Shown here: piece after piece, positions 1-64,000 of the stretch
How the letters are laid out: each line of letters opens with the position of its first letter
Numbering within the stretch: position 1 is the stretch's first letter
Assembly (NCBI RefSeq): GCF_027947535.2
Contig: NZ_JAAGKO020000018.1
Location: forward strand, 62,001 to 126,000
Direction of reading: 5' to 3'
Source of the DNA: Streptantibioticus silvisoli
GTDB lineage: Bacteria > Actinomycetota > Actinomycetes > Streptomycetales > Streptomycetaceae
DNA: 64,000 nucleotides
Notes under the pieces: generated by a model
What the model saw: the letters and a program-made list of their open reading frames with translations, nothing else
Told to the model about the DNA's origin: nothing
Database searches by the model: none
Program-made: the position numbers and the translations under genes

Positions 1-341
1 CTCTCCGCAGCGCTCCCCCCGTCGGCGTCCGGGTGCGGCGTGCCGTTGCCGGCGTCGGCCAGTGCGCCGGCCAGCTCGCGGTAGGCGTCGCGGAACCGGC
101 GGCGGGCGGCACGGCCCCGGGGGCCGGGGCCGGCCGGCGGGGGGCCGTCCAGCGGGAGTTCGGCGACCCGGCGCACCTGGCCGGGCAGCGGCAGCCGGTG
201 CGGTGGCCGGCCGGCGGCGCGGGTCCGGGCGTACACGTCGAGTTCCTGGTCGGCCAGCCCGCGTACGAGGCGGTCGCACCAGACCCATCCGTCACCCGAC
301 GGGTACGGATAGCCACCCTCAGTGAGCAGCGCGATGCGCAT
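1..341 (-). CDS. Glycosyltransferase, PelF/DUF3492 type (N-terminal part only)
   Basis: Only the first 113 codons are in the window; the gene runs off the left edge. The protein opens with MRIALLTEGGYPYPSGDGWV, followed by a WCDRLVRGL segment. This is the N-terminal Rossmann signature of GT4-fold glycosyltransferases of the DUF3492/PelF type, where the TEGGYPY-SGG loop lies near the donor nucleotide. A role in making a polysaccharide or glycoconjugate is inferred from the family. The ATG at 339-341 is the only good start. The visible part turns Arg/Pro-rich around residues 55-90. Donor-site motifs lie outside the window, so substrate cannot be judged. Confidence 0.7.
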   Translation of the reverse strand, partial: MRIALLTEGGYPYPSGDGWVWCDRLVRGLADQELDVYARTRAAGRPPHRLPLPGQVRRVAELPLDGPPPAGPGPRGRAARRRFRDAYRELAGALADAGNGTPHPDADGGSAAE

Positions 342-715
342 CAAGCACCCCCTCAGAGCTGGGAGAAGACGATGCGCCGACGCTATGCCGACATGACGGT
401 GGCGCGGCGGACGGTTGTCCGCCGCGCCATCAGAAGGGGTGAACGGCCGTAACTTTCACCGCCACCGCGCGTTGCGCGAGCCGCCGCAGCGGCCCGGACC
501 TGCGGGAACGGTCCGCCGCCACTCGTCACCGGTGCGGCGGCGGGCCTCGGCGGCGGACGGCGGGCGCCGGCGATCCGGGAGCGGACACCGCCCCCGGCGC
601 CGACCGGCCCGACAAGCGGCCGGCCACCCGTGAGCGGCCTCAGCGATCCGTCAACGGCCCCTCAGCGGCCTCAGAAACCCGTAGGAGCCGGCCTCGGCGC
701 CCCGCCGGCGACCCG
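342..715. other. Gene-free stretch, 374 nt
   Basis: This lies between the glycosyltransferase start and the end of the next leftward gene. The short open frames here are Arg/Pro-rich and have no convincing start or codon pattern. The part from 605 to 715 repeats CTCAGCG/GTCAGCG words. It presumably holds the glycosyltransferase promoter, but I see no clear -35/-10 pair. Confidence 0.5.
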
Positions 716-1696
716 TCAGCGCCCCTCGGTGGAGGCCACGAGGTCGCGGAACGCCTGCTCGACGATGGCCGGGTGTTCCATCATGGTGACGTGGCCGCCC
801 TCCGGCACGGTCACCAGTCGCGAGTCGGGGAACGCCTTCGCCGCGCGGTGGGCCATCCGGAAGGCGACCAGCCGGTCACGGCCGCCGTAGACCAGCAGCG
901 TCGGCGCCAGCACCTTGCGGGCCTGCCGCCACAGCGAGTGCGGGCCGCCGAGGGTGTACGCGTCGACGATGCCGCGGGTCGAGCGGATCATCGCGTCCCA
1001 GAAGTACGGCAGTTCCATCCGCCGTTCGTACTCACGGGTGGCCGCCTCGAACTCCGCCTCGCCGAAGTTGGCCGGGTCGCCGAAGCACAGCGAGATCAGC
1101 GCCTCGGTGCGGCGGCGCGGGCTCCAGTCGCGGGTGGCCCGCATGTACAGCTGCGGCAGCCCCGGCACCGAGGCCAGCGCGGTCGGCCAGGCGGTGCGCT
1201 GCGGGCGGATCTCGGGCAGCGCGGGCGAGATCAGCGTCAAGGTGCGCACCAGGTCCGGGCGCACCGCGGCGATCCGGGTGGCGACCGCGCCGCCGAGGGA
1301 GTTGCCGAACAGGTCGACCGGCCCGGCGCCGCGGGCCTCCAGCAGCCGCACGACGGCGCGGGCGTGGCCGTTGACCGAGTAGTCGCCGTCGTCCGGGGGC
1401 GGGGAGAAGCCGAAACCGGGCAGGTCGACCGCCTGGCCGTCGACCAGGTCCACGAGCCGGTCCATCAGCGCCGACCAGTTCTGCGAGGAGCCGCCGAGAC
1501 CGTGCACGAACACCGCCGGGCGCAGACCCTCGCGCTCCGGGCGGCGGGAACGCACGACCAGCGAGCACCCCGTCAGGGTGACCGTCGTGACCGTCTCGCG
1601 GTCGCTGTCCGCGGGCGGCGGTCCGGCGGGCGGAACGGATGCCGGAGCGCCGGCCACCGGGGCCGAGGAGGGTTCGGTCGACTCTGTCGAGGACAT
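716..1696 (-). CDS. Alpha/beta hydrolase
   Basis: A 326-residue alpha/beta-hydrolase-fold protein. The oxyanion-hole motif HGLGG starts at residue 65. The nucleophile elbow GNSLGG puts the catalytic serine at 133, and the likely acid and histidine are Asp274 (GGRDRL) and His302 (GGHVTMMEHP), so the triad is complete. The first 35 residues are Ser/Ala/Pro-rich and probably disordered. The fold fits an esterase, lipase or C-C hydrolase; the substrate is unknown. It has no signal peptide and is likely cytoplasmic. It looks monocistronic. No Shine-Dalgarno precedes the ATG, but TACTAT lies 6 nt upstream, so the mRNA is probably leaderless. Confidence 0.85.
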   Translation of the reverse strand: MSSTESTEPSSAPVAGAPASVPPAGPPPADSDRETVTTVTLTGCSLVVRSRRPEREGLRPAVFVHGLGGSSQNWSALMDRLVDLVDGQAVDLPGFGFSPPPDDGDYSVNGHARAVVRLLEARGAGPVDLFGNSLGGAVATRIAAVRPDLVRTLTLISPALPEIRPQRTAWPTALASVPGLPQLYMRATRDWSPRRRTEALISLCFGDPANFGEAEFEAATREYERRMELPYFWDAMIRSTRGIVDAYTLGGPHSLWRQARKVLAPTLLVYGGRDRLVAFRMAHRAAKAFPDSRLVTVPEGGHVTMMEHPAIVEQAFRDLVASTEGR

Positions 1697-1702
1697 GGTC
1701 CG

Positions 1703-1708
1703 ATAGTA
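1703..1708 (-). promoter_or_regulatory. -10 hexamer, leaderless hydrolase
   Basis: TACTAT on the minus strand, 6 nt before the ATG of the hydrolase gene. The spacing puts transcription start at or next to the A of ATG. No convincing -35 was found. Confidence 0.5.
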
Positions 1709-1816
1709 CGAGTCGATCCGGGCGATGCCCTGGCGCGCGGCCCGAGCCCGCGCGTCCGGTCCCGCGGCCGCCTACGCTCGATGGTGCACGGCAACCGGCA
1801 GGCGAAGGGAGACGGC

Positions 1817-2044
1817 ATGTCCGACGAGCCGCTGGAAGAGCGCGAGGCAGACCCGGCGGACGCCGCGGAACAGCGGCGGCCGGCGGCCGGCGACGACGGG
1901 ACCGGCACCGGGAACGGCAGCGACGACGACATGGCGGACGGCATCGACGACGGGGCGGCGGACCCCCCGCCGGACGAGGCCGACCGGGCGGACGCGATCG
2001 ACCAGCGCCGCGCGGTTCCCGTGGACGATGACGACTATCGCTGA
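1817..2044 (+). CDS. Small acidic protein with a repeated motif
   Basis: A 75-residue protein that is strongly acidic, Asp/Ala-rich and without hydrophobic segments, so probably disordered and cytoplasmic. It contains two versions of one motif: EADPADAAEQRR near residues 10-21 and EADRADAIDQRR near residues 54-65. The C-terminus is DDDDY plus Arg. An AAGGGAG Shine-Dalgarno 5 nt before the ATG supports the start. I do not recognise an assigned function. It lies between divergent genes and looks like a single-gene unit. Confidence 0.65.
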   Translation: MSDEPLEEREADPADAAEQRRPAAGDDGTGTGNGSDDDMADGIDDGAADPPPDEADRADAIDQRRAVPVDDDDYR

Positions 2045-2225
2045 CATTCCAGCACCGAACGGGCACGAACCCGGGCGCGCGGCACGTTCAGGTCATGAGA
2101 TTCTGCGCCCGCGCGGCGCATCGTGACGTTACCCAAACGTACGATGGCGAACGCGGCACAACGACTCGCGGCGGACCGGAATTTCGCAACACGCCAGAGC
2201 ACGATTGGGAGGCGGCGTGACAGCC

Positions 2226-2858
2226 ATGGAGCAGACCGAGGCGCGCCCGCGCGGGACGCGTCTGCCCCGCCGGGCCCGACGCAACCAACTGCTGGGGGCG
2301 GCCCAGGAGGTGTTCGTCGCCCAGGGTTACCACGCGGCGGCGATGGACGACATCGCGGAACGGGCCGGGGTCAGCAAGCCCGTGCTCTACCAGCACTTCC
2401 CCGGCAAGCTGGAGCTTTACCTGGCGCTGCTGGACCAGCACTGCGAACTGCTGCTCCAGGCGGTACGCACGGCGCTGGCGTCCACCACGGACAACAAGCA
2501 GCGCGTCGAGGCGACGATGCACGCCTACTTCGCCTACGTCGAGGACGAGGGCGGCGCGTTCCGCCTGGTCTTCGAGTCCGACCTGACCAACGAACCCGCG
2601 GTACGCGAGCGGGTCGACAAGGTGGCTCTCCAGTGCGCCGAGGAGATCTGCGAGGTCATCGTCGAGGACACCGGCCTGGCCCGGGAGCAGTCCATGCTGC
2701 TGGCGGTCGGCCTCGGCGGCGTCTCCCAGGTGGTGGCCCGCTACTGGCTGTCCACCGGCAAGCGGGTCAGCCGCGACCAGGCGGTCGGGCTGCTGACCGC
2801 GCTGGCCTGGCGGGGCATCGCCGGCTTCCCGATGCACGGTGACGGCGAGGCCCACTGA
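2226..2858 (+). CDS. TetR-family transcriptional regulator
   Basis: A 210-residue TetR-type repressor. The helix-turn-helix spans about residues 21-68 (QLLGAAQEVFVAQGY, then DDIAERAGVSKPVLYQHF), with the recognition helix around VSKPVLYQHF. The rest is an all-helical ligand-binding domain with no recognisable ligand signature. Start choice is open: GGAGG at 2208-2212 lies 13 nt before the ATG at 2226 but only 4 nt before the GTG at 2217. Upstream, TACGAT at about 2138 is a possible -10. The target could be its own gene or the downstream DUF3107 gene 120 nt away; neither is shown by the sequence. Confidence 0.85.
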   Translation: MEQTEARPRGTRLPRRARRNQLLGAAQEVFVAQGYHAAAMDDIAERAGVSKPVLYQHFPGKLELYLALLDQHCELLLQAVRTALASTTDNKQRVEATMHAYFAYVEDEGGAFRLVFESDLTNEPAVRERVDKVALQCAEEICEVIVEDTGLAREQSMLLAVGLGGVSQVVARYWLSTGKRVSRDQAVGLLTALAWRGIAGFPMHGDGEAH

Positions 2859-2978
2859 CACCGGCCGGCGGCGACGCCGGCCGGCCACCGCCGACGTCCT
2901 GCCCGGCCGGGCACCGGTGGCGGCGCGCAAACGCTACTGTTGGCGCCGTAGGACGCCTGAGCTTCGGAGGGAAGTGCC

Positions 2979-3206
2979 GTGGAGGTCAAGATCGGCGTGC
3001 AACACGCGCCGCGCGAGATCGTCATCGAGAGCGAGCAGTCGACCGAGGAGATCCAGAAGGCCGTTTCCGCCGCCCTCACCGGCGCGGAGAAGCTGCTGAG
3101 CCTCAACGACGCCCGCGGCCGCAAGGTCCTGGTCCCCGCGGACCGGCTGGCCTACGTGGAGATCGGTGAGCCGTCGAAGCACAAGGTGGGCTTCGGCGCG
3201 CCGTGA
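2979..3206 (+). CDS. DUF3107 family protein
   Basis: A 75-residue protein beginning with a GTG codon: MEVKIGVQHAPREIVIESEQ. It matches the short actinobacterial DUF3107 family in length and sequence style, with beta strands at both ends and a central amphipathic helix (STEEIQKAVSAALTG). Function is unknown; the charged, compact sequence suggests a soluble protein. A strong GGAGGGA Shine-Dalgarno supports the start, and TACTGT near 2934 is a plausible -10. A perfect stem-loop terminator follows 26 nt after the stop, so it is the last gene of its transcript. Confidence 0.85.
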   Translation: MEVKIGVQHAPREIVIESEQSTEEIQKAVSAALTGAEKLLSLNDARGRKVLVPADRLAYVEIGEPSKHKVGFGAP

Positions 3207-3231
3207 TGCGCCGCGCGTGAGCGCGCCGGCG

Positions 3232-3278
3232 AACGGAAAGCGGCCGCCCCGGGTCACACCGGGCGGCCGCTTTCCGTT
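3232..3278. terminator. Strong intrinsic terminator, 18-bp stem
   Basis: Arms 3232-3249 and 3261-3278 are perfectly complementary over 18 bp with an 11-nt loop. There is no U-tract, as usual in these genomes. It ends the DUF3107 transcript. Confidence 0.85.
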
Positions 3279-3389
3279 TGCCGGGCCCGTACCGCGGGGT
3301 AGTTGATGAATCGTCCGGTTCACCGGGAGTGACGGACCGGAGTCCGTCCGTCCGGGGCGGGCCGGCGGGACGACAGCGGGAGGGGCGCC

Positions 3390-3668
3390 ATGATCGTGGC
3401 CATACTCGAAAGCGCGGTGATCGGTGTCGCCGTCGTCGTGGCGGCGCTGCGCCTGTTCCCCCACCACTTCCCCGCGCCCAGGCTCGCCGCGGTCGGCGGC
3501 CTGGTGGGCGCGCTGGTCGGCGGCATCATCACCCGGTGGGTGATGGGCGGCGGCCATCCCGCGGCCCCGGCGCTGGCCGCGCTGCTGGTCGCGGTCGCCG
3601 GCCTGTCGCTGCTGCTGCGCGCCCCGGCGCCGCGGCACCGCACGACCCGGGGACCGCGCACCGCCTGA
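3390..3668 (+). CDS. Small membrane protein, three hydrophobic segments
   Basis: A 92-residue, very hydrophobic protein. Hydrophobic segments lie at about residues 3-22, 31-50 and 58-77, and a basic tail (APRHRTTRGPR) follows, likely cytoplasmic. GGGAGGGG sits 6-7 nt before the ATG. I recognise no family or function. It stands alone between a terminator and a repeat-rich non-coding stretch. Confidence 0.65.
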   Translation: MIVAILESAVIGVAVVVAALRLFPHHFPAPRLAAVGGLVGALVGGIITRWVMGGGHPAAPALAALLVAVAGLSLLLRAPAPRHRTTRGPRTA

Positions 3669-3695
3669 CACGACCCCGCCGGAGCGATGTCGCCG

Positions 3696-3870
3696 GACGG
3701 CACGCGGCACCGGACGGCGGCGGCACGCGGACCGGGCGCAGGCGGAACGCGGACCGGACGCCCACAGCACACGGGCACCGGACGCCGACCGGCGCCGACG
3801 GCACGCGGAACCGGACGCCAGCGGCACGCTGAGGCCTGCGGACGGCACCCGGACGGCACGCCGGCCCGGC
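3696..3870. repeat. Degenerate short repeats
   Basis: Imperfect units of the type GCACGCGGAACCGGACGCC recur about seven times between the membrane-protein gene and the ferritin-like gene. The spacing is irregular. No gene is supported here. Confidence 0.7.
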
Positions 3871-3889
3871 GCCGGGGGAACTGCGACCG

Positions 3890-4657
3890 TCAGGAAGCCA
3901 GGCCCAGCGCGGACATCCGCTTGGTGTGCGCCTCGGTGATCCTGGTGAACATCCGGCCGACCTCGGCCAGGTCGAACCCGTCGGCCACCCCGCCGACCAG
4001 CATGGTCGACAGCGCGTCACGGTCGGCCACCACGCGCTGCGCCTGGGAGAGCGCCTCGCCCATCAGGCGGCGGGCCCACAGCGCCAGCCGGCCGCCGACC
4101 CGCGGGTCCTTCTCGATGGCGGCGCGCACCTTGCCCACCGCGAACGTCGCGTGCCCGGTGTCGTCCAGCACGGCGAGCACCAGGGCACGGGTGTCGGTGT
4201 CGAGGCGGGCGGCGACCTCGCGGTAGAAGTCGCTGGCGATGGAGTCGCCGACGTATGCCTTGACCAGGCCCTCCAGCCAGTCGGACGGCGCGGTCTGCTT
4301 GTGGAAGCCGTCCAGCGCGGCGGCGAACGGCTCCATGGCGCCGGTGGGCTCCTCGCCGACCTCGGCCAGCCGGTCGCGCAGGCGTTCGAAGTGGCCGAAT
4401 TCCGACGACGCCATCTTCGCCAGTTCCGCCTTGTCGCCCAGGGTGGGGGCGAGCTTGGCGTCCTCCGCGAGCCGTTCGAACGCGGCGAGTTCGCCGTAGG
4501 CCAGCGCGCCGAGCAGGTCGATGACGGCGGCCCGGTACTGCGGCTGCCGTTCGGCGGTGATCCAGTTCTGCGCGGCGATGCCGGTCGGGGCCGGCGTCTC
4601 GTCCCGCCGGGGGGTCTTCGCCGAAGCGGGCGCGGTGCTGTCGTCAGGCGTCTGCAT
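3890..4657 (-). CDS. Ferritin-like protein (MiaE-like fold)
   Basis: A 255-residue helical protein of the ferritin-like superfamily that annotators usually place near tRNA-(ms2io6A)-hydroxylase MiaE. Candidate metal ligands are Glu56 and the ExxH pair Glu86/His89 in one helix pair. A second helix carries DDTGH, so one ligand would be Asp rather than Glu. Real MiaE activity is doubtful; a di-iron or redox role is inference. The first 25 residues are Pro/Thr-rich. ATG 4655-4657 is preferred to longer frames because TATTGT lies 7 nt upstream, predicting a leaderless mRNA. It is divergent from the helicase gene. Confidence 0.75.
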   Translation of the reverse strand: MQTPDDSTAPASAKTPRRDETPAPTGIAAQNWITAERQPQYRAAVIDLLGALAYGELAAFERLAEDAKLAPTLGDKAELAKMASSEFGHFERLRDRLAEVGEEPTGAMEPFAAALDGFHKQTAPSDWLEGLVKAYVGDSIASDFYREVAARLDTDTRALVLAVLDDTGHATFAVGKVRAAIEKDPRVGGRLALWARRLMGEALSQAQRVVADRDALSTMLVGGVADGFDLAEVGRMFTRITEAHTKRMSALGLAS

Positions 4658-4664
4658 GCTCGGC

Positions 4665-4670
4665 ACAATA
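4665..4670 (-). promoter_or_regulatory. -10 hexamer, leaderless ferritin-like gene
   Basis: TATTGT on the minus strand, 7 nt before the ATG; no Shine-Dalgarno is present. Confidence 0.5.
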
Positions 4671-5120
4671 GTCGGCCGCCGGCCGGGCGCGACCACGGAC
4701 GGCCCCGCTCCGGCCGTTCGCGTACGCCGGTCCGCACCCCGGGAGCGGGCCGCCGCGTACCGGGCGCTGCGAACGTTTTGCCGAATTCGAATCCACCGGT
4801 TCCTCACGGCTGGGCGCATCCGGGGTACAGTGGTAGGGGAGCCCGTCGATTATCGGCGGACTCGTTCACGAATACGGATGCCCGGTCGGTGGCCCGATCG
4901 GCTCCGACCAGACTGTCCCGCCCACGTCCCCGTGGGTGGTGGCCCCGCTCGCGGCACGCGTGAGGGCCGCGGTCCCGCGCTTCACGGCCGTCCCGGCCCT
5001 GCCCCAACAGTCCGGGGAATCGGTTCGTACGACTCCGGACGGCGCGGTCAGCCTCCGTCGTTCTCGGATGCCCGACCCCCCTCACCGCACAGTGCCGCGC
5101 TCACGGAAGAGGCAAGCATC
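4671..5120 (+). promoter_or_regulatory. Long leader of the DEAD-box helicase gene
   Basis: A 450-nt non-coding stretch between divergent genes. TACAGT at 4826-4831 is the best -10 for rightward transcription and would give a leader of about 280 nt. An AT-richer patch lies at 4770-4800. No gene is supported. Long leaders on RNA-helicase genes often serve autoregulation or cold response; that is only a suggestion here. Confidence 0.4.
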
Positions 5121-6833
5121 CTGTCCACCACGACTTTCCGCGATCTCGGCATTCTTCCCGAGACCGCCGAGGCCCTTGAGGCCGTCGGCATCATCACCCC
5201 GTTCCCCATCCAGGAGATGACCCTCCCGGTCGCCATGGCGGGCAACGACGTCATCGGCCAGGCGAAGACCGGCACCGGCAAGACGCTGGGCTTCGGCCTG
5301 CCGCTGCTGGAGCTGGTCACCGTCGGCGCCGACGTCGAGGCCGGCCGCGCCACCGACGAGAAGCTGACCGTCGGCCCGCAGGCCCTGGTCGTCGTCCCCA
5401 CCCGCGAGCTGTGCACCCAGGTCACCAACGACCTGCTCACCGCCGGCAAGGTCCGCGACGTACGGGTCCTGGCGATCTACGGCGGCCGGGCCTACGAACC
5501 GCAGGTCGAGGCGCTGCGCAAGGGCGTCGACGTGGTCGTCGGCACCCCGGGCCGGCTGCTGGACCTGGCCGGCCAGCGCAAGCTGGACCTGTCCTCGGTA
5601 CGCGCCCTGGTCCTCGACGAGGCCGACGAGATGCTCGACCTGGGCTTCCTGCCGGACGTCGAGAAGATCATGGACATGCTGCCGAAGAAGCGGCAGACCA
5701 TGCTGTTCTCGGCGACCATGCCCGGCCAGGTCATCTCGCTGGCCCGCCGCTACATGTCGCAGCCCACCCACATCAGCGCCACCGCGCCGGACGACGAGGG
5801 CGTCACGGTGGCCAACATCACCCAGCACGTCTTCCGGGCGCACTCGCTCGACAAGCCGGAGTTGGTCGCGCGCATCCTGCAGGCCGAGGGCCGCGGGCTG
5901 GCGATGATCTTCTGCCGCACCAAGCGCACCGCCGCCGACATCGCCGACCAGCTGGCCCGGCGCGGCTTCGCCTCCGGCGCGGTCCACGGCGACCTGGGCC
6001 AGGGCGCCCGCGAGCAGGCGCTGCGCGCGTTCCGCAACGGCAAGGTCGACGTGCTGGTCTGCACCGACGTGGCCGCCCGCGGCATCGACGTCGACGGCGT
6101 CACGCACGTCATCAACTACCAGTCGCCGGAGGATGAGAAAACGTACCTGCACCGGGTCGGCCGCACCGGCCGGGCGGGCAACTCCGGTATCGCGGTCACC
6201 CTGGTCGACTGGGACGACATCCCGCGCTGGCAGCTGATCAACAAGGCGCTGGAGCTGACGTTCAACGACCCGGAGGAGACGTACTCCACCTCCGAGCACC
6301 TCTATGAGCTGCTGAACATCCCGCAGGGCATCACCGGTGTGCTGCCGCGCGCGGACCGCACCCGTGCGGGCCTGGCCGCCGAGGCGGTCGAGGACCTCGG
6401 CGAGACCGGCGGCCGCGGCCGCAAGTCCGCCGGTGCCGCCGCCGCTCCCGCGGTCACCGAGGAGCGCGCCCCGCGCACCCGCACCCCGCGCCAGCGCCGC
6501 CGCACCCGCAACGGTGCGCCGGTCACCGAGGGCGAGGCCGCGGTCGCCACCGCCGAGGGCAGCGCGCCGCAGGCCGTCGCCCCGGCCGACGGTGAGGCCG
6601 CACCCGCCGCGCCGCGCCGCCGCCGCCGCACCCGCTCCACCGCCGCCGGCGCCACCGCCACCTCCGCCACGGCCCCGGCCACCGCGACCGCGGTCGCCAC
6701 CGCCCCGGTCGAGGCGGCCGTCGCCGCTGCCGCTCCCGAGTCCGCCGCCCCGGACGCCGAGGGCGCGACGCGCGCTCCCCGGCGCCGCCGGCGCACCCGG
6801 CCGGCCGCCGCCAAGCCGGCCACGGAGTCCTGA
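5121..6833 (+). CDS. DEAD-box ATP-dependent RNA helicase
   Basis: A 570-residue DEAD-box helicase. The Q motif region contains FRDLGILPETAEAL; motif I is QAKTGTGKT (47-55); motif II is DEAD (166-169), followed by SAT and the C-terminal HRVGRTGRAG. It should unwind RNA in ribosome assembly or mRNA turnover. After about residue 430 comes a low-complexity Ala/Thr/Pro tail with three Arg clusters (RQRRRTR, RRRRRTR, RRRRRTR), probably RNA-binding. No ATG or GTG is suitably placed. A CTG at 5121, 8 nt after GGAAGAGG, is the best start; an in-frame GTG near 4930 would add a non-conserved-looking stretch. A terminator follows. Confidence 0.93.
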   Translation: MSTTTFRDLGILPETAEALEAVGIITPFPIQEMTLPVAMAGNDVIGQAKTGTGKTLGFGLPLLELVTVGADVEAGRATDEKLTVGPQALVVVPTRELCTQVTNDLLTAGKVRDVRVLAIYGGRAYEPQVEALRKGVDVVVGTPGRLLDLAGQRKLDLSSVRALVLDEADEMLDLGFLPDVEKIMDMLPKKRQTMLFSATMPGQVISLARRYMSQPTHISATAPDDEGVTVANITQHVFRAHSLDKPELVARILQAEGRGLAMIFCRTKRTAADIADQLARRGFASGAVHGDLGQGAREQALRAFRNGKVDVLVCTDVAARGIDVDGVTHVINYQSPEDEKTYLHRVGRTGRAGNSGIAVTLVDWDDIPRWQLINKALELTFNDPEETYSTSEHLYELLNIPQGITGVLPRADRTRAGLAAEAVEDLGETGGRGRKSAGAAAAPAVTEERAPRTRTPRQRRRTRNGAPVTEGEAAVATAEGSAPQAVAPADGEAAPAAPRRRRRTRSTAAGATATSATAPATATAVATAPVEAAVAAAAPESAAPDAEGATRAPRRRRRTRPAAAKPATES

Positions 6834-6850
6834 CCCGGCTCGACCCGTCC

Positions 6851-6887
6851 GACGGCCCGGCACCCCCGCGAGGGGCGCCGGGCCGTC
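6851..6887 (+). terminator. Intrinsic terminator after helicase gene
   Basis: Arms 6851-6866 and 6872-6887 pair over 16 bp with one mismatch and a 5-nt loop, 17 nt after the helicase stop codon. Confidence 0.75.
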
Positions 6888-6895
6888 GGCGTGTG

Positions 6896-7110
6896 CGGGC
6901 AGGCGGCCACCGTCCCGATCCGCGCCTGGTGGGCAACGGTGATGCCCGGCACCGGACCGTCGGCATACGCGAGCAAGCGGCCACCGCCCGGATCCGCGCC
7001 CGGTGGGCAACGGTGACACCCGCGTACCCGGGCAGGCGGCCACCCCTTGGTCTGCGCCCGGTGGGCAACGGTGACACCCGCGTACGCGGGCACGCGGCCA
7101 CCCGGCGTAC
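6896..7110. repeat. Imperfect tandem repeats, three copies
   Basis: GGTGGGCAACGGTGA occurs at 6928, 7002 and 7060, each preceded by GCGGCCACC and a GATCCGCGCC-like word. A fourth partial unit ends near 7110. Spacing is 74 and 58 nt. The stretch fills the gap between helicase terminator and hydrolase promoter and codes for nothing convincing. Confidence 0.75.
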
Positions 7111-7161
7111 GCGGGGGCGCGGCGGTGCGGCGCGGGCTACTGCGGCCGGCGGGGCGGCGGC

Positions 7162-7167
7162 TAGCCT
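7162..7167 (+). promoter_or_regulatory. -10 hexamer, leaderless hydrolase
   Basis: TAGCCT 7 nt before the ATG at 7175; no Shine-Dalgarno. Confidence 0.5.
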
Positions 7168-7174
7168 GACGGCC

Positions 7175-8050
7175 ATGAGCCGACCGCCGATGTTGCAGCT
7201 GCCCGACTCCGCGCGGGCGTACCGCCTGGAGACCTCGCGCGGGTCGTTCGCCGTGCTGGACGCCGGGGCGGCGCGGCGCGGGACCGCGTTGCTGGTACCG
7301 GGGTTCACCGGCAGCAAGGAGGACTTCATCGGGCTGCTGGAGCCGCTGGCGGCGGCCGGCTGGCGGGTCGTCGCGGTGGACGGGCGCGGGCAGTACGAGA
7401 CCGGTGGCCCGCGCGCGGAGGAGGCGTACGCCCGCGGTGAGCTGGTGGCCGACCTCATGGCGCAGGCGAAGGCGCTGGCGGCGGACCGGCCGGTGCATCT
7501 GCTGGGGCACTCGATGGGCGGTCTGCTGGCGCGGGCGGCGGTGCTCGACGGTGGCGAACCGCAGGCGTGGGCGTCGCTGACGCTGATGAGCACCGGGCCG
7601 GCCGCGATCGACGCCGCCCAGCAGGTGCGGACGAACCTGCTGGTGGACGCGCTGGCCACCATGGACCTGGAGAGCATCTGGCAGGCGATGCAGGAGATGG
7701 ACGCCGCGCAGACGGTGGACGCGGCGGCGGTGACCGGGGTCGCGGACGGGGTGGACGAGTTCCTGCACCAGCGGTGGCTGGCCAACACCCCGCAGCAACT
7801 GCTGGCGACCGGGCGGCAGTTGATGTCCGAGCCGGACCGCGTCGAGGAGCTGGCGGCGGTGGGGATGCCGAAGCTGGTGATCTCCGGCGAGGCGGACTAC
7901 GCGTGGCCGGTGCCCTGGCAGGACGAGATGGCGGTCCGGCTCGGCGCCCGGCGCGAGGTCGTCACGGGCGCCGAGCACTCCCCCAACGCCGAACGCCCGG
8001 CGGACACCGCCGCGCTCCTGGACGACTTCTGGGGTTCGGCCACCGGCTGA
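7175..8050 (+). CDS. Alpha/beta hydrolase
   Basis: A 291-residue alpha/beta-hydrolase. The oxyanion region is PGFTGSKEDF (42-51), the nucleophile elbow GHSMGG has Ser113, and the likely acid and base are Asp241 (SGEADYAWP) and His268 (GAEHSPN). It has no signal peptide. Substrate is unknown; the sequence resembles esterase/lipase-like hydrolases rather than epoxide hydrolases. The start is the ATG at 7175, supported by TAGCCT 7 nt upstream in place of a Shine-Dalgarno. It appears to be transcribed alone. Confidence 0.85.
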   Translation: MSRPPMLQLPDSARAYRLETSRGSFAVLDAGAARRGTALLVPGFTGSKEDFIGLLEPLAAAGWRVVAVDGRGQYETGGPRAEEAYARGELVADLMAQAKALAADRPVHLLGHSMGGLLARAAVLDGGEPQAWASLTLMSTGPAAIDAAQQVRTNLLVDALATMDLESIWQAMQEMDAAQTVDAAAVTGVADGVDEFLHQRWLANTPQQLLATGRQLMSEPDRVEELAAVGMPKLVISGEADYAWPVPWQDEMAVRLGARREVVTGAEHSPNAERPADTAALLDDFWGSATG

Positions 8051-8279
8051 CCGCCGCCGCGCCCGGCCGCTCACCTGCGCTTTCGCTGCTGTCGGCGACG
8101 GGCGGGACGCTCAGCGGAGTTGAACGGCGAAAAAATTTCTTTCGCTCAGGGAAGATTTTCGGTGCGATAGGCGTTGGACGGTGATGTAACCCACAAGCAA
8201 TCACCGTGAAGCCGGTGCGAAGCAGCGGCGGACTTCACTGGTGGACGTCGCAGTCCTCCCCGAGCGAAGGGAGCTTTCC
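8051..8279 (+). promoter_or_regulatory. AT-rich leader of the 52-aa protein
   Basis: The patch 8125-8200 is unusually AT-rich for this window, with runs such as GAAAAAATTTC. Downstream, ATCACCGTGAAG (8190s) can pair imperfectly with CTTCACTGGTG (8230s). It probably holds the promoter and a structured 5' leader for the small gene at 8280. I could not match it to a known riboswitch. Confidence 0.35.
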
Positions 8280-8438
8280 ATGCGCATGGAGAACGCGCTG
8301 TTCGAGATCATGCGTCTCGACGACATCAACGGCAACGCCATCGACAGCACGATCGTGGACGCCGCCTGCGTGCGGCAGTACGTACAACAGGCCGCGGAGA
8401 CCGGCCAGCGGATCTATATACGGCCCGCCGAGCAGTGA
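8280..8438 (+). CDS. 52-residue conserved-looking small protein
   Basis: A 52-residue protein starting MRMENALFEIMRLDDINGNA. Codon use is normal for the genome, and AAGGGAG lies 6 nt before the ATG. It is amphipathic, without a membrane segment or Cys. I recall similar short proteins in other streptomycetes but no assigned function. A distinct leader precedes it and a stem-loop terminator starts 2 nt after its stop codon, so it forms a small independent transcription unit. Confidence 0.7.
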   Translation: MRMENALFEIMRLDDINGNAIDSTIVDAACVRQYVQQAAETGQRIYIRPAEQ

Positions 8439-8439
8439 T

Positions 8440-8460
8440 CCCCGTCCTTCCGTGACGGGG
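8440..8460. terminator. Small stem-loop between converging genes
   Basis: CCCCGTC (8440-8446) pairs with GACGGGG (8454-8460) across a 7-nt loop, between the ends of the 52-aa gene and the MarC gene; it could serve both strands. Confidence 0.6.
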
Positions 8461-8471
8461 GGCCGGCGGGG

Positions 8472-9077
8472 TCAGGTGCCGTGTACGAAGCCCATGACCC
8501 CGTTGGCCACCTGCTGGACCGCGATCGCGGACAGCAGCATTCCGGAGAGCCTGGTCACCAGCACCACGCCGCCGTCCTTGATCAGCCGGATGATCGCCAG
8601 CGAGTAGCGCATCGTCAGCCACAGCACCACGTGCATGGCGACGATGGCCGTCCACACCGACAGCAGCTGCGCGCCGCCGTCGGCGTGCTGGACGGCGAGG
8701 ATCACGGTGACGATGGCGCCGGGTCCGGCCAGCAGCGGCATCCCCAGCGGCACCAGGGCCACGTTGACGTCCTTGGTCTGGCTGGGTTCGTCGGACTTGC
8801 CGGTCAGCAGGTCCAGCGCGATCAGCAGCAGGAGCAGCCCGCCGGAGATCCGCAGCGCGGGCACCGACACGTGCAGGTAGTCCAGGATCTGCTGGCCGCA
8901 CACCGCGAAGACCGCGATCACCCCGAAGGCGACCAGCACGGCCTGCCAGGCCATCCGGCGCTGGGTCTTGTGCGGGCGGCCGCCGGTCAGGGCGAGGAAG
9001 ATGGGCGTGATCCCGGGCGGGTCCATGATCACGAAGAGGGTGACGAAGACCGATCCGAACAGGGTGACGTCGAACAT
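8472..9077 (-). CDS. MarC-family integral membrane protein
   Basis: A 201-residue membrane protein of the MarC family (UPF0056), with six hydrophobic segments. Family hallmarks are the N-terminal FVTLFVIMDPPGITPIFLAL and, in the second half, PLGMPLLAGPGAIVTVI, a repeat of the same PP/GP-containing helix. The family is a predicted transporter fold; the once-claimed link to multiple antibiotic resistance is not supported for E. coli MarC. The ATG at 9077 gives a protein of family length. The frame stays open upstream antisense to the PHP gene, but that is a shadow. Confidence 0.88.
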   Translation of the reverse strand: MFDVTLFGSVFVTLFVIMDPPGITPIFLALTGGRPHKTQRRMAWQAVLVAFGVIAVFAVCGQQILDYLHVSVPALRISGGLLLLLIALDLLTGKSDEPSQTKDVNVALVPLGMPLLAGPGAIVTVILAVQHADGGAQLLSVWTAIVAMHVVLWLTMRYSLAIIRLIKDGGVVLVTRLSGMLLSAIAVQQVANGVMGFVHGT

Positions 9078-9270
9078 GGCAGGGCGGACTTTCGCGGTTC
9101 GGTACGGCCGCGCGTCGTGCGGCGGCCGGCATGGGGACGGGTGGGGGTGCGGCCCGCGGTGCGGCGGGCCGGCGGGCGCGGTGGATCGCGCCGTGCGGAC
9201 GCGCCGGACGGAACGGCCCGGTGGGCGCGCGGGGCGGCGGGACCCGCGGCGGTGCGGGTCGGTGCGCCTG

Positions 9271-9329
9271 GGGCGGGTCCCGGGGAGCGCGGTGGGCCGT
9301 GTGCCCGCCGGGCCCCGCAGGACCCGCCC
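9271..9329 (-). terminator. Large nested hairpin after PHP gene
   Basis: GGGCGGGTCC (9271-9280) pairs perfectly with 9320-9329. Inside, CGGGG pairs with CCCCG, and GGTGGGC with GCCCGCC (one G-U). The hairpin abuts the PHP stop codon. The rest of 9078-9270 shows no gene. Confidence 0.65.
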
Positions 9330-10186
9330 TAGATCGCGGAGATGGGGACCGCCCCGGTGGCCCGGCGGGAGATCTCCCGGTAGACCTCGGGGTCGGTGGT
9401 GTACTCGCCGAGGCGGACCGTCTTGCGGCTGCCGTGGTAGTCGCTGGATCCGGTGGTGAGCAGGCCGAGTTCGGCGGCGAGGGAACGCAACCGGGCCCGG
9501 GTGGGCTCGTCGTGGTCCATGTGGTCGACCTCGAGGCCGTCCAGCCCGGCGGCGGCCAGTTCGGCGATCGCGCTCTCCGGGACCGTCCGGCCGCGCTTGA
9601 CGGCCGCCGGGTGGGCGAAGACGGTGACGCCGCCGGCCGCCTTGACCAGGCGGACCGCGTCGAAGGGGTCGAGTTCGTGCTTGCCGACGTAGGCCCGGCC
9701 GCCGTCGCCGAGCCACAGGTCGCTGAAGGCGTCGGAGACGGTGGGCACCACGCCGAGTTCGACCAGGGCGGAGGCGATGTGCGGGCGGCCGACCGAGCCG
9801 TCGCCGGCGATACGGGCCACCTGCTGCCAGGTCACCGGCACGTCGAGGTCGCGCAGCCGGGCGACCATGGCCTGCGCGCGCGGCACCCGGTCGTCGCGGA
9901 CCAGTTCGCGCTCGCGGGCGAGGTCCGGCTCCTCGGGGTCGAACAGGTAGGCCAGCATGTGCACGCCGGTGCCACCGAGCCGGCACGACAGTTCGGCGCC
10001 GCGCACCAGCGTCAGCGGCCGGTCCAGCTCACGCACCGCCGCGGCGGCCTGCTCATGGCCGCCGACCGTGTCGTGGTCGGTGATGGCGACGACGTCCAGC
10101 CCGGCGCCGGCCGCGTTGCGCACGAGTTCGGTCGGGGAGTCGGTGCCGTCGGACGCGGTGGAGTGGGCGTGCAGGTCGATGCGCAC
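9329..10186 (-). CDS. PHP-domain metal-dependent phosphoesterase
   Basis: A 285-residue PHP (polymerase and histidinol phosphatase) domain protein. It shows the HxH metal motif (His6, His8), ITDHD (35-39), Glu65 in GAELS, then VFAHP and the C-terminal SSDYHG. All metal ligands expected for a trinuclear PHP site appear present. Relatives act as 3',5'-nucleotide bisphosphate phosphatases, RNase AM-type exonucleases, or other phosphoesterases; the exact substrate is uncertain. The GTG at 10186 is chosen because AAGGAG lies 8 nt upstream and the HxH motif should start at about residue 6. Longer frames are not credible. Confidence 0.88.
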   Translation of the reverse strand: MRIDLHAHSTASDGTDSPTELVRNAAGAGLDVVAITDHDTVGGHEQAAAAVRELDRPLTLVRGAELSCRLGGTGVHMLAYLFDPEEPDLARERELVRDDRVPRAQAMVARLRDLDVPVTWQQVARIAGDGSVGRPHIASALVELGVVPTVSDAFSDLWLGDGGRAYVGKHELDPFDAVRLVKAAGGVTVFAHPAAVKRGRTVPESAIAELAAAGLDGLEVDHMDHDEPTRARLRSLAAELGLLTTGSSDYHGSRKTVRLGEYTTDPEVYREISRRATGAVPISAI

Positions 10187-10486
10187 GGCGGGCACTCCTT
10201 CGTCGGTCTCGGTCGCGTCGGTGTCACGAACTGCTGCGGAACTGCGGGCGCCGCCCCACCGTGGACCACTGGCGGCACGGGTGGGCAGCGCGGTCGGCGC
10301 GCGTGGGGTGCACGAGCGCCGCGGGAGCAACGGTAACGGCATTCGGGGCCGCGGAACACAGGGCCCGGTCCCGGCGGCCGTCCGGTTCCGCACCCGGCGG
10401 TCGAACGTCCGCACGCCGCCGTCGCAGCTTGCGAATGCAAGGATAACCGCCGCCGACACCCCGCAATCCCAAGGGTGCGCTTCGGG

Positions 10487-11125
10487 TCAGGACAGCAGTC
10501 GCGGGGAAAGCGCGCCGCAGGGCAGCAGATCGACCTCGGGGCCGGCCTCGCGGACGTCGGCCAGCACGATGTCCTCGTACAGCAGCATCCCGGCGCGTTC
10601 CGGCCAGATGACGGCCCACAGCCACAGGCCGAAGGCCTCGCCGGCGTAGACGGCGCGGTCGTCGGGGGCGTCGGGGACGTTCCACAGCGCGGTGGGGTGG
10701 CCGGCCGCCAGCACCTTGGCGTGCGCGGGGGCGTGCGGCGGCATCCGCGGGCCGGGGTCGGGGCCGGGCACGCCGGCGTAGCGGGCGCCGAGGCCGACGC
10801 CGAGCTCCTCCGCGATCAGCAGCATCTCACCGGCGCCGCCGAGCGGTCCGGGGCCGGAGCAGGCGATCACGCTGGCCCGTCCGCCGGCCCGGTCGTCGCC
10901 CGCCGACGCCGCACCGGTGAACAGCCAGCCGACCGGCAGCGGCCAGGGCATCCACACCGGCACCCTGGACCGGGCCGCGACCACCCCGAGCGCCTCGACG
11001 CTGGGCGGCACCACCGGCTGCACGGGCTGGACGGCGCCATGCACGGCGCACTGCCAGGAATCGGCGAAGAGACCAGGAGTCCTGACCCGGCCGCCGCACT
11101 TCGGGCAACTGGGTTCACCTCTCAT
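10487..11125 (-). CDS. Zinc-ribbon protein, DUF6758-like
   Basis: A 212-residue protein with an N-terminal zinc-ribbon pattern: Cys7, Cys10, then Cys26 and His29. A large conserved-looking domain follows, containing VPVWMPWPLPVGWLFTG and SGPGPLGGAGEML. The sequence closely resembles what I remember as the streptomycete DUF6758 family, whose function is unknown. The Trp/Pro-rich central stretch is not a clear membrane helix. It lies upstream of the PHP gene on the same strand but 300 nt away. The 300-nt gap 10187-10486 holds no gene. Confidence 0.7.
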   Translation of the reverse strand: MRGEPSCPKCGGRVRTPGLFADSWQCAVHGAVQPVQPVVPPSVEALGVVAARSRVPVWMPWPLPVGWLFTGAASAGDDRAGGRASVIACSGPGPLGGAGEMLLIAEELGVGLGARYAGVPGPDPGPRMPPHAPAHAKVLAAGHPTALWNVPDAPDDRAVYAGEAFGLWLWAVIWPERAGMLLYEDIVLADVREAGPEVDLLPCGALSPRLLS

Positions 11126-11348
11126 ACCGACCCACGGTCCTCCCGGTCGCCCGGCGGGTCAAGCGGGCGCGACGGCCCGGCGCCCGGTATCACCGGGACG
11201 GCACCCGGCGCTCACCCCGGCACCACCCGGCGCCCACGCCGACCGCACATGACCGCGCGGCACGCCCGGCGGGCGCCGGCGCTCAGCGCCCCCCGGCGGT
11301 CGGCCTACGGCGTCCGGCCACCACGGCACACGGCACCTCCGACGGCGT

Positions 11349-11533
11349 CCGGCACCCCCGGCACCCAGCCGCAGCGGCCCCCGGCACCCCCGGCACCCAG
11401 CCGCAGCGCCGACCTCACCCAGCGTCCCGGCTCCCCCAGCGGCTTCCGACGCCCCCGGCACCCGGCCGCAGCCCCGCCGCACCCGGCGTCCCGGCTCCCC
11501 CAGCGGCTTCCGACGCCCCCGGCACCCGGCCGC
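11349..11533. repeat. Two exact direct repeat pairs in a gene-free stretch
   Basis: A 28-nt sequence occurs at 11349-11376 and again at 11381-11408. A 48-nt sequence at 11422-11469 is repeated exactly at 11486-11533. The whole gap 11126-11575 (450 nt) is Pro/Gly-codon-like low-complexity DNA (GGCACCC words) with no credible gene. Confidence 0.8.
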
Positions 11534-11575
11534 CGCCGCGCCCCGCCCGGCGTCCCGCCCCGGGCACGCCCCCGC

Positions 11576-12169
11576 TCACCCCAGCGGCACCGAGCGGCGC
11601 AGCGGGTCGCGCAGGTCGGTGGCGGCGGTCAGCCAGCGGTCGTGCAGGGCGCCGGCGCCGTGCACCCGTTTCCAGGCGGCCTCGGTCGGCGTCATCGGCA
11701 GCAGCGGGTAGAAGCGCACCGGGTCGCGGGGGGCGTCCAGCTCCAGGTCGGGCACCAGGCCGCCCGGTTCGGCGACCAGCACGGCGGTGAACGGCGCGCC
11801 GGGCCACAGCGGTTCACCGGTGTCCAGCGACGCGCCGGGGGTGATCACCAGGCCCTCCACCTGCGGCGAGGCGGCCAGCACCGCCAGCGGGCGCAGTACC
11901 TGGTCGGTCGCGGCGAATCCGGCGCGCACCGAGAGCACCAGTTCGGCGCGCGGTCCGCGCTCGGCGTCGGCGACCGCGGCGAGCGGGTCGGTCATCGCGG
12001 CGGCGGACATGCCGAGCGTGGCGTACCGCACCACGCCGGCGGCGGGGTCGTCGAAGCGCAGCACCTCGATGCGGTCGGTGCCCACGAAGGTGACCGCCGC
12101 CCGGGCGCCCGGTTCGCCCAGCGCCGACCTCAGCCGGTTCTCGGTCAGCTCCAGCACATCAGCAGCCAT
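11576..12169 (-). CDS. Suppressor-of-fused-domain protein
   Basis: A 197-residue protein matching the bacterial suppressor-of-fused (SUFU) domain as found in streptomycetes. Typical blocks are VTFVGTDRIEVLRF near the start, LVLSVRAG, LAASPQVEGLVITPG, and the end region FYPLLPMTPTEAAWKRVHGA. In bacteria the domain is linked to polymorphic toxin immunity and to unknown housekeeping roles. No toxin gene is adjacent, so an immunity role is not supported here. The ATG at 12169 is chosen because TATGCT lies 6 nt upstream; the much longer open frame runs through the corA leader. Confidence 0.8.
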   Translation of the reverse strand: MAADVLELTENRLRSALGEPGARAAVTFVGTDRIEVLRFDDPAAGVVRYATLGMSAAAMTDPLAAVADAERGPRAELVLSVRAGFAATDQVLRPLAVLAASPQVEGLVITPGASLDTGEPLWPGAPFTAVLVAEPGGLVPDLELDAPRDPVRFYPLLPMTPTEAAWKRVHGAGALHDRWLTAATDLRDPLRRSVPLG

Positions 12170-12175
12170 GGGCCG

Positions 12176-12181
12176 AGCATA
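12176..12181 (-). promoter_or_regulatory. -10 hexamer, leaderless SUFU gene
   Basis: TATGCT on the minus strand, 6 nt before the ATG of the SUFU gene. Confidence 0.5.
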
Positions 12182-12230
12182 GAACGAGGGCCGAAACAGG
12201 GGTGGTGCACGGGCCGGGCGGCGATCTTGG

Positions 12231-12412
12231 TAAAGTGGAGCGCTGGCCGCCAGGGCATGGCGGGTCCGGCATGGCGCTCCCCACGGGGACAGGCTGGAGG
12301 AGGTGGGGCTGCAATGGGAGATCCGAGTCGACCGTGCAGTACCGATAGCTCTTCCGGCGAACGCGTCACCCTCGCCTGATCGTTGCCCCACTACCCGGCC
12401 GTAAAGACCGGG
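12231..12412 (+). promoter_or_regulatory. Structured leader of corA
   Basis: TAAAGT at 12231-12236 may be a -10. Just after it, GTGGAGCGC (12235-12243) pairs with GCGCTCCCCAC (12274-12284) around an inner hairpin CCGCCA/TGGCGG (12247-12252, 12258-12263). Then GTGGGGC (12303-12309) pairs with GCCCCAC (12385-12391), and CCCGG/CCGGG closes a small hairpin at 12394-12412. The corA start is 220 nt further on. The arrangement suggests a regulatory RNA; I could not match it to the known Mg M-box motifs. Confidence 0.45.
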
Positions 12413-12631
12413 AAACCCCGTGGTCACCGCCGTCGCAGGCGGTTCTCCACCGGTCCGGCGTCGGCCGGCCGCCACGGGTCGTGCGGGCCGGGTTGCGGGC
12501 ATCGCCTTCACACTCGTCGTGTTCGCGGCACCGGTGCCGCCGGACACTCCCGGAAGAGTTCCTTTTCCTCGTCACCGCTGCGCCGCGGGCATCCGCCTGG
12601 TGTCCACGGCCGGTCCCGGAAGGAGCTTGCC

Positions 12632-13759
12632 ATGTCGATGATGCGCGAACTGCGTGCGGCCGTCCGACCCTCCCTGCGCAAGGGCGCGGCCGCCGGCCCG
12701 TCCGGAGCGGCCCCCGGCGGCGCCGGGTCCGCCGAGGCGCTGCCGGACTCGGTGGTCGACTGCGCGGTCTACCGCGACGGCCGCCGTTGCACCGAACGTG
12801 TCCTGCCGCGCGCCGCGCTGCGGGAGGTCCGCGAGCGGGGCGAGGGGTTCGTCTGGATCGGGCTGCACGAGCCCGGTGAGGCCGAGTTCGCCGGGCTGGC
12901 CCAAGAGTTCGGGCTGCACCCGCTGGCCGTCGAGGACGCCGTGCACGCCCACCAGCGCCCGAAGCTGGAGCGGTACGACGACATGCTCTTCACCGTCTTC
13001 AAGACGATCCGCTACGTCGAGCACGCCGAACTGACCGCCAACAGCGAGGTGGTGGAGACCGGTGAGGTGATGGTCTTCACCGCGCCCGACTTCGTCATCA
13101 CCGTGCGGCACGGCGGCCACGGGTCGCTGCGGTCGCTGCGGCACCGCCTGGAGTGCGACCCGGAGCTGCTGGCGAAGGGGCCCAGCGCGGTGCTGCACTC
13201 CATCGCCGACCGGGTCGTCGACGACTACCTGACGGTCAGCGACGCGGTGCAGAACGACATCGAGGACGTGGAGAGCGACGTCTTCTCCGCCGAGCCGGCC
13301 GGCAAGGGCCAGGGCATGGACACCGCCGGGCGGATCTACCAGCTCAAGCGCGAGGTGCTGGAGTTCAAGCGGGCGGTCTCGCCGCTGCTGCGGCCGATGC
13401 AGCTGCTGAGCGAGCGGCCGATGCGGGTGGTCGACCCCGACATCCAGAAGTACTTCCGCGACGTCGCCGACCACCTGGTGCGGGTGCACGAGCAGGTGGT
13501 GGGCTACGACGACCTGCTCAACTCCATCCTCCAGGCCAACCTGGCGCAGGCGACCGTCGCGCAGAACGAGGACATGCGCAAGATCACCGCGTGGGCGGCG
13601 ATCCTGGCAGTGCCCACGATGATCACCGGCGTCTACGGCATGAACTTCGACCACATGCCCGAACTGCACACCAAGTACGGCTACTACGTGGTGCTCGTCG
13701 CGATGGTCGCGGTCTGCTTCGCCATCCACCGCGGCTTCCGGCGCAACGGCTGGCTGTGA
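12632..13759 (+). CDS. corA: CorA-type magnesium/cobalt transporter
   Basis: A 375-residue CorA-family divalent-cation channel. A long cytoplasmic domain is followed by two C-terminal membrane helices. The selectivity motif GMN lies at 336-338 in the context GVYGMNFDHMPE, and the C-terminus is basic (HRGFRRNGW). It should form a pentamer for Mg2+ uptake. GAAGGAG 8 nt before the ATG at 12632 fixes the start; the in-frame extension upstream is the leader. It converges on the EamA gene with only 3 nt between stops. The long structured leader suggests RNA-level control. Confidence 0.93.
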   Translation: MSMMRELRAAVRPSLRKGAAAGPSGAAPGGAGSAEALPDSVVDCAVYRDGRRCTERVLPRAALREVRERGEGFVWIGLHEPGEAEFAGLAQEFGLHPLAVEDAVHAHQRPKLERYDDMLFTVFKTIRYVEHAELTANSEVVETGEVMVFTAPDFVITVRHGGHGSLRSLRHRLECDPELLAKGPSAVLHSIADRVVDDYLTVSDAVQNDIEDVESDVFSAEPAGKGQGMDTAGRIYQLKREVLEFKRAVSPLLRPMQLLSERPMRVVDPDIQKYFRDVADHLVRVHEQVVGYDDLLNSILQANLAQATVAQNEDMRKITAWAAILAVPTMITGVYGMNFDHMPELHTKYGYYVVLVAMVAVCFAIHRGFRRNGWL

Positions 13760-13762
13760 CCG

Positions 13763-14737
13763 TCACACCGGGGTGAGCTGCGACGGCTCGGCGACCGGCC
13801 CGCGGCCGCCGAGCACCACCAGCACGAGCCCGGCCAGGATGACCAGCAGCGCCGGGTAGACGGCCACCGGCGGGTGCTGGCCGAGCCATACAGCGGCGAT
13901 CAGCGCGGCGCCCGGCGTCTCCAGCAGGATCGCGGTGGACGTCACCGACGGCCCGAGCCCGCGCACCACCCGGTTCAGCAGCGAGTGCCCCAGCAGTTGC
14001 GCGGCGACGGTGAGCGCGGCCAGCTTGACCCAGGTCTGCCCGCTGTAGCCGGCGCCCACCGACGCCCCGTCGGCCAGGCACGCCGCCAGCAGCACCACGG
14101 CGGTCGTGCCGTAGCAGACGTAGGTGTACGACAAGGTGCTCACCGTGCGGCGCACCCGCGAGCCCAGCAGCACGTACCCGGCGGCCGCGATCCCGCCGCC
14201 CAGCGCCAGCGCGTCCCCGGCCAGCGCCCGCCCGGACGTCGTCAGGTCCACGCCCGACACCAGCAGCACGCCGACGAACGCCAGCGCGGTGCCGGCCCAC
14301 ACCAGCCACGGCTGCCGCTGCCCGCGCATCCGCAGGAACAGCGTGGTCCAGATCGGCGTGGTCGTCACCAGTGCCGTCGAGGAGGCCACCGACGTCATCG
14401 ACAGGCTCGGCAGCCACAGCCCGAAGTGCAGCGCCAGCACCACCCCGGACAGCGCGGACAGGCCCACCTCGCGGCGGGTCATCCGGCGCAGCTCCGCGCG
14501 CCCGCGCAGCAGGGCGAACGGGCTCATCACGCCCATGGCCATGGCGTTGCGCCAGAACGCGATCGCCAGCGCGGGCGCCGCCGTCGAGGCGATCAGCGGC
14601 GCCGAGACCGACACCCCGCTGATCGCGACCGCCAGCAGGCCCAGGTCCAGCCGGCGCGCGCCGGGGCCGGGCGGGCCGGCGGCGTCGGGTCCGGCGGGGG
14701 CGGTGCCCGGCCGCGTGGTGCGCGGGGCGCCTGGCAC
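13763..14737 (-). CDS. EamA/DMT-family transporter
   Basis: A 324-residue drug/metabolite-transporter-type protein with about ten hydrophobic segments in two EamA repeats. The first half shows IAFWRNAMAMGVMSPFALLRG and the second the conserved LGPSVTSTAILLETPGAALIAAVWLGQ, followed by a last helix. Family members export amino acids, metabolites or drugs; substrate is unknown. The first 30 residues are Pro/Gly-rich and cytoplasmic. It starts with GTG, with GAGGAG about 7 nt upstream. It is divergent from the flavin-reductase-fold gene. Confidence 0.87.
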   Translation of the reverse strand: MPGAPRTTRPGTAPAGPDAAGPPGPGARRLDLGLLAVAISGVSVSAPLIASTAAPALAIAFWRNAMAMGVMSPFALLRGRAELRRMTRREVGLSALSGVVLALHFGLWLPSLSMTSVASSTALVTTTPIWTTLFLRMRGQRQPWLVWAGTALAFVGVLLVSGVDLTTSGRALAGDALALGGGIAAAGYVLLGSRVRRTVSTLSYTYVCYGTTAVVLLAACLADGASVGAGYSGQTWVKLAALTVAAQLLGHSLLNRVVRGLGPSVTSTAILLETPGAALIAAVWLGQHPPVAVYPALLVILAGLVLVVLGGRGPVAEPSQLTPV

Positions 14738-14806
14738 GGTTGCTCCTCGGGGCGGCGAAGGGGGATTCCAGGGACTCCATCAGCCTAATCGGGGGCGTTG
14801 AGGCAA

Positions 14807-14812
14807 TAGGCT
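14807..14812 (+). promoter_or_regulatory. -10 hexamer, leaderless gene at 14819
   Basis: TAGGCT 6 nt before the ATG at 14819; no Shine-Dalgarno. Confidence 0.5.
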
Positions 14813-14818
14813 GCGCGT

Positions 14819-15358
14819 ATGGCTCAGGCGCAGACACCGACCCCGCTGGACCGCGCTCTGATCGAGGAGGCGGCCAAGAAATCCGGCCTGCTGTGGGTGC
14901 GCGGCGAGGACGCCGGCCCGGCGGTGGGCCTGTGGTACCTGTGGATCGACGGCGCGGTCTGCCTGGTCGGCGGTCCCGGCGAGCAGCCGTTGCGCGGGCT
15001 GACCGACGGCGGCACCGCCGTGGTGACGCTGCGCAGCAAGGACAAGGGCGGCCGTCTCGTCGCCTTCCCCGCCCGCGTGGCGGAACTCGCACCGCACTCC
15101 GACAGCTGGCAGGCCGCGGTCGGCGAGCTGAAGGGCAAGCGCCTCAACGCCCCGGACTTCGCCGACATGCCGGAGCGCTGGGCGCGGACCTGCCGCGTGC
15201 TGCGCCTGACCCCGGACGGCGCACCGGTGGAGTCGCCCACCGTCATCCCGACCGGCTCCGGCGCCGCGGCCCCGCCGCCCACCCCGGCCACCACCCGCCA
15301 CCCGATCCCCCGTTCGCTGCCCCGCCTGCTGCTGCGCCGCCGGCGCGCCGAGGACTGA
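14819..15358 (+). CDS. PNPOx-like split-barrel protein
   Basis: A 179-residue protein whose first 135 residues look like the split beta-barrel fold of pyridoxamine-phosphate oxidase-like FMN or F420 binding proteins: LLWVRGED-GPAVGLWYLWIDGAVCLVGG, then TAVVTLRSKDKGGRLVAFPARV. The last 40 residues are Pro/Thr-rich and end in a very basic patch (RLLLRRRRAED). Cofactor and substrate are unknown. The ATG at 14819 fits the leaderless pattern. The gap 15359-15512 holds the promoter region of the next gene (TAGGGT near 15431). Confidence 0.6.
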   Translation: MAQAQTPTPLDRALIEEAAKKSGLLWVRGEDAGPAVGLWYLWIDGAVCLVGGPGEQPLRGLTDGGTAVVTLRSKDKGGRLVAFPARVAELAPHSDSWQAAVGELKGKRLNAPDFADMPERWARTCRVLRLTPDGAPVESPTVIPTGSGAAAPPPTPATTRHPIPRSLPRLLLRRRRAED

Positions 15359-15512
15359 TCCGGCCGGCCCCTGACCGGTTCCCCGGCGCCCGTCGGCAAC
15401 CCATGTCGTGCCCGCGGGGGTGGCGGCGGATAGGGTGACGGTGGCCCGGCGGCGGTCCGGCGGCGACATGCGCGCGGGCCGCGCCGGATATCCGCGAGAG
15501 GGGGAGGTCCGC

Positions 15513-16808
15513 ATGGTCGCAGGAGCCCCCCGGGTGTTCATCTCCCGGCTCGCCGGGGTCGCGGTGTTCGACCCCAACGGCGACCAGGTCGGCCGGGTCC
15601 GGGACGTGGTCGTCATCCTGCGCGTCGGCGGGCGTCCGCCGCGCGTGCTGGGCCTGGTGGTCGAGGTCGTCAGCCGGCACCGGATCTTCCTGCCGATGAC
15701 CCGGGTCATCGGCCTGGAGTCCGGCCAGGTCATCACCACCGGCGTGGTCAACCTGCGGCGCTTCGAGCAGCGGGAGGCCGAGACCCTGGTGCTGGGCGAA
15801 CTGCTGGACCGCAAGGTGCGGCTGGCGGCGGCCGGCGAGGACGTCACCGTGCTCGACGTGTCCATGGTGCAGCTGCCGGCCCGGCGCGACTGGGAGGTCG
15901 ACAAGGTCTTCGTGCGGCGCGGCCGCGGCGGGGCGCTGCGGCGCCGGGGCGAGACGCTGACGGTGGACTGGTCGGCGGTGAGCGGGTTCGCCGCCGTCGA
16001 GCACGGCCAGGGCGCCGCGAGCCTGCTGGCCACCTTCGAGCAACTGCGCCCGGCGGACCTGGCGAACGTCCTGCACCACCTGTCGGAGAAGCGCCGCGGC
16101 GAGGTCGCGGCGGCGCTCGACGACGACCGGCTGGCCGACGTGCTGGAGGAGCTGCCGGAGGACGACCAGGTGGAGATCCTCAGCAAGCTCGCCGAGGAAC
16201 GCGCCGCCGACGTGCTGGAGGCGATGGACCCCGACGACGCGGCCGACCTGCTGTCGGAGCTGCCGGAGGCGGAGAAGGAACGCCTGCTGACGCTGATGCA
16301 GCCGCAGGACGCCGCGCCGCTGCGTCGGCTGCTGACGTACGAGGAGCACACCGCGGGCGGTCTGATGACGACCGAGCCGATCGTGCTGCGGCCGGACGCC
16401 ACCGTGGCGGAGGCGCTGGCGCGGGTGCGCAACCAGGACCTGTCGCCGGCGCTGGCCGCGCAGGTCTACGTGTGCCGGCCGCCGGACGAGACGCCGACCG
16501 GCAAGTACCTGGGCGTCGTGCACTTCCAGCGGCTGCTGCGCGATCCGCCGTTCACCCTGGTGGGCGCGATCGCCGACACCGACCTGCGGCCGCTGACGCC
16601 GGACACCGCGCTGCCGGCGGTGACCAGCTACCTGGCCACGTACAACATGATCGCCGCGCCGGTGGTGGACGACAGCGGTTCGCTGCTGGGCGCGGTGACG
16701 GTCGACGACGTGCTCGACCATCTCCTGCCGGAGGACTGGCGGGACTCGGCGGCGCACGACGAGCTGTCATCCGTAGCGCAGTTGGGGGAGGACGCCGATG
16801 GCCGCTGA
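15513..16808 (+). CDS. PRC-barrel, MgtE N-domain and CBS protein without channel
   Basis: A 431-residue soluble protein. Residues about 5-75 look like a PRC-barrel (RVFISRLAGVAVFDPNGDQVGRVRDV). About 165-275 form the MgtE_N superhelical domain (LRPADLANVLHHLSEKRRGEVAAAL, then LEELPEDDQVEILSKL). About 280-410 are a tandem CBS pair. In MgtE this N-domain plus CBS unit senses cytosolic Mg2+ and gates the channel, but here the membrane part is missing and the protein ends after CBS. GGGGAGG precedes the ATG at 15513. It overlaps the DUF1003 gene by 11 nt, so the two are translationally coupled. Confidence 0.85.
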   Translation: MVAGAPRVFISRLAGVAVFDPNGDQVGRVRDVVVILRVGGRPPRVLGLVVEVVSRHRIFLPMTRVIGLESGQVITTGVVNLRRFEQREAETLVLGELLDRKVRLAAAGEDVTVLDVSMVQLPARRDWEVDKVFVRRGRGGALRRRGETLTVDWSAVSGFAAVEHGQGAASLLATFEQLRPADLANVLHHLSEKRRGEVAAALDDDRLADVLEELPEDDQVEILSKLAEERAADVLEAMDPDDAADLLSELPEAEKERLLTLMQPQDAAPLRRLLTYEEHTAGGLMTTEPIVLRPDATVAEALARVRNQDLSPALAAQVYVCRPPDETPTGKYLGVVHFQRLLRDPPFTLVGAIADTDLRPLTPDTALPAVTSYLATYNMIAAPVVDDSGSLLGAVTVDDVLDHLLPEDWRDSAAHDELSSVAQLGEDADGR

Positions 16809-17403
16809 ACGCACCGGGCGCGGGGCGGGTGCCGAACGGGGCAAGTCGCCGGGCGGCGCGTCGCCGGTCACACCGCGCGGCGGCAGCAGGACGCGGCTGG
16901 ACCAGCCGCGCGAACCGGGGCGCCGGGTGCTGCCCTCGTGGGACCCGGAGGCGTTCGCCCGGCTGAGCGAGCGGATCGCGCGGTTCCTGGGCACCGGCCG
17001 GTTCATCGTCTGGATGACGGTGGTCATCATCGGCTGGGTCATCTGGAACGTCTCCATGCCCCGCCACCTGCGGTTCGACGAGTACCCGTTCATCTTCCTG
17101 ACGCTGGCCCTGTCGCTCCAGGCCTCCTACGCGGCGCCGCTGATCCTGCTGGCGCAGAACCGGCAGGACGACCGCGACCGGGTCAACCTGGAGCAGGACC
17201 GGCGGCAGAACGAACGCAGCATCGCCGACACCGAGTACCTCACCCGGGAGATCGCCGCGCTGCGGATGAACCTCGGCGAGGTCGCCACCCGCGACTGGAT
17301 CCGCTCCGAACTCCAGGACGTCGTCAAGGACCTGGAGGAGCGGTTGTACGCGGAGCTGACCGGCGCGGTACGTGAGGAAGGCGACCGGCCGACCCGTCCG
17401 TGA
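16798..17403 (+). CDS. DUF1003 membrane protein
   Basis: A 201-residue DUF1003 protein. A basic/Pro-rich N-terminus (to about 55) precedes two close membrane helices (FIVWMTVVIIGWVIWN and YPFIFLTLALSLQASYAAPLILLA). The diagnostic AQNRQDDRDRVNLEQDR stretch and a long C-terminal coiled-coil-like helix follow. Function of the family is unknown. The gene begins inside the end of the MgtE-like gene in another frame, strongly suggesting a shared operon and a joint role, possibly the missing membrane partner of that sensor (inference). Confidence 0.88.
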   Translation: MAAERTGRGAGAERGKSPGGASPVTPRGGSRTRLDQPREPGRRVLPSWDPEAFARLSERIARFLGTGRFIVWMTVVIIGWVIWNVSMPRHLRFDEYPFIFLTLALSLQASYAAPLILLAQNRQDDRDRVNLEQDRRQNERSIADTEYLTREIAALRMNLGEVATRDWIRSELQDVVKDLEERLYAELTGAVREEGDRPTRP

Positions 17404-17420
17404 ACGCCGGTGCGGCGCCG

Positions 17421-17426
17421 TACCAT
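17421..17426 (+). promoter_or_regulatory. -10 hexamer, leaderless mrp
   Basis: TACCAT 7 nt before the ATG at 17434; no Shine-Dalgarno is present, so a separate leaderless transcript for the Mrp gene is likely. Confidence 0.5.
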
Positions 17427-17433
17427 CGACCGT

Positions 17434-18594
17434 ATGGCTACCGACACTCCCCCGGCCACCACGCCGGACACCGACGCGGTGCGCGCCGCGCTGGCGACGG
17501 TGAACGATCCCGAGATCCACAAGCCGATCACCGACCTGGGCATGGTCAAGTCGGTGGAGGCCGGTGAGGACGGCACGGTACGCGTCGGCATCTACCTCAC
17601 CGTCTCCGGCTGTCCGCTGCGCGAGACGATCACCAAGAACGTGACGGACGCGGTGGCGCGGGTCGCCGGGGTCCGCCGGGTCGAGGTCGAGCTGGACGTG
17701 ATGAGCGACGAGCAGCGCCGGGACCTGGCGTCCTCGCTGCGCGGCGGCCAGACCGAGCGGGAGATCCCGTTCGCCAAGCCGGGCACGCTGACCCGGGTCT
17801 ACGCGGTCGCCTCCGGCAAGGGCGGCGTCGGCAAGTCCTCGGTGACGGTCAACCTGGCGGCGGCCATGGCGGCCGACGGGCTGAAGGTGGGCGTGGTCGA
17901 CGCCGACATCTACGGGCACTCGGTGCCGCGGATGCTGGGCGTGGAGGGCCGGCCCACCCAGGTCGAGAACATGATCATGCCGCCGTCCTCGCACGGCGTG
18001 AGCGTGATCTCCATCGGCATGTTCACCCCGGGCAACGCGCCGGTGGTCTGGCGCGGTCCGATGCTGCACCGCGCGCTCCAGCAGTTCCTGGCCGACGTCT
18101 ACTGGGGCGACCTGGACGTGCTGCTGCTGGACCTGCCGCCCGGCACCGGCGACATCGCGATCTCGGTGGCGCAGCTGGTGCCGAACGCGGAGATCCTGGT
18201 GGTGACCACCCCGCAGCAGGCCGCCGCGGAGGTCGCCGAGCGCGCCGGGTCGATCGCGGTGCAGACCCACCAGAAGATCGTCGGCGTCATCGAGAACATG
18301 GCGGGCCTGCCCTGCCCGCACTGCGGGGAGATGGTGGACGTCTTCGGCAGCGGCGGCGGCCAGCGGGTCGCCGACGGCCTGACGAAGACCACCGGGGCCA
18401 ACGTGCCGGTGCTCGGCTCGATCCCGATCGACGTGCGGCTGCGCGAGGGCGGCGACGACGGCCGCCCGGTCGTGCTGAGCGACCCCGGTTCGCCGGCCGC
18501 CGGCGCGCTGCTGACCATCGCCGGCAAGCTCGGCGGCCGGCAGCGCGGGCTGTCCGGCATGTCACTGGGCATCACGCCGCGCAACAAGTTCTGA
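17434..18594 (+). CDS. mrp: Mrp/NBP35-type Fe-S carrier ATPase
   Basis: A 386-residue Mrp/NBP35/ApbC-type P-loop ATPase. Residues about 12-95 form the MIP18/DUF59 domain (VNDPEIHKPITDLGMV, then GCPLRETI). The deviant Walker A is GKGGVGKS at 128-135. The Fe-S binding CxxC is Cys294/Cys297 (CPHC) near the dimer interface. It should carry [4Fe-4S] clusters to apoproteins in the cytoplasm. The start at 17434 is supported by the leaderless -10 and avoids 8 extra residues. It follows the DUF1003 gene by 30 nt. A strong terminator follows. Confidence 0.93.
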   Translation: MATDTPPATTPDTDAVRAALATVNDPEIHKPITDLGMVKSVEAGEDGTVRVGIYLTVSGCPLRETITKNVTDAVARVAGVRRVEVELDVMSDEQRRDLASSLRGGQTEREIPFAKPGTLTRVYAVASGKGGVGKSSVTVNLAAAMAADGLKVGVVDADIYGHSVPRMLGVEGRPTQVENMIMPPSSHGVSVISIGMFTPGNAPVVWRGPMLHRALQQFLADVYWGDLDVLLLDLPPGTGDIAISVAQLVPNAEILVVTTPQQAAAEVAERAGSIAVQTHQKIVGVIENMAGLPCPHCGEMVDVFGSGGGQRVADGLTKTTGANVPVLGSIPIDVRLREGGDDGRPVVLSDPGSPAAGALLTIAGKLGGRQRGLSGMSLGITPRNKF

Positions 18595-18639
18595 CCGCCG
18601 CTCCCCCCGGTACGCCCGCGGGCCCGCCCCGTCCGTCGT

Positions 18640-18686
18640 CGGTGCGGGCCCCCCGCTCCCCCGGGTCCGCCCGCGGGCCCGCACCG
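18640..18686. terminator. Intrinsic terminator after mrp
   Basis: CGGTGCGGGCCC (18640-18651) and its exact reverse complement (18675-18686) form a 12-bp stem; the loop is C/G-rich. It lies between convergent genes and may act on both strands. Confidence 0.7.
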
Positions 18687-18718
18687 ACCGTCGGGGGGGC
18701 GGGCCCGCGGCGTGTGCC

Positions 18719-19393
18719 CTACAGCGTCGCGTCGTAGGCGGTGAGGTCCTTCACCCGGGCCAGGGCCAGGCCGTAGGCGCTCATGCCGCGCCCGTAGCCG
18801 CCGAGGTGGGCGCCCTCGACCGAACCGGCCAGCACCCAGCCGTACTCCGACTCGCGGTAGCGGAACGGGGTCGGCACGTCGTCCACCGGCAGGCTCAGCG
18901 TGGTCCAGGCGTCGCCGTCGAGGTCGTCGGCCAGCTCCCAGGCGATCGCGGTCTGCTGCTCCAGCCAGTCCGAGCGCAGCGCGCGGTCCATCCGGCCCGG
19001 CCAGGTCGACGACAGCAGCCCGGAGCCGGCCAGCCAGGCGGCGGAGGAGACCGAGGTGGCCTCCAGCGTGCCGGTGCCGTCCGCGCTGGTGCGCACCGGC
19101 CGGTCCCCCAGCGTCACCACCACGGCGAACCGCTGGCGCTCGGCCTCCGGGTCGGCCATCGGCAGCGCCGCCATCAGGCTGGGCCGGTCGCCGTGGCCGA
19201 GCGCGCCGTGTTCCACGGTGCCCTCGGCGCTGAACCCGGCCTGGGTCAGCCAGCGCTCCCCGTCGTACGCGGCGTCCAGCCCGTACCAGGGGAACCCGGC
19301 CAGCAGGTAGCCGTCTATCGGCCGTGTCCCGGCCTGCGGTTCGTTGCGTTCCCCGCTGGGCGCGGACGCCCCGCCCCGGCTCGTCGTCTCCAT
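18719..19393 (-). CDS. Conserved-looking protein of unknown function
   Basis: A 224-residue protein I do not recognise. It has regular codon use and mixed alpha/beta composition, with blocks such as GYLLAGFPWYGLDAAYDGERWL, a TLEATSVSSAAWLAG stretch, and a C-terminus rich in aromatics and Gly (ESEYGWVLAGSVEGAHLGGYGRG). No signal peptide or membrane helix is seen. The ATG at 19393, after GAGGAAGG, is preferred over an upstream frame that adds 42 unlikely residues. It lies 200 nt downstream of tatB on the same strand; no shared function is evident. Confidence 0.6.
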   Translation of the reverse strand: METTSRGGASAPSGERNEPQAGTRPIDGYLLAGFPWYGLDAAYDGERWLTQAGFSAEGTVEHGALGHGDRPSLMAALPMADPEAERQRFAVVVTLGDRPVRTSADGTGTLEATSVSSAAWLAGSGLLSSTWPGRMDRALRSDWLEQQTAIAWELADDLDGDAWTTLSLPVDDVPTPFRYRESEYGWVLAGSVEGAHLGGYGRGMSAYGLALARVKDLTAYDATL

Positions 19394-19593
19394 ACGCGCG
19401 GCGCCTTCCTCGATGCCCTGACGTCTCGTCGGCACACGCCCGTGCGCGGCCTGCACGCCCCACCCCGTGGGCGAGTCCCACCTTGGCGTGTCCTGGGTGC
19501 CCGCGGCCCCGCACGACATGCCTTAGGAGGATAGCCGCGCCCGGGGAGCGATCCCGTCAGGTGGTCGCGGGGACCGGTGTGTTGAGGGGCCGC

Positions 19594-20055
19594 TCAGGTG
19601 GCGTCGGCGTCGAACGGCGGGTTCTCGCCGGGGCTGAGCGGGTTGTCGGCGGCGACCCGCTTGCGCAGCAGGTCGGAGCCGTTGACCGGGCCGTTCGCGG
19701 TGCGGTCGCCGGCGGTGCGCACGGTGACGCCGCTCTCGCTGACCGCCTCGGTGACGGTGGACAGCTCGTCCTTGAGGTCGAAGCTGTTGCGCAGCTCCTT
19801 CAGGCCCAGGCTGTCGTTCTCCAGCAGGTTCTTGCGGACGAACGTCTTCGGGTTGAGGTCCTCGAACTCGAAGTCCTTGAACTCCGGGCCGAGCTCCTTG
19901 CGCAGGTCGGCCTTGGCGCTGTCGGAGAACTCCCGCAGCTTGCGGATCATCCCGGTGAGGTCCTGGATGAGTTTCGGCAGCTTGTCGGGGCCGAAGACGA
20001 TGACGCCGAGGAGCACGATGGTGACCAGTTCGAATGGCCCTATGTCGAAGAACAC
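19594..20055 (-). CDS. tatB: Sec-independent translocase TatB
   Basis: A 153-residue TatB. An N-terminal membrane helix (about residues 5-20) leads into the hallmark FGPDKLPKLIQDL and an amphipathic helix, then a charged C-terminal region. The LNPKTFVRKNLLE segment and long tail are typical of actinobacterial TatB rather than TatA. With TatC it should bind twin-arginine substrates at the membrane. It is the last gene of a leftward block after the sigma factor, anti-sigma and HtrA genes, with a 115-nt gap from HtrA; the block links envelope stress with protein export. Confidence 0.93.
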   Translation of the reverse strand: MFFDIGPFELVTIVLLGVIVFGPDKLPKLIQDLTGMIRKLREFSDSAKADLRKELGPEFKDFEFEDLNPKTFVRKNLLENDSLGLKELRNSFDLKDELSTVTEAVSESGVTVRTAGDRTANGPVNGSDLLRKRVAADNPLSPGENPPFDADAT

Positions 20056-20170
20056 CGTTGCAGCTCCTTGGAACGTCCGGAGCCACCACGGTACCTGGCA
20101 CCCCGTGCATCGCGGGAGGGCGCGTGGTCAACGGCAGGTATGAAAAGACCCGCCGCCGACCCCGCGCGCG

Positions 20171-21604
20171 TCAGTTCCCGGTGGAGCCGCCCAGCGTCAG
20201 CCGGACGTGCAGCGTCTGCCCGCCGCGCTCGACGGTCAGCCGGACGGTGTCGCCCGGCAGGTGGCTGCGGGTGCGGACGATCAGTTCCTCACCGGAGGTG
20301 ACCTGCTCGCCGTCGACCTGGGTGATGACGTCACCGGCCTTCAGCCCCGCCCTGGCGCCCGGGCCGTCCGGGGTGACGGCGGGGCTGCCGTGGGCGCCGG
20401 TCGCGGCGATCCGGGCGCCGTCGCCGTTGTAGCGCATGTCGACGGTGACGCCGACGACCGGGTGGACGGCGTGGCCGCTGTTGATCAGCTGCTGGGCGAC
20501 CCGGCGGGCCTCGTTGACCGGGATGGCGAAGCCGAGGCCGATGCTGCCGCCCTGGCCGCCGCCGTCGGTGTCGGCCGACCGGATGGCACTGTTGACGCCG
20601 ATGACCTCGCCCCGGTTGTTCATCAGCGGGCCGCCGGAGTTGCCCGGGTTGATGGGGGCGTCGGTCTGTATGGCGTCCACGTAGGAGACGTCGCTGCCGC
20701 CGCCGTCGCCGGCCGCGGTGATGGCGCGGTCCTTGGCGCTGACGATGCCGGAGGTGACGGTGCCCTCCAGGTCGTAGGGGGCGCCGATGGCGATGACGGG
20801 GTCGCCGACCCGGACGGTGGCGGAGTTGCCCAGGGTCAGCGGTTTGAGGCCGTGGACGCCGCCGACCTTGACGACGGCCAGGTCGTAGCCGGTGTCGCGG
20901 CCCACGATGGACGCGGACCTGCTGCTGCCGTTCTGCAGCGTGACCTTGATCGTGCCGCTGGAGGCGGCCGGCTGGACGACGTGGTTGTTGGTGAGGATGT
21001 GGCCGGCGGTGTCCAGCACGATCCCGGTGCCGGTGGCCTCCTCGCCGCCCGCCTTGACGTGGATGTAGACCACGCCGGGCAGCGTGGCCTGGGCGATCCC
21101 GGCGACCGTGCCGGGCGCCCGGGTGTCGCTGCCGGCCGGTGCCTGCGGCAGGCTCACGCCGGCCCGGCCGTCGCCGCGTTCGATCAGCGCGCCGGTCAGG
21201 CCGCCGGCCGCGCCGGCCAGGACCGCGATGGCCAGCGCCCCGGTCAGCAGCCGCGAGGTGCCGTGCCGCTCCGGCGGCCGGCCGCCGTCGCCGGCCGCGG
21301 TGGGACGCGGCGGCCAGCCCCCGGACGCCGGCCCGCCGCCGACGCCCTCGCCGGGCATGGTGACCGCGTACGGGTCGTTGGGGACGTCGGGGCCGGCGGG
21401 ACCGGTTCGGCCGTCCGGGGCGGGTTCGGCGGCGTCGGGGGCGGGACCGGGCCGGTCGGGGGGCGCGGCGGGGGGCGCGGCGTCTTCCGCGGGGGGAGTC
21501 GCCGGGGCGGGCCCGTACGGGGTGCCCGCCGGTGCCGCGGTGCCCCGGCGCGCCCCCTGGGGGCGGCGCCACCAGTGCGGACGGGCGCGCTTGCCCTCGT
21601 TCAT
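20171..21604 (-). CDS. Membrane-anchored HtrA/DegP-type serine protease
   Basis: A 477-residue trypsin-like protease with a PDZ domain. A Pro/Gly-rich cytoplasmic stretch (1-115) precedes one membrane helix (about 117-141). The protease domain has the full triad: His208 (TNNHV), Asp241 (YDLAVVKV) and Ser323 (GNSGGPL). PDZ spans about 375-470 (GLKAGDVITQVDGEQV). It should degrade or refold damaged proteins outside the membrane. GAGGGG 7 nt before the ATG at 21604 fixes the start. It lies 167 nt downstream of the anti-sigma gene and is a likely member of its stress operon or regulon. Confidence 0.92.
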   Translation of the reverse strand: MNEGKRARPHWWRRPQGARRGTAAPAGTPYGPAPATPPAEDAAPPAAPPDRPGPAPDAAEPAPDGRTGPAGPDVPNDPYAVTMPGEGVGGGPASGGWPPRPTAAGDGGRPPERHGTSRLLTGALAIAVLAGAAGGLTGALIERGDGRAGVSLPQAPAGSDTRAPGTVAGIAQATLPGVVYIHVKAGGEEATGTGIVLDTAGHILTNNHVVQPAASSGTIKVTLQNGSSRSASIVGRDTGYDLAVVKVGGVHGLKPLTLGNSATVRVGDPVIAIGAPYDLEGTVTSGIVSAKDRAITAAGDGGGSDVSYVDAIQTDAPINPGNSGGPLMNNRGEVIGVNSAIRSADTDGGGQGGSIGLGFAIPVNEARRVAQQLINSGHAVHPVVGVTVDMRYNGDGARIAATGAHGSPAVTPDGPGARAGLKAGDVITQVDGEQVTSGEELIVRTRSHLPGDTVRLTVERGGQTLHVRLTLGGSTGN

Positions 21605-21771
21605 GTGGTTCCCCTCTGCGTGCGGTCCTCCGTCGCGGGTGGGCCGTGCCGGCCCCGCCCGTCCCGTCGGCCGGAGCCGTCGGAACCCCAGCCCACACGC
21701 AGGCGGTCCGTGCCGCAACGCGACACGGACCGCTCAGGGGAATCAGGCAGCCGGGTGGCCTCGGTGCGGCC

Positions 21772-22788
21772 TCAGTACGGATGGCCGCCGAGGTAGCCGG
21801 CCGGGAGCCGCTCGGCGTACTCGCCGGTGAGCTGCGGCAACGGCACCGGGGTGCCGGCGCGGCCCGCGGGGGCGGACGCCGGCGGAGTGGACGGCACGGG
21901 CGCGCGCGGGGCGGCCACGACCGGCGCCGGGGACGCCGTGGCGGACACCGACGCCGCCGGGGAGGCCCCCGCCGCCGTCCAGGGCGCCAGCGGCAGCGCG
22001 CTGGGCCCGGGGGCGCCGGCGGCGAGCGGGCGGGCGGCGGGCGCGGCCGGGCCGGTGGCGCCGAGCGGGGAACGCCCGCCGCGCGGTGACATCAGCGACT
22101 GCTCCACCGCGTCCGGCGCCGGGGAGGCGACGGCTTCGGCGGACCGCTGGTCGGCGACCTGCCGCATGCTCTGCGGGGTCGCCGCGGTGCCGGGGGCCGG
22201 GTCCGCGGCACCGGTGACGGCCGACCCGCCCTCCAGCGGCACGGCGGCGCCGATGGCGAGCGCGGCCAGCGAGAAGGCGCCGGCCGCGGCGAACGCCAGC
22301 CGCCGGCTCCGGGATGCGGCGGGCCGGGTGAAGTCGTGGATGGGGAAGCCGGCCAGCGGCTCGGCCGGGGTCAGGAACGACCGGCGCTCGCCGCCGCGGG
22401 CCGGGGACCGGTCACCGTCGGACGGACCGCCCAGCACGCTGTCGAGGACGCCGGGGCCACCGCGCCCGAACAGCCCGCAGGGGGTGTCGGGGCCCGGCCC
22501 GGCCAGGTCGTCGTGGTCGCAGCCCGGCAGGCCCTGGAGGCGGGCCAGCAGCCCGTCCGACAGGGCGGGCGGCAGCGCGTCGGCCACCGCGTTCTTCAGC
22601 CGCCGCTGCTCCTCCGCCTCCGCCTTGCACGGGTCGCAGGACGCCAGGTGGGACAGCACGCGGTCCCGCGCGTCGTCCCCGAGTTCGCCGTCGACGAAGG
22701 CGGCCAGCCGGTCGCCCAGGTGCTCCCGTGCCGTGCCGGAGCGCGACAGTGCGCCTCGTACGTTGCGGAATTGACCTGTACCGCTCAC
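21772..22788 (-). CDS. Zinc anti-sigma factor, single-pass membrane protein
   Basis: A 338-residue anti-sigma factor. The zf-HC2/ZAS signature is His47-x3-Cys51-x2-Cys54 (HLASCDPC), preceded by [17 protein letters not shown] membrane helix lies at about 164-184. The outer 150 residues are Ala/Pro/Ser-rich and end in [11 protein letters not shown]. It should hold the adjacent sigma factor at the membrane and release it on an envelope or redox signal. The GTG start at 22788 overlaps the sigma gene stop (GTGA), so the two are translationally coupled. GGGAGA precedes it. Confidence 0.9.
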
Positions 22789-23573
22789 GATCTCCCCCGC
22801 GTCGCCGTTCCTACCGTGTCATTGCCGGCGACGGCCTCGGCCAGGTCACGTCCCGAACGGGGCGTGGCCGGCGCGCGGTGTCGCAGGGCGCTGCGCAGGT
22901 GGGAGCGGCCGCGGTGGATGCGGCTGCGAACGGTACCGAGCTTGACCCCCAGGGTCGCCGCGATCTCCTCGTACGACAGGCCCTCGATGTCGCACAGCAC
23001 CACGGCCGCACGGAACTCCGGCGCGAGGGTGTCCAGCGCCTGCTGGACGTCGGCGTCGAAGTGGGTGTCGTTGAAGGCCTGGGCGGGAGACGGCTCACGG
23101 CTGGGCAGCCGCTCCGCCGCGTCGTCGCCGAGGGCGTCGAAGCGGATCCGCTGGCGGCGGCGCACCATGTCGAGGAAGAGGTTGGTGGTGATCCGGTGCA
23201 GCCAGCCCTCGAAGGTGCCGGGGGTGTAGGTGGACAGCGAGCGGAAGACCCGGACGAAGACCTCCTGGGTGAGGTCCTCGGCGTCGTGCTGATTGCCGGT
23301 CAGCCGGTAGGCGAGGCGGTAGACCCGGGCGCTGTGGGCGGCGACGATCTCCTCCCAGGAGGGAGGCGTCCACGTCTCCCCGTCGGTCCCGAAAGTGGCG
23401 GTCGCGACCGCGGCCTCGGAACGGGAGGCGTCGGTGCCACGCTCAGCGTCATTGTTCACGGATCTGGGCCGGCCCAGGTGTACCCGGAAGCGGTCGATCA
23501 CTCCGGGCGCGCTGTCGTCGCCGGCCGCACCTCCCCTGTCGGCTCCGGTGGTCTCCAGTAGAGCCACTACCAT
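22785..23573 (-). CDS. ECF (SigE-like) RNA polymerase sigma factor
   Basis: A 262-residue group 4 sigma factor. A 70-residue Asp/Arg-rich extension precedes region 2 ([30 protein letters not shown]). Region 4 is [41 protein letters not shown]. The arrangement sigma, zf-HC2 anti-sigma, HtrA, TatB matches the SigE-type envelope-stress locus of actinobacteria. The start at the ATG 23573 is supported by its position after a TTGCAA-17-TAACGG promoter-like pair; the open frame extends much further upstream but without codon logic. Overlap with the anti-sigma gene is 4 nt. Confidence 0.92.
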
Positions 23574-23584
23574 ATCCACCCCGC

Positions 23585-23613
23585 CCGTTAGCTCCGGATA
23601 AGCAACTTTGCAA
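23585..23613 (-). promoter_or_regulatory. Possible sigma-factor promoter
   Basis: On the minus strand TTGCAA (23608-23613), 17 nt, then TAACGG (23585-23590), 11 nt before the ATG. The -35 lies in a short direct repeat of AGTTGC words. The close ATG leaves little room for a Shine-Dalgarno. Confidence 0.35.
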
Positions 23614-23805
23614 CTGCTCTGGTCCGTTGGAAGCGATCTGTCGGCGGAGCCCTGCGCGTGCTCCGCGACCCGTTCCACCAGCGTCAACGCACGGACCGGG
23701 CCACGGGTTCCCACCCGCAGCGGATACAGTCGCCGAGCGGCACAACACGCGAGGCCACACGGCCGTTCGGCGCATGCCACGGCACACGGGGACGGGAGAG
23801 GGACC

Positions 23806-24441
23806 ATTAGCGGCAACGGGCACCCGGCCGGGGCGTTCGCCGACGCGTTCGCCGAGGAGGAGAACGCGCTCCTCCGTGCCCGGCAGCGCTCACGGCTGGC
23901 CGGGGTGCGCGCGGTCTCGCCCGCCACCGGCGCGACGCTGCGCCTGCTGGCCGCCACCGCCTGCGCCAAGGTCGTCGTGGAGATCGGCACCGGCCTGGGG
24001 GTCTCCGGGGTGCACCTGCTGCGCGGCATGCGGCCGGACGGCGTGCTGACCACGGTGGACACCGAGCCGGACCGCCAGCAGCTGGCCCGGGAGGCGTTCC
24101 GCGAGGCCGGCTTCGCGGTGAACCGGGCCCGTTGCATCCCCGGGCGGGCGGCGGACGTGCTGCCCCGGCTGGCCGACGGCGGCTACGACCTGGTGTTCTG
24201 CGACGGCGACCGGCACGAGTACATGCGGTACCTGGCCGAATCGCTGCGTCTGCTGCGGCCCGGCGGGCTGGTGTGCTTCGAGGGGGTCTTCGCGCACGGC
24301 CGCGCCATGGACGCCGCCTACCAGGACACCGAGGTCCGCGAACTGCGCGAGGTACTGCGGGCGGTACGCGACAGCGACGCACTCGTCCCCGTCCTGCTGC
24401 CCACCGACGACGGGCTGCTCTGCGCGGTCAAACGCCCCTGA
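23806..24441 (+). CDS. O-methyltransferase, SAM-dependent
   Basis: A 211-residue class I methyltransferase of the catechol/caffeoyl-CoA O-methyltransferase type. The SAM motif is [12 protein letters not shown] (58-69), followed by [19 protein letters not shown] as the metal/catalytic loop, and [13 protein letters not shown]. Substrate is unknown. The frame contains no ATG or GTG near the domain start. An ATT at 23806 lies 7 nt after GGGAGAGGG and is the best initiation codon, as in infC-type ATT starts. It is divergent from the sigma factor gene, with 232 nt between them, a position common for this gene in streptomycetes. Confidence 0.83.
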
Positions 24442-24454
24442 CGCCGCTGCGGCG

Positions 24455-24621
24455 CGGGGCTGCTCCGGTGCGGGGCTGCTCCGGTGCAGGGCTGCTCGGG
24501 TGCGTCTGCTCCGGTGCGGGGCTGCTCCGGTGCGGGGCTGCTCCGGTGCGGGATGCTGCGGTGCGGGGCTGCTCCGGTACGGGGCTGCTCCGGTGCGGGA
24601 GCGGGCTGCTGCGGCGCGGGG
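24455..24621. repeat. 16-bp tandem repeat, about ten copies
   Basis: Units of GGGGCTGCTCCGGTGC follow one another with point changes and occasional 1-3 nt shifts. The period of 16 is not a multiple of 3, so all frames stay open and give false proteins. It begins 14 nt after the methyltransferase stop. Confidence 0.85.
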
Positions 24622-24980
24622 GCCGGGCCCCTGCTCTGCGCGGGTCGGCGTTCCGCTCCGCCCAGGGCGCGGCTGCTCTGCGCTCTTACGTACACGTCTT
24701 ACGCGGCGCCCGCCCTACACCTCTTACGCGGCGGCCTGCTCGGCCCGGTCGAACGGCCCTGACGGCCGCTCTCGCGCCGTACGGTCCGGCGGATGCCCCG
24801 CCGGGACACCCGGGGGCCGCCGGGGCCGGGAGCGGCCCGCCAGGCCCCCGTACGCCCCCGGGCACGCTGACGGCCCCGGGCCCGCCGCCGGCCGGTGACC
24901 GCGTGGGTCACCGGCCGGCGGCCGATCCGGGGCCGCGGGAAGCGATGCGCGAGCCGCTGGGGCGGCTCGTCACGCGGCGT
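24622..24980. other. Gene-free stretch, 359 nt
   Basis: High G+C sequence between the 16-bp repeats and the DUF3117 stop. Two similar words (CTTACG...ACACSTCTTACGCGGCG type) recur near 24688 and 24715. CCGGCCGG-type inverted words near 24895-24930 could form a hairpin after the DUF3117 gene. No gene is supported. Confidence 0.45.
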
Positions 24981-25148
24981 TCAGCCGCATGCCTTCTTGA
25001 GAGCCTCGCCGAGGGCACCCGCCTCGTCGGGGGTCAGCTCGACGACGAGCCGCCCGCCGCCTTCGAGCGGAACTCGCATGACGATGCCCCGCCCCTCCTT
25101 TGTCACCTCGAGCGGGCCATCACCCGTCCGCGGCTTCATGGCCGCCAT
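24981..25148 (-). CDS. DUF3117 protein
   Basis: A 55-residue protein of the actinobacterial DUF3117 family, starting MAAMKPRTGDGPLEVTKEGR and ending EALKKACG. The length and sequence match the family closely. The fold should be a short beta-sheet plus a C-terminal helix; function is unknown. AGGAAGGGG about 8 nt upstream of the ATG at 25148 supports the start. It is divergent from the enoyl-CoA hydratase gene. Confidence 0.9.
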   Translation of the reverse strand: MAAMKPRTGDGPLEVTKEGRGIVMRVPLEGGGRLVVELTPDEAGALGEALKKACG

Positions 25149-25467
25149 GCTCGATCCCCTTCCTGAAACCAGCTCTTCGCAACCGGTGACCCAGGCGCCA
25201 CCGGACTCGAACACATTGGTTCCAAGCCATTATCCCGCATGGCGGTCCCCGATGACCAACATCGGGTGCCGACCCTTCGGCGGCTCGCCGCTGGCCAATG
25301 ACCTGGACCCCTTGATCAAACACCCCCAATACCGCTGCTCCACTGCGATACTTCGCCATCCGCGATCTTTCCCGCGAAAGCCGTCCCACGCCCCGGTCAA
25401 CGTGTTCCTTCGTCACGTTCTCGGGCATGCTGGGGCTCATCAGCCGCGACGAAGGGGATCCGCTGCC
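25149..25467. other. Divergent promoter region, 319 nt
   Basis: The stretch separates the DUF3117 and enoyl-CoA hydratase genes. It is less GC-rich than its surroundings (25200-25400) and is likely to hold promoters for both. GATACT at about 25347 is a possible rightward -10. No gene is supported. Confidence 0.4.
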
Positions 25468-26265
25468 ATGGCCGACTGTGTCCTGTACGAGGTGGCCGAC
25501 GGCCTCGCCACCGTCACCCTGAACCGTCCGCAGGCCATGAACGCGCTCGACATCGCCACCAAGGAGGCGCTGCGGGACGCGCTGCGCGAGGCGGCCTCCG
25601 ACACCGGGGTCCGCGCCGTACTGCTGACCGGCACCGGCCGGGCGTTCTCGGTGGGCCAGGACCTCAAGGAGCACGTCGCCATCCTCCAGGCGGACGCGCC
25701 GTCCGAGGGCCGGCTGATGAACACCGTCGAGCTGCACTACAACCCGATCGTCGAGGCGATCGCCACCATGCCCAAGCCCGTGGTGGCCGGCGTCAACGGT
25801 GTGGCGGCCGGGGCGGGCGCCGGCTTCGCCTTCGCCGCCGACTACCGCGTGGTCGCCGAGGACGCGTCGTTCAACACCTCCTTCGCCGGCGTGGCGCTGA
25901 CCGCGGACTCGGCCGTCTCCTGGACGCTGCCGCGCCTGATCGGCCCGGCCCGCGCCGCGGACCTGCTGCTGTTCCCGCGGTCGATCGGCGCGGCGCAGGC
26001 GCTGGAGTGGGGCATCGCCCAGCAGGTGGTCCCGACGGCCGAGCTGCCCCAGGCCGCGCTCGCGGTGGCCCGCCGGCTGGCCGAGGGTCCCACGACCGCC
26101 TACGCGGCGATCAAGGAGTCGCTGGCCTACGGCGCCGGCCACCCGCTGCGGGAGACGCTGGCCAAGGAGGGCGAACTCCAGGAACGCGCGGGACTGTCCC
26201 GGGACCACCGGATCGCGGTGGAGGCGTTCCTGAAGAAGGAGAAGCCGAAGTTCACCGGCAGCTGA
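25468..26265 (+). CDS. Enoyl-CoA hydratase/isomerase family protein
   Basis: A 265-residue crotonase-fold protein. It shows the N-terminal VTLNRPQAMNALD, the first oxyanion region AFSVGQDLKEH (CoA-binding loop), and the second half PKPVVAGVNGVAAGAGAGFAFAADYRV. At the usual positions of the hydratase glutamates it reads NTSFAGVALTADSAVSWTLPRLIG: the first is Ala or Gly and the second is Asp. This pattern is nearer to PaaG-type isomerases than to true hydratases. The reaction on an acyl-CoA is therefore uncertain. GAAGGGG precedes the ATG at 25468. It appears to be a single-gene unit. Confidence 0.87.
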   Translation: MADCVLYEVADGLATVTLNRPQAMNALDIATKEALRDALREAASDTGVRAVLLTGTGRAFSVGQDLKEHVAILQADAPSEGRLMNTVELHYNPIVEAIATMPKPVVAGVNGVAAGAGAGFAFAADYRVVAEDASFNTSFAGVALTADSAVSWTLPRLIGPARAADLLLFPRSIGAAQALEWGIAQQVVPTAELPQAALAVARRLAEGPTTAYAAIKESLAYGAGHPLRETLAKEGELQERAGLSRDHRIAVEAFLKKEKPKFTGS

Positions 26266-26280
26266 CCCGGGCGCGTCGCA

Positions 26281-26560
26281 CGGGTGATCACGGATCATCG
26301 GATCGGTGGATCAGCGGACGGGCGGATCGGCTGAACGTCGGAGCGGCCGACCGTCGGACCGGCGGACGGTCGGATCGACCGACGATCGGACTGACTGGCG
26401 ATCGGACCGGCGGACGATCGGACTTGCTGCCGGGCGGATCAGCCGATGAGCGGATCGTGGGATCGGCGGATCGCCGGGTCACACGGACTGTCGGGCCGGC
26501 TGACCGTCGGACTGGCTGACCGTCGGTACAGCCGATCATCAGACCAACCGACCACCGCAC
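26281..26560. repeat. GATC/GGACGG-rich degenerate repeats
   Basis: About 280 nt made of short words such as CGGATCGG, GGATCGGCGGA and GACCGTCGGAC, with GATC recurring more than a dozen times. Both strands stay open in several frames. It lies between the ends of the enoyl-CoA hydratase and tag genes, which converge here. Confidence 0.8.
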
Positions 26561-26584
26561 CGGCGCATCAGCCCGCGTACCCGA

Positions 26585-27175
26585 TCAGCGCGCGTGGCAG
26601 CCGGCCAGGTGGTCGTTGACCAGACCGCACGCCTGCATGAGGGCGTAGGCGGTGGTGGGGCCGACGAAGCGGAAGCCGTGCTTCTTGAGGTCCTTGGCCA
26701 GCGCGGTGGACTGCGGGGTCACCGCGGGCACGTCGGCGGTGCCGCGCGGTGCGGGGCGGCCGGCCGGGTCGGGGGCGTGGGACCACACCAGCGCGTCAAG
26801 TCCGCCGTCGTGGCTCCCGGCGAGGTCGACGGTGGCCCGGGCGTTGGTGATCGCGGCGTCGATCTTGGCGCGGTTGCGGATGATCCCGGCGTCGGCCAGC
26901 AGGCGGGCCCGGTCGGCGTCGGTGAACGCGGCGACCTCGGCCGCCCGGAAACCGGCGAAGGCGGCGCGGAACCCCTCGCGGCGCCGCAGGATCGTCAGCC
27001 ACGACAGCCCGGACTGGAACGCCTCCAGGCAGACGCGTTCGAACAGCGCGTCGTCGCCGTGCACCGGGCGGCCCCACTCGTTGTCGTGGTAGGCGACGTA
27101 GTCCGGCGTGGACAGCCCCCAGGGGCAGCGGGCGAGGCCGTCCTCGCCGGTGACCGGCGAGCCGGCGTCACTCAC
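26585..27175 (-). CDS. tag: DNA-3-methyladenine glycosylase I
   Basis: A 196-residue TAG. It begins (GTG) VSDAGSPVTGEDGLARCPWG and contains YHDNEWGRPVHGDDALFE, then GLSWLTILRRREGFRAAF. The structural zinc ligands of TAG correspond to Cys17, His30, His189 and Cys193, all present. It should remove 3-methyladenine from alkylated DNA in base excision repair. The helix-hairpin motif near FVGPTTAYALMQACG is conserved. Its start overlaps the end of the DivIVA-like gene by 8 nt, so the two are co-translated. Confidence 0.93.
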   Translation of the reverse strand: MSDAGSPVTGEDGLARCPWGLSTPDYVAYHDNEWGRPVHGDDALFERVCLEAFQSGLSWLTILRRREGFRAAFAGFRAAEVAAFTDADRARLLADAGIIRNRAKIDAAITNARATVDLAGSHDGGLDALVWSHAPDPAGRPAPRGTADVPAVTPQSTALAKDLKKHGFRFVGPTTAYALMQACGLVNDHLAGCHAR

Positions 27176-27719
27176 CGCGGCCGCCGTCCCACGGACCGGG
27201 CTCGGCGTGCCCCTGCCAGGGGTCGCCCTTGGCCAGTGACGGTCCCGGACCCCGGTCGCCGGGCTCGTGCGGGTACCGCTCCTGCGGGTACTGCTGCTGG
27301 GGGTAGTGCTGCCCCTGCTGCTGGGGCTGTCCCTGCTGCTGGGGGTACTGCTGCGGGCGGGGCTGCGGCGGGCCGTAGTCGGGGCCGCCGAACGCGGGAC
27401 GGCCGAGCCCCGGGCCGCCGAACGCGGCGTCGTGCGCGCCGGCCAGCGCGGCCTCCAACTCGGCGATGCGGGCGTCCCGTTCGGCGAGTTCGGCGCCGAC
27501 CCGGTCCAGCACGTCGTCAACGTCGGACATCCGGTAGCCGCGCAGGGTGACGGCCAGGCGCAGCGCGTCGAGGTCGGCGGGCCGCACCGGGCGCTCGGCC
27601 GGCAGCGGGTCGTCGAGCCGGTCGTGCTCGGCGTCCGGCAGTGTGCCGCCGTTTCCCAGCACCGCGAGGGCGACGGCCGCGACCACCACCACAAGCGCGA
27701 TGAGCATGAACCAGAACAC
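27168..27719 (-). CDS. DivIVA-domain membrane protein, Gln/Pro-rich tail
   Basis: A 183-residue protein. An N-terminal membrane helix (about residues 4-24) precedes a DivIVA-like segment (about 55-95: LRLAVTLRGYRMSDVDDVLDRVGAELAERDARIAELEAAL) that should form a coiled coil. The C-terminal 80 residues are rich in Gln, Pro and Tyr (QQYPQQQ-type repeats) and probably disordered. Such proteins may mark curved membrane or division sites; this is inferred. GTG at 27719 has GGGAG 7 nt upstream. It is the first gene of an operon with tag and is divergent from the FolP2-like gene. Confidence 0.82.
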   Translation of the reverse strand: MFWFMLIALVVVVAAVALAVLGNGGTLPDAEHDRLDDPLPAERPVRPADLDALRLAVTLRGYRMSDVDDVLDRVGAELAERDARIAELEAALAGAHDAAFGGPGLGRPAFGGPDYGPPQPRPQQYPQQQGQPQQQGQHYPQQQYPQERYPHEPGDRGPGPSLAKGDPWQGHAEPGPWDGGRGE

Positions 27720-27855
27720 GACGTGTCTCCCGTTCCCGACCCGAACTGTGGATGACGATCGTGCCATGCCGCTCGTTACCGCGTGGCGCTGCGGGGAGGG
27801 GTTAGGGTCGGCGCGAGGTCCGCACGGGGGTCGGAGAGCGAGGGGAACGGCGAGG

Positions 27856-28479
27856 ATGCTGCGGCTGGGCGGGCGGGAGTTCGGGGAGCACGAGCCGGTG
27901 GTGATGGCGGTGACGGCCGGGGACGCCGGGGCGGTGGCGCGGGCCGTGGCGCAGGGTGCGGCGATCGTGGAGCTGGACGGGCCAGCGGCGCTGCCGGCGG
28001 TGCGGGCGGCGCATCCGGGGCTGGTGGTGGCGGTACGGGCGGCGGACCCGGTCGCGGCGGAGGCGGCCTGCGCGGCGGGCGCCGACCTGGTCGGCGGGCC
28101 GGCCGGCGGCGCGGACCCGGCGTTCGCACGGATCGCCGCCCGGTACGGCGCCGGCGTGGTGTGCGCGCCGCAGGCCCTGGAGGCGGCACTGGCGGCCGGG
28201 GTGCGGGCGGACGGGGTGCTGCTGGACGGCGGGGCCGGTGGCTCGCGGGAGGCGGTCCGGGGCACCGCGGCGCTGGCCGCCACCGGTCACGCGGTGCTGG
28301 TGGGGCTGGCGGACGGCGAGCTGGCCGGCCCGGCCGTGGCCACCGCGGCGGTGACCGCGTGGCTGGGGGCCCGGGTCTTCCGGGTCCGCGACGTCACGGT
28401 GGCCCGGCAGGTCCTCGACATGGTCGCCTCGATCGCCGGTCACCGTCCGCCCGCCGTGACGCTGCGCGGCATGGGCTGA
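27856..28479 (+). CDS. Degenerate dihydropteroate synthase (FolP2-like), likely inactive
   Basis: A 207-residue protein whose two ends match actinobacterial FolP2-type dihydropteroate synthase: MLRLGGREFGEHEPVVMAV at the start and AWLGARVFRV-VARQVLDMVASIAGHRPPAV at the end. Normal family length is about 280. The pterin-pyrophosphate loop (NRTPDSFYD-type) is absent and replaced by TAGDAGAVARAV. The VSVDTWR-type strand reads VAVRAADP, and the DPGHDFGK region is also missing. The TIM barrel seems collapsed, so catalysis is unlikely. The frame is intact with normal codon use, arguing for a retained non-enzymatic role rather than a fresh pseudogene. TAGGGT near 27804 may be its -10. Confidence 0.75.
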   Translation: MLRLGGREFGEHEPVVMAVTAGDAGAVARAVAQGAAIVELDGPAALPAVRAAHPGLVVAVRAADPVAAEAACAAGADLVGGPAGGADPAFARIAARYGAGVVCAPQALEAALAAGVRADGVLLDGGAGGSREAVRGTAALAATGHAVLVGLADGELAGPAVATAAVTAWLGARVFRVRDVTVARQVLDMVASIAGHRPPAVTLRGMG

Positions 28480-28518
28480 CGGAACCGGCGCGGTGCGGCC
28501 CCGGCGGGGCGGGCCCGG

Positions 28519-29451
28519 TCAGACCTCCTTGGTGACCAGGGCGACGGCCTCGTCGACGTCGTCGGTGACGTGGAACAGCTCCAGGTCGGCGCGGGACGCC
28601 TTGCCCTCGGCGATGAGCGTGCCGCGCACCCAGTCGACCAGCCCGCCCCAGTAGGCCGTGCCGAACAGCACGATGGGGAAGCGGGTGACCTTCTTCGTCT
28701 GCACCAGGGTCAGCGCCTCGAACAGCTCGTCCAGCGTGCCGAATCCGCCGGGCAGGACGACAAAGCCCTGGGCGTATTTGACGAACATCGTCTTGCGGAC
28801 GAAGAAGTAGCGGAAGTTGACGCCCATGTCGACGTACCGGTTGAGGCCCTGCTCGAAGGGCAGCTCGATGCCGAGGCCCACCGACAGCCCGCCGGCCTCC
28901 AGCGCGCCGCGGTTGGCGGCCTCCATGGCGCCGGGGCCGCCGCCGGTGATGACGGCGAAGCCGGCCTCGGCCAGGGTGCGGCCGATGCGGACGCCGGCCT
29001 CGTACTCGGGTGAGTCGATGGCGGTGCGGGCCGAGCCGAACACGCTGATGGCCGGGCCGAGTTCGGCGAGCGCGCCGAAGCCCTCGACGAACTCGGACTG
29101 GATGCGCATGACCCGCCAGGGGTCGCCGTGCAGCCAGTCGGTGGAGTCCTGGGTGTCCAGCAGCCGCTGGTCGGTGGTACCGGACTGGACCTGGCCGCGG
29201 CGCCGCACGACCGGGCCGGTGTGCTGTTCGGGCCAGCCGTGGCCGTAGGGGGCGCTCTCGGCGGCCGCGTTGGCCGCGGCGGCGGCCTCCTGCGCGGGCC
29301 TGGGGCTGCCGCCGCCCCCGGTTCTGCGCCCGGCACCGGTGCCCCGTGCGGCGGTTCGCGCCGCGGCGCCCCCCTCGTCGCCCTCCGCCGTGCTCCCGGC
29401 GTCCTGCCGGGGGTGTCGCTCCGTGCGGTACTCGTCCCTCGGTTCAGCCAC
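28519..29451 (-). CDS. LOG-family (TIGR00730) Rossmann-fold protein
   Basis: A 310-residue protein with a lysine-decarboxylase-like/LOG Rossmann fold. Diagnostic motifs are ITGGGPGAMEAANRG and PGGFGTLDE (234-242, Glu242 catalytic). The family includes cytokinin riboside 5'-monophosphate phosphoribohydrolases and other nucleotide N-glycosidases. The first 110 residues are Arg/Gly/Ala-rich and disordered, unlike compact plant LOGs; the substrate is therefore not safely assigned. GTG at 29451 has AAGGAG 6 nt upstream. It lies just downstream of dapE on the same strand (65-nt gap), so co-transcription is possible. Confidence 0.87.
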   Translation of the reverse strand: MAEPRDEYRTERHPRQDAGSTAEGDEGGAAARTAARGTGAGRRTGGGGSPRPAQEAAAAANAAAESAPYGHGWPEQHTGPVVRRRGQVQSGTTDQRLLDTQDSTDWLHGDPWRVMRIQSEFVEGFGALAELGPAISVFGSARTAIDSPEYEAGVRIGRTLAEAGFAVITGGGPGAMEAANRGALEAGGLSVGLGIELPFEQGLNRYVDMGVNFRYFFVRKTMFVKYAQGFVVLPGGFGTLDELFEALTLVQTKKVTRFPIVLFGTAYWGGLVDWVRGTLIAEGKASRADLELFHVTDDVDEAVALVTKEV

Positions 29452-29516
29452 GTCGCGCTCCTTCCTGCCGCCGCGCGCGCGGCGGCCGTAGTTGCAGCGT
29501 ACGTATCCCTGCCCCG

Positions 29517-30596
29517 TTACGCGGTCAGCCAGCGCCGCAGCCGTTCCTCGCACTCCAGGACGGCGGCGGTCTCCACGTGTTCCTCGCGGGTGTGGGCGAG
29601 AGTGGGGTCGCCGGGGCCGTAGTTGACGGCCGGCACGCCGAGGGCGGAGAAGCGGGCGACGTCGGTCCAGGCCTCCTTGGCCGACGGGGTACCGCCGATC
29701 GCGGCGAGGAACGCGGCCGCGGCCGGCTGCGTCAGGCCCGGCAGCGCTCCCGGGGCGCTGTCGGTCAGCTCCACGTCGTAGCCGTCGAACACCTCCCGCA
29801 CCCGGGCCAGCGCCTCGGCCTCCGACTGGTCGGGCGAGAAGCGGTAGTTGACGGTGACGGCGCAGGAGTCGGGGATGACGTTGCCGGCGTGGCCGCCCTC
29901 GATGAGGACCGCGTTGAGGCCCTCGGGGTAGACCAGCCCGTCGATCTCGACCCGGCGCGGCTGGTGGGCGGCGAGCCGGGTCAGGATCGGGGCGGCCTTG
30001 TGGATGGCGTTGTCGCCGAGCCAGCTGCGGGCGGAGTGCGCGCGCCGGCCGGTGGTGGTGATCCGGGCCCGCAGGGTGCCCTGGCAGCCGCCGTGCACCT
30101 GGCCGCCGGTGGGCTCCAGCAGGACCGCGAAGTCGCCGGCCAGCCACTCCGGGTGGTGTTCGGCAAGCCGCTTGAGGCCGTTGAACTCGGCGGCGATCTC
30201 CTCGGCGTCGTAGAAGACGAAGGTCAGATCACGGTTGGGATCGGGCAGCGCGGCCGCCAGTCGCAGCTGAACGGCGACGCCGGACTTCATGTCGGTGGTG
30301 CCGCAGCCGTGCAGCAGGCCGCCGTCCAGCCGGGACGGCAGGTTGCCGGCGATCGGCACGGTGTCGAGGTGGCCGGCGAGCACGACCCGTTCGGTCCGCC
30401 CCAGCGACGTGCGGGCCACGATCGCGTCGCCGTCGCGGTCCACGCTCAGGTGCGGCACCGCGCGCAACGCCGCCTCGACCGCGTCGGCCAGCGGCTTCTC
30501 CTCGCGGCTGACGGAGGGGATGTCGACCAGCTGCGCGGTCACCACGACCGCGTCCTGGGTGAGGTCGAGCACGGGCGTGGTCGTGGAGGCACTCAT
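29517..30596 (-). CDS. dapE: Succinyl-diaminopimelate desuccinylase
   Basis: A 359-residue M20-family zinc hydrolase of the actinobacterial DapE type. Metal and catalytic motifs: GHLDTVP (His76, Asp78), CGTTDMKSG (Asp102) and YDAEEIA with the catalytic Glu. The dimerisation domain sits in the middle, and an HTREEHVE stretch near the end supplies the last histidine ligand. It hydrolyses N-succinyl-LL-diaminopimelate in lysine and peptidoglycan biosynthesis; dapC lies 2.6 kb away. TAGGGT 7 nt before the ATG at 30596 predicts a leaderless mRNA. Confidence 0.93.
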
Positions 30597-30603
30597 GCGG
30601 GCG

Positions 30604-30609
30604 ACCCTA
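30604..30609 (-). promoter_or_regulatory. -10 hexamer, leaderless dapE
   Basis: TAGGGT on the minus strand, 7 nt before the dapE ATG; no Shine-Dalgarno. Confidence 0.5.
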
Positions 30610-30689
30610 CCGGCCGCTTCCCGCACCGCACGGGTTCCGCCTCCCGCACCGCACGGGTGCCAAGGCTTTCCCCCATCGCACGGCACCGG

Positions 30690-31045
30690 CGCCGTACGTA
30701 CACCGGCCGTTCCCGTCGCTCCGGGACCGCACGTACACCGGCTGATCCCCTCGCCGTACGTACACCGGCCGGTTCCCCCGCCGTACGGCACCGCCGCTCC
30801 GGAACCGCACGTACACCGGCCGATCCCCCTGCCGCACGTACACCGGCCGTTCCCCCTGCCGTACGACACCGCCGCTCCGGCGCCGCACGTACACCCGCCG
30901 ATCCCCCGCCGCACGGGTGCCAGGCGCTCCCATCGCACGGCACTGGCGCCGCACGTACACCCGCCGATCCCCCGCCACGGCACCGCCGCTCCGGAACCGC
31001 GCGTACACCCGCCGATCCCCCGCCGTACGTACACCGCCGCTCCCC
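30690..31045. repeat. GTACACC-type repeats, nine copies
   Basis: CGTACACCGGCCG or CGTACACCCGCCG occurs nine times between 30693 and 31040, separated by CGATCCCCC and CACCGCCGCTCCGG words. The flanks (30610-30690, 31046-31200) are further degenerate. All of 30597-31204 is gene-free although several frames stay open for over 100 codons. Confidence 0.85.
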
Positions 31046-31204
31046 CGTCACAGCACCCCACCCCGGAACCGTGCCCCCGTCCGGGGACCGCACCACCGCG
31101 TCCGGCAACGCGCCGCCGGGCCGGTGCCCGCCGCTGGTGGCGGGTAGTGGGGGCTGTCAGCGTGACGTGTGCCGGCGGTGCCGTTCGCGGGCCGCCGGCC
31201 CGGG

Positions 31205-31210
31205 TACCGT
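31205..31210 (+). promoter_or_regulatory. -10 hexamer, leaderless lysozyme-like gene
   Basis: TACCGT 7 nt before the GTG at 31218. This spacing favours 31218 over the in-frame GTGs at 31209 and 31212. Confidence 0.45.
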
Positions 31211-31217
31211 GGTGCGC

Positions 31218-32174
31218 GTGCCCCGTCATCCGTCAGCGTCCAAGCCGCGCCGCAAACGGGTGCGTTGGGGCGCCGCGACGCTGGCACTGCTGGCCGTGGC
31301 GGGATATGTGACGCTGCGTGAGGTGGCGGGGGCCGGTCGCTCGGACTGCTCGGTCGCGGCGGGCGGCAGCCGGCTGGGGCTGGCGCAGGACCAGGCGGCG
31401 AACGCGGCGACCATCGGCGCGGTGGCGGTCTCCCGCGACCTGCCGGAGCGCGCGCTGACGATAGCGCTGGCCACCGCCATGCAGGAGTCGGACCTGCGGA
31501 ACCTGTCGGGCGGCGACCGGGACTCGCTCGGGCTGTTCCAGCAGCGGCCCTCGCAGGGCTGGGGCACCCGCGAGCAGATCGTGGACCCGGTCTACTCGGC
31601 CAACGAGTTCTTCGACGAGCTGGTGAAGATCCCCGGCTACTCGCGGCTGCCGCTGACGGTCGCCGCGCAACGGGTCCAGCGCAGCGGCTACCCGCAGGCG
31701 TACGCCAAGCACGAGGCCGACGCCTCCCTGCTGGCCGGCGCGCTGTCCGGGCGGGCGCCCAGCCTGACCTGCCGGGTCGTCAGCGGCACGACACCCGGCG
31801 ATCCGGCGCGGGTGACCGCCCGGCTGACCCGGGAGTTCGGCGCGCGGATCATGCGCCCCTACGCCGCCGCCGGCCTGCCGGACAGCGGAACGGCCGCCGG
31901 CGGGACAAGCGCCCCGGCGCCCGGCGGCGGCGCGGCGGACCCGACGGTGACCGTGCCGGGCGACAGCGCGGGTGAGCCGACCGGGCTGAACGCGGCGCAG
32001 CACGGCTGGGTGCTGGCGCAGTGGGCGGTGGCGCACGCGGCGGAGCTGCGGATCACCGAGGTCCGCTACCGCGGCCGGGTCTGGTGGGCGTCGCGGTCCG
32101 ACGACGGGTGGACCTCCGACTCGCGGCCGGCCGGACAGGCGTACGGCGACGTTCGGATCACCGTGCAGCACTGA
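31218..32174 (+). CDS. Membrane-anchored lysozyme/transglycosylase-like protein
   Basis: A 318-residue exported protein: basic N-terminus, one membrane helix or signal anchor (about 17-34), then a domain with [16 protein letters not shown] and [16 protein letters not shown]. The ES...GLFQ pairing (Glu90, 105-108) resembles the catalytic glutamate and motif II of lytic transglycosylases and goose-type lysozymes. Homologues are often mislabelled 'heavy metal transporter'. A Gly/Ala/Pro linker (about 215-250) leads to a C-terminal domain ending in [11 protein letters not shown] role in peptidoglycan turnover is inferred. Start: GTG 31218, supported by the leaderless -10. Confidence 0.7.
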
Positions 32175-32471
32175 CCGCGCACAGGCGCGACCGTTCACCC
32201 GTGCGGGGGCAACCGGGCCGGGCGGCACGGCGCCGGGGACGGACTCCGGCCAGCCCGTACGACAAACGGCGCGGCCCGTGCGGGAGTTGGGCAGGGACGG
32301 TTCGGCGGGACCGGTCCGGCGGGGCCGAATGCCCGATTCTCCCGAAAGGTGATTATGCGACGCGTTGCGCATTCTTTACTTCGAACGCCCGCAACCTAAA
32401 CGTCGCTCACGCGGTAGTCACGGTGTCCGCCGCGGCGGACACCGTGTCCTCAACGCCCGTCAAGGAGCATC

Positions 32472-32948
32472 ATGTCCCACCCCCTCAAGCGTCGGATGGC
32501 CCAGGCCGCCCTGCTCATCGCGGCCGCCGCTCCGGTCATCGGCCTCGGTGCCGGCACGGCGTCGGCCGCCGGACTGCCGCAGGCCGCCGACCTGGGCGGA
32601 CTGAGCAGCACCGACGCCGCGTCCGCCCTCGGCGACAACGTGGACGGCGCCACCCACCAGGCGGTCGGCGTGGCGAACGTGACCGGCCGCGACGCCCAGC
32701 AGACCCTGCTGCCGGCCGCGCAGAAGACCGTGGAGTCGGCGGGCCGCACCATGGCCCCGGCCGCGCAGAAGACCGTGGGCGACGCCGCCGGCCAGGTCGG
32801 CCAGGCCACCGGCCACACCGCGCAGGCCGCCAAGGGCGGCTCCGGCCTGACCGACAAGCTCCCGCTGCACGGTCTGTCCACCGGCGGGCTGACGACCCAG
32901 GGCCAGCAGAACGGCCCGATGATCCCGGCCGGCGGCCTGCCCCTCTGA
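32472..32948 (+). CDS. Small secreted Ala/Gly/Gln-rich protein
   Basis: A 158-residue protein with a clear Sec signal peptide (KRR, hydrophobic 11-28, cleavage after ASA near 31-33). The mature part is low in hydrophobics and contains two AAQKTV repeats (PAAQKTVESAGRTMAPAAQKTVGDAAG). It resembles small secreted streptomycete proteins that are often wrongly called ATP-binding. No Cys or catalytic motif is present; a structural or wall-associated role is possible. GGAG lies 6 nt before the ATG. The 297-nt gap upstream contains an AT-rich patch (32350-32410) likely to be its promoter. Confidence 0.75.
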   Translation: MSHPLKRRMAQAALLIAAAAPVIGLGAGTASAAGLPQAADLGGLSSTDAASALGDNVDGATHQAVGVANVTGRDAQQTLLPAAQKTVESAGRTMAPAAQKTVGDAAGQVGQATGHTAQAAKGGSGLTDKLPLHGLSTGGLTTQGQQNGPMIPAGGLPL

Positions 32949-32963
32949 CGCACGCCAGCGGCA

Positions 32964-33047
32964 CGTCGTTGACGCGCGACCGCTCGGACGTCAAGGGTGA
33001 TTGACGCGGCACGGCCCGCGCGACACCGCCCGTTGACGTCCGAGCGG
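32964..33047. repeat. Perfect 15-bp inverted repeat with TTGACG words
   Basis: CCGCTCGGACGTCAA (32980-32994) and its exact complement (33033-33047) are 38 nt apart. An outer CGTCGT/ACGACG pair extends the stem. TTGACG occurs three times in the region. It lies after the small secreted protein gene. Confidence 0.75.
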
Positions 33048-33094
33048 CACGACGGTCATACGTCATCCGCGCGGAAGGGCCTGTCCTCCGTGCG

Positions 33095-33132
33095 GAAGGG
33101 CCCGGGGAGTCGGTCGGCTCCCCGGGCCCTTC
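33095..33132. terminator. Perfect 15-bp terminator hairpin
   Basis: Arms 33095-33109 and 33118-33132 pair perfectly with an 8-nt loop, between the convergent secreted-protein and dapC genes. It can act on both strands. Confidence 0.85.
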
Positions 33133-33156
33133 GGCGTTTCCGGCCGGCGGCGTACG

Positions 33157-34251
33157 TCAGGCCAGCCGCCGCGCCGCCGCGTCGACCCGCTCGTCGGTGG
33201 CGGTCAGCGCGACGCGTACGTGCCGTTGCCCGGCGGGACCGTAGAACTCGCCGGGGGCCACCAGGATGCCGCGCTTGGACAGCTCGGCGACCGTGTCCCA
33301 GCAGGGCTCGTCGCGGGTGGCCCACAGGTACAGGCCGGCCTCGCTGTGGTCGACGCGGAAGCCCGCGCCGGTCAGCGCCGCCTTCAGTACCGACCGCCGC
33401 CGCGCGTACAGCTCGCGCTGGGCCGCCACGTGCCCGGTGTCGTCCAGCGCGGCGACCATCGCCTCCTGCACCGGCGCGGGCACGATCAGCCCGAGGTGCT
33501 TGCGGATCTCCAGCAGCTCCTTGACCAGCACCGGGTCGCCGACGACGAAGGCGCCGCGGTACCCGGCGAAGTTGGACCGCTTCGACAGCGAGTGGACGGC
33601 GATCAACCCGTCGTGCCGGCCGCCGCAGACCCGTTCGTCCAGCACGGAGACCGGCGTGACGTCCCAGCCCAGTTCGATGTAGCACTCGTCGGAGACCACG
33701 ACCACGTCGTGCGCCCGCGCCCACTCCACGATCCGCCGCAGCTCGTCCACGCCGAGCGTGCGGCCGGTCGGGTTGGACGGCGTGTTCAGCCACAGCATCC
33801 GCACCCGCTCCGGGTCCAGGTCGATGACCGGGTCGACGTAGGTGACCGGTTCCGCGCGGGCGGCCAGCGCGCCGATCTCGTACGTCGGGTAGGCCAGCGC
33901 CGGGTAGGCCAGCCGGTCGCCGGGGCCGAGGTCGAGCAGCAGCGGCAGCAGCGCGACGAGTTCCTTCGAACCGATCACCGGCAGCACCGCGGCCGGCGGC
34001 ACCGTGATCGACAACCGCCGGTCCATCCAGCGCGCCACCGCGTCACGCAACGCGGGCGTACCCCAGGTCTGCGGGTACCCGGGCCGGTCGGACGCCCCGG
34101 CCAGCGCCCGCTGGACCACCTCGGGCACCGAGTCGACCGGAGTGCCGACCGACAGGTCCACCACCCCGTCCTCGTGGGCCAGCGCCGCGGTCCTGTAGGG
34201 CTCCAGGCGGTCCCACGGGAAGACGGGAAGACGGTCGGTCACACGCGCCAC
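33157..34251 (-). CDS. dapC: Succinyldiaminopimelate aminotransferase
   Basis: A 364-residue class I/II PLP aminotransferase of the actinobacterial DapC type. It begins VARVTDRLPVFPWDRLEPYR. Key sites: LNTPSNPTGR, VVVSDECYIELGW, and SLSKRSNFAGYR with the PLP lysine at 224. It forms N-succinyl-LL-DAP from the keto precursor in the succinylase route that dapE completes. The GTG at 34251 follows AAAGAGAA; longer frames run into repeat DNA. It lies 333 nt downstream of the ferredoxin gene on the same strand, a conserved actinobacterial neighbour. Confidence 0.92.
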   Translation of the reverse strand: MARVTDRLPVFPWDRLEPYRTAALAHEDGVVDLSVGTPVDSVPEVVQRALAGASDRPGYPQTWGTPALRDAVARWMDRRLSITVPPAAVLPVIGSKELVALLPLLLDLGPGDRLAYPALAYPTYEIGALAARAEPVTYVDPVIDLDPERVRMLWLNTPSNPTGRTLGVDELRRIVEWARAHDVVVVSDECYIELGWDVTPVSVLDERVCGGRHDGLIAVHSLSKRSNFAGYRGAFVVGDPVLVKELLEIRKHLGLIVPAPVQEAMVAALDDTGHVAAQRELYARRRSVLKAALTGAGFRVDHSEAGLYLWATRDEPCWDTVAELSKRGILVAPGEFYGPAGQRHVRVALTATDERVDAAARRLA

Positions 34252-34261
34252 GGTGGTTCTC

Positions 34262-34500
34262 TTTCTGTCCTGCTGTCGTGGATCTGTCCTGCTGTCGCGA
34301 GTCTGCCCCGCTGTCGCGGTTACGTCCCGCATTCGCGAGTCTGTCGCGCTGTCGCGGTCTGTCGCGAGTCGGCGGATCCATCTCGACGCCGCGGGGCTGT
34401 CGCCGTTGTCGCGCATCCGGCGCGGATCTGTCGCGCCGGCGCGCGGGTCAGCCGTGCCGACGCGGGTCAGTCGTGCCGACGCCGGTCTGTCGTGAGTCGG
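34262..34500. repeat. CTGTCGCG-type degenerate repeats
   Basis: Words such as CTGTCCTGCTGTCG, GCGAGTCTG, CTGTCGCGGT and GTCAGTCGTGCCGACGC recur through the gap between fdxA and dapC. No gene is supported from 34252 to 34584. Confidence 0.75.
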
Positions 34501-34584
34501 CCGTGCCGGCCCGCCGGCCCTGTCAAAGCAGCCGGCCCCGTACAGCGGGGAGCCGTACGGGACCGTCGCATGGCGAGCGCGTCG

Positions 34585-34905
34585 TCAGCCGTTCTGCGGC
34601 GGCAGAGCGGCGACGAACGGGTGGTCGCGCTCGATCAGGCCGAGCTTGGAGGCACCACCGGGCGAGCCGAGTTCGTCGAAGAACTCCACGTTCGCCTTGT
34701 AGTAGTCCTTCCACTCGTCCGGGGTGTCGTCCTCATAGAAGATCGCCTCAACCGGGCATACCGGCTCGCATGCTCCACAGTCGACGCACTCGTCCGGGTG
34801 GATGTACAAGGACCGGGCGCCCTCGTAGATGCAGTCGACCGGGCACTCCTCGATGCAAGCCTTGTCCTTGACGTCGACACAAGGCTGCGCGATGACGTAG
34901 GTCAC
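34585..34905 (-). CDS. fdxA: 7Fe ferredoxin
   Basis: A 106-residue [3Fe-4S][4Fe-4S] ferredoxin. Cysteines fall at 9, 17, 21, 25 and then 40, 43, 46, 50. The C-x7-C-x3-C-x3-C pattern in the first half and CxxCxxCxxxCP in the second are those of the Azotobacter FdI/mycobacterial FdxA type. The long C-terminal helix region (DEWKDYYKANVEFFDELG) is typical. It is a soluble low-potential electron carrier. AGGAGGA lies 8 nt before the GTG start. It is divergent from the GNAT gene with 114 nt between. Confidence 0.96.
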   Translation of the reverse strand: MTYVIAQPCVDVKDKACIEECPVDCIYEGARSLYIHPDECVDCGACEPVCPVEAIFYEDDTPDEWKDYYKANVEFFDELGSPGGASKLGLIERDHPFVAALPPQNG

Positions 34906-35019
34906 GCTGTCGTTCCTCCTCGATAGGGCTCATCTCGCGCGGGAGCGCGGCGTCGTCGATGCCCGCCTCTAGTATCTCCGGTTCGGGGCGTCAGGCGAAC
35001 AAGAGGGGCGTGCGGAACC

Positions 35020-36156
35020 GTGGAACACCGTGCCGGAGGACGGCTCGAAGTACGCATTACCCCCGCTGACGTGGGAAAACGAGTATCCGTCCGGAGGGTA
35101 GCGGAGATACGCGACGCACACCCGGTATTCGCCGACACCCTAGGTGTTCTCACATCGTGGTCCCATGGTGTGCTAAGCGTCACACGCCGCACCGGTGAGA
35201 ACGTCCGCATCGCGGAATCCAGCCTCGTCGCGGGCAAAATCGTCCCCGCCGCGCCGACCCGCCGCCCGCTGGCCGCGCCGCCCGCCGACGGCCCCGAACT
35301 GCGGCGGATCGCCGCGGACGGCTGGCCCGCCCCGGAGGTCGCGGCGCTCGGCGACTGGCGGCTGCGCGCCGGCGGCGGCTTCACCCGGCGTGCCAACTCC
35401 GTCCTCGCCCACGGCGACCCCGGCCGCCCGCTCGACGATGCCCTGCGCCAGGTCATCGCCTGGTACGCCGAACGCGGCCTGCCGCCGTACGTCCAGGTCG
35501 CCACCGGCACCCCGCTCGACGCCGCCCTCGCCGGCCACGGCTGGACCCCCGAGGCCCCCGTCGTCTCCATGACCGCTCCCCTCGCCCCGCTCGCCGACGC
35601 CCCCGGCGCCGAACGCGTCACCCTCTCCCGCGAGTTGACCGACGCCTGGCTCTCCCGCTACCACCGCACCGGCGACCTCCCCGAGGCCGCCCGCACGGTA
35701 CTCACGGGCGGAACGTCGGTGTGGTTCGCCTCCGCCGGGCTGGGGGCGGCGGGGTCGGGAGCGTCGGGGTCGGCGTCAGCTGCGGGGTCGGAGTCGGGGT
35801 CGGGGTCGGCGGAGGTGCCGGGGCCGGCGGAGGCGGGGTTGGCCGGGGGTGCGGGGGGCTCCGGCGGCGGTACGGGCGGGCCGGCCGCGATCGGACGGGT
35901 CGCGGTGACGGGGCGGTGGGCGGTGTTCGCGGCCGTCGAGGTGGCCGCCGAGCACCGCCGCGAGGGGCTGGCGACCGCGGTGATGGCGGCGCTGGCCGCC
36001 CGGGCGCTCACCGAGGGCGCGTCCGGCGCGCTGCTCCAGGTCGAATCGGACAACGCCGCCGCCCTCGCCCTCTACGCCCGCCTCGGCTTCACCTCCGGCG
36101 AACCCCACCACTACCGCCGCCCACCCCACCCCGCCACCGCCGCCAACAGCCACTGA
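35020..36156 (+). CDS. GNAT N-acetyltransferase with N-terminal domain and internal linker
   Basis: A 378-residue protein. Residues 1-75 form a small beta-rich domain (ITPADVGKRVSVRRV, ESSLVAGKIVP). A GNAT-like region begins near 90 (GDWRLRAGGGFTRRANSV). Motif A is around 305-325 (VEVAAEHRREGLATAVMAAL), with LYARLGFTSGEPHHYR at the end. Between about 228 and 290 a Gly/Ser/Ala/Glu-rich stretch interrupts the second half of the acetyltransferase. Substrate is unknown; RimI-like or antibiotic acetylation are both possible. The GTG start and GAGGGG 9 nt upstream are acceptable. It precedes the SirB1-like gene by 42 nt, likely an operon. Confidence 0.83.
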   Translation: MEHRAGGRLEVRITPADVGKRVSVRRVAEIRDAHPVFADTLGVLTSWSHGVLSVTRRTGENVRIAESSLVAGKIVPAAPTRRPLAAPPADGPELRRIAADGWPAPEVAALGDWRLRAGGGFTRRANSVLAHGDPGRPLDDALRQVIAWYAERGLPPYVQVATGTPLDAALAGHGWTPEAPVVSMTAPLAPLADAPGAERVTLSRELTDAWLSRYHRTGDLPEAARTVLTGGTSVWFASAGLGAAGSGASGSASAAGSESGSGSAEVPGPAEAGLAGGAGGSGGGTGGPAAIGRVAVTGRWAVFAAVEVAAEHRREGLATAVMAALAARALTEGASGALLQVESDNAAALALYARLGFTSGEPHHYRRPPHPATAANSH

Positions 36157-36198
36157 GACCGTAAACGTGACGGATGACACCCGGGAGGCGGACCACAC

Positions 36199-37737
36199 AT
36201 GACCTCACACGACGACGCAGCCGGGAGCGGCCACGGGGGCGGCGGCTGGGGCTGGGGCAGGGCGAGAGCGGTGCCGGGGGGCGTTGCCTCTGGGGCCGGG
36301 GTTACGCCTGGGGGCGGAGTCGCACCCGAGGCCGAGGTCGCGCCCGAGGCCGAGGTCGCGCCCGAGGCCGGGAGCGGGGTCGGGAGCGGGGTCACGCCTG
36401 GGGCCGGGACCGGTGCGGGGGCCAGGTACGGGACCGGAGCCACGTCTGAGGCCGAAGCCGCGGCAGGAGCCACGCCCGGTGGCGGGGCCAGGGCCGGCGA
36501 TGCGGGGGACCGCGGCGACGCGAGCGGGACGGGCGCCGCAAGCACGACCCGCGACACAGGCGGCGACCACGGAACGGGGAACGGGGACCCGGGCGGGGAG
36601 AGCGACCCCAGCAGCGGCTCCGGCGGGAGCGGCGACTCCGGTGAGATCGGCGGCACCGGGAAAGACGGGCACGGCGGTGCCGGCGGCGACCGCGGAACGG
36701 GGAACGGGGACCCCGGCGGAGAAAGCGACCCCGGCGGGGGCGGCAGCACCGGTGAGTCCGACGGCACCGGGGAAGACGCCCCCGGCGGCCCCGGAAAGGG
36801 TGGCCCCGCTGGAGACGGCCGCACCGGGGACGACCGCCCCAACGGCCCCGGAGGCGGACACCGCGGCCCCGGTGAGAACGGCCCCGGCGGAACCGGCCCC
36901 CGTGACGGCGCCGGCGCCGGCGATCCCGGGCGGCCCTGGCGGGAGCGTTTCCGGGCCGAGGCCCACCGGGACGAACCCGACCTCGCCACCCTCTGCCTGC
37001 TCATCGGCGCGGTGGCCGCTCCCCGGACCGACGACGCCGCCCTCACCGCCGCCGAACGCGAACTCGACCGGCTGGCGTCCGAGGTCGCCCGGCGCGCGGC
37101 CTCCGGGACCGGGACGGGGACGGCGGGCACGCCGGAACGGTGGGCCTGGGCGCTGCGGGACGTGCTCGGCGCCCGCCACGGCTTCCACGGCCGGGCAGCG
37201 GACTACGACCGGCTCGAATCCTCACTGCTCGCGGCCGTCCTGCGCCGGCGCAGCGGCCTGCCGATCCTGCTGTCGGTGGTCTGGACGGAGGTCGGCCGCC
37301 GGGCCGGCGCGCCGGTGCACGGGGTCGGCCGACCGGGGCACTTCGTGGCCGGCGTCGGCGATCCGGCCGGCCACCGGCTGCTGGTCGACCCCTTCAACGG
37401 CGGCGTGCCGCTGTCGCCCGCCGACGCCATCGGGTCACCGGGCGCAGCCGGTGCGCTGGAGACCGTCTCCCGCATCCTCAACAACATCAGGGCCTGGGCC
37501 GCCACCCGCCCCGAACACTCCGCCGTCGCCCTGTGGGCGCTCGACCTGGCCCTGTTGCTGCCCCGGCACCCGGCCCGCCTGCGCCTGGAACGCGCCCGGC
37601 TGCTCGTCCGGCGCGGCGAGTTCATCGGCGGCGCCGTGGCTCTGGAGTCCTACGCCGAGGTCATCAACGGCATCGATCCCCCGGCCGCCACCGCCCTCCG
37701 CCACGAGGCCCGTTCCGCCCGCGCCCTGCTCAACTGA
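36199..37737 (+). CDS. SirB1/transglutaminase-like protein with long Gly/Asp-rich N-terminus
   Basis: A 512-residue protein. The first 250 residues are low complexity (Gly, Asp, Glu, Pro, Thr) and include short repeats such as EVAPEA and two exact copies of GTGNGDPGGESDP. The folded part (250-512) matches the SirB1 N-terminal, transglutaminase-like superfamily: ADYDRLESSLLAAVLRRRSGLPILLSVVWTEVGRRAGAPVHGVGRPGHFV, then LLVDPFNGG, followed by TPR-like helices. The Cys of active transglutaminases is not evident, as is usual for SirB1. Function is unknown. GGAGG supports the ATG at 36199, but a real start inside the low-complexity part cannot be excluded. Confidence 0.75.
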   Translation: MTSHDDAAGSGHGGGGWGWGRARAVPGGVASGAGVTPGGGVAPEAEVAPEAEVAPEAGSGVGSGVTPGAGTGAGARYGTGATSEAEAAAGATPGGGARAGDAGDRGDASGTGAASTTRDTGGDHGTGNGDPGGESDPSSGSGGSGDSGEIGGTGKDGHGGAGGDRGTGNGDPGGESDPGGGGSTGESDGTGEDAPGGPGKGGPAGDGRTGDDRPNGPGGGHRGPGENGPGGTGPRDGAGAGDPGRPWRERFRAEAHRDEPDLATLCLLIGAVAAPRTDDAALTAAERELDRLASEVARRAASGTGTGTAGTPERWAWALRDVLGARHGFHGRAADYDRLESSLLAAVLRRRSGLPILLSVVWTEVGRRAGAPVHGVGRPGHFVAGVGDPAGHRLLVDPFNGGVPLSPADAIGSPGAAGALETVSRILNNIRAWAATRPEHSAVALWALDLALLLPRHPARLRLERARLLVRRGEFIGGAVALESYAEVINGIDPPAATALRHEARSARALLN

Positions 37738-37816
37738 GGCCGTCCGGCCGGCGGCGGCCCCGGAAGACGCCGCACCGGCCGACACCGTCAGCCACCCCCG
37801 ATCCCGGCACTCGCTC

Positions 37817-38422
37817 CTACAACCACCCCTTCTCGCGGGCGATGCGGACCGCTTCGGAGCGGTTGCGGGCGCCGGTCTTGTGGATGACGGTGGACAGGTA
37901 GTTGCGGACGGTGCCCTCGGACAGGCGGAGGGCGCGGGCGATCTCCGCGTTGAGGGCGCCGCCGGCGGCCGCTTTGAGGACATCGCGTTCCCGGGGGGTG
38001 AGGGGGTCGGCGCCCTCGGAGAGCGCGGCGGCGGCCAGCGTGGGGTCGATGACCTTCTCGCCGCGCAGCACCCTGCGTACGGCGTCGGCCAGTTGGGCGG
38101 CGGGAGCGTCCTTCACCAGGAAGGCGTCCGCGCCGTATTCCATCGCCCGCCGCAGGTACCCCGGGCGCCCGAACGTCGTGACGATGACGACCTTCACCCC
38201 CGGCAGCTCCCGCCGCAGCCGGGCCGCCGCCTCGATGCCGCTGAGTCCGGGCATCTCGATGTCCAGCAGCGCCACGTCCACCGCGTGTATGCGGGCGGCC
38301 TCCAGCACCTCGTCGCCGCCGGAGACCTGGACGACGACCTCCATGTCGTCCTCCAGGTTCAGCAGCGCGGCGAGTGCCTCACGCACCATGGACTGGTCTT
38401 CCGCCAGCAGTACCCTGATCAT
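37817..38422 (-). CDS. NarL/LuxR-type response regulator
   Basis: A 201-residue two-component response regulator. The receiver domain has Asp9, the phosphorylation site Asp54 (DVALLDIEMPGLSG), the conserved Thr in IVTTFGRPG and Lys in FLVKDAP. The LuxR-type helix-turn-helix lies at about 140-195 (LTPRERDVLKAAAGG, SEGTVRNYLSTVIHKTG). It resembles DesR. It is the last gene of a four-gene leftward operon after its histidine kinase (33-nt gap) and the ABC exporter; it probably controls that operon. Confidence 0.92.
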   Translation of the reverse strand: MIRVLLAEDQSMVREALAALLNLEDDMEVVVQVSGGDEVLEAARIHAVDVALLDIEMPGLSGIEAAARLRRELPGVKVVIVTTFGRPGYLRRAMEYGADAFLVKDAPAAQLADAVRRVLRGEKVIDPTLAAAALSEGADPLTPRERDVLKAAAGGALNAEIARALRLSEGTVRNYLSTVIHKTGARNRSEAVRIAREKGWL

Positions 38423-38455
38423 TCCCGCAGCGTAACCAGCACCGGGACCATCGCG

Positions 38456-39733
38456 TCAGGCCTGTGGATAACTCGGCTCGGGCGCCTCCTGGGGCGGTCG
38501 TACCGCCCGCAGCGGCACCTGGGCGCGGACCGAGAAACCGCCGCGCTCCGACCGTCCGGTGCGCAGCAACCCGCCGGACAGGCACAGGCGTTCCCCGAGT
38601 CCGCTCAGCCCGTTCCCGGGCCGGTGGACGCGGGCCGGACCGCGGCCGTCGTCGGCGACCTCCAGGCGCAGGTAACGGCGCTCGTCGCTGTCCCACACCT
38701 CGTCGAGCAGGATGTCGCAGTGCTTGGCACCGCTGTGCCGGACCACGTTGGTGATCGCCTCGCGCAGCGCCCAGGCCAGCGCGCTCTCCTCCTCGGCGCC
38801 GAGCCCAGGGTGGCTGGTGGAGACCGGGGTGTCCAGCGCGGGCGCTATCTCCGCGTGCACCCCGGCGGTGCGCAGCGCGGTGCGCACCCCGGCGAGTTCG
38901 ACCGCGAGCGTGGGGCGCCGGTAACCGCTGACCGCCTCGCGGACGTCGACCAGGGCCTGGCGGCTGACCCGTTCGATGTCGGCGACCTGCCGGGCCGCCT
39001 CCTCGGGCCGGTCGGGCAGCATCCGGCCGGTCAGCTCGCTCTTGAGGGTGATCAGCGACAGCGAGTGCCCGAGCAGGTCGTGCAGGTCCCGGGCGAGCCG
39101 CAGCCGTTCCTCGTTGGCGGCGAGTTCGGCCACGGTCTCCCGGGCCTCGCGCAACTCCCGCATGGTGCGGCCCATCCCGGCCACGCCCATCATCGCCGCG
39201 CCACCCATCAGCGCCGGCAGGAACATCGTCACCAGCGTCGACTTGCTCGCGCCCACCAGCGCGCCGGCGCCCAGCAGCGAGCAGGCCGCGAACGGCACCG
39301 CCCACGCCCCGTGCCGCAGCGGCAACAGCACACCGGCGCCGACCGTCACGTAGACGAACAGCACCAGCCAGGTCTGCCCCATCGACAAGGTGAGCGCCGC
39401 GGCCAGCGCGTAGAGCCAGCTGATCAGCCCGACCTGCCGCCAGGTCAGCCCGTCCCGCACCCGGCGGCCGAGCACCAGGTACAGGTAGGGCAGGACGAAC
39501 GCGGTCAGCCCGGCCCAGCCCAGCACCCCGGCGACCACGGTGTGGCTGTCGGTGAGCAGGTCGGCCACCGGTCCGGCGAGGTAGAGCAGATAGACCAGCG
39601 TCCAGCACAGCTTGACCATCTGCTGGCGGCGCGACTCCGGGGCCATGCCCATGCCGATGTTCAGGCCGGGCCCCCACGGACGGCTCCGCGTCGTGCCGGC
39701 CGTTGTCACGGTGTCGTCGTGCGCGCGGTCCAT
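38456..39733 (-). CDS. Sensor histidine kinase (HisKA_3, DesK-like)
   Basis: A 425-residue membrane histidine kinase. Five or six hydrophobic segments lie at about 42-185 with little outer loop, suggesting a sensor of membrane state or of a lipophilic compound. The phosphoacceptor is His218 in LRLARDLHDLLGHSLSL (HisKA_3). The ATPase has EAITNVVRHSGA (N box) and GNGLSGLGERL (G box). It should phosphorylate the adjacent response regulator. The ATG at 39733 with AAGGGG 8 nt upstream is preferred over a longer frame. It begins 31 nt after the permease stop. Confidence 0.92.
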   Translation of the reverse strand: MDRAHDDTVTTAGTTRSRPWGPGLNIGMGMAPESRRQQMVKLCWTLVYLLYLAGPVADLLTDSHTVVAGVLGWAGLTAFVLPYLYLVLGRRVRDGLTWRQVGLISWLYALAAALTLSMGQTWLVLFVYVTVGAGVLLPLRHGAWAVPFAACSLLGAGALVGASKSTLVTMFLPALMGGAAMMGVAGMGRTMRELREARETVAELAANEERLRLARDLHDLLGHSLSLITLKSELTGRMLPDRPEEAARQVADIERVSRQALVDVREAVSGYRRPTLAVELAGVRTALRTAGVHAEIAPALDTPVSTSHPGLGAEEESALAWALREAITNVVRHSGAKHCDILLDEVWDSDERRYLRLEVADDGRGPARVHRPGNGLSGLGERLCLSGGLLRTGRSERGGFSVRAQVPLRAVRPPQEAPEPSYPQA

Positions 39734-39764
39734 CGGCTCACGCCCCTTCTGCCGTCCTCTCCCG

Positions 39765-40520
39765 TCACGCCTTCTTGGTGTCCTTGCGGTAGAGCCACGC
39801 GGCCGCGCCGACGAAGAGCACCAGGTAGACCAGCAGCACACCGATGTCCTTCATGTGCGGCGCGTCACCCAGCTCGATGGCCTGGCCGAGCGCGGCGTAG
39901 GAGTGGGTGGGCAGCCACTCGGCGATGTTCTGGAGCCACTGCGGGAAGATCGTGGCCGGCATCCACAGGCCGCCCAGGATGGACAGCGAGAAGTAGATGA
40001 TCATGGTGATCGGGCGGACCGCGTCCCCGGAGGCGATGTAGCCGATGGCCACGCCGAGCGCGGCGAAGACCAGGCTGCCGGCCCACACGGCGAAGGTGAG
40101 GGCGACCCACTGCCAGGTCTCCATGCGGACGTTCTTCAGCACGGCGGCGACCAGTTCGATGACCAGGATCGCCGGGAGGGTGACGGTGGCGGCCGAGGCG
40201 ATCTTGGCCACCACGTACCCGTGGCCGGGCAGCGCGGTCAGGCGCAGCTGGCGCACCCAGCCCTTCTCCCGCTCCTTCGCGATCCGCTCGCTGTTGCCCA
40301 TCAGGACCGCGGTCAGCGAGCCGAAGGACGCCATGGCGACCAGGTAGTACAGCTGCATGCTCAGGTGGGTGTGCGGGATGGTGGCGCTGCTGCTGGTGCC
40401 GGAGATGATCAGGTAGAGCACCGACGGGTAGATCACCGAGAAGAACATGAACTTCTTGTTCCGCAGGGTGCGCAGGATCTCCAGCTTGATCAGCGTCGCG
40501 GACGAGAAACTCTTCAGCAT
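39765..40520 (-). CDS. ABC-2 type exporter permease
   Basis: A 251-residue ABC-2 membrane protein with six hydrophobic segments. It opens MLKSFSSATLIKLEILRTLRNKKFMFF and contains MGNSERIAKEREKGWVRQLRL, a typical cytoplasmic loop of the family, and a final basic YRKDTKKA tail. With the ATPase it should export a drug, lipid or peptide. Its ATG shares one base with the ATPase stop (TGATG), so translation is coupled. Confidence 0.9.
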   Translation of the reverse strand: MLKSFSSATLIKLEILRTLRNKKFMFFSVIYPSVLYLIISGTSSSATIPHTHLSMQLYYLVAMASFGSLTAVLMGNSERIAKEREKGWVRQLRLTALPGHGYVVAKIASAATVTLPAILVIELVAAVLKNVRMETWQWVALTFAVWAGSLVFAALGVAIGYIASGDAVRPITMIIYFSLSILGGLWMPATIFPQWLQNIAEWLPTHSYAALGQAIELGDAPHMKDIGVLLVYLVLFVGAAAWLYRKDTKKA

Positions 40521-41476
40521 CAGTTGTTCTCCTCTGCGGACGCGGCGTCGGTGATGGCGATGAAGGCCTGCTCCAGGCCCAGGCCGGTGACCTCCAGGTT
40601 GCGCGGGTAGAGGCCGAGGCCGTAGACCGCGTGGGTGGTGGCGTCGGCGTCGGTGGACTGGATGCGGACGGTGTGGCCGGAGACGCTGAGCGAGGTGAGG
40701 AACGGCAGGCCGCGCAGCGCGGTCTCGTCGATCGGGCCCTCCAGGTCGAACACCACCCGGCGGGCGCCCGCCTTGGCCTTGATCTCGGCGGCGGAGCCGT
40801 CGGCCAGTATCCGGCCGCGGTGGAGCACGATCACCCGGTCGGCGATGGCGTCGGCCTCTTCGAGGTAGTGGGTGGCGAACAGCACGGTGCGGCCCAGCTC
40901 GGCCTGCGCCCGCATGGTGCCCCAGAAGGCCTGCCGGACGGTGACGTCCATGCCGGTGGTCGGCTCGTCCAGGATGATCAGATCACTGGCGCCGGCGGTG
41001 GCGAGGGCGAACCGGACGCGCTGCTCCTGGCCGCCGGAGAGCTTGTTGACCATGCGGTCCGCGATGTCGGTGACGCCGGCGTGCTCCAGGACCTCCTGGA
41101 CCGGGTACGCCTTGGGATGCAGGTCACAGGCGAGCTGGACCAGCTCGCGGACCCGGACGTCCTCCATCAGGCCGCCGCTCTGCAGCATCGCGCCGACCCG
41201 GCCCTGGGCGATCGCCCTGCCCGGTGTGGTGCCGAAGACCTCGACCGTGCCGGCGTCGGGGTTGCGCAGCCCGAGCAGCAGGTCGAGCGCCGTCGACTTG
41301 CCGGCGCCGTTGGGCCCGAGAAGGGCCACCGTCTCGCCGGGCCGCAGCGTGAGGTTGAGCCCGCTGACTGCCTTGACCTGGCCGTATACCTTGCTGACGT
41401 CGCGGAACGAGACCACCGGCCCGTTCGCGTCCTCAGCCCCCGTGTGCACGGATGCCCGTGCCTGTGCGTTACTCAT
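40520..41476 (-). CDS. ABC exporter ATP-binding protein
   Basis: A 318-residue DrrA/CcmA-type ABC ATPase. Walker A is GPNGAGKST (54-62), the signature LSGGQEQR starts at 146, and Walker B is LIILDEP with Asp170. The C-terminal 90 residues form the regulatory domain typical of drug exporter ATPases. With the permease and the DesKR-like pair downstream it forms one operon; such sets often protect against membrane-active agents, which is inferred here. TAGCTT 7 nt before the ATG predicts a leaderless operon mRNA. Confidence 0.92.
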   Translation of the reverse strand: MSNAQARASVHTGAEDANGPVVSFRDVSKVYGQVKAVSGLNLTLRPGETVALLGPNGAGKSTALDLLLGLRNPDAGTVEVFGTTPGRAIAQGRVGAMLQSGGLMEDVRVRELVQLACDLHPKAYPVQEVLEHAGVTDIADRMVNKLSGGQEQRVRFALATAGASDLIILDEPTTGMDVTVRQAFWGTMRAQAELGRTVLFATHYLEEADAIADRVIVLHRGRILADGSAAEIKAKAGARRVVFDLEGPIDETALRGLPFLTSLSVSGHTVRIQSTDADATTHAVYGLGLYPRNLEVTGLGLEQAFIAITDAASAEENN

Positions 41477-41483
41477 GACAGCA

Positions 41484-41489
41484 AAGCTA
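41484..41489 (-). promoter_or_regulatory. -10 hexamer, leaderless ABC/two-component operon
   Basis: TAGCTT on the minus strand, 7 nt before the ABC ATPase ATG. Confidence 0.5.
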
Positions 41490-41988
41490 CGGGCCGCCCG
41501 GCGGGCGGCCCAGTGTCTGCGGTCGTGACTTCGGGATGACAGATGTCATGCCCGACCGGTGACATGAGACCCCTGCGACCAGCCCCGACCCGTCGGGCGA
41601 CCGGCCCGCGACCGTGGAAAACCGGTCGGCGGGCGGGCCCGGGGACCCGCCGCCGACCGGCGGTGGTGTGACGCGGAACTCGACCGGCGGCACTCCCGGC
41701 CGCGGACAGCCGGTGCGATCAGCCGCGGCGGCCGGCCGGTGCGGTCGGCCGGCCGCACCGGTGCGCGGGACAGGGCCCCGGCCGCCGGCACCGGCCGGGT
41801 CGACCCTCCGCCTGCTCGACCGGTGCGCACTCACCGGCGCACGTGACCGGACCCCGGCTTCTCCACCGGCCAGCTCGGCCCCTCAGCCGGCCCGACCGCC
41901 CTCATCGGCGCACGCAGCCGGCGAACCCCCGGTGCACGCGGCCGGCGACCCCCCCGGCGAACCCCCCGGCGGGCCCACCGGACCGGGT
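41490..41988. other. Gene-free stretch, about 500 nt
   Basis: It lies between the start of the ABC operon and the end of the YoaR-like gene. AT-richer DNA around 41520-41570 (GATGACAGATGTCATG, containing TGACAGATGTCA as a palindrome) may be an operator for the ABC operon. The remainder is C/G-rich with recurring CCGGCC, ACCGG and CCCCGGCGA words. No gene is supported. Confidence 0.45.
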
Positions 41989-44220
41989 TCACTCGGCGAC
42001 GTTGGTGATGGTCGCCGTCTTCGAGGGTGCCGTCTTGCGCAGTTCCGGCAGCATGGCGGAGGCCACGTCGGCCGGGGTCACCGGTGTCTTGCTGCCGTTG
42101 GCCCGCTCCAGCAGGACACCGTCGAACGCGGTGCCGTAGAGGGTCTGGAGCTCCGGCAGGTCGATGTGGAGCGTCAGCTGACCGGTGCCGGGGACGGCGA
42201 CGATGGTGAGGACCTTGCTGAGCGACAGCTGCGGGCTGAAGGGAACGCTGCGGCCGCCCGCGACCACGGTGATCCGGCCCGACATCGCCGGGTCGCCGAT
42301 CGTCTTGATCGCCTGGGCGAGGGCCGCCCGGGTGACCAGCGGCTGGTGGACGGTGACCGGCAGGTCGACCGGCTCGTCGACGCCGGTCTGCGCGCGCCGT
42401 TCGTAGGCGGCGGTGATCTTGCCCGCGGACGCGGCCTCGTCCACCGCCTGGTACGGCTTGCCGGGGACGGCCACCGGGGTGCCGTCGACGAACTTCACCA
42501 TGCCGTCGGACCCGCCGCCCGTGCCGCCGGTCAGCGGCTGGAGCTGGCTGTGCAGCTTCTCCTGGTCGACCGTGACGTGCGGGGCGACCTGGTGGGTGCC
42601 GCCGAAGAGGGACTCGATGACCGGGACCGGGTTGTAGTCGCGGTGGGCGACGCCGTCGACGGTGGTCTGGGTGTCGATGGACAGCCCGGCCAGCTCCGGC
42701 TTCAGCTCGACGACCTTGGAGCCGACCTTGACCTTCAGCGGCGCGGTGGAACGGTCGCCGACCGCGGTGTTGAGGGCCTTGACGGCCTGCTGCCGGGAGT
42801 CGCCGCCGATGTTGACGCCCAGCACCAGGGTGCCGTTGGGCACGTCGGCGTGGTCCATCAGCAGCCCGGCGCCGTACGCGATGGCCGCGACGGTCACCAG
42901 GACACCGATGAGCAGCATCGGCTTGGAGCGGCCCTTGCGCGCCGGCTTGCCGGCGGCGGCCTTGCCGGCCGGCGGCGGCGTCTGCGACGGCCCGGACGGT
43001 GCCGGGGCGGCCGGCGGCGTACCGTCCGCCGTCACCGGCGGGAAGCCGCCGGCCACCGTGTCCGTGGGGTCGGCGGTCGCGCCGGCCGCCGGACCGCCGG
43101 GGCGGGGGCCACCGGGGCGCGGGCCACCGGGCGGCGGGAAGCCGGTGCCGCCGGCCGTGGGTGTACGCATGGCGCCGGTGGCCGGGCCGGTGGTCGGTCC
43201 GGAGGGGCCGGCCGGTCCCGCGCCGCCCGGACGCAGCGCCGGGTCGGGGTGGTGGAAGCCGGGGAACGCCACGGTGTCCTGCCCGGCGCCGCCCTGGGTG
43301 CCGGCCGGCGGCGTGTCGGTGCCGAAGGGGCGGCCCGTCGAGGGCCCGGCGCCGAAGGGGTCGCCCGGTGCCTGGGGCGCCCGGGTGCCGGGGGCGCTCT
43401 GCTGTCCGGGGAACGGCGGCGGCGGTACCGGCGGATTCTCCCCGAGGTAGGGGATGTTCGGCGGCGGCTGGGTGCCGGAGGCGCCCCGCGGACCGCGGGG
43501 GCCCGCGCCGAAGCCGTCGCCGTCGCCGTAACCGCCGCCCGTGCCCGGGAAGCCGGTGCCGTCGTCGAAGCCCGGGGCGGGCGTGCCGCCGGTCGCCGGG
43601 CCCTGCGGGGTGAACGGCTGCGGGCCGGGGCCCTGCGGCGGGACGGTCGGTCCCGGTGCGCCGCCGGAGCGGCCCGCGGCGGGCTGCGGGGGCGTCTTGC
43701 GGGGCGCGAACCAGTCGCTGGGCGGGGGCTTCTCCTTCTCGCCGCTCGGCGGCGAGAAGGGCGCGCCGGACGTGCCGCCGCCGGAGGTGCCACCGGGACC
43801 CTCGGGCGCGCCGGAGGCGTTCCCCGGGGCGCTGGGGGCGGCCCAGCGCGGCATCGCCTGCGTGGCGTCGGCGGCGCCGGAGGGCGGGGCGGGCGCGTCC
43901 TGCGCGGCGTCGTCGGAGTCGGCGTTGCCGGTGTCCGCCACCGGGGTGCGCAGCACGACCGGCGGGATGGGACGGGAGCCGGGGATGTTGATCCGGACGC
44001 GCGTGGTCAGCGTGGTCTCGGTCTTGGGCTCACGGGGCGCCGGGGGCTTGGGACGTTCCTCGTCCTGCCCGGGGTTCTCGCCCGTTTCCCCGGCCACGTG
44101 GTCCTCCTGCGGATGCAGCGACGGATACTGGCGGGTTCCATACGGCGGCGTCCCGGACGGATACGCGGCACCGCCGCGCCCCTGGGGTCCGGAGGACGAA
44201 CTGTCAGTTTCACGACTCAA
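41989..44220 (-). CDS. Membrane protein with YoaR/PG_binding_4-like outer domain
   Basis: A 743-residue protein. About 430 N-terminal residues are Pro/Gly/Thr-rich, disordered and cytoplasmic (many PGGP, TGG and PPP runs). One membrane helix lies at about 435-455 (MLLIGVLVTVAAIAYGAG). The outer 290 residues resemble YoaR-type peptidoglycan-binding repeats: VNIGGDSRQQAVKALNTA and VELKPELAGLSIDTQTTVDGVAHR. The VanW domain that often follows is absent. A wall-anchoring role is inferred. The start is TTG at 44220, with AGGAGAA about 10 nt upstream. It lies 141 nt downstream of the mshB-DUF6113 pair. Confidence 0.78.
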   Translation of the reverse strand: MSRETDSSSSGPQGRGGAAYPSGTPPYGTRQYPSLHPQEDHVAGETGENPGQDEERPKPPAPREPKTETTLTTRVRINIPGSRPIPPVVLRTPVADTGNADSDDAAQDAPAPPSGAADATQAMPRWAAPSAPGNASGAPEGPGGTSGGGTSGAPFSPPSGEKEKPPPSDWFAPRKTPPQPAAGRSGGAPGPTVPPQGPGPQPFTPQGPATGGTPAPGFDDGTGFPGTGGGYGDGDGFGAGPRGPRGASGTQPPPNIPYLGENPPVPPPPFPGQQSAPGTRAPQAPGDPFGAGPSTGRPFGTDTPPAGTQGGAGQDTVAFPGFHHPDPALRPGGAGPAGPSGPTTGPATGAMRTPTAGGTGFPPPGGPRPGGPRPGGPAAGATADPTDTVAGGFPPVTADGTPPAAPAPSGPSQTPPPAGKAAAGKPARKGRSKPMLLIGVLVTVAAIAYGAGLLMDHADVPNGTLVLGVNIGGDSRQQAVKALNTAVGDRSTAPLKVKVGSKVVELKPELAGLSIDTQTTVDGVAHRDYNPVPVIESLFGGTHQVAPHVTVDQEKLHSQLQPLTGGTGGGSDGMVKFVDGTPVAVPGKPYQAVDEAASAGKITAAYERRAQTGVDEPVDLPVTVHQPLVTRAALAQAIKTIGDPAMSGRITVVAGGRSVPFSPQLSLSKVLTIVAVPGTGQLTLHIDLPELQTLYGTAFDGVLLERANGSKTPVTPADVASAMLPELRKTAPSKTATITNVAE

Positions 44221-44361
44221 GGCAGGTTCTCCTGGGTAGCTCCGCCGCCCGTCGCGACATCCGCGGGCGGCTCGCCAGTGCCCACCACCATACTGGCCAA
44301 CCGGAGGCCGGATTCCGCCCCCGTCGGCCGGACGAAGCGTCAGGCCGACGTACAGGGCGCA

Positions 44362-44730
44362 TCACCGGCCAAGTCGGGCACCCGGCGCGGTGGTTGACGG
44401 CCGCACTGGAAGTGTGAAGCAGATCACGCCGGCGGCCATACCGCCCAACAGGTAGATATACGGGCCGATATCGGCGGCGAAGAGGAAATCCCCCTCCGGA
44501 CGGGACGCGCTGACGTACATCACGGTGAGGAACCACACAGCGGTGGGCACCGCCGCGCCCAGCCGGGTACCGGTCAGGCGCCGGCCGCCGTAGAACAGCG
44601 CGGCGCTGCCCGCCAGCGCCAGCAGCAGTCCGCCGGGGAAGAAGCCGTCCTGCACCAGCGCGCCGGCGGCGGCCACCGCCACGCCGAGGACGGCCAGAAT
44701 CACGTATCCGATGACGCGCACAGCCGTCAC
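44362..44730 (-). CDS. DUF6113-like membrane protein
   Basis: A 122-residue protein with four hydrophobic segments (about 6-25, 32-48, 58-74, 88-106) and a short basic tail. It resembles the small integral membrane protein that follows mshB in streptomycetes (DUF6113, as I recall). Function is unknown. It starts with GTG overlapping the mshB stop codon (GTGA), so the two are translationally coupled. Confidence 0.75.
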
Positions 44731-45662
44731 ACCTCCGAGCCGTCAGTGGTAGCGGTGGTCGCGGGGACACCGGCGAGTCCGGCGAACAGGTCGTCGCCCC
44801 TGCTGCCGTCCGGCCGGTCGAGCGGTACGCCGCGCACCAGTGTGAAGTATTCGGTGGCCAGCAGTGGCTGGCCGCGGTCGTTGGACAGCGTGAAGTACGC
44901 GCCGTCCACGGTGACCTGCGTGGCGTGGGCGCGCAGGGCCGCCGCCTTGCGGGCCAGGTGGGCGCGGCCGTCGATCTCGACGGAGATGTCGGACTCCTCG
45001 ACGACACCGGGGATCTCGTCCAGCGTGGCGATTCCCCCGAACGGGTTGCCGGGGCCGGCGGCGGCCAGCGCGGCGAGGCCCGCCTCGACGACCGGGCGCG
45101 AGACGCGGACCCAGAAGACCCGGTCCACGGCGTGGGCGGCTCCCAGGTCGGGCCGGAACGCGGGGTCGGCGGCCAGTTCCACGGCGCGCGTCGCCACCCG
45201 GTGGGCCTGGATGTGGTCGGGATGCCCGTAGCCGCCGTCGGGGTCGTAGGTGACCAGCACCCGGGGCCCGGTCTCGCGCACGACCGCCACCAGGTGCGCG
45301 GCGGCCTCGTCGACATCGGCACGCCAGAAGCTGTGCGGCCGGTCGTTCTGCGCAACGCCCATCATCCCGGAGTCGCGGTACCGGCCGGGACCGCCGAGGA
45401 AGCGGTGGTCGGTGACGCCGAGTTCGGCCATGGCGGCGGCCAGTTCGCCGACGCGGTACGGCCCGAGGGCGTCGTCGCGGTCCGACGCCAGATGCGCGAG
45501 GTCCGGCGGGATGACCTCGCCCTCCTCGCCCAGCGTGCAGGTCACCAGCGTGACGTGTCCGCCCTCGGCGACGCAGCGGGCCATCGTGGCGCCCGTGGTG
45601 ATCGACTCGTCGTCGGGATGCGCGTGCACGAGCAGCAGGCGCCGCGCGGGAGGCTCGGTCAT
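44727..45662 (-). CDS. mshB: Mycothiol deacetylase MshB
   Basis: A 311-residue LmbE-like zinc deacetylase. The AHPDDE motif (14-19) gives His15 and Asp18 as metal ligands and Asp17 as base; HPDH (147-150) supplies the third histidine. Length and the [14 protein letters not shown] and [13 protein letters not shown] blocks match GlcNAc-Ins deacetylase MshB rather than the paralogue Mca. It removes acetate from GlcNAc-inositol in mycothiol biosynthesis, the main thiol of actinobacteria. TACGCT 6 nt before the ATG predicts a leaderless mRNA. Tandem repeats lie 100-260 nt upstream. Confidence 0.93.
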
Positions 45663-45668
45663 CCCGGC

Positions 45669-45674
45669 AGCGTA
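45669..45674 (-). promoter_or_regulatory. -10 hexamer, leaderless mshB
   Basis: TACGCT on the minus strand, 6 nt before the mshB ATG. Confidence 0.45.
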
Positions 45675-45760
45675 TTACGCGACCACGGCGCACCCGGGAG
45701 CGGTCCGCGTCGTCACGAACACCGCACGACGCGGACCGTCGTCACGTATACCGCACGACT

Positions 45761-45930
45761 CACCGCACGACGGGGATCACCACACGTCACAGGGCGAGGG
45801 CAATCGTCACGTTCACCGCACGATGAGGATCACCACACGTCATAGGGCGAGGGCAATCGTCACGTTCACCGCACGATGAGGATCACCACACGTCATAGGG
45901 CGAGGGCGATCGTCACGTTCACTGCACGAA
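45761..45930. repeat. 53-bp tandem repeat, three copies plus partial
   Basis: Copies at 45761-45813, 45814-45866 and 45867-45919 differ by only a few bases; an 11-nt partial fourth follows. Each unit contains CACCGCACGATGAGGATC and ends AATCGTCACGTT. ATCGT and ACGAT at unit junctions can pair. Confidence 0.92.
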
Positions 45931-46207
45931 AGCCGTCGCGTGCCACCGCCCGCCAGCGATCACCGCGCAACGCCGCACGAACGTCACCGCACGCCAGGGC
46001 TCACCACGCAACGCCCTACGAACGTCACCGTACGAATGCCACCGCACGACCCCACCCGCACCAACCTCACCGCACGGCAGCCGCCGGACGCCCGCCGCAC
46101 GACCCGCGCGGAGCGCACGGCAGGGCCGTAGCGGCTCCGGAGGGCGGTGCGCCGGTGGCCGATCCCTGCGGACGGGCCGGGCGGCGGCGGTCCACCCTCC
46201 GGGGGCG
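45931..46207. repeat. Degenerate continuation of the repeat array
   Basis: ACGTCACCGCACG and related words (ACGAACGTCACC, CTCACCGCACG) continue with decreasing similarity to about 46090. No gene is supported between mshB and the small membrane protein gene. Confidence 0.6.
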
Positions 46208-46402
46208 TCACATGCGGAAGCCGCCGATCATGCCCGCCACGTTCGAGGTCAGTTCGTGGATGCTCGGGGCCACCGACGTGCCGGAGAGGAAGAACCCCAG
46301 CAGGACGCAGGCCGCCGCGTGCGGGCTGCGCAGGCCGGCCTTCTTGATCAGCAGCGCCACGATGATCATCAATACGATCGCCACCGAGACAGAGAGGGCC
46401 AC
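46208..46402 (-). CDS. 64-residue membrane protein
   Basis: A 64-residue protein with a strongly hydrophobic N-terminal helix (about 4-20), the motif LIKKAGLRSPHAAACVLLGFFLSGTSVAP, and a C-terminal hydrophobic stretch ending in GGFRM. A near-perfect GGAGGTGA Shine-Dalgarno lies 6 nt before the GTG, so translation should be efficient. I recall similar short proteins in streptomycetes but no function. It is divergent from the S9 peptidase gene. Confidence 0.7.
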   Translation of the reverse strand: MALSVSVAIVLMIIVALLIKKAGLRSPHAAACVLLGFFLSGTSVAPSIHELTSNVAGMIGGFRM

Positions 46403-46635
46403 GGCAACTCACCTCCAGTCGTCGCATTACCTGACGCGACCGACGCTAACCGTGGGTGAGCGGCGGCGGCTCGGCGGAGCGCAGCCGGCGGTTCACCGCA
46501 CGATTCCGCGTCGCCGCAGGTCACAGCGGCGGGCGGTGCGCCAGGCGGATGAAGGTGACGGATAGCCCATCGGGCTGAGCGAACCGCGCCCGCGCACGTT
46601 CCGCGACCGCGGCGACGGGACCGCCGGAGCGCGCA

Positions 46636-46641
46636 TAGCCT
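46636..46641 (+). promoter_or_regulatory. -10 hexamer, leaderless S9 peptidase gene
   Basis: TAGCCT 6 nt before the ATG at 46648; no Shine-Dalgarno. Confidence 0.5.
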
Positions 46642-46647
46642 CGGCCC

Positions 46648-49068
46648 ATGGATGCCACGAACACCACCGGGGCCGGGCACGGCGACGTCTCCTTCCCCCG
46701 CCAGCACGCCAGGACGCAGCGGTTCACGCTGGGCGCCCCGCGGACGTTCACCGTCTCACCGGACGGAGAACGCGTCGTCTTCCTGCGGGGGACGTCCGGC
46801 ACCGACCGGGCCAACCGGCTGTGGGTGCTGGAGACCGCGACGGGCGCCGAACGGGTCGCCGGTGACCCCGGGGAACTGCTGGGCGGCGCGGGCGAGGCGC
46901 TGACTCCGGAGGAACGGGCCCGGCGCGAGCGGAGCCGGGAGGGGTCGGCCGGCGTGGTGGGGTACGCGGTGGACGGCGCGGTGCGGCGGGCGGTCTTCGC
47001 GCTGTCCGGCCGCCTGTTCCTGGCGGACCTGCGCCCCGGCGGCGGCGCGGCGCGCGAGATCGCGGTGCCGGGCCCGGTCGCCGAGCCGCGGCTGTCGCCG
47101 GACGGCCGGTGGATCGCGTACACCGCCGCCCGCGGCCTGCGCCTGGTGGCGGTCGACGACGGCGACGGTACCGGCGACGGCGACCGGCCGCGGACCTCCC
47201 ACCCGACCGACTCCCCCGGCACCCAGCCGCAGACCTCCCGCCCGACCGATACCCCCAGCACCCAGCCGCAGACCTCCCGCCCGACCGATACCCCCAGCAC
47301 CCAGCCGCGGACCTCCCGCCCGACCGATACCCCCGGCACCCAGCCGCAGACCTCCCGCCCGACCGATACCCCCGGCACCCCCGCCACCCCGCCGCGGACC
47401 GACTCCCCCTCCTCCCCCGACCGCCTGCTCGCCGGGCCGGGGTCCGGGGACGGGCCGCAGGTGTGCTGGGGGCTGGCGGAGTTCGTCGCGGCGGAGGAGA
47501 TGGACCGGGTCCGGGGTTTCTGGTGGTCGCCGCGCAGCGACGCCGTGCTGGCGGCCCGGGTGGACGACGCGCCGGTGCGGCGCTGGTGGATCGCGGACCC
47601 GGCGAATCCGCAGACCCGGCCGGCCGAGGTGGCCTACCCGGCGGCCGGCACGCCGAACGCCGAGGTAACGCTGGCGGTGCTGGGGCTGGACGGGACGCGG
47701 ACCGACGTCACGTGGGACCGGGAGCGTTACCCGTACCTGGCCCGCGCGCACTGGTCGGCGGCCGGTCCGCCGCTGCTGCTGGTGCAGGCCCGCGACCAGC
47801 GGACGCAGGCGTATCTGACGGTGAACGTGGCGACCGGCCGCACCGACGAGGTGCTGACCGAGTCCGACCCGGCGTGGCTGGAACTGTTCGCCGGGGTGCC
47901 CGCGTGGCTGCCGGACGGGCGGCTGCTGCGGATCGCGGACGTGGCCGGGGTCCGGGTACTGCTGGCCGGCGACGAGCCGCTGACCGGCGGCGCGCTGCAC
48001 CCGCGGGCGGTGCTGGACGTGGGCGACGGCGACGTGCTGCTGACCGCGTCGGCCGGGGCGGACGCGGCGGAGCCGGAGACCGGTGAGATCCACGTGTACC
48101 GGGCGGGCGGGGACGCGGCGGTGCGGCTGTCGCGGGAGCCGGGGGTGCACGGCGCGGTGCGCGGCGGGCCCACCACGGTGCTGGTCTCGGCGGTGCCGTC
48201 CCGTCCCGGCAGCGAGGCCCGGGTGCTGCGCGACGGGCGCACCGGCGGCGGCACGGTGATCACCTCGTTCGCCGAGCGGCCGGTGCTCACCGCCCGGCCG
48301 GTGCTGACCCGGGCGGGCGACCGGCGGATTCCGGCCGCGGTGTTCCTGCCGTCGGGGTACCGGGAGGCGGACGGGCGGCTGCCGGTGCTGGTGGACCCGT
48401 ACGGCGGGCCGCACGGGCAGCGGGTGACCGCGTCGCACAACGGGCACCTGACCTCGCAGTGGTTCGCCGACCAGGGCTTCGCGGTGGTGGTGGCGGACGG
48501 CCGCGGCACCCCGGGGCACTCCCCCGGCTGGGAGAAGGCGGTGGCCGGCGACTTCGCCGGGGTGACGCTGGAGGACCAGGTGGCGGCGTTGCGGGCGCTG
48601 GCCGGGGAACATCCGCTGGACCTGGACCGGGTGGGCGTGCGGGGCTGGTCCTACGGCGGGTACCTGGCGGCGCTGGCGGTGCTGCGCCGGCCGGACGTCT
48701 TCCACGCCGGGATCGCCGGGGCGCCGGTGACCGACTGGCGGCTGTACGACACGCACTACACGGAGCGCTACCTGGGCCATCCGGACCGGGTGCCGGAGGT
48801 CTACGACGCTAACTCCCTGGTGGCCGGCGGCGAGCTGTCGCGGGCGCGGGGCACGCGGCGGCCGCTGATGGTGGTGCACGGGCTGGCGGACGACAACGTG
48901 GTGGCCGCGCACACCCTGCGGCTGTCGTCGGCGCTGCTCGCGGCGGGTCACCCGCACGAGGTGCTGCCGCTGTCGGGGGTGACGCACATGACGCCGCAGG
49001 AAGTGGTGGCGGAGAACCTGCTGCTGCTCCAGGTGGATTTCCTGCGGCGTTCATTGGGTGTGAAGTAG
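46648..49068 (+). CDS. S9-family prolyl oligopeptidase (DPP-IV-like)
   Basis: An 806-residue serine peptidase. A beta-propeller-like N-terminal part (to about 550) precedes the alpha/beta-hydrolase domain. The catalytic Ser668 lies in GWSYGGYLAA, the Asp in HGLADDNV (about 748) and the His at about 780 in SGVTHMTP. The order and the double-Asp motif match dipeptidyl-peptidase IV-like S9B/S9C enzymes. No signal peptide is seen, so cytoplasmic peptide degradation is likely. Residues 192-243 are four 13-residue repeats inserted in a propeller loop. It lies next to the oligopeptide uptake operons, so it may digest imported peptides (inference). Confidence 0.92.
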   Translation: MDATNTTGAGHGDVSFPRQHARTQRFTLGAPRTFTVSPDGERVVFLRGTSGTDRANRLWVLETATGAERVAGDPGELLGGAGEALTPEERARRERSREGSAGVVGYAVDGAVRRAVFALSGRLFLADLRPGGGAAREIAVPGPVAEPRLSPDGRWIAYTAARGLRLVAVDDGDGTGDGDRPRTSHPTDSPGTQPQTSRPTDTPSTQPQTSRPTDTPSTQPRTSRPTDTPGTQPQTSRPTDTPGTPATPPRTDSPSSPDRLLAGPGSGDGPQVCWGLAEFVAAEEMDRVRGFWWSPRSDAVLAARVDDAPVRRWWIADPANPQTRPAEVAYPAAGTPNAEVTLAVLGLDGTRTDVTWDRERYPYLARAHWSAAGPPLLLVQARDQRTQAYLTVNVATGRTDEVLTESDPAWLELFAGVPAWLPDGRLLRIADVAGVRVLLAGDEPLTGGALHPRAVLDVGDGDVLLTASAGADAAEPETGEIHVYRAGGDAAVRLSREPGVHGAVRGGPTTVLVSAVPSRPGSEARVLRDGRTGGGTVITSFAERPVLTARPVLTRAGDRRIPAAVFLPSGYREADGRLPVLVDPYGGPHGQRVTASHNGHLTSQWFADQGFAVVVADGRGTPGHSPGWEKAVAGDFAGVTLEDQVAALRALAGEHPLDLDRVGVRGWSYGGYLAALAVLRRPDVFHAGIAGAPVTDWRLYDTHYTERYLGHPDRVPEVYDANSLVAGGELSRARGTRRPLMVVHGLADDNVVAAHTLRLSSALLAAGHPHEVLPLSGVTHMTPQEVVAENLLLLQVDFLRRSLGVK
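47221..47376 (+). repeat. 39-bp in-frame minisatellite in the S9 peptidase gene
   Basis: Four tandem units of 39 bp start at 47221, 47260, 47299 and 47338 and encode TQPQTSRPTDTPS or close variants. A partial unit precedes them. The period keeps the frame. Confidence 0.93.
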
Positions 49069-49117
49069 CACACGTCAAGAAGCCCGAAGTGGTCCCCTGA
49101 ATTATCCGGGAACGGGT

Positions 49118-49150
49118 GCGCCGGCCGGCGTCACGAGGGTCGGCCGGCGC
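49118..49150. terminator. Terminator after the S9 peptidase gene
   Basis: GCGCCGGCCG (49118-49127) and its complement (49141-49150) form a 10-bp stem with a 13-nt loop, 50 nt after the stop. Confidence 0.65.
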
Positions 49151-49491
49151 GCTCGGCGGCCTCCGGCAAATCGGCGGGCGGGCCGTTTAAAAACGTAACT
49201 CTGCGTTGCCCGGCAACTCCGCATAGACCTATTCAGCGGCAGCTGACCACGGCTCAATTCGCACCGCACCGACACATCTGTCTCACAGCGCACACCCGTC
49301 AGGCAAACGGAACGCAAAGACACCACTGGGCGTGGTGGCAGCCTTTTGCCCCCCTGAATGCCGACATATCGGACAGTCAATCCAGGCCAACCCGCGGATC
49401 AGCAGCGTCACAAAGAGGGGCATAAGCCGAGAAAGCCAATAAATCGCTGATCTCGCATGATCTCATTCTGGTCTCATCCCGCTTCCCTCTC

Positions 49492-49521
49492 TTGAGCCGC
49501 GAAAACATGGTTGCGTAGAGT
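49492..49521 (+). promoter_or_regulatory. Promoter of the first oligopeptide operon
   Basis: TTGAGC (49492-49497), 18 nt, TAGAGT (49516-49521) is a good vegetative-type promoter 54 nt before the ATG. The preceding 300 nt (49180-49490) are AT-richer than the rest of the window and contain an imperfect palindrome CCGACATATCGG near 49361; regulator sites are likely but not identified. No gene lies in 49151-49575. Confidence 0.5.
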
Positions 49522-49575
49522 CCCCTTCACCGCGCAGCGCCGAGAACTCTGAACTGAATCCGGGGATTCCGCACG

Positions 49576-50622
49576 ATGACCATGCAACCCCAGCCGACCG
49601 GCACCGCAGGCGAAACCTCGCTCTCGACGGATCCGGCGGCCGAGACATCACCTGGCACGCCGTCTCCCGGCGGCGCGCCGACCATCACCGGCCGGTCGCC
49701 CGGCCGTGCCGCCTGGGACCGCATCAAGCGCGACCGGGTGTCGATGGCCGCCCTGGTGATCTCGGTGCTCTTCATCCTGGTAGCGATCTTCGCGTCGTTC
49801 ATCGCCAAGCTCGGCGGCTGGGGTCCGATCACCACGGACGGCAAGGCGATCAACCCCGACACGGGCAACTACCCGTACGGGACGCTCGGCGGCATCAGCG
49901 CGCACCACCTGCTCGGGGTGGAGCCCGGTACCGGCTACGACCTGTTCGCCCGCATCGTCTACGGCCTGCGCACCTCGCTGCTGGTGGGCTTCGCCTCGGC
50001 GGTGCTGTCGATCGTGGTCGGCGTCATCGTCGGGCTCGCGGCCGGCTACTTCGGCGGCTGGATCGACAGCCTGCTGTCGCGGATCATGGACCTGATGCTG
50101 GCCTTCCCCCAGCTGCTGTTCATCATCGCGCTGACCCCGGTGCTCCAGAACTCGCTGCAGACCAACATCCACGGCGGGACCAATGAGAACCTGCGCCTGC
50201 TGATCCTGGTGCTGTGCATCTCGGCCTTCGCCTGGGCGTACACGGCCCGCATCGTGCGCGGCCAGGCCCTGTCGCTGCGCGAGCGGGAGTTCGTCGACGC
50301 CGCGCGGATCATGGGCGCCGGCTGGACCCACATCCTGTTCAAGCAGCTGCTGCCGAACCTGTGGGCCCCGATCCTCATCTCCTTCGCCCTCGCGGTGCCG
50401 CAGAACATCACCACCGAGGCCGCCCTGTCCTACCTGGGCGTGGGCGTCGTGCCGCCGAACCCCGACTGGGGCGCGCTGCTGACCGACGCCTCCCAGTACG
50501 CACTTCAGGATCCGGCGTACCTGTTCATCCCCGGCATCCTGCTTCTCGTCCTCGTTCTCTCGCTCAACCTTCTCGGTGACGGCGTACGGGACGCTCTCGA
50601 CCCGCGCGCCAACCGCAGCTGA
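49576..50622 (+). CDS. Oligopeptide ABC transporter permease (OppC/DppC type), operon 1
   Basis: A 348-residue inner-membrane permease. A Thr/Pro-rich cytoplasmic N-terminus (1-50) precedes six membrane helices. The EAA loop that contacts the ATPase is REREFVDAARIMGAGWTHILFKQLLPN, and the C-terminus shows SLNLLGDGVRDALDPR, a DppC hallmark. It is the first gene of a five-gene operon whose order (permease, binding lipoprotein, permease, ATPase, ATPase) equals that of bldKA-E in Streptomyces coelicolor, a permease required for aerial growth. Which of the two operons here is the BldK orthologue cannot be decided. GGGGA lies 9 nt before the ATG. Confidence 0.92.
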   Translation: MTMQPQPTGTAGETSLSTDPAAETSPGTPSPGGAPTITGRSPGRAAWDRIKRDRVSMAALVISVLFILVAIFASFIAKLGGWGPITTDGKAINPDTGNYPYGTLGGISAHHLLGVEPGTGYDLFARIVYGLRTSLLVGFASAVLSIVVGVIVGLAAGYFGGWIDSLLSRIMDLMLAFPQLLFIIALTPVLQNSLQTNIHGGTNENLRLLILVLCISAFAWAYTARIVRGQALSLREREFVDAARIMGAGWTHILFKQLLPNLWAPILISFALAVPQNITTEAALSYLGVGVVPPNPDWGALLTDASQYALQDPAYLFIPGILLLVLVLSLNLLGDGVRDALDPRANRS

Positions 50623-50701
50623 CGCGCCCCACAGCGACGGCCGCGTGGAAACCCGACCGGGTTCTCTCCACGGTCGACATCTCTACAAAGGAGCACTCCT
50701 G

Positions 50702-52366
50702 ATGATGCGCAGGACGCGCACGGCCGCCATCACGGCGACCGCTATCGCGCTGGCTCTGGGGGCCACCGCCTGCGGCGGTTCCTCCGGTGGCAGCGGTGGC
50801 AAGGCCACCAAGGGTGGCACTCTGACCATCCTGAACAAGGCCGACTACGACCACCTCGACCCCCAGCGGACGTACACGACCGAGGGTTCGAGCATGGACA
50901 CCGAGATCGTCCGCGCCCTCACCGGCTGGGACGAGAGCACCTCGACGCCGAAGCTGGTCGGCGACCTCGCCACCAACACCGGTACGCCCACCAAGAACGA
51001 CACGGTGTGGACCTTCCACCTGCGGGCGGGTGTCAAGTTCCAGGACGGCACCACCGTCACCTCGCAGGACGTCAAGTACGGCGTCGAGCGCGCGTTCTCC
51101 GCGGACATCAACGGCGGCCCGCCCTACGCGAGCCAGTGGCTGATCGGCGGCAGCAAGTACAAGGGCCCGTACACCGGCAAGTCGCTGGACTCGATCCAGA
51201 CGCCGGACGCCAGCACCATCGTGTTCAACCTCGACCAGCCGGTGGCCGACTTCAACGAGACCACCGCCATGCCGGGCTGGTCCGCGGTGCCCAAGGCGCA
51301 CGACACCGGTGCGACCTACGACACGCACGTGTGGTCCGACGGGCCGTACATGATGAAGTCGTACACCAAGAACAAGGAACTCGTCCTCGTTCGCAACCCG
51401 TACTGGTCGCAGAAGACCGACCCGCTGCGGCAGCAGAACGTGAACGAGATGGACGTCAAGTTCGGTATGGACGAGGCGGCCATCGACAACCTGCTGAAGT
51501 CGGACAGCGGCTCCGCGCAGACGTCGATCCAGCAGTGGCCGATCGCCGGCTCCGACCTGGCCGGCATCAACGGTGACAAGGCGCTGGCCTCGCGTTACTA
51601 CAAGATCCCCGCGCCGGGCATCAACTACCTGACGCTGAACGTCAACCGCATCAAGGACATCCGGGTGCGCAAGGCGATCGAGTACGCGATCGACAAGACC
51701 GCCGTCCGCGGTGCCTTCGGCGGCGAGGCCTACGGTGCCTACGCCACCACCATGCTGAACCCGGGCATGGGCGGCTACAAGCAGTACAACGAGTACAGCA
51801 GCAACCCGGCCGGTGACGTCACCAAGGCCAAGGCGCTGATGTCCCAGGCCGGCAACCCGAAGCTCACGCTGTCGGTCGCGGTGGAGAACACCCCGACCCA
51901 GGAGCACGCGGGCGACGCCATCGCCAACTCGCTGGCCCGCATCGGCATCAAGGTCAACGTCTCGCCGATCGACGCCTCGACGTACTTCAGCACCCTGGAC
52001 AACACCAAGAACCAGTACGACATGGCGTGGATGGACTGGATCGCGGACTGGCCGAACGCCTCCACCGTGCTCCCGGTCCTCTTCGACGGCCGCCAGATCA
52101 AGGCGAACCCGCTGTCGAACCAGGACATCTCGTACCTGAACGACCCGGCCATCAACTCCGGCTTCGACAAGGCCGCCAAGATGACCGACATCAACACCCG
52201 GAACGCCGCCTACGGCGCGCTGGACCAGCAGATCCTGAGCCAGGCCTCGGTCGTGCCGCTCATGTACATGAGCTTCACCGAGCTGTCCGGTTCCAAGGTC
52301 GGCGGCGTGATCAACGACCCGATCCTGGCGGAGCCGAGCCTGGCGCACGTCTTCCTCAAGTCCTGA
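50702..52366 (+). CDS. Oligopeptide-binding lipoprotein (SBP family 5), operon 1
   Basis: A 554-residue extracellular solute-binding protein. The lipobox LGATAC puts the lipidated Cys at 24, after a basic MMRRTRTA start. The mature part is Gly/Ser-rich and then typical family 5: LDPQRTYTTEG, LVGDLATNTGTP, WTFHLRAGVKFQDGTTVTSQDVKYGVER. It should capture peptides outside the membrane and deliver them to the permeases. ATG 50702 is chosen because AAGGAG lies 8 nt upstream; the AGGAG sits in a short AGGAGCACTCCT palindrome. A strong hairpin follows the gene. Confidence 0.94.
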   Translation: MMRRTRTAAITATAIALALGATACGGSSGGSGGKATKGGTLTILNKADYDHLDPQRTYTTEGSSMDTEIVRALTGWDESTSTPKLVGDLATNTGTPTKNDTVWTFHLRAGVKFQDGTTVTSQDVKYGVERAFSADINGGPPYASQWLIGGSKYKGPYTGKSLDSIQTPDASTIVFNLDQPVADFNETTAMPGWSAVPKAHDTGATYDTHVWSDGPYMMKSYTKNKELVLVRNPYWSQKTDPLRQQNVNEMDVKFGMDEAAIDNLLKSDSGSAQTSIQQWPIAGSDLAGINGDKALASRYYKIPAPGINYLTLNVNRIKDIRVRKAIEYAIDKTAVRGAFGGEAYGAYATTMLNPGMGGYKQYNEYSSNPAGDVTKAKALMSQAGNPKLTLSVAVENTPTQEHAGDAIANSLARIGIKVNVSPIDASTYFSTLDNTKNQYDMAWMDWIADWPNASTVLPVLFDGRQIKANPLSNQDISYLNDPAINSGFDKAAKMTDINTRNAAYGALDQQILSQASVVPLMYMSFTELSGSKVGGVINDPILAEPSLAHVFLKS

Positions 52367-52383
52367 CACCCACCTGAAGTGAT

Positions 52384-52414
52384 GCCCCGCCGGCGGTCCG
52401 ACCGCCGGCGGGGC
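52384..52414 (+). terminator. Intercistronic stem-loop after the binding-protein gene, operon 1
   Basis: Arms 52384-52396 and 52402-52414 pair perfectly over 13 bp with a 5-nt loop, 17 nt after the stop. Since the next gene follows in the same direction without an evident promoter, it probably acts as an attenuating or mRNA-stabilising hairpin. Confidence 0.75.
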
Positions 52415-52506
52415 GCTTCCCCACCATCGTCACCTGAGCGCAGACCATTTCCCGCGGTCCACAGCGAGAGGGAGGCGGACCGGGCAGCAGCCGGGTCCCA
52501 GCACCA

Positions 52507-53499
52507 ATGTTTCGTTACCTGATTCGACGCCTGCTGGCAGCGGCCGTCATCCTCGTGGTGATCAGCATGGTCACCTTCTTCATCTTCTTCGCGCTGCCCA
52601 ACGACCCCGCGCTGCTGGCCTGTGGGAAGACCTGTTCTCCCAACCGCCTCCTGGAGATCCGGCATTCGCTGGGCCTCGACAAGAGTCTGGCCATGCAGTA
52701 CTGGGAGTTCTTCAAGGGGCTCTTCATCGGTCGCAACTACGGCGACCAGAGCGTGTCCATCCATTGCAGCGCACCGTGCCTGGGCATGTCCTTCCAGACC
52801 GACACCCCGGTGATGACCACCCTGCTCGGCGCCTTCCCGGCCGACCTGTCGCTGGCCCTGGGCTCCGCGGTGATCTTCCTGATCCTCGGTGTCGGCCTCG
52901 GTGTGATCGCGGCCATCCGCAAGGGCAGGTTCGCCGACAAGTTCGCCGTCGGCGCCGCGCTGTTCGGCGTGTCACTGCAGAGCTACTTCGTCGGCCTGAT
53001 CCTGATGTGGGCGCTGGTCGACAAGTGGAACCTGCTGCCGTCGCCCAACTACACGTCGCTGACCGACGACCCGGGCCAGTGGTTCACCGGCCTGATCCTT
53101 CCGTGGGTCACGCTGGTCGTGCTCTACCTGGCGCTGTACACCCGGCTCACCCGCTCCTCCATGCTGGAGGTCATGGGTGAGGACTACATCCGCACCGCCC
53201 GTGCCAAGGGCCTGTCGTCGCGTACCGTCATCTTCAAGCACGGTCTGCGCGCCGCCATCACCCCGATCGTCACGATCTTCGGCATGGACTTCGGCGCCCT
53301 GATCGGCGGTTCCGCGGTCATCACCGAATCGGTGTTCGGCATCAACGGCATCGGCAAGCTCGCGGTGGACTCGGTGACCAACTCCGACGAACCGGTCATC
53401 CTGGGGACGACCCTGTTCGCCGCGGCGTTCATCGTGCTCGCCAACGTCGTGGTCGACCTGGTCTACGGGCTCATCGACCCCCGCGTCCGCCTCTCCTGA
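52507..53499 (+). CDS. Oligopeptide ABC transporter permease (OppB/DppB type), operon 1
   Basis: A 330-residue permease with six helices. It begins MFRYLIRRLLAAAVILVVIS and has the long outer loop with DPALLACGKTC and KSLAMQYWEFFKGL typical of DppB. The EAA motif is LEVMGEDYIRTARAKGLSSRTVIFKHGLRAA, and the end is VDLVYGLIDPRVRLS. No Shine-Dalgarno is close to the ATG (GGGAGG is about 35 nt away), so expression may depend on upstream translation or on RNA structure. The two Cys-rich loops (CGKTC, CSAPC) are also present in operon 2. Confidence 0.93.
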   Translation: MFRYLIRRLLAAAVILVVISMVTFFIFFALPNDPALLACGKTCSPNRLLEIRHSLGLDKSLAMQYWEFFKGLFIGRNYGDQSVSIHCSAPCLGMSFQTDTPVMTTLLGAFPADLSLALGSAVIFLILGVGLGVIAAIRKGRFADKFAVGAALFGVSLQSYFVGLILMWALVDKWNLLPSPNYTSLTDDPGQWFTGLILPWVTLVVLYLALYTRLTRSSMLEVMGEDYIRTARAKGLSSRTVIFKHGLRAAITPIVTIFGMDFGALIGGSAVITESVFGINGIGKLAVDSVTNSDEPVILGTTLFAAAFIVLANVVVDLVYGLIDPRVRLS

Positions 53500-53555
53500 A
53501 GAAACCGTCCGGCGCGGGCCGGGCAACCGGCCCCCCGTCGACCAAGGAAGTCCCA

Positions 53556-54626
53556 GTGGCCCTCGAAATCTCGCCGCAGTCCGCGGACGGCAGCACGCCG
53601 TCCTCCTTCCTCGATGTGCGGGATCTGCGCGTGCACTTCCCGACCGAGGACGGCCTCGTCAAGTCCGTGGACGGCGTGTCCTTCACGCTGGAGAAGGGCA
53701 AGACCCTCGGCATCGTCGGTGAGTCCGGTTCCGGCAAGTCGGTGACCTCGCTCGCGCTGCTCGGCCTGCACAAGAACTCCCGCGCCCGGGTCTCCGGCGA
53801 GGTCTGGCTGGACGGGCAGGAGCTGGTCAACCTCTCCGAGGGGGAGATGCGCAGCCTGCGCGGCAGCAAGGTGTCCATGATCTTCCAGGACCCGCTGTCG
53901 GCACTGCACCCGTTCTACTCGGTGGGCAGCCAGATCGCCGAGGCGTACCTGGTGCACCACAAGGTCTCCAAGAAGGAGGCCCGCGAGCGCTCGGTGGAGA
54001 TGCTCAAGCGGGTCGGCATCCCGCAGCCGGAGCGCCGCTACCGCGACTACCCGCACCAGTTCTCCGGCGGTATGCGCCAGCGCGCCATGATCGCCATGTC
54101 GCTGGTGTGCGACCCCGAACTGCTGATCGCGGACGAGCCGACCACCGCGCTCGACGTGACGGTCCAGGCCCAGATCCTCGACCTCATCCGCGACCTGCAG
54201 GAGGAGTTCGGCTCCGCGGTCATCATCATCACCCACGACCTCGGGGTGGTCGCGGAGATCTCCGACGACATCCTGGTGATGTACGGCGGCCGCCGCGTGG
54301 AGTACGGCACCGTCCAGGACGTGCTGGAGCACCAGGAGCACCCCTACACCTGGGGCCTGATGCAGTCCATGCCGCACCTGTCCGGCGACGTCACCCAGCG
54401 GCTGAACCCCATCAAGGGCAGCCCGCCCAGCCTGATCAACCTGCCGGGCGGCTGCGCCTTCAACCCCCGGTGCGAGTTCCGGGACCGTGTCCCGGGCGAT
54501 CGCTGCCTGACCGAGCGGCCCGAGCTGCTGCCGGTGCTGGGCAGTGACAAGCACATCGCGGCGTGCCACCTCGACGCCGACGGCAAGGCCGAGATCCGCG
54601 GTACCGCTGACAAGGCAGTGAAGTGA
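53556..54626 (+). CDS. Oligopeptide ABC transporter ATPase (OppD type), operon 1
   Basis: A 356-residue ABC ATPase. Walker A is GESGSGKS (55-62), the signature FSGGMRQR, and Walker [13 protein letters not shown]. The C-terminal Oligo_HPY domain has [10 protein letters not shown], then GDRC and AACH cysteines; OppD/DppD-type proteins are reported to bind a [4Fe-4S] cluster there. GTG start with AAGGAAG 6 nt upstream. Its stop overlaps the next ATPase start (GTGA). Confidence 0.94.
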
Positions 54627-55783
54627 CGGCGGCGGACGAACAGGAGCATGTCGTGAGCACCACCAAGTCGATCGCCGGGCAGCGGCCGGCGCCGGCCGCC
54701 GAGTCCTCCGGCGAGAACCTTCTCGAGGTCACGGGCCTGGAGAAGCACTTCCCGATCCGGCAGGGCATCGTCTTCCAGCGCCAGGTCGGCGCGGTACGGG
54801 CGGTGGACGGGCTGGACTTCGCGGTCCGGGCCGGCGAGTCGCTGGGCCTGGTCGGCGAGTCCGGCTGCGGCAAGTCCACCACCGGACGGCTGGTGACCCG
54901 GCTGCTGGAGCCGACCGCGGGCAAGGTCGTCTTCGACGGTGAGGACATCACCCACAAGCCGGTCGTGAAGATGCGCGAAGCCCGGCAGAACCTCCAGATG
55001 ATCTTCCAGGACCCGTACTCGTCGCTGAACCCGCGGCACACGGTCGGCACGATCGTCGAGACCCCGATGCGGCTGAACGGCATCAACCCGCCGCAGGGCC
55101 ACAAGCGGCGGGCCCAGGAGCTGCTGGAGATCGTCGGTCTCAACCCGGAGCACTACAACCGGTACCCCAACGAGTTCTCCGGCGGCCAGCGGCAGCGCAT
55201 CGGCGTGGCCCGCGCGCTGGCGCTCAAGCCCAAGCTGATCGTGGCCGACGAGCCGGTCTCCGCGCTGGACGTCTCCATCCAGGCGCAGGTGGTCAACCTG
55301 CTCCAGGACCTCCAGCGCGAGATGGGCATCGCGTTCCTGTTCATCGCGCACGACCTGGCGGTGGTCCGGCACTTCTCCGAGCGCGTCGCGGTGATGTACC
55401 TCGGCAAGATCGTCGAGGTCGGCGACCGCACGGCGATCTACGAGCGCCCCCGGCACCCGTACACCCACGCGCTGCTGTCGTCGGTGCCGGAGGTCGTGCC
55501 CGGCTCGGAGAACCGCGAGCGCATCCGGCTGGCCGGTGACGTCCCGTCGCCGATCAACCCGCCGTCCGGCTGCCGGTTCCGCACCCGGTGCTGGAAGGCG
55601 CAGGACAAGTGCGCCACCGAGGAGCCGCCGCTGGTCCGCCTGGAGGGCAACGGCGACGGTCACCTGACCGCCTGCCACTTCCCCGAGGAGCCGACCATCG
55701 CCTCCCGCGGCGAGGACATCGTCCTGGACCCGGCGCTCGCCGCCCTGGAGGAAGCCCGCCGGCAGAGCGACACCGGGGTGTGA
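54623..55783 (+). CDS. Oligopeptide ABC transporter ATPase (OppF type), operon 1
   Basis: A 386-residue ABC ATPase. Walker A is GESGCGKS (78-85), the signature FSGGQRQR, Walker [13 protein letters not shown], and the C-terminal Oligo_HPY cysteines are CRFRTRC, DKC and ACHFP. It forms the heterodimer with the OppD-type subunit. The start at 54623 overlaps the previous stop; an in-frame GTG at 54653 has a better Shine-Dalgarno (AGGAG, 6 nt) and would remove ten residues. A perfect terminator follows, ending operon 1. Confidence 0.93.
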   Translation: MTAADEQEHVVSTTKSIAGQRPAPAAESSGENLLEVTGLEKHFPIRQGIVFQRQVGAVRAVDGLDFAVRAGESLGLVGESGCGKSTTGRLVTRLLEPTAGKVVFDGEDITHKPVVKMREARQNLQMIFQDPYSSLNPRHTVGTIVETPMRLNGINPPQGHKRRAQELLEIVGLNPEHYNRYPNEFSGGQRQRIGVARALALKPKLIVADEPVSALDVSIQAQVVNLLQDLQREMGIAFLFIAHDLAVVRHFSERVAVMYLGKIVEVGDRTAIYERPRHPYTHALLSSVPEVVPGSENRERIRLAGDVPSPINPPSGCRFRTRCWKAQDKCATEEPPLVRLEGNGDGHLTACHFPEEPTIASRGEDIVLDPALAALEEARRQSDTGV

Positions 55784-55804
55784 CCTCCGGGCCCGCCCGA
55801 GCCC

Positions 55805-55839
55805 GACAGCCCGCGTCCGTGCACCGGACGCGGGCTGTC
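55805..55839 (+). terminator. Perfect 15-bp terminator after operon 1
   Basis: Arms 55805-55819 and 55825-55839 with a 5-nt loop, 22 nt after the stop. The next 350 nt (55840-56210) show no gene; GGCCGGCG words recur near 55950-56000. Confidence 0.85.
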
Positions 55840-56211
55840 GCGCGTTCGCGGGCGGCTTCGCCGCAGGTCCGGACCGGGCCGTCGCGCGTCCACCGGCCGT
55901 GCGCCGGACCGCCGTCGGGGGCCGCGCCGCCGCCCCCGGGGAACGCGAAAGCGGCCGGCGGCAGACCGGCCGGCGACCCCCGAGGGGATCGCCGGCCGGT
56001 CGACGGCACCCGCACGGCCGTACAACCACCATGGTGCGGGCGGCACATGGCGCGGCGGCTACGGTCGAGTTGCCGGGACGTTACGGCGTTTGACACCGGT
56101 TCATGACCAAATGCCGGACCGGGCTTTCGGGTGTCAAGCACGCCTGAGCTGCGATCTGTGCACCTTTCGCTCAAGAAAAGGGTGACCGGGCAACCAGCCG
56201 CTCTGCGCCTC

Positions 56212-56241
56212 TTGACTGCGCATGACATAAATTGCCACAGT
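56212..56241 (+). promoter_or_regulatory. Possible promoter of oligopeptide operon 2
   Basis: TTGACT (56212-56217), 18 nt containing CATGACATAAATTGC, then CACAGT (56236-56241). The -10 is weak but the -35 and the local AT content are good. The ATG follows 61 nt later. Confidence 0.4.
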
Positions 56242-56302
56242 CCGCTGAGTCGACGGCACTTTTGAACGGTGCTGTTTCCCAGGGCGCGGAGGGCCGAAGC
56301 GG

Positions 56303-57325
56303 ATGAGCGTTCCAACCCAGGCGGCCGGCCGTCCCGAGCCGGCGGCCGGCGGCGCGGCGGACGGCCAAGGCGGGCCCGGCCGGGCCCGGTTCGCCGGGCG
56401 GTCGCCGCGCCAGCTGGCCTGGGCGCGGTTCCGGCGCGACAAGGTCGGGGTGGTCTGCGCGTTCGTCGTGCTGCTCTACCTTCTGATCGCGGCCTGCGCG
56501 CCGCTGATCACCAAGCTGTACGGCGAGAACGCGTACACGCTCTACGGCCAGGACGACAACCTGCTCAACTCCTTCGGCATGCCGGTCAAACCGAACGGCG
56601 GCATGGACGGCACGCACTGGTTCGGCGTCGAACCGCTGCTGGGGCGCGACGTGTTGGCGCTGCTGGTCTACGGCATCCGCACCTCGCTGGGCATCGCGGT
56701 GTGCGTGACCGTGCTGTCGGTGGTGGTGGGCGTGGCGGTGGGCCTGGTGCAGGGCTACCTGGGCGGCCGTACGGACTACGTGGTGGGCCGGGCGTCGGAC
56801 CTGATGATGGCCTTCCCGCAGCAGCTGTTCTTCATCGCGTTCACCCCGGTCATCGTGGCGCTGTTCGTCAAGCCCGGTGGCCAGGAGCCGACCTGGATCC
56901 GGTTCACCGCCCTGGTGCTGGTGCAGTTCGTGCTGGGCTGGATGGCGCTGGGCCGGCTGGTGCGCTCCCAGGTGCTGGGCCTGCGCGACCGCGAGTACGT
57001 CGAGGCGGCCCGGCTGGCCGGCGCCTCCTCGGTGCGGATCCTGCGTCAGGAACTGCTGCCCAACATCTGGTCCACGGTGCTGGTGCAGGCCACCCTGCTG
57101 CTGCCGGTCAACGTCACGGCGGAGGCGGGCCTTTCCTTCCTCGGCGTCGGGATGCAGACCCCGACCCCCGACTGGGGGCTGATGTTCCAGGACGCGTCGC
57201 GGTACTTCCAGTCCGACATCACCTACATGTTCTTCCCCGGCATCGCGATGGTCGTCTTCGTGGTCGCCTTCAACCTGCTCGGGGACTCGGTCCGGGACGC
57301 GCTCGACCCCAGGACCGTCCGGTGA
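56303..57325 (+). CDS. Oligopeptide ABC transporter permease (OppC/DppC type), operon 2
   Basis: A 340-residue permease paralogous to the one at 49576. After a Gly/Ala-rich N-terminus come six helices. The EAA loop is LRDREYVEAARLAGASSVRILRQELLPNIW, and the end is FNLLGDSVRDALDPRTVR. An outer loop differs from operon 1 (GENAYTLYGQDDNLLNSFG against TTDGKAINPDTGNYPYG), so substrate range may differ. GGAGGG lies 9 nt before the ATG. Confidence 0.92.
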   Translation: MSVPTQAAGRPEPAAGGAADGQGGPGRARFAGRSPRQLAWARFRRDKVGVVCAFVVLLYLLIAACAPLITKLYGENAYTLYGQDDNLLNSFGMPVKPNGGMDGTHWFGVEPLLGRDVLALLVYGIRTSLGIAVCVTVLSVVVGVAVGLVQGYLGGRTDYVVGRASDLMMAFPQQLFFIAFTPVIVALFVKPGGQEPTWIRFTALVLVQFVLGWMALGRLVRSQVLGLRDREYVEAARLAGASSVRILRQELLPNIWSTVLVQATLLLPVNVTAEAGLSFLGVGMQTPTPDWGLMFQDASRYFQSDITYMFFPGIAMVVFVVAFNLLGDSVRDALDPRTVR

Positions 57326-57374
57326 CACCCGGGACGGCACGCGTGTCCGGTCCCTCAGGCGACAGGCGGGAATC

Positions 57375-59141
57375 ATGAGATTGCGAAACGCACGGTACGC
57401 GGCGGTCCTGGCGGCGGGGGCGCTGTCCCTGACCGCGTGCAGCGCCGGGGGCGGCGGCGGTCCGGCCGCCGACAGCGGTGCGAAGGCCGCGGCGGACACC
57501 ATCACGGTGGGCACCGCCGCCGACTCCGTGGGACCGGCCACCCCGGTGCCGGGTGCGAAGAAGGGCGGCACGGTCTACGACCTGGAGCAGGAGGGCATCA
57601 ACCACCTGGACCCGGCGCAGGCGTACACGCAGGAGACGATGATCGTCAGCCAGCTGTTCGCCCGGACGCTGACCGGCTACCGGATCGACCCGAAGACCGG
57701 CGCGACCAAGCTGGTCGGCGACCTGGCCACCGACACCGGTGAGCCCTCCGACGGCGACCGCACCTGGACGTTCCACCTGAAGTCCGGCCTGAAGTGGCAG
57801 GACGGCACGGCGATCACCAGCGACCAGGTCAAGTACGGCTTCGAGCGGCTCTACGCGAGCTTCGAGACCGAGGGCCCGTCGTACGTGCAGACCTGGCTGT
57901 CGGGCACCGACTTCCGCAAGGCGTACCAGGGCCCCTACGGCGGCAAGTCGCTGCCGGACTCGTCGATCGCCACGCCGGACAGCAAAACCGTGGTCTTCCA
58001 CTTCCTGGCCCCGCACTCCGACGCGCCGTACGCGATGGCGCTGCCGGACGCCGGTCCGGTGCTGAAGTCGAAGGACACCAGGACCGGTTACGACAACGCG
58101 CCGTTCTCCGACGGGCCGTACAAGATCCAGCACTACGACTCCGGCAAGGAGCTGGTGCTGAACCGCAACCCGTACTGGGACGCCAAGAGCGACCCGATCC
58201 GGCAGGCCTACCCCGACACCTGGGACCTCCAGCTGGACATCTCGCAGCTGAACCTGACGCAGCGGCTGATGGCGGAGTCCGGGCAGGACAAGGACGCGCT
58301 CGCGCTGGTGGCGCCGGCCGACCCGTCGCAGACCGAGGTCATCGCCACCGACCCGGCGAAGTACAAGTCCCGGCTGGTCAGCCAGTACCAGCCGTACGTC
58401 GAGGTGTTCAACCTCAACACCTCGCGGATCAAGGACGTCAAGGTCCGGCAGGCGATCGCCTACGCGATGCCGATCAAGCAGGTGCAGACCGCGCTGGGCG
58501 GCTCCCCGCAGGGCGACCTGGGCACCAGCCTGATCGGCCCGACGGTCGCCGGCCACCAGGCCAGCGACCCGTTCGGCAAGCTGGCCACCCCGCAGGGCGA
58601 CCCGGCGAAGGCCAAGCAGCTGCTGGCGGCGGCCGGGGTCAAGCACCTGACGCTGACCTTCGCGTACCGCAACGAGGACCGCTGGCAGACGGTGGCCCGC
58701 ACGCTGCAGAACGCGTTCTCCAAGGCCGGGATCGACCTGCGGCTCAAGGCGGTCGACGCCACGTCCTGGTACTCGCAGATCTCGAAGGTCGACAACCCCT
58801 ACGACATCTACGTCACCAGCTGGAGCGCCGACTGGCCGTCGGCGAGCACCGTCATCCCGCCGACCATGGACGGCCGGCTGCTGGCGGACGGCGACCCGGA
58901 CTACTCGCACCTCGACGACAGCCACGTCAACAGCGAGATCGACCGGATCAACAAGATCACCGACCTCAAGCAGCAGGCCGCCCAGTGGCAGGCGCTGGCG
59001 ACCGACATCATCAAGAACGACACCCCGGTCGTCCCCTACCTGTACGACAAGTACTACAACGTGTACGGCGACGGTCTCGGCGGCGTCACCTACAACACCC
59101 CGCTGGGCACCATCAACCCCGGCTCGGTCTACGTGAAGTGA
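57375..59141 (+). CDS. Oligopeptide-binding lipoprotein (SBP family 5), operon 2
   Basis: A 588-residue family 5 solute-binding lipoprotein. The lipobox ALSLTAC gives Cys22. A longer Gly/Ala linker follows than in operon 1 (to about 65). Family blocks: LDPAQAYTQETM, LVGDLATDTGEP, WTFHLKSGLKWQDGTAITSDQVKYGFERL. It is clearly paralogous to the protein at 50702 but differs in the pocket-forming second half. GGCGGGAA precedes the ATG. A stem-loop follows the gene, as in operon 1. Confidence 0.94.
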   Translation: MRLRNARYAAVLAAGALSLTACSAGGGGGPAADSGAKAAADTITVGTAADSVGPATPVPGAKKGGTVYDLEQEGINHLDPAQAYTQETMIVSQLFARTLTGYRIDPKTGATKLVGDLATDTGEPSDGDRTWTFHLKSGLKWQDGTAITSDQVKYGFERLYASFETEGPSYVQTWLSGTDFRKAYQGPYGGKSLPDSSIATPDSKTVVFHFLAPHSDAPYAMALPDAGPVLKSKDTRTGYDNAPFSDGPYKIQHYDSGKELVLNRNPYWDAKSDPIRQAYPDTWDLQLDISQLNLTQRLMAESGQDKDALALVAPADPSQTEVIATDPAKYKSRLVSQYQPYVEVFNLNTSRIKDVKVRQAIAYAMPIKQVQTALGGSPQGDLGTSLIGPTVAGHQASDPFGKLATPQGDPAKAKQLLAAAGVKHLTLTFAYRNEDRWQTVARTLQNAFSKAGIDLRLKAVDATSWYSQISKVDNPYDIYVTSWSADWPSASTVIPPTMDGRLLADGDPDYSHLDDSHVNSEIDRINKITDLKQQAAQWQALATDIIKNDTPVVPYLYDKYYNVYGDGLGGVTYNTPLGTINPGSVYVK

Positions 59142-59146
59142 CCCGC

Positions 59147-59193
59147 CACCGGGTCCGGCCGTCCCGCCCGGGGCGGCCGGCCCCGGCCCGGTG
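59147..59193 (+). terminator. Intercistronic stem-loop after the binding-protein gene, operon 2
   Basis: CACCGGG (59147-59153) pairs with CCCGGTG (59187-59193), and inside CCGGCC (59155-59160) with GGCCGG (59175-59180). It lies just after the stop codon and 40 nt before the next gene. Confidence 0.6.
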
Positions 59194-59233
59194 ACCGGTC
59201 CCTTCGCCCGTTCCCCAGGGGAGACCCCCACCC

Positions 59234-60208
59234 ATGCTCCGATTCCTCGTCCGCCGGGTACTGGCCGCCGTCGTCATCCTCGTGCTGATCAGCGCGGTCA
59301 CCTACGTGCTGTTCTTCGCCCTGCCGATCGACCCGGCGCAGCTGTCGTGCGGCAAGTCCTGCACCCCGCAGAACATCGCGCTGATCCACCGCAACCTCGG
59401 CCTGGACAAGCCGGTTCCGGTGCAGTGGTGGGACTACGTCTCCGGCGTCTTCACCGGCCGGCACCTGCCGCTGGGCAACTGTCCCGCGCCGTGCCTGGGG
59501 CTGTCGTTCACCAACGACACGCCGATCTGGAGCACGCTGATGGACCGGTTCCCCACCACGCTGTCGCTGGGCGTCGGCGGCGCGGCGATCTTCCTGACCG
59601 TCGGAGTGGGCCTGGGCCTGCTGTCCGCCTGGCGGCAGGGCCGGCTGACCGACCGGATCGCCAGCGCGGTGTCGCTGCTGGGCCAGTCGGTGCAGATCTA
59701 CTTCATCGGACCGCTGGCCATCTTCCTGTTCGCCGACCGGCTGGGCTGGCTGGACGCCGGCCACGACCCGGACTGGAGCAGCGACCCGGTCGGCTCGCTC
59801 AGCGGGGTGATCCTGCCGTGCCTGGTGATGTCGGTGATCTTCTGGTCCAACTACAGCCGCCAGACCCGCTCGCTGATGATCGAGCAGCTGTCGGAGGAGC
59901 ACGTGCGCACCGCCCGGGCGAAGGGCATGGGCTCGGCGTACGTCTTCTTCCGGTACGCGCTGCGCGGTGCGATGGGTCCGATCATCACCATCTTCGGCAT
60001 CGACCTGGGGTCCATCCTGGGCGGCACGGTCATCACCGAGTCGACCTTCGGCCTGCACGGGCTGGGGCAGCTGGCGGTCAGCGCGGTGCTGGGCACCGAC
60101 CTGCCGATGGAGATGGGCGTCATGCTCTTCGGCGCCACCGCCATCGTGGCCTTCAACATCCTCATCGACGCCTGCTACGCGTTCATCGACCCGCGGATCC
60201 GGCTGTGA
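59234..60208 (+). CDS. Oligopeptide ABC transporter permease (OppB/DppB type), operon 2
   Basis: A 324-residue permease. It begins MLRFLVRRVLAAVVILVLIS, with DPAQLSCGKSCTPQNIALI and the loop NCPAPCLGLSF keeping the same two Cys pairs as its operon 1 paralogue. The EAA motif is EHVRTARAKGMGSAYVFFRYALRGA, and the end is CYAFIDPRIRL. AGGGGAGA lies 9 nt before the ATG. Confidence 0.93.
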   Translation: MLRFLVRRVLAAVVILVLISAVTYVLFFALPIDPAQLSCGKSCTPQNIALIHRNLGLDKPVPVQWWDYVSGVFTGRHLPLGNCPAPCLGLSFTNDTPIWSTLMDRFPTTLSLGVGGAAIFLTVGVGLGLLSAWRQGRLTDRIASAVSLLGQSVQIYFIGPLAIFLFADRLGWLDAGHDPDWSSDPVGSLSGVILPCLVMSVIFWSNYSRQTRSLMIEQLSEEHVRTARAKGMGSAYVFFRYALRGAMGPIITIFGIDLGSILGGTVITESTFGLHGLGQLAVSAVLGTDLPMEMGVMLFGATAIVAFNILIDACYAFIDPRIRL

Positions 60209-60257
60209 GCGCCGCCGCCGACCACCCACCGGCTCCGCACCCGAGGAGAGCCCGCAC

Positions 60258-61478
60258 GTGACCACCGTGACCACGCCGCAGCCCCGGCCGGAACCGCCCG
60301 CGCCGCGCGGCACGGGCGACCCCTTCCTGTCCGTGCGCGACCTGCGCGTCCGGTTCGCCACCGAGGACGGCGAGGTACGGGCCGTCGACGGGCTCTCCTT
60401 CGACCTCGAACGCGGCCGCACGCTGGGCATCGTCGGGGAGTCCGGCTCCGGCAAGTCGGTGACCAACCTGGCCGTCCTGGGGCTGCACGACCCGCGCGGC
60501 ACCACCGTCTCCGGCCGGGTCACCCTGGACGGCCAGGAGCTGCTGGGCGCTCCGCGCAAGCGGCTGGAGAAGCTGCGCGGCGCGAAGATGTCGATGATCT
60601 TCCAGGACTCGCTGACCGCGCTGTCGCCGTACTACACGGTGGGCCGGCAGATCGCCGAGCCGTACCGCAAGCACACCGGCGCGTCCCGCCACCGGGCGCG
60701 GCAGCGGGCGGTGGAGATGCTGGGCCGGGTCGGCATCCCGCAGCCGCAGCGCCGGGTGGACGACTTCCCGCACCAGTTCTCCGGCGGCATGCGGCAGCGG
60801 GCGATGATCGCGCTGGCGCTGGTGTGCGACCCGCAGCTGCTGATCGCCGACGAGCCGACGACCGCGCTGGACGTCACCGTGCAGGCGCAGATCCTCGACC
60901 TGCTCAAGGACCTCCAGCGGCAGACCGGCACCTCGATCGTCTTCGTCACCCACGACCTGGGCGTGGTGGCGGACGTCTGCGACGACGTGCTGGTGATGTA
61001 CGCCGGCCGCTGCGTGGAGACCGGCACGGTCCGCGACATCCTCAAGACCCCGGAACACCCTTACTCCTGGGGCCTGTTGAGTTCGATACCGCGGTTGAAG
61101 GCGCCGGTGGACGTCCCGTTGCGGCCGATCCCCGGCAGCCCGCCGAGCCTGCTGGACCCGCCGCCGGGCTGCCCGTTCCACCCGCGGTGCGCGTTCCGCG
61201 ACGAGGTGGCGGGCGACCGCTGCGCGACCGAGAGGCCGCAGCTGCTGCTCACCGGGGCCCGCGGTTCGGCCTGTCATCTGGACGGCGACCGCAAACGGGC
61301 GATCTTCGCCGACCGGATCCGGCCGGCGCTGGGCCGCAGGCCCGAGGCGGCGAGCCCCGCGGCGGCAGGCCCCGAAGGCCCGGACGCGGACCGGACCGCG
61401 GAGCCCGAGGCGGACCGGACCGTGGCGGACGAACCCGCGGCGGAGCCCGAGGCGGACCAGGGGGAAGGGAACCGATGA
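60258..61478 (+). CDS. Oligopeptide ABC transporter ATPase (OppD type) with acidic tail, operon 2
   Basis: A 406-residue ABC ATPase. Walker A is GESGSGKS (60-67), the signature FSGGMRQR, Walker [13 protein letters not shown], and the Oligo_HPY cysteines [14 protein letters not shown] and ACH are kept. Beyond the normal end it carries about 50 extra residues rich in Glu, Asp, Ala and Pro ([19 protein letters not shown]), absent from the operon 1 paralogue. GTG start with GAGGAGAG about 8 nt upstream. The stop overlaps the next start (ATGA). Confidence 0.93.
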
Positions 61479-62581
61479 GCGGCATCGCGATGACGAAGGC
61501 CGCCCCGGCGGGGGAACCCCTGCTGGAGGCGGCGGGGCTGGCCAAGCACTTCCCGGTGCTGGACGGCTTCCTGTTCAAACGCCGGGTCGGCGCGGTCCAG
61601 GCGGTCGACGGGGTGGACTTCACCGTACACGCCGGCGAGTCGCTGGGCCTGGTCGGCGAGTCCGGCTGCGGCAAGTCCACCACCGGGCGGCTGGTGACCC
61701 GGCTGCTGGAGCCCACCGCCGGCCGGCTGACGTACCGCGGCCAGGACATCACGCACGCCACCCGCAAGCAGCTGGCGCCGGTGCGCACCGAGATCCAGAT
61801 GATCTTCCAGGACCCGTACGCCTCGCTCAACCCGCGCCGCACGGTCGGCGAGATCGTCTCCGGGCCGCTGGAGATCCAGGGGCTGCTCACCCCGGGCGCC
61901 CGGGAGCGGCGCACCCGGGAGCTGCTGGAGATCGTCGGCCTCAACCCCGAGCACTACAACCGCTTCCCGCACGAGTTCTCCGGCGGCCAGCGGCAGCGCG
62001 TCGGGGTGGCGCGGGCGCTGTCGCTGGAGCCGAAGCTGATCGTGGCCGACGAGCCGGTCTCCGCGCTGGACGTCTCCATCCAGGCCCAGGTGGTCAACCT
62101 GCTCCAGCGCCTCCAGCGGGAGATGGGCATCGCGTTCCTGTTCATCGCGCACGACCTGGCCGTCGTGCGGCACTTCTCGCAGCGCGTCGCGGTGATGTAC
62201 CTGGGGCGCATCATCGAGATCGGCGACCGCGACGCCATCTACGAGCACCCCCGGCACCCGTACACCCACGCGCTGCTGTCCGCGGTGCCGGAGGCCGACC
62301 CGGACGACGACGGGCGCGAACGCATCCGGCTGGCCGGTGACGTCCCCTCGCCGCTGAACCCGCCCTCCGGCTGCCGGTTCCGCACCCGGTGCTGGAAGGC
62401 GCAGGACAAGTGCGCCACCGACGAGCCGCCGCTGGTGCGGCTCGACGGGGACGCCGAAGGCCACCTGACCGCCTGCCACTTCCCCCAGGAGCCCACGGTG
62501 GCCGACCGTGGCCACGACGTGGTCCTGGACCCGGCGCTGGCGGCCCTGGAGGGCACCGAGCCGCCGCGCGAACCGGCGTAG
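61475..62581 (+). CDS. Oligopeptide ABC transporter ATPase (OppF type), operon 2
   Basis: A 368-residue ABC ATPase. Walker A is GESGCGKS (61-68), the signature FSGGQRQR, and Walker [14 protein letters not shown]-terminal cysteines CRFRTRC, DKC and ACHFP match the Fe-S site of the family. It is nearly collinear with the operon 1 OppF. It starts with ATG overlapping the OppD stop, after GGGGAAGGGA. It converges on the LLM gene with 14 nt between. Confidence 0.94.
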
Positions 62582-62595
62582 CGGCCCGGCCCCGG

Positions 62596-63471
62596 TCAGC
62601 CGAGGTCGGCCAGCCGGGGTACCAGGTGTTCCACGACGCCGTTGGCGAACTCCACCGGGTGGCGGTCCGGGGAGACCTGGAGGGTACTGATGCCCAGGCG
62701 GGCGTAGGCGGCGGCCTCGGCGAGGAAGGCGTCGGGGTCGTCGAGGACGGGGGCGCCGTAGACGGCGGTCTTGGCGATCGCGTCGTAGTCGCGGCCCTCC
62801 GCCTCGCAGTGCCCGCGCAGCACGTCGAGCTTGTGGGCGACCTCGTCGGGGCCGGAGGCGAACAGGTTGCAGGCGTCGGCGTAGCGGGCGACCAGCAGCA
62901 GCGTCTTCTTCTCGCCGGCGCCGCCGATCATGATGGACGGGCGGGGGCGGGTCAGCGGCGCGGGGACGCAGAGGGTCTCGGCGAGCTGGTAGTGGGTGCC
63001 GTCGAAGGGCCCGTTGTCGTCGCTCCACATCTGCAGGCAGATCCGCAGGGTCTCCTCCAGACGTTCGAAACGCTCGCCCATCGGGACCACCGGGACGCCC
63101 AGGCCGCGCTGTTCACGTTCGTACCAGGACGCGCCGACGCCCAGCACCGCGCGGCCGCCGGAGAGCACGTCGAGCGAGGTGACGATCTTGGCCAGCAGGC
63201 CCGGGTGGCGGTACATGACCCCGGTGACCAGCATGCCGAGGGTGACGCGCTCGGTGACGGCGGCCAGGTAGCCCAGGGCGGTGTAGCCCTCCAGCATGGG
63301 CTCCTCGGCGGTGCTCATGCCGGGGCGTTCCATCTGGAAGTAGTGGTCCATCACCGTCAGCGCCGAGATGCCGCCCTGGTCGGCGACGCGGGCGGTCTCG
63401 GCGAGGGTGGCGGCGATCCGGGCGGGATCGGCCGGGGTGGAGTAGTTCCAGTAGTGCAGGCCGAGCTTCAA
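62596..63471 (-). CDS. F420-dependent LLM-class oxidoreductase
   Basis: A 291-residue luciferase-like TIM-barrel oxidoreductase of the F420 branch. It begins MKLGLHYWNYSTPADPARIAA and contains VMDHYFQM, LGMLVTGVMYRHPGLLAKIV, and VLGVGASWYEREQRGLGVP, typical of TIGR03560-like F420 enzymes. Cofactor use is inferred; the substrate is unknown. The start is TTG at 63471, with GGAGG about 8 nt upstream. It lies 66 nt downstream of the oligopeptide ATPase gene on the same strand, so the two may share a transcript. Confidence 0.87.
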   Translation of the reverse strand: MKLGLHYWNYSTPADPARIAATLAETARVADQGGISALTVMDHYFQMERPGMSTAEEPMLEGYTALGYLAAVTERVTLGMLVTGVMYRHPGLLAKIVTSLDVLSGGRAVLGVGASWYEREQRGLGVPVVPMGERFERLEETLRICLQMWSDDNGPFDGTHYQLAETLCVPAPLTRPRPSIMIGGAGEKKTLLLVARYADACNLFASGPDEVAHKLDVLRGHCEAEGRDYDAIAKTAVYGAPVLDDPDAFLAEAAAYARLGISTLQVSPDRHPVEFANGVVEHLVPRLADLG

Positions 63472-63537
63472 CGTGGGTCCTCCGCTTGCGTGAGGTGTCG
63501 GTTCGCCTTCGCCGTCAGCCTAGTTGGCCCGACCCGG

Positions 63538-64000
63538 TCATGTGGAGGAGGCTCCGTTTCCCTCGCCGGTGCCGCGCTCGGCGGCGAACAGGCAGGCGCT
63601 GGGGTGCCCGGCCGGCGTCGAGCGGTCGCGGAACGGTTCGGGGACGGTGAGCAGCGGCTCCTCGCGCGCGCAGCGGTCACGCGCCTTGAAGCACCGGGTG
63701 CGGAAGCGGCAGCCGGACGGGACGGCGGCCGGGGAGGGCACGTCGCCGGTGAGGATGATCCGGTCGCGGTCGGCGCGGGCGGCCGGGTCGGGCACCGGTA
63801 CGGCCGACAGCAGGGCCTGGGTGTAGGGGTGGGTGGCGTGCTCGTAGATCTCGCGGTCGTCGCCGAGTTCCACGACGCGGCCCAGGTACATCACCGCGAC
63901 CCGGTCGGAGATGTGCCGTACGACGGACAGGTCGTGGGCGATGAAGAGGTAGGCCAGCCCGAACTCGGCCTGGAGGCGTTCCATCAGGTTGATGACCTGG
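63538..64000 (-). CDS. Oligopeptide ABC transporter ATPase (OppF type), C-terminal part
   Basis: The last 153 codons of an ABC ATPase that continues past the right edge. The visible frame starts QVINLMERLQAEFGLAYLFIAHDLSVVRHISDRV, so the Walker A, signature and Walker B motifs lie outside the window; the switch His (FIAHDL) is present. The Oligo_HPY domain has CRFRTRCFKARDRC and a final CLFAAE cysteine. It is the downstream end of a third oligopeptide transporter set, on the opposite strand to the other two. Confidence 0.92.
   Translation of the reverse strand, partial: QVINLMERLQAEFGLAYLFIAHDLSVVRHISDRVAVMYLGRVVELGDDREIYEHATHPYTQALLSAVPVPDPAARADRDRIILTGDVPSPAAVPSGCRFRTRCFKARDRCAREEPLLTVPEPFRDRSTPAGHPSACLFAAERGTGEGNGASST

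Follow-up and report, generated by a model that had tools for sequence, protein, structure and literature searches.

A shrunken, catalytically dead FolP2 in the ancestral folP2 slot of Streptantibioticus silvisoli, a probable pseudoenzyme accompanied by a catalytically intact paralogue

FolP2 is, to our knowledge, very widespread in the class, and we know of no role assigned to actinobacterial FolP2. The Mycobacterium leprae folP2 gene fails to complement an E. coli folP mutant, and in Gram-positive bacteria of high GC content the gene is grouped with those for the cell wall (PMC1971073); M. tuberculosis H37Ra becomes more susceptible to sulfamethoxazole when it loses folP2 (PMC7809127). The last helix of dihydropteroate synthase (DHPS) is a dimer element that packs on helices 6–8 of the other subunit; the active sites are each contained within one subunit (PMC3098144). 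A search of open-licence literature joining dihydropteroate synthase with the term pseudoenzyme returned nothing related.

The window, by which we mean the whole 64,000-nucleotide stretch of DNA analysed, belongs to an 8.7-Mb genome (G000) that is the sole sampled genome of its genus. It carries an open reading frame with an ATG start and a TGA stop, which a sequence-only reading had described as a shrunken FolP2 homologue without an active site, divergent from a DivIVA–tag operon; the DivIVA-domain gene and tag do both lie on the opposite strand. The gene and its neighbours are:

27856..28479, + strand, shrunken, catalytically dead folP2 encoding 207 aa (ORF, profile, PDB search, alignment, AlphaFold2)
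27168..27710, − strand, divergent DivIVA-domain gene, slot flank (NCBIfam TIGR03544; synteny)
26585..27175, − strand, tag, DNA-3-methyladenine glycosylase I, slot flank (NCBIfam TIGR00624; synteny)
28519..29520, − strand, LOG-family gene (TIGR00730), other slot flank, start approximate (profile match; synteny)
29517..30596, − strand, dapE, succinyl-diaminopimelate desuccinylase, conserved neighbourhood (NCBIfam TIGR01900)

The order echA (enoyl-CoA hydratase), tag, DivIVA-domain gene, folP2, LOG, dapE, dapC is common to all Streptomycetaceae-like genomes with an occupied slot that were compared in long loci, and the window gene, between DivIVA/tag and LOG/dapE, has the position of a FolP2 orthologue. 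Judged by sequence, its kinship with FolP is beyond chance: the protein matches M. tuberculosis FolP2 (2vp8) with an E-value of 8e-20 in two separate pieces, and reaches 30.5 bits (E 2.7e-7) on the NCBIfam DHPS model TIGR01496, below the cut-off of 162.6, and 20.1 bits on Pfam Pterin_bind (PF00809), below the cut-off of 25.5. Orthologues across 395 genomes of the family match it in fragments, because it carries deletions: aligned orthologues have ~286 aa, and relative to Streptomyces FolP2 the window protein shows six in-frame deletions (13, 3, 18, 27, 6 and 12 aa; 79 aa in total) and zero insertions. Nearly all of the deleted residues lie within or adjoin active-site loops, such that most of catalytic loops 1, 2, 5, 6 and 7 and parts of the adjoining helices are stripped away. 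The GC content at codon positions 1/2/3 is 0.89/0.61/0.95, a coding-like pattern. A search of plasmids gave no match.

Catalytic function was scored at eight positions of the pterin, pABA and diphosphate sites (N22, D56, D96, N115, D185, K221, R255 and H257 in DHPS numbering), whose assignment after E. coli DHPS we take as given. The window protein aligns with only two of the eight (D185 and R255), whereas all eight are present in 51 of 51 aligned intact orthologues. The ends of the protein are a different matter. Near-invariant FolP2 columns are kept at 11 of 77 positions in the catalytic loops (11/40 excluding gaps) and at 20 of 25 at the two ends, made up of the N-terminal hairpin and the C-terminal helix with its tail (Fisher p 4e-5, gaps excluded). 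The features in question are:

27970..27972, + strand, E39 at the DHPS Asp56 position, D in 51/51 intact orthologues (alignment)
28036..28038, + strand, R61 at the DHPS Asp96 position, D in 51/51 intact orthologues and R in the dead copy of a second genome, G012 (alignment)
27856..27897, + strand, N-terminal β-hairpin, residues 1–14, near-invariant positions kept 5/5 (alignment; pN/pS)
28399..28476, + strand, C-terminal helix 8 and tail, residues 182–207, near-invariant positions kept 15/20 (alignment, model, pN/pS)

These counts bear out the sequence-only reading on the shortened length, the lost active site and the FolP2-like ends. Same-length orthologues with pterin-site residues in shifted positions were sought: none of the aligned orthologues has the same length, and the intact ones all have these residues in their normal positions. 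Two details of that reading need correcting: the VSVDTWR-like strand is still there in substituted form (VAVRAAD), and the DPGHDFGK region reads LLDGG-AGG with 6 aa deleted. The strands of the barrel are substituted and not missing.

The genome also encodes a third FolP, here called FolP2b (C78:51202-52074; locus L057), that keeps all eight catalytic positions and scores 247 on the DHPS model, over the cut-off. It sits between miaB and miaA, and the FolP2b of G012 (C1:1476914-1477753; L090), 71% identical to it, occupies the same slot. FolP2b was recognised in only 2 of the 395 family genomes, and these are the two in which a dead slot copy is observed, intactness having been checked by residue in the 51 aligned copies and inferred from match strength in the rest. 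The slot folP2 of G012 is full length (299 aa) and keeps only R255 and H257 of the eight positions, with the substitutions N22D, D56E, D96R, N115D, D185S and K221G; its near-invariant columns, gaps excluded, are kept at 32/74 in the loops against 23/25 in the hairpin and tail (p 1.4e-5). A sequencing or assembly error, which would have undone the sequence-only reading, is ruled out by the six in-frame deletions of the window gene and by the dead residues of the G012 slot copy. The genome of the window further contains an intact folate-type FolP1 (C120; TIGR01496) and MetH (C4); as FolP1 is intact, folate synthesis is independent of the window gene. At the miaB–miaA position, a conserved gene of ~250 aa is found in 7 of 8 relatives compared (L156–L163); searches of Pfam and NCBIfam gave no match for it.

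The two genes show opposite patterns of conservation between the two genera, each sampled by one genome (G000 and G012). For the pair of dead copies, pN/pS is 0.546/0.470 (~1.2) in the loops, 0.309/0.450 in the scaffold, 0.114/0.436 (0.26) from helix 7 to the tail and 0.116/0.402 at the N-end (hairpin and β1); for the FolP2b pair, the corresponding values are 0.159/0.375, 0.166/0.546, 0.33/0.53 and 0.41/0.645. Conservation in the dead copies thus centres on the N-terminal hairpin and C-terminal helix/tail, and in FolP2b on the loops, its ends having diverged; identities of the dead pair and the FolP2b pair differ with p 8e-8 in the loops and p 3e-5 in the hairpin and tail, and such a contrast is mostly absent from pairs of intact FolP2. 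In both dead copies GC1 and GC2 are ~7 s.d. above other FolP2, and Ala/Gly/Pro/Arg make up 50–55% of residues, a sign of relaxed constraint across much of the protein, beside firm constraint at the ends.

An AlphaFold2 model of the window protein predicts a complete (β/α)8 barrel, with strands and helices numbering eight each (pLDDT 90.5, pTM 0.88), and a Foldseek search with this model returned 2vp8 (M. tuberculosis Rv1207) as best match (TM 0.85). The run used 30 homologues, full-length ones included, which favours a barrel; the model therefore speaks for a barrel-compatible sequence and is no proof of folding. The G012 slot copy is likewise modelled as a barrel, with low-confidence segments (59–69, 150–163 and 232–241) in catalytic loops 2, 5 and 7, the loops in which the window protein has its larger deletions. 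Since DHPS dimerises through its last helix, retention of this helix in the dead copies suggests, by analogy, that a protein contact may be retained.

How the dead state came to be in two genera is constrained by their relatives. In a tree of rpoB and rpoC, G000 is sister to G016 and near G013, G007 and G005, and the slot copies of all four are intact; inheritance of the dead state by sister genera is rejected, as a clade of G000 and G012 is incompatible with rpoB and rpoC (AU p 7e-73). Because the two genera are non-sisters and close relatives are intact, the dead state either has two origins or was passed on laterally. In the FolP2 tree the window copy (on a very long branch of 1.95) groups with the G012 slot copy (99/97) inside the Streptomycetaceae-type clade, a grouping that long branches may cause; when loop columns are omitted, the test fails to reject a window copy placed beside the G016 group (p 0.33). 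At novel shared positions, the two dead copies agree at 8 of 25, against 3.7 expected (P 0.016). FolP2b forms a clade apart from the slot FolP2 of the family, which speaks against a recent duplication as its source, and a class sample of 247 genomes contained no relative of it above 71% identity; FolP2b may be an acquired gene or an old duplicate that other lineages have lost.

Between the DivIVA-domain gene and folP2 lies one further conserved feature:

27756..27768, + strand, conserved element CGATCGTGCCATG, DivIVA–folP2 intergenic region (kept at both dead-copy loci; one occurrence in the window, against 0.02 expected by chance)

It may serve the DivIVA-domain gene or folP2 as a promoter or regulator site. 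A 12-base core, GATCGTGCCAYG, occurs once in ~50 loci; at every locus where we checked its position, both dead-copy loci among them, it lies upstream of folP2. It is absent from the FolP2b loci.

Other genomes depart from the pattern. The ancestral folP2 slot is empty in G010 (L167) and G375 (L165), which each carry, at another site in the genome, a divergent FolP2 with ~50% identity to FolP2b; in G375 the ends of this copy have diverged as far as the FolP2b ends (10/25 kept, vs. 13/24 and 12/25). As these ends have diverged while the slot is empty, diverged ends in an active copy need not accompany a retained slot copy. These two genomes, supportive at first as a clean control, became ambiguous once end conservation was counted, and their empty slots weaken a strict complementation model. 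Three genomes of one genus of the same order (G032, G033 and G035; g21) gave no match to the window protein and no FolP2 beside the LOG gene, and in two of these genomes FolP2b itself found no match stronger than that expected of FolP1; FolP2 is thus not needed universally. Separately, G379 has a divergent FolP2 besides its slot FolP2, and five FolP-like matches (C81, C85, C95 and C126), two of them ~25 kb apart on C81. An outlier of the survey, G089, was set aside: its assembly is 76% complete, and its FolP2 is a full one that has intact motifs and carries frameshifts.

We propose, with a probability of about 0.7, that the window gene is a vertically inherited folP2 turned pseudoenzyme, kept for a non-catalytic role after FolP2b took over catalysis. 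In keeping with a pseudoenzyme, its catalytic residues are lost and its fold is under purifying selection, as gauged between the two genera. FolP2b would supply the putative catalytic activity of FolP2, and selection on the active site of the old copy would then end; its freed loops would drift to Ala/Gly and be deleted; and the old copy would be retained since its ends form a needed binding surface, most simply a protein–protein contact, given the part that the last helix plays in the DHPS dimer. The candidate partner may be FolP2b, the old copy itself or another protein. The main competing account, which we regard as improbable, is that of a dying pseudogene, made redundant by FolP2b and eroding by GC-biased substitution and in-frame deletion, with the kept ends as leftover or chance. 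The strongly raised GC1/GC2 and Ala/Gly/Pro/Arg content, the loop pN/pS near 1.2 and the complete deletion of the slot copies of G010 and G375 are all in keeping with decay, and an open frame says little, as chance open frames are common at 81% GC (many shadow ORFs). Yet loops and ends have had equal time to erode and differ sharply in what they keep, a contrast that the non-sister genus repeats; moreover, all six deletions are in frame, the model retains all eight strands and the helices, and the codon-position GC pattern is still coding-like. The sequence-only reading had taken the intact frame and codon bias as grounds for retention: retention stands, the frame argument is weak at this GC content, and the real evidence is conservation together with the codon-position pattern. 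Its proposal of a non-catalytic purpose is supported by the catalytic residues lost, the purifying selection at the ends and the predicted full barrel. It did not extend to FolP2b in the same genome, to the second genus with a dead slot copy or to the opposite conservation patterns, and it missed FolP2b as the likely trigger of active-site loss.

A narrower form of the pseudoenzyme reading, which we consider doubtful, makes the dead copy an obligate partner of FolP2b in a heteromer, providing the C-terminal interface that FolP2b has lost. The opposite conservation patterns, the co-occurrence of both genes in 2/2 genomes and the architecture of DHPS, with its dimer built on the last helices and its active site within one subunit (PMC3098144), would fit such a pairing; but the two genes are non-adjacent and their pairing is inferred from sequence, a common interface should constrain both partners whereas FolP2b diverges there, and G375, whose slot is empty, has a FolP2 whose ends have diverged. 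That the trimmed barrel has been neofunctionalised, with a new ligand-binding or catalytic site, seems very improbable: the barrel is apparently retained and D124 and R176 are kept, but loop residues evolve at a near-neutral rate and are mostly unshared between the two dead copies, and the loops are cut down to Ala/Gly. A broader idea, to which we give tentative credence short of even odds, is that the catalytic function of FolP2 can be separated from a second function seated in the hairpin and C-terminal helix, and that the two were split in two non-sister genera into a two-gene enzyme/pseudoenzyme pair: the second copy catalytic and the original its non-catalytic partner, once as a minimal barrel. 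Under the pseudoenzyme reading that we prefer, the genome pair shows which parts of FolP2 are dispensable without loss of the gene, thereby indicating the N-terminal hairpin and C-terminal helix as the seat of the non-catalytic role, and the 207-aa protein offers a natural example of how far trimming of the DHPS barrel can go.

Compared with known systems, the window protein stands closest to actinobacterial FolP2 (Rv1207/2vp8 and M. leprae folP2), its orthologous family, in which 2vp8 is the closest solved sequence and fold; the aligned intact orthologues differ from it in keeping 8/8 catalytic positions in ~286 aa, as against 2/8 in 207 aa. FolP2b belongs to the same superfamily, has FolP2-type motifs and occurs in the same two genomes, but differs in its 8/8 catalytic positions, its diverged ends and its clade outside the family's slot FolP2. 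FolP1 shares the barrel fold and distant sequence similarity with the window protein, and is intact. The sequence-only reading had placed the window gene a further step beyond Mycobacterium FolP2: the failure of M. leprae folP2 to complement is in line with that reading (PMC1971073), but because the aligned intact FolP2 orthologues keep all eight sites, a lack of DHPS activity in FolP2 is separate from the loss of the site itself seen in the window protein.
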